From: Candidatus Omnitrophota bacterium
GTDB taxonomy: Bacteria > Omnitrophota > Omnitrophia > Omnitrophales > Aquincolibacteriaceae
NCBI GenBank assembly: GCA_016196565.1
Contig: JACPXK010000046.1
Coordinates: 1-10,271 of the forward strand
Length of the DNA stretch: 10,271 nucleotides
Reading direction: 5' to 3'
The translations under genes and the position numbers were made by a program. Numbering within the stretch: the first letter of the stretch is position 1; each line of letters starts with the position of its first letter. This document shows, one piece after another, positions 1-10,271 of the stretch. The notes below the pieces were generated by a model. That model was not told the DNA's origin. It saw nothing but the letters and a program-made list of their open reading frames with translations, and did no database searches.

Positions 1-163
1 TGTGCCCAATCCCGGGGCCGGCCGATTCCTCCCCAAACCCTCGAGTTTTTTCTGCCTCACCGCTACGCCCAGCAATATCCTGAGGACTTGGCTCCGGCCT
101 GATCTCACTGCTATTGCTACGTGCTTCACTGGAGATTTACTCGTAAGTTTTCTTTAACTCTTT
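1..163 (+). other. Unidentified 3' end of an upstream transcript
   Basis: I recognise no gene here. Two + strand frames are open from the window edge. One stops at TGA 100-102, giving a C-terminus that ends EDLAPA. The other stops at TAA 155-157, ending GDLLVSFL just before the terminator. Neither resembles a family I know, and both have an unconvincing residue mix. The segment could be the tail of a protein gene or of a structured non-coding RNA. I looked for 6S, tmRNA, SRP and RNase P signatures and found none. The strong terminator right after it shows that something transcribed rightward ends here. Confidence 0.3.
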
Positions 164-198
164 ATGCCCCCTTCGGTTAAGAAGGGGGTATTTTTTTT
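164..198 (+). terminator. Strong Rho-independent terminator
   Basis: CCCCCTTC (167-174) pairs perfectly with GAAGGGGG (181-188) around a six-base loop, GGTTAA. The stem extends outward by a G-U and two A-U pairs (164-166 with 189-191). Eight T residues follow at 191-198. The minus-strand reading lacks a T-tract after the hairpin, so this terminator serves rightward transcription. It separates the upstream unit (1-163) from the gene starting near 260. Confidence 0.92.
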
Positions 199-210
199 GT
201 CCGTTGCATG

Positions 211-237
211 TTGCCGGGGAGAGTGATACCCTTTAAT
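211..237 (+). promoter_or_regulatory. Weak candidate promoter for the small coiled-coil gene
   Basis: TTGCCG (211-216) and TTTAAT (232-237) resemble -35 and -10 boxes, the -10 matching TATAAT at five of six positions. The spacer is only 15 bases and the -35 is poor. A promoter is expected here because a terminator lies just upstream and a gene begins about 20 bases downstream, but this exact assignment is weak. Confidence 0.25.
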
Positions 238-259
238 TAACCTTAAAACAGGGGAGAGG

Positions 260-658
260 ATGAAGATGCCGAACAATAGAAAAAAACCTCTTAAAAAATC
301 GTCCAAAACCCGTTCCTCAAAATCCTTTTCCGAATCGCTTCATTATTACGCCGATCTTTCCCAGTTCAAAAAACATCTTGAGAAGGTCTCCGGCAATCAA
401 TCCAAACTGGATGAAAGACTGCAAGACCTGGAAATTCACGTCAATCTTTTAACCCGTTTGTTGACAACCCTTTGCATTGAGAAATTCGGCATGAGGGTAG
501 GCGTGCTCAAGCGTCTGATCAAGCGTATTGAAAAAGAAGCCATACGTGATTCTCAAATTCTGCATTTGGAATCCCTCTATAAATTACCGGTTCCGCCTGA
601 GAAGAAAAACAATCAAGGCGGCTCCTCCGGCAATGATCCCTGGGAAGAAATTTCCTGA
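260..658 (+). CDS. Small basic coiled-coil hypothetical protein
   Basis: This is a 132-residue protein of unknown function. Residues 1-24 are very rich in Lys, Arg and Ser. About residues 33-70 have heptad-like spacing of Leu/Val/Ile and suggest a coiled coil. A second amphipathic helix (about 75-98) contains the run KFGMRVGVLKRLIKRIEKEA. The tail is Gly/Ser-rich and ends acidic, DPWEEIS. There is no signal peptide or membrane segment, so it is probably cytoplasmic. GGGGAGAGG (251-259) abuts the ATG at 260, so the second ATG at 266 has the better spacing and may be the true start. It sits alone between a terminator and the topA promoter. The basic N-terminus would suit nucleic-acid or ribosome binding, but that is a guess. 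Confidence 0.75.
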   Translation: MKMPNNRKKPLKKSSKTRSSKSFSESLHYYADLSQFKKHLEKVSGNQSKLDERLQDLEIHVNLLTRLLTTLCIEKFGMRVGVLKRLIKRIEKEAIRDSQILHLESLYKLPVPPEKKNNQGGSSGNDPWEEIS

Positions 659-692
659 CCCCGTAATTTTTTTCAAGCTTTAAGCCCTTTTA

Positions 693-710
693 TTTCCTCA
701 AGTTAGGAAA
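693..710. other. Short inverted repeat in the intergenic region
   Basis: TTTCCT (693-698) and AGGAAA (705-710) form a 6-bp stem with a 6-base loop, 35 bases after the stop codon of the upstream gene. No T-tract follows, so this is at best a weak terminator or an RNA-stabilising hairpin. The rest of the 151-base gap (659-809) holds the promoter at 739-767 and nothing else I can recognise. Confidence 0.3.
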
Positions 711-738
711 TCCTCCAAAACGTCCGATAAACATAACG

Positions 739-767
739 TTTACAAGCTTAAGGGTTTTGAATAGAAT
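739..767 (+). promoter_or_regulatory. Near-consensus sigma-70-type promoter for the topA operon
   Basis: TTTACA (739-744) is a -35 box matching TTGACA at five of six positions. An exact 17-base spacer follows, then TAGAAT (762-767), matching TATAAT at five of six. Transcription would begin near 774 and give a leader of about 36 bases containing the Shine-Dalgarno AAAGGAG (798-804), five bases before the ATG at 810. Downstream genes overlap or nearly overlap, so this probably drives the whole set from topA to the window end. Confidence 0.75.
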
Positions 768-809
768 GATGCCTTCATTTTTCGGTTCACCCGTGATAAA
801 GGAGACAGG

Positions 810-1007
810 ATGAAGCTTTATATTAATGGAGAAAACAAAACGATTGAGTCGATTAAGACCTTGCATGAGCTTTTGGAGCGTTTTCATCTCAATCCGAACT
901 CGGTTGTGGTCGAACGCAATAAAAACGTGGTGGCGCGGCAAGAACTAGCCGAGTGTCCGGTGACCGAAGGGGATCAAATCGAGATTGTTCAATTTGTGGG
1001 CGGGGGA
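810..1007 (+). other. ThiS-like ubiquitin-fold domain (TopA residues 1-66)
   Basis: This is the sub-region encoding the fused beta-grasp domain. Free ThiS proteins are about 64-68 residues and end in Gly-Gly. The Gly carboxylate is adenylylated by ThiF and converted to thiocarboxylate, which supplies sulfur for the thiazole of thiamine. Here the domain has the expected length, the ThiS-like helix HELLERF, the EGDQIEIVQFV strand and a terminal GGG at 999-1007. Translation continues into GADEVP without a stop. As fused, the Gly tail is not free, so sulfur-carrier activity would need proteolytic release. Otherwise the domain may act only as a binding module. Confidence 0.75.
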
Positions 1008-3221
1008 GCCGACGAAGTTCCGATCGAGGAAGCAGCTGTTCCCGCGACTCCAAAACCTGCCGCCCCGAAAAAACCCCGCAAAGCAAAAGCCAAGAAAGAA
1101 AGTGCATCAGGCACTTCACGCGTGAAAGGTCCTGCCAATCTTGTCATCGTCGAATCTCCCGCCAAAGCGAAAACCATCAATAAATTTCTGGGGGATGATT
1201 TTCTGGTGGAGGCCTCCATGGGCCATGTGCGCGATCTTCCCAAAAGCAAAATGGGAGTGGATATCGCCGGTGATTTTACGCCTTCCTATATTATCAGCAA
1301 AAAAGCCCGCAAAACCGTGACCCATTTAAAAAATCAGGCAAAAGGGAAAACCGGAATTTATTTGGCGCCTGACCCTGACCGTGAAGGGGAGGCCATCAGC
1401 TGGCATTTGGAACATATTTTTAAAGAAGCCAACGGCAAGGACGTTCAAATCCGCCGCGTCGTTTTTAATGAAATCACCAAAGAGGCGGTGAAGGAAGCCT
1501 TCAAACATCCGCGTGAAATTGCCATGAATCTTGTCAATGCCCAGCAGGCCCGGAGAATTCTTGACCGGATTGTGGGTTATGAACTCAGCCCGCTTTTATG
1601 GCGCAAAGTCGGACGGGGGCTCAGTGCCGGCCGCGTGCAATCGGTGGCGCTCAGGCTGATCGTCGATCGGGAACGTGAAATTAAAAGTTTCGTGCCGGTA
1701 GAATATTGGTCCATTGAAGCCAAACTTTCCTCCGAGAAAAAAGAAAATGCCGAAAAAGTTTTCATTGCCAAGCTGGAAAAAATCGGCAAAGACAAGGTTG
1801 AAATCAAAAACCGGGAAGATGCCGAAAAAATCCGCCAGGACATTCTTAATCATCCTTTCAAAGTCTCTAAAGTCGATAAAAGTGAACGCCGGCGAAAACC
1901 TCAAGCCCCTTACACAACCAGCAAAATTCAACAAGAGGCCTATAACCGTTTGGGATTTCCGGCCGCGAAAACCATGCGTGTGGCGCAAAAACTCTATGAA
2001 GGCGTCGAGATCGGAGATGAAGGCAGTACCGGTTTGATTACCTATATGAGAACCGATTCCGTCAATATCGCCAAATCCGCTCAGGATGAAGTCGTCCAAT
2101 TCATCCGGCAGAAATTCGGCGCTGATTATTTGCCAAAAGAGCCTCCGGTTTACAAAGCCAAAAAAGGCGCCCAAGAAGCCCATGAAGCGATTCGTCCCAC
2201 TTCGGTCCGCCGTGAACCTCAGGCCCTGCGTCAATACCTTGCCGACGATGAGTTCAAACTCTACGAATTAATTTGGCAGAAATTCGTGGCTTCACAAATG
2301 TCTGCGGCCGTGGATGAGCATATGAGCGTGGTAATCGACGTCAAAGAAAAATATTTTTTCAAAACTACCGGCCGCATTAATTTATTTCCGGGGTTTTCTA
2401 TCGTGTTCAGCGAGGCCAAAGCCCAGAAAGAGAAAAAAGAAGAAAAAGAAAAACAAGAAGGGGAAGAAGACGAACCCATTTACGAATTGCCTCAACTGAC
2501 TGTGGGCGAAATTCTAAAATTGCATGAACTCATGGGCTATCAGCATTTCACCAAACCGCCGGCACGTTATAACGACGCCAGCCTCGTCAAAACCTTGGAA
2601 GAAAAAGGCATCGGTCGCCCCAGTACGTATGCCCCTACTATCTATACCATTCTCGTGCGTGAATATGTGAACCGCAAAGGGGGCGCCCTTATTCCTACCG
2701 AACTTGGCGAAACCGTAGTGGATTTGCTCGTCAAACATTTTCCCAAAGTCATGGAAATTGAATTTACCGCGGTCATGGAAGAAGAGCTGGATAAAATCGA
2801 AGAAGGCGAAATGGAATGGGTGGCCGTATTAAAAGATTTTTACGGTCCTTTTGAAACGGACCTGACTCAAGCCCGGAAAGAAATGCAGAATATGCGCCAG
2901 GAAGTGGTGACCACGGAATACAAGTGCGATATCTGCGGCAAAAATATGGTGATCAAATGGGGCCGGTTTGGAAAGTTTCTGGCTTGTCCCGGTTTTCCGG
3001 AATGCAAATACACCCGCTCCATCCCTTTGGGGGTTTTTTGTCCTGAGCCGGGCTGCGGCGGGGAACTGGTTAAAAGACTGTCGAAAAAAAGACGCACCTT
3101 TTACGGCTGTTCGAATTATCCCAAATGCACCTACATCGCCAACAAACTTCCCACCAAGGGGGAGGCCATCAGCGAGGACGAGCAGATTTCGGAAACGGAT
3201 CGTGAAACCCTGGGGCCGTGA
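810..3221 (+). CDS. topA: DNA topoisomerase I with N-terminal ThiS-like domain
   Basis: Type IA topoisomerase, which relaxes negative supercoils by cutting and passing single strands. Residues 1-66 look like a whole ThiS/MoaD sulfur-carrier beta-grasp domain (KTLHELLERF, later EGDQIEIVQFVGGG), ending at Gly64-66 as free ThiS does. Residues 67-108 are an Ala/Pro/Lys linker. The topoisomerase core starts near 109. The Toprim acidic residues are Glu115 (VIVESPAKAKT) and Asp188, Asp190 and Glu192 (DPDREGE). The catalytic tyrosine is Tyr412 in TYMRTDS. A Lys/Glu-rich insertion lies at about 537-556. Two C-terminal zinc fingers use Cys706/709/726/732 and Cys744/749/767/773. The ATG at 810 has a good Shine-Dalgarno (AAAGGAG). 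No other convincing start precedes the core; an in-frame GTG near 1122 has no good ribosome-binding site. The stop overlaps the xerC start as TGATG. The topoisomerase identity is firm and the ThiS resemblance is strong; what the fused domain does is unknown. Confidence 0.95.
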   Translation: MKLYINGENKTIESIKTLHELLERFHLNPNSVVVERNKNVVARQELAECPVTEGDQIEIVQFVGGGADEVPIEEAAVPATPKPAAPKKPRKAKAKKESASGTSRVKGPANLVIVESPAKAKTINKFLGDDFLVEASMGHVRDLPKSKMGVDIAGDFTPSYIISKKARKTVTHLKNQAKGKTGIYLAPDPDREGEAISWHLEHIFKEANGKDVQIRRVVFNEITKEAVKEAFKHPREIAMNLVNAQQARRILDRIVGYELSPLLWRKVGRGLSAGRVQSVALRLIVDREREIKSFVPVEYWSIEAKLSSEKKENAEKVFIAKLEKIGKDKVEIKNREDAEKIRQDILNHPFKVSKVDKSERRRKPQAPYTTSKIQQEAYNRLGFPAAKTMRVAQKLYEGVEIGDEGSTGLITYMRTDSVNIAKSAQDEVVQFIRQKFGADYLPKEPPVYKAKKGAQEAHEAIRPTSVRREPQALRQYLADDEFKLYELIWQKFVASQMSAAVDEHMSVVIDVKEKYFFKTTGRINLFPGFSIVFSEAKAQKEKKEEKEKQEGEEDEPIYELPQLTVGEILKLHELMGYQHFTKPPARYNDASLVKTLEEKGIGRPSTYAPTIYTILVREYVNRKGGALIPTELGETVVDLLVKHFPKVMEIEFTAVMEEELDKIEEGEMEWVAVLKDFYGPFETDLTQARKEMQNMRQEVVTTEYKCDICGKNMVIKWGRFGKFLACPGFPECKYTRSIPLGVFCPEPGCGGELVKRLSKKRRTFYGCSNYPKCTYIANKLPTKGEAISEDEQISETDRETLGP

Positions 3222-4099
3222 TGGATAAATCCGTTGCTTATTTCCTTAATTTTCTCCGGACAGAAAAAAACGCATCCCCTCATACGGTTAAAAATTACGC
3301 GATTGACCTGCGTGAATTCTGCGGATTTCTGAAGAAAAAATCCCCCGAAGAAATTTCTTATTTGGACATCCGGTCTTTTCTGGCATATCTCAAATCCCAC
3401 GATTATTCGAAAAGTTCCGTGGCGCGAAAGCTTGCCTGCATCCGTTCTTTTTTTAAATTTCTCGCCCGCGAAAATCAACTGAAAGTCAATCCTGCGGCGG
3501 GTATTGCGACCCCCAAACGCGAAAAGAGGCTTCCTCTTTTTCTTGCCATCGAAGAAGTCACGAACCTTTTGGAAGCGCCTTCCAAAAATTCCTGGGATGA
3601 AAAAAGAGACAAGGCCGTTTTGGAAATGCTTTACAGTTCCGGCCTCCGCGTGAGCGAACTGGTGGGACTCAATCACGAGGATGTGGATTTGGTCAGCGGG
3701 CTTGTCCGCGTACGCGGAAAAGGCAAAAAAGAAAGAATCGTTCCGGTCGGTTCCGTTGCGCTCAAAGCCATCCGGGATTATTTGGAACACCGCCCTCCCA
3801 AAGACGGCACGGAAAATCTCAAGCGGCCGCTTTACCTTAATCGTTACGGCGGCAGAATCACCGACCGCAGCATCCGCCGCCTTATTTTAAAATACACCAA
3901 GCGTATCGCCCTGAATAAGGAAGTCTCGCCGCATACGCTGCGGCATTCTTTCGCCACCCATATGCTCGACCGGGGTGCGGACCTGCGCAGTGTGCAGGAA
4001 CTTTTGGGCCATGAGAATTTATCGACGACTCAAATTTATACGCATGTGACCACCAAGCGTTTGAAGGAGGCCTATGAAGCCGCGCACCCGCGCTCCTAA
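3221..4099 (+). CDS. xerC: Tyrosine recombinase XerC
   Basis: Site-specific tyrosine recombinase of the XerC/XerD family, which resolves chromosome dimers at dif in the cytoplasm. Residues 1 to about 85 form the SAM-like core-binding domain (KNYAIDLREF, VARKLACIRSFFKFL). The catalytic domain follows. Numbered from the ATG at 3221, the catalytic set is complete: Arg143 (SSGLRVSEL), Lys167 (RGKGKKER), His238 and Arg241 (HTLRHSFATHML), His264 (LLGHENLSTTQ) and the nucleophile Tyr273 (IYTH). At 292 residues it has the normal family length. The ATG overlaps the topA stop (TGATG); a GTG one codon earlier is also possible. The Shine-Dalgarno is weak, so translation is probably coupled to topA. XerC rather than XerD, or a phage integrase, is favoured by length and by the topA neighbour, but the XerC/XerD split is not certain. 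Confidence 0.93.
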   Translation: MDKSVAYFLNFLRTEKNASPHTVKNYAIDLREFCGFLKKKSPEEISYLDIRSFLAYLKSHDYSKSSVARKLACIRSFFKFLARENQLKVNPAAGIATPKREKRLPLFLAIEEVTNLLEAPSKNSWDEKRDKAVLEMLYSSGLRVSELVGLNHEDVDLVSGLVRVRGKGKKERIVPVGSVALKAIRDYLEHRPPKDGTENLKRPLYLNRYGGRITDRSIRRLILKYTKRIALNKEVSPHTLRHSFATHMLDRGADLRSVQELLGHENLSTTQIYTHVTTKRLKEAYEAAHPRS

Positions 4100-5462
4100 A
4101 AAGTGGCGCGCAGGATTTTTCTCTCCTTATTTTTATAATGCCGTTTTTGCCGTGTTCAGCCTTTTTTATCTGCCGGTTTTTCTGATGAAAATCAGGCAGT
4201 CTTCCGATCCCCAAAGGCTTATCAAGCAAAGACTCGGGATTTTTTCTTTGGGACGCCGGCAAAAACTCTTAAACAAGCGCGTGATCTGGATTCATGCCGT
4301 CAGTGTCGGAGAGGTCATGGCCGTAAAAAAATTCCTGCAGGGATTTTTAGACCGGTTTCCTTATTATCACGTGATGCTTACCACGGTGACGCCGACGGGA
4401 CAAAAGGTTGCCCGCCAGCTGAAAACCGAAAGGGTTTCGATCCGTTATTTCCCTTTTGATCTGAGCTGGTCGGTGCGGAAATTTTTTGAAGCCCTGCATC
4501 CCGAATACCTTTTTCTCGTGGAAACGGAAATCTGGCCCAACCTTTTGATCGAAGCGGCCCGCCGCGGAGTGCCGGTGGGAATTTTGAATGCCAGACTTTC
4601 GGCCAAGTCCCAGAGACGTTATCGCCGTATCCTTCCACTCGCGCGTCCGCTTTTCGAGCGCCTCAGTTTTGTTTTGGCGCAAACCGAAGAAGACGGCGCA
4701 CGTTTCCAGTCTTTGGGCGTCCAACCCAAACGGGTTTTTGTGCTCGGCAATATGAAATTCGACAATTTGCCGGTGCCTGACCCGCGGGATCTCGAAGCCC
4801 TTCGCCGGGAATGGGGTTTTGAAAAAGACGATCAGATTTTTATTGCCGGAAGTACTCATCTCGGAGAGGAGACCATCCTCAAGGAAGTTTTTGCCCGTTT
4901 AAGGCAGGAATTTCCCCGTTTGAAAATGATTGTGGCGCCGCGTCATATTGAAAGAAGTGAGGCCCTTAAAACGATGTTTTCAACGCCTCCCTTCCAAGCG
5001 GTGCTCGCGTACGGAGAATCTCAATTGCAGAATTTTGATATTCTCATTTTGAATAAAATCGGAATTCTAAAAAATCTTTATCAAATCGCAGACATTGTGT
5101 TCATGGGAGGCAGTTTGATCAAGCACGGGGGACAAAACCCCATCGAGCCCGCCTATTTTAAACGGGCGATGGTTCATGGCCCTTACACCTTTAATTTTGA
5201 AGTTGTGTACCGTGCGCTCGATCAGGAGACGGGGGCCGTTTTGGTCCGTGATCAGGACGAGCTTGCCATGACCCTCAAAGGTTTGCTTCAAAACACAAAC
5301 GAATGCTTGCAACTGGGGGAAAACGCCTTTTCGGTTATTCATCGGCTTCAAGGTGCGACCGGGAGGCATTTGGATTGGATGCAGAAATTTTTATTCCCTC
5401 AAGCCGTAGAAAGGAAAAATAATGATTCGCCCTGTGAGAAATTACCTGAGGTTTTTAGCTGA
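4074..5462 (+). CDS. waaA: Kdo transferase (GT30)
   Basis: 3-deoxy-D-manno-octulosonic acid transferase (KdtA/WaaA), which moves Kdo from CMP-Kdo to the lipid A precursor at the inner face of the inner membrane. A hydrophobic helix at about residues 18-39 should anchor it. The family signature IHAVSVGEV follows, with the catalytic-base glutamate at Glu80. Then come LTTVTPTGQKVA, the ETEIWPN motif at 150-156, LNARLS, a GNMKFD motif opening the second Rossmann lobe, and the C-terminal GGSLIKHGGQNPIEPA motif that binds the CMP-Kdo donor in this family. At 462 residues it is somewhat longer than the E. coli protein, mostly at the ends. The start lies inside xerC (26-base overlap), with AAGGAGG at 4064-4070. 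The 3' end overlaps lpxK by 41 bases. The number of Kdo residues it adds cannot be told from sequence. Confidence 0.95.
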   Translation: MKPRTRAPKKWRAGFFSPYFYNAVFAVFSLFYLPVFLMKIRQSSDPQRLIKQRLGIFSLGRRQKLLNKRVIWIHAVSVGEVMAVKKFLQGFLDRFPYYHVMLTTVTPTGQKVARQLKTERVSIRYFPFDLSWSVRKFFEALHPEYLFLVETEIWPNLLIEAARRGVPVGILNARLSAKSQRRYRRILPLARPLFERLSFVLAQTEEDGARFQSLGVQPKRVFVLGNMKFDNLPVPDPRDLEALRREWGFEKDDQIFIAGSTHLGEETILKEVFARLRQEFPRLKMIVAPRHIERSEALKTMFSTPPFQAVLAYGESQLQNFDILILNKIGILKNLYQIADIVFMGGSLIKHGGQNPIEPAYFKRAMVHGPYTFNFEVVYRALDQETGAVLVRDQDELAMTLKGLLQNTNECLQLGENAFSVIHRLQGATGRHLDWMQKFLFPQAVERKNNDSPCEKLPEVFS

Positions 5463-6471
5463 AGGCCGTGAAAATGGAACTCTCTCTCAAATCCTGTTTC
5501 CTTTTCTTTGGCTGGCGGAAGGAATTTACGGAAAAACGGTTGAGGTAGCGCGCTCGCTTCACGAGAAAAAAATTCTTCCCAGAAAACGCCTCCCGTTTCC
5601 TGTCATCAGCATCGGCAACCTTACCTGGGGCGGCACCGGCAAAACGCCGCTGGTGGAATACCTTGCCCGCAAGGCCAGCGCTCACAATAAAAATGTTTTA
5701 ATCCTTACCCGCGGTTACGGAAAAGACGAGGTGGAACAGCTCCGTAACAATCTGCCCCGCGTGATGATCGGAGTCGGGGCCGACCGTGCGGCCGTTGCTG
5801 CAGAACTTGCCAAAAAACATAAGATTGATCTGGCCATTCTTGACGATGGATTCCAGCACTGGCCGCTTGAACGTGATTTAGAGATTATCACCGTCAATGC
5901 CCTGAACCCCTTTGGGAATCGCCGTCTTCTCCCGCGCGGTATTTTGCGTGAACCGGCCGCGATGCTGAACAAAGCGTCTGTGATTGTCATTACGCATGCC
6001 GATCTCATACCGCCTGCGGAACTTACGAAGCTGCGCGAGGAAATTCAAAAATTGGCTCCCAAAGCCCAAGTGATCGATTCCTGTCTGGAGCCGCTTTTTT
6101 TCTACCGGGCCCACAAACGTTCCCGGCTCTCGGTGGACAGGTTGCAAAAACATAAAGTTACCACCTTTTCGGGCGTGGGGACGCCGCGTTCCTTTCAGCT
6201 TCTTTTAAGCCATTTTCAAATCCGCCCCATCCGTAATTTCGAATTTCCGGACCATCATCATTTTTCCGAAAAAGAACTGGGAGAAATCAAAAAAGTCAGC
6301 GAATCGGCCTCCAGCGAAGAAATCATCACCACGGAAAAAGATTTTTACCGTGCCCCGGAAATTATCACGCGGGTTTTAAATCCTTTGGTCCTGGCTGTGC
6401 GCCTCAAGATTTTGAAAGACGAGGAAATCTTGGCCTATCAAATTTTCCGGTCTCTCGGAGTGATTAAGTGA
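5422..6471 (+). CDS. lpxK: Tetraacyldisaccharide 4'-kinase LpxK
   Basis: LpxK phosphorylates the 4' position of tetraacyldisaccharide-1-phosphate to give lipid IVA, the WaaA substrate. An N-terminal hydrophobic helix (about residues 23-36, ILFPFLWLAEGIYG) fits a membrane-associated kinase. The P-loop is GNLTWGGTGKTP at 65-76, with Lys74 and Thr75. TRGYG (96-100) and DDGFQHWPLERDLEI (from Asp141, with His146) are family motifs; the corresponding acidic and His residues are catalytic in studied LpxK. FPDHHHFSEKEL and ITTEKDFYR occur near the C-terminus as expected. Its length of 349 is close to the usual 325-350. The start at 5422 has an AAAGGAA ribosome-binding site and lies inside waaA. The stop TGA overlaps the following GTG start. 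Sitting next to waaA fits consecutive steps of the Raetz pathway. Confidence 0.95.
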   Translation: MIRPVRNYLRFLAEGRENGTLSQILFPFLWLAEGIYGKTVEVARSLHEKKILPRKRLPFPVISIGNLTWGGTGKTPLVEYLARKASAHNKNVLILTRGYGKDEVEQLRNNLPRVMIGVGADRAAVAAELAKKHKIDLAILDDGFQHWPLERDLEIITVNALNPFGNRRLLPRGILREPAAMLNKASVIVITHADLIPPAELTKLREEIQKLAPKAQVIDSCLEPLFFYRAHKRSRLSVDRLQKHKVTTFSGVGTPRSFQLLLSHFQIRPIRNFEFPDHHHFSEKELGEIKKVSESASSEEIITTEKDFYRAPEIITRVLNPLVLAVRLKILKDEEILAYQIFRSLGVIK

Positions 6472-8273
6472 TCGAAAAAATACTCGATTTTATCGTCTCT
6501 CATTTTGTGCGGCTGCTTTCCCGGGGGATAAGCCGGATGCCGGAGGCCTCAGCCCTTGCTTTGGGAAGGGGGATGGGACGGTGTGTTTTTTATTTTTCGT
6601 CGAGGCGGCATGTGGCCTATGCGGATATGAAAGCGGCTTTTGGCTCTCGTTTCACGGCGCGCGAACGTTGGCGTTTGGTCCGGGAACATTATGAAAATCT
6701 CGGTCAAATGGGCTGTGAGTTTTTGCGTTCTTCAAAATTGAATGCACAAGATTTTGAAAAAAAGGTGAAGGTCCACAACTGGGACCGCGTGCTGCAAACT
6801 TTTGGAAGCGATCAGGGGATGGTTTTTTTGACCGCGCATTTTGGAAATTGGGAATTGATGCAAAAATTGCCCGTTTTTTCCGAAAAGCCGCTGCGGGTGC
6901 TTGTGAGGGACCAAAAATTTTCCAGCCTCAACCGGATTCTTAATGAATTCCGCGGCGGCCAAGGTTCTCTTACGATAAGGCGCGGCATGGGCATGCGGGA
7001 ACTTTTGCGGGCTCTCAGGCGTAAGGGATGGGTGGGGCTTTTGGGCGATCAAGACGCCGGCAAAAACGAGGGCGTGATTCTTCCGTTTCTAGGCCGCAAA
7101 ACCACAATTCCTACCGGCGCGTTTGAATGGGCTGCCCGCACAGAAAGTTTGCTTGTCCCTTGTTTTCTGGTCCGCCGTCCGGATCAAATTCATCATGATT
7201 TTTATTTTGAAGAAGCGATAGAGTGTTCCCTGAATGAAAACGGGGATTACACCGCTCCGGCAAAAAAATATTTGGAAGTCCTTGAAAGCTATATCACCCG
7301 TTTCCCCAGCCAATGGCTTTGGGGAACCAAACGATGGAAATATAGCTGGACTAAGCGCATTGTGATTCTCTCAGACGGAAAACCGGGCCATGTCAAACAA
7401 GCCGAAGCCCTCGCCATGAAATTTCAATCTTTGAAAACTCAATACGGACGCCCGGGCATGGAATATCCGATCGAAACCATCTTTGTCAAATTCCGTTCGG
7501 ATTGGCATAAAAATCTTTTTTATGCCGCGGCTTTCTTCCTGCTTCCGTGGGCGCAGGGAAGAATTCCGTGGCTGCGTTTCTTTTTTACGGACGAAACCTG
7601 GAAGGCCATTGAGCATGTAAGCGCTGATTTTTTTATTTCTGCCGGCTCCAGCCTTGTACCGCTTAATCTTTGCCTGGCGCGCGAATCGCGGGCCAAAAGC
7701 GTGATTCTCATGAAACCCGCTTTTCCTTTTAATTTATTCCGTTATGATTTGGCCGTGATCGGAGTTCACGATAGCGGCATTATTCCTCAAGAGGCCTTCC
7801 GCACACTTCTTACGCCCAGTGCGATGGAAGAGGAAGATTTGGAAGAAGCCGGCCGTCTTCTTAAAAAAGAATTGAAAAATCCGGACCGGGTAAAGATCGC
7901 CGTTTTTTTGGGCGGACCGACACGGCGCTTTCAAATGGAACTGAGCGAAGTTGAAAAATTGACCACGATTTTGGAAAAGGTTTCGCTGGAAGAAGGGGAT
8001 TATCTTCTTACGACCTCCCGCCGTACCCCGGAATTTTTAGAAAAATTTCTTAAAGAAAAATTAAAAATCCAAAATGCCTGCCAGCTGCTTATCCTCGCGC
8101 GCGAAAATAACCGCCCTTACGCCGTGCAGGGGATGATGGCCGGCCAGCGACCAGGCCAGAAAGATCAGCATGCCGGGATAGGTCATGACGTCGAAAATCA
8201 GGAAGTGGTCGATGTCGATGAAGGTGACCGCCAAAATCCGGTGGATCAAAAATCAGGCGGAAGGCCGTCTTAA
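6468..8273 (+). CDS. LpxL-type acyltransferase fused to ELM1-type domain, C-terminus disrupted
   Basis: Residues 1 to about 292 are a lipid A secondary acyltransferase (LpxL/HtrB family). They carry the catalytic HX4E motif as His124 and Glu129 (TAHFGNWELM), then RDQKFSSLNRI, GDQDAG and a closing QWLWGTKRWKY. The family uses acyl-ACP to acylate lipid A at the inner membrane. From about 297 an ELM1 (DUF1022, GtrOC1-like putative glycosyltransferase) domain begins directly: RIVILSDGKPGH (298-308 region), FISAGSSLVPLN, FLGGPTRRFQM and LTTSRRTPEFL. Native-looking sequence stops at Gly559 (VQGMMAG). Residues 560-601 are an out-of-frame read across an inverted foreign fragment and are not expected to be functional. 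The conserved Ser-rich SxSM-type region normal in ELM1 is absent. The GTG start at 6468 has GGAG at 6457-6460 and overlaps the lpxK stop. The acyltransferase half should still work; the ELM1 half is probably broken. Confidence 0.85.
   Translation: MIEKILDFIVSHFVRLLSRGISRMPEASALALGRGMGRCVFYFSSRRHVAYADMKAAFGSRFTARERWRLVREHYENLGQMGCEFLRSSKLNAQDFEKKVKVHNWDRVLQTFGSDQGMVFLTAHFGNWELMQKLPVFSEKPLRVLVRDQKFSSLNRILNEFRGGQGSLTIRRGMGMRELLRALRRKGWVGLLGDQDAGKNEGVILPFLGRKTTIPTGAFEWAARTESLLVPCFLVRRPDQIHHDFYFEEAIECSLNENGDYTAPAKKYLEVLESYITRFPSQWLWGTKRWKYSWTKRIVILSDGKPGHVKQAEALAMKFQSLKTQYGRPGMEYPIETIFVKFRSDWHKNLFYAAAFFLLPWAQGRIPWLRFFFTDETWKAIEHVSADFFISAGSSLVPLNLCLARESRAKSVILMKPAFPFNLFRYDLAVIGVHDSGIIPQEAFRTLLTPSAMEEEDLEEAGRLLKKELKNPDRVKIAVFLGGPTRRFQMELSEVEKLTTILEKVSLEEGDYLLTTSRRTPEFLEKFLKEKLKIQNACQLLILARENNRPYAVQGMMAGQRPGQKDQHAGIGHDVENQEVVDVDEGDRQNPVDQKSGGRPS
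8138..8232 (-). pseudogene. Inverted fragment of a type IV prepilin peptidase
   Basis: Read on the minus strand from about 8231 down to 8139, this gives 31 residues containing FIDIDHFLI, DVMTYPGM and a hydrophobic segment. This matches the region around the first catalytic aspartate of A24 prepilin peptidases (GspO/PilD), where FIDxDHxxIPDxxTxPG is typical. Here the usual IPD proline is Phe. In this reading 28 of 31 codons end in G or C. A 31-codon stretch of the interrupted gene (7611-7703) has 16 of 31, and the remnant downstream has 14 of 29. The minus-strand frame does not continue as peptidase on either side: it becomes the antisense of ELM1. So this is an embedded fragment, not a gene. 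It may be a genuine insertion or a sequencing/assembly chimera. Confidence 0.7.
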
Positions 8274-8322
8274 AGAAAATGAAGACGGCGCCTTGATTGC
8301 CCGGTTGGAAAGAATTTTATGA
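8233..8322 (+). pseudogene. Out-of-frame remnant of the ELM1 C-terminus
   Basis: In the frame shifted by one from the upstream gene, this reads KIRWIKNQAEGRLK, then an acidic-to-basic helix ending ARLERIL and TGA at 8320-8322. It looks like the closing helix of the ELM1 protein, and its GC3 (14 of 29 codons) matches the host genes. The TGA overlaps the next gene's ATG (8319-8321) as ATGA, the tight spacing seen elsewhere in this operon. This supports it being the original gene end. An intact ELM1 would need roughly 60-70 more residues between Gly559 and this remnant, judged from general knowledge of the family. Confidence 0.6.
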
Positions 8323-10271
8323 GAGTATTGCAAGTCCTTCCGTCCCTGGATGTCGGAGGAGTGGAGCGCGGGGTGGTGGATCTTGCCCGCGCCATGAAAA
8401 AGCGGGGAGATGATATCGTCGTAATTTCATCCGGCGGAGAGCTTGTGGCGGAACTTGAAAAAATGAATGTCCGCCATTACAAACTTCCCGTGGATCAGAA
8501 ATCCATTTTCTCGCTCGCTTTGGTGGGAAAAATCGCGGAGATTATCGACAAGGAAAGAATCGAAGTGGTTCATGCCCGGAGCCGGGTGCCGGCCTGGCTG
8601 GCTTGGTTTGCCACACGCCAAACCGGTGTGCCGTTTGTCACGACCTGCCACGGGTATTATTCCACGCATTTGCTCAGCCGGGTCATGGGATGGGGCAAGC
8701 GCGTGATTGCGATTTCCAGTGTGGTCGGACGCCACATGATTGATGATTTCGGAGTTTCTCCCGAAAGAATACGCCTGGTCCATCGAGGCATTGATTTTTC
8801 TCAGTTTTCTTATGTGCCGGGGCGTTATGACACAAATCCAAAATCTTTTCGCATTATCAATGTGGCGCGCCTTTCTCCGATCAAGGGGCAGATAGAATTT
8901 TTGAAAGCCGTGCATCTTTTGCGACGCCATGTGCAGCATTTGGAAGTTTGGCTGGTGGGGTCTGAGGTTCGCGGCAAAAATAAATACACCGGCCTTATTC
9001 AAAAAACCATTCAGCAGCTCGGCCTTCAATCCACCGTCAAATTGCTCGGCACCCGCAGGGATATCGCCGATTTGATGGCCCAGTCGGATCTTGTGGTGCT
9101 TTCAACCCTTGTCCCCGAGGCTTTCGGGCGCGTGGTGGTGGAAGCCGGCGCGGTGGGAAGAACGGTTCTGGCCACCCGTGTGGGCGGAGTGCTCGACATT
9201 ATCGATCATGAAGAAAACGGAATCCTGGTGACGCCCGGCAATGTGGAGGAAATGGCGGAACGCATGCGCGAACTTTTGAGTGACCGCGCCAAATCCAAAC
9301 GGCTGGCGGAAAATCTTCATGAAAAAGTCAAAAACCGTTTTACGCTGGAACAAATGACGGAAAAGACGCTTGAGGTTTATCAGGAAGTGCGGCGTTATAA
9401 AAATATTCTTGTCATCAAGCTGGGGGCCATGGGAGATCTCATCCTTGCCGTCCCGAGTTTCCGCATGATCCGCCGCCGTTTCCCGGACGCCCGCATCAGC
9501 CTTTTGGTGGATAAAAAAATCGCGTCCCTTGTTTCGCGCTGTCCTTATTTGGACGAAATTATTCCGGTGGATAGAAAAAAAATCTCACGCCTTTCATTTT
9601 TGGCCAAGCTTTCCAAAAGGCTGCGCGGCGAGACTTATGACCTTTCCGTCGATTTGCAGAATTCCAAATGGACTCATTTAATTGCTTTTCTTGCCGGCAT
9701 TCCTCAGCGTTTTGGATTTTCCCGCGGGGGACTTGGCTTCTTGTTAAACCGGCCGGATAAAAATTTTCATGCCGGGGACGAACCGGTGCGTCATCAGTTC
9801 CGCATTTTGAGCAAACTCGGCGTGAAGGAATTTGACGATGAGTTGGAACTTTGGCCTGAAGCGGAATCGGAAAAAAGGATTCAGGAAATTTGTGACGCCA
9901 TAGACCCCATTCGTTCCTGCAAATGGGTGGGGTTGGTGATCGGTTCCAGCCCCAAATGGCTGACCAAACGCTGGCCCATGGCCAATTTCAGCGCCTTGGC
10001 GGACCGTCTTATCAAAAAATTAAACTGCCGTATTGTTTTGATCGGAGCCCGTGAAGATGCGGAGCTCGTCAAAGAATTCCAAACCCGTTTTCCGGAAAAG
10101 GTCGTCGACCTGGTGGGAAAAACCTCACTTAGTGATTTGACGGCGCTTATGAAACAAATTCATGTGCTTGTGACGGGAGACACCGCGCCTTTGCATGTGG
10201 CGGGCGCCATGAAAACAAAAATCGTCGCCCTCTTTGGCCCCACCGATCCCAAGCGGCATATGCCCCCCGGC
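8319..10271 (+). CDS. GT4-GT9 double glycosyltransferase, partial (runs off the right edge)
   Basis: The frame is open for 651 codons with no stop before the window end. Residues 1 to about 358 form a GT4 retaining glycosyltransferase: VLPSLDVGGVERGVVDLA glycine-rich start, CHGYYSTHLLSRVMGWGK, VHRGIDFSQF, NVARLSPIKGQ and the EX7E motif as Glu267/Glu275 (PEAFGRVVVEAG), the nucleotide-sugar binding glutamates. From residue 361 a GT9 (heptosyltransferase-like) domain begins: ILVIKLGAMGDLILAVPSF, VDLQNS, a central GSSPKWLTKRWP, and VTGDTAPLHVAGA with FGPTDPKRHMPPG at the edge. It probably adds two sugars of the LPS core to Kdo-lipid A; donor and acceptor are not predictable. The ATG overlaps the TGA of the ELM1 remnant. 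The junction (about 9390-9400) shows no sign of a frameshift. A short C-terminal part is missing. Confidence 0.9.
   Translation, partial: MRVLQVLPSLDVGGVERGVVDLARAMKKRGDDIVVISSGGELVAELEKMNVRHYKLPVDQKSIFSLALVGKIAEIIDKERIEVVHARSRVPAWLAWFATRQTGVPFVTTCHGYYSTHLLSRVMGWGKRVIAISSVVGRHMIDDFGVSPERIRLVHRGIDFSQFSYVPGRYDTNPKSFRIINVARLSPIKGQIEFLKAVHLLRRHVQHLEVWLVGSEVRGKNKYTGLIQKTIQQLGLQSTVKLLGTRRDIADLMAQSDLVVLSTLVPEAFGRVVVEAGAVGRTVLATRVGGVLDIIDHEENGILVTPGNVEEMAERMRELLSDRAKSKRLAENLHEKVKNRFTLEQMTEKTLEVYQEVRRYKNILVIKLGAMGDLILAVPSFRMIRRRFPDARISLLVDKKIASLVSRCPYLDEIIPVDRKKISRLSFLAKLSKRLRGETYDLSVDLQNSKWTHLIAFLAGIPQRFGFSRGGLGFLLNRPDKNFHAGDEPVRHQFRILSKLGVKEFDDELELWPEAESEKRIQEICDAIDPIRSCKWVGLVIGSSPKWLTKRWPMANFSALADRLIKKLNCRIVLIGAREDAELVKEFQTRFPEKVVDLVGKTSLSDLTALMKQIHVLVTGDTAPLHVAGAMKTKIVALFGPTDPKRHMPPG

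Follow-up and report, generated by a model that had tools for sequence, protein, structure and literature searches.

A ThiS sulfur-carrier domain fused in frame to DNA topoisomerase I in Omnitrophota, probably as a precursor of both proteins

Why should a small sulfur carrier be translated as the head of a DNA topoisomerase? The ThiF/ThiS reaction adenylates ThiS only at a free C-terminus. Hence, a ThiS fused to another protein must be cut if it is to feed ThiG. The puzzle arises from a contig of a Candidatus Omnitrophota bacterium (JACPXK010000046.1; 10,271 nucleotides, the whole of which we call the window), where a single unbroken frame runs from the ATG at 810 to the stop at 3219-3221 and encodes an 803-residue protein made of a ThiS domain, a linker and a complete topoisomerase I (Table 1). 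A preliminary description of this DNA had read ThiS features ending in FVGGG, an Ala/Pro/Lys linker and a full topoisomerase I in one frame, and both the profile matches and the frame agree with it. The FVGGG that ends the domain is encoded at 993-1007. As translated, the ThiS of the window has no free C-terminal Gly-Gly: the frame runs on into TopA, which makes it a fusion domain and not a standalone ThiS.

Table 1. Features of the ThiS-TopA gene, in window coordinates.
Feature	Position	Strand	Evidence
Shine-Dalgarno-like AAAGGAG, 5' of the fusion gene	798..804	+	sequence reading
ThiS-TopA fusion gene, 803 aa plus stop	810..3221	+	frame and profile matches
ThiS domain (ubiquitin-fold sulfur carrier), residues 1-66	810..1007	+	TIGR01683, PF02597, AF2, Foldseek
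GGG, residues 64-66; cut predicted to follow residue 66	999..1007	+	Gly-Gly conservation
Ala/Pro/Lys-rich linker, residues 67-109	1008..1136	+	low pLDDT; free variation in length and sequence
Toprim domain, residues 111-222, including DPDREGE	1140..1475	+	PF01751
Topoisom_bac domain, residues 237-675	1518..2834	+	PF01131
Putative catalytic Tyr412 within GLITYMRTDS	2043-2045	+	motif invariant in 21/21 aligned fusions
C-terminal zinc-ribbon region, right edge approximate	2922..3218	+	PF01396, two stretches, best at residues 705-739

The assignment of the N-terminal domain to ThiS, also proposed at the outset, holds both by profiles and by predicted structure. Scored on residues 1-66, TIGR01683 (thiS) matches residues 4-66 with 71.4 bits (E 5.8e-20, cut-off 37.45); PF02597 matches residues 5-66 with 45.1 bits (cut-off 22.5). 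The AF2 model of residues 1-66, made from 11 aligned domains, has a pLDDT of 91.9 and a predicted beta-grasp fold. Its six best PDB matches by Foldseek are all ThiS proteins (3cwi, 1zud, 1f0z, 2lek, 2k5p and 1tyg; TM by query length 0.78-0.85), among them the ThiS-ThiF complex (1zud) and the thiazole synthase-ThiS complex (1tyg). On the other side of the linker, residues 111-738 match TIGR01051 (topA_bact) with 797.6 bits, and profiles and alignment find the Toprim domain, the Topoisom_bac domain with its tyrosine motif and the zinc ribbons of a TopA; we take the tyrosine of this motif to be catalytic by analogy with E. coli TopA. The whole-protein AF2 model, from 21 aligned fusions, has a mean pLDDT of 73.1, falling below 50 at residues 63-105, i.e. 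the GGG and the linker. The layout is that of a MoaX-type precursor, with an N-terminal carrier, an internal Gly-Gly and a junction predicted to be exposed, as judged from the low pLDDT only.

The fusion is real and recurrent. A missed stop or frameshift at about 1000-1010, which the preliminary description had feared, can hardly be entertained, whether as an assembly or as a sequencing error: searching relatives for a TopA with the same N-terminal ThiS gave the same architecture in other records, both in 44 further proteins and in no fewer than 19 of the 285 Omnitrophota genomes. A whole-protein search with window residues 1-85 returned one other fusion (P0002) and two more searches seeded from other fusion groups returned 17 and 26 proteins. 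With the window this makes 45 fused proteins, partly the same as those of the fusion genomes. Seven of the protein matches carried an organism name, in every case Omnitrophota or Omnitrophica. The figure of 19 fusions, like that of 20 adjacent thiS genes given below, is a lower bound taken from the best matches listed, TopA matches having been tabulated from part of the best matches listed over 275 genomes. A contig search also found the fusion in Candidatus Omnitrophota nzgw333 (contig L001, genome G001), where its neighbours, as read from sequence, resemble those of the window (xerC, a kdtA-like gene and lpxK). The closest relative of the window among the genomes examined is G100, with 86% TopA identity.

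Fusions fall into groups by their junction. The window, P0002, G100, G001, G069, G021, G045, G083 and G033 have the long Ala/Pro/Lys linker; G079 and G063 have a GGG-KGGA junction; a short linker precedes LV(I/V)VESPAKCKT in G190, G248, G172, G213, G260 and G032; and PVGGG is followed by four residues in G119, G020, G034 and G274. The fused protein is the sole TopA match, among the matches listed, in the seven long-linker genomes. Elsewhere in the window, a 132-aa protein at 260-658, with no family above cut-off, has a similar-looking counterpart in the corresponding position of nzgw333 (L001:7454-7858). A lipid A acyltransferase (PF03279) and Mito_fiss_Elm1 (PF06258) share one frame at 6468-8273, whose end looks, by eye, out of register relative to the longer 662-aa counterpart at L001:13689-15677. 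The frame at 8319-10271 joins a family 4/1 glycosyltransferase to a family 9 heptosyltransferase domain, and L001:15674-17833 is similar.

If the ThiS domain were still used as a sulfur carrier, one would look for its C-terminal glycines and its pathway partners. Gly65 and Gly66 are invariant in the 21 aligned fusions, and Gly-Gly is kept in 45/45 fused proteins, window included (43 VGGG, 1 VAGG, 1 IGGG), with 4-44 residues between it and the TopA motif. The ThiS part has pN/pS of 0.04-0.40 in 8 pairs, with synonymous sites saturated in several of them, and its selection is less strict than that of TopA in 7 of the 8. As judged from these ratios, the ThiS part of the fusion is under purifying selection. 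Strong ThiG matches (E<1e-40) occur in 139 of the 285 genomes, of which 135 also have ThiS, and in 18 of the 19 fusion genomes, G213 being the fusion without ThiG. For 13 of these 18, the matches listed contain no TIGR01683 match other than the fused domain. As the only ThiS detected in these 13 genomes, it probably has to be released before it can serve ThiG. In none of the 18 does ThiG adjoin the fusion; it lies near glgA/glgC-like and leu genes (names read from sequence). Where thiS is not linked to topA, it directly precedes thiG in many genomes. ThiF-type (E1-like) enzymes are present in 18/19 fusion genomes and ThiC in 15/19.

Thi4 was dropped as an alternative thiazole enzyme, with just partial, FAD-fold-like matches in the 19 fusion genomes. 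For the step before ThiG, which yields the glycine-derived precursor, no ThiH exceeded the cut-off in 39 genomes, a cut-off passed by only 2 of 14 control genomes, and sub-cut-off matches of about 290-310 bits occur in G020, G034, G119, G274 and G063. ThiO-like matches of 193-253 bits are found in six of the seven long-linker genomes, G021 alone exceeding the cut-off of 250.8; the seventh, G083, has a partial match of 132 bits, and other fusion groups reach at most 86 bits. The profile search gave no clear ThiH or ThiO candidate in the six genomes of the G032 type.

One might speculate that ThiS remains on TopA and gives it a module for binding protein or DNA, the sulfur for ThiG coming via another carrier such as a CysO/MoaD-like protein. 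We regard this as unlikely, though well worth weighing. Each of the seven long-linker genomes (G001, G021, G033, G045, G069, G083 and G100) has at least one further PF02597 protein, G100 has a second, weaker TIGR01683 match, and G213 keeps the fusion without ThiG, all of which except the G100 match we count in its favour. But a binding module has no evident reason to keep Gly-Gly in every fused protein, and in six fusion genomes, all with ThiG, the fused domain is the only PF02597 match (G020, G034, G063, G119, G172 and G274). Besides, G051, near the clade of the window, has a plain TopA, no ThiG, and neither fused nor free ThiS, at odds with such a role.

If ThiS is freed from TopA by a protease that cuts after the glycines, the distribution of JAMM proteases points to a candidate. 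We counted JAMM at E<1e-10, which gives 77 genomes (132 at 1e-3), and read ThiS tails for 153 genes in 142 of the 156 ThiS-positive genomes, calling extended any ThiS that continues past Gly-Gly, be it fused to TopA, to a CysK-like sequence or to ThiG (G131), or bearing a tail, in most cases a short one. JAMM is present in 56/63 genomes with at least one extended ThiS vs 15/79 with exact ends only (Fisher p 1.6e-17, kinship ignored). The share is 41/44 among extended-ThiS genomes once TopA-fusion genomes are removed, 15/19 among TopA-fusion genomes, and just 2/129 among ThiS-negative genomes. Among unfused thiS genes adjacent to topA, JAMM accompanies 8 of 9 with 1-6 extra residues vs 2 of 11 without. 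Once kinship is considered, the topA tree offers at most five independent pairs, too few for significance alone; usually 2-4 are consistent and 0-1 inconsistent, with up to 2 inconsistent in some pairings. JAMM and ThiF genes adjoin in G020, G034, G119 and G274, the fusion being the sole PF02597 carrier detected there. The JAMM motif (Glu, His-x-His, Ser and Asp) is intact in 9/9 aligned proteins. Two profiles, the second from an alignment of 9 Omnitrophota JAMMs that did find the controls G001 and G119, detected no JAMM in G100, G079, G172 and G213. The case of G100 would suit a ThiS that stays attached to TopA, but such absences are weak evidence since draft genomes may be incomplete.

JAMM may have other, even main, clients, given that it adjoins a cysM-like gene in G001, is fused to one elsewhere, and adjoins a second ThiS in G190, G248 and G260. 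The 15 exact-end genomes with JAMM likewise speak for other uses. The fusion of JAMM to a cysM-like gene is profile-tested in G069, where a cysM-like cysteine synthase (PALP) and JAMM form one 484-aa frame (L144:1794-3248), and in G021 and G063 it was seen by similarity clustering only. In G119 and G020 (L146 and L148) the JAMM and ThiF-type E1 genes overlap, and a TerC gene comes next in L146. Other carriers of the phylum have extensions of their own. A profile-tested frame of G235 (L060:1489-2628) joins ThiS to a cysteine synthase (CysK) through an internal GGG. ThiS frames of 358-394 aa occur elsewhere in the phylum; the example profile-tested as PALP, a ThiS-CysK-like fusion (L149:2111-3256), lies in G032, a genome that also bears ThiS-TopA. 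Frames of CysK-fusion size are found in 17 genomes, 16 of them with JAMM, and one, that of G131, is ThiS-ThiG. In G001 a CysO/MoaD-like carrier ending in AGGI, one residue past Gly-Gly, follows a threonine-synthase-like gene, as named from its sequence (L006:1453-1764, contig C50).

How might such a fusion have arisen? At least 20 additional genomes have thiS as a gene of its own a short way upstream of topA (18 by one tally and two by another), the distance being 465 nt in G004, one of the 18. The ThiS products of these unfused genes end at GGG or 1-6 residues beyond. In 18 of the 19 genomes measured the TopA motif comes 14-148 nt after thiS, and 9 of the 19 have short tails; G081 is outside these 19 and included in the tail reading. 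In a tree built from 52 TopA proteins, of which 21 are fused, 20 have an adjacent thiS and 11 have no thiS at topA, the fused label changes six times, and well-supported branches force at least four of these changes, which may be gains or losses. Where topA begins soon after thiS, loss of the intervening stop would produce the fusion, and this would have happened more than once or with reversals.

This close packing invites a neutral account, in which stops are gained and lost and ThiS is released, with no dedicated processing, by general proteases or an occasional frameshift. The short distances and tails, the repeated changes between fused and unfused states and the 4/19 fusion genomes without JAMM all fit such a by-product. 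Frameshift release is also conceivable in G100, G021 and G045, where an out-of-frame stop lies 2-3 codons beyond GGG; over the 20 fusions tested these stops come 2 to 137 codons on. Yet, JAMM strongly tracks tails and fusions, and we thus hold the neutral account to be highly improbable. For the window itself, frameshifting found no support; the two alternative forward frames meet their first stop 39 and 58 codons beyond GGG.

The preliminary description had also raised a link between thiamine or sulfur metabolism and supercoiling, for which we find no support beyond the covalent linkage itself. Two versions can be told apart. In the first, JAMM must free the carrier from TopA, and this release, following sulfur or vitamin B1 demand, would determine how much mature TopA there is, or how active it is, and hence chromosome supercoiling; we think this quite unlikely. 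In the second, uncut ThiS-TopA would differ in its topoisomerase activity or in how it binds DNA, and supercoiling would be tied to sulfur or thiamine status through cutting or thiocarboxylation. A covalent 1:1 linkage found again in separate lineages agrees with the latter, as does an archaeal system with a JAMM protease, in which covalent attachment of a ubiquitin-like protein inhibits molybdopterin synthase (excerpt of PMC4443979). But the sequence holds no evidence of interaction, the long, disordered linker of the window has a counterpart of only about 4 aa in the G020 group, and Rfam, TPP riboswitch included, gave no match in eight sources (the window, L001, L182, L183, L184, L156, L071 and L072). 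We consider this second version very unlikely. Control by a TPP riboswitch was dropped on the same Rfam result.

Together, these results favour one of the two readings first put forward, that of a cleavable carrier, and support it in part, through the kept Gly-Gly, the co-occurrence with ThiG, the genomes in which the fused domain is the sole ThiS and the association of JAMM with extension. The fusion is probably a precursor yielding both ThiS and TopA. More precisely, we find it fairly probable, from sequence evidence, that the gene encodes a ThiS-TopA precursor cut after GGG, usually by JAMM, and that ThiS then feeds ThiG. The fusion, its conservation, the adjacency of thiS and topA in relatives and the gene co-occurrences are observed, whereas the cut and where it falls, the enzyme that makes it and the fate of the freed ThiS are inferred. 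ThiS would be translated at the N-terminus of topoisomerase I and freed by a cut after Gly66, in most lineages probably by the Prok-JAB (JAMM) protease. With its C-terminal Gly-Gly free, it would be adenylated by a ThiF/MoeB-type enzyme and thiocarboxylated, and ThiG would use the thiocarboxylate in building the vitamin B1 thiazole. TopA would keep the flexible linker and function as usual.

We found no ThiS-TopA fusion in the open-access literature among the matches listed, in a search where ThiS is inseparable from the word 'this' and subscription papers fall outside. Known fusions join ThiS with ThiG, ThiF or sulfite reductase, and MoaD with MoaE (PMC1779556, in part); neither that paper nor PMC1949818 mentions topoisomerase. 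Like our fusion, ThiS-ThiG and ThiS-ThiF place ThiS in frame with another protein, as does the one ThiS-ThiG frame seen here (G131), but their partners are thiamine-pathway enzymes, unlike TopA. Omnitrophota genes annotated only as topoisomerase I can conceal the sole detected ThiS, and thiamine pathways may look incomplete as a result.

Eukaryotic ubiquitin is made fused to ribosomal proteins and then cut off. There, as in ThiS-TopA, a ubiquitin-fold carrier heads an unrelated housekeeping protein, but ThiS-TopA is bacterial, its carrier is a sulfur carrier and not a protein tag, and its partner is topoisomerase I. A removable head of this kind would extend the ubiquitin-style precursor strategy to bacterial sulfur metabolism. 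The repeated switches between fused and unfused states offer material for comparison, and the way JAMM goes with carrier tails points to a testable general rule, that bacterial JAMM proteases expose Gly-Gly on sulfur carriers. In the CysO-Mec-CysM sulfur relay of actinobacteria a carrier, a JAMM protease and a PLP enzyme come together; this relay and the ThiS-CysK fusions of this phylum differ from ThiS-TopA in fusion partner and in pathway. Closest in layout are two molybdopterin proteins in which, as here, a ubiquitin-fold carrier is fused to its partner with the Gly-Gly internal. M. tuberculosis MoaX undergoes a cut between Gly82 and Ser83 that its activity depends on (excerpt of PMC4326299), and the JAMM protease of D. 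radiodurans cleaves its MoaD-MoaE fusion (excerpt of PMC8832034). According to these excerpts cleavage after Gly is needed for function in both, whereas in ThiS-TopA we infer it. In both the partner is the carrier's own enzyme, and here it is an unrelated DNA topoisomerase. If it is cut, ThiS-TopA would by analogy work like MoaX and MoaD-MoaE, but with a partner that has nothing to do with its carrier.
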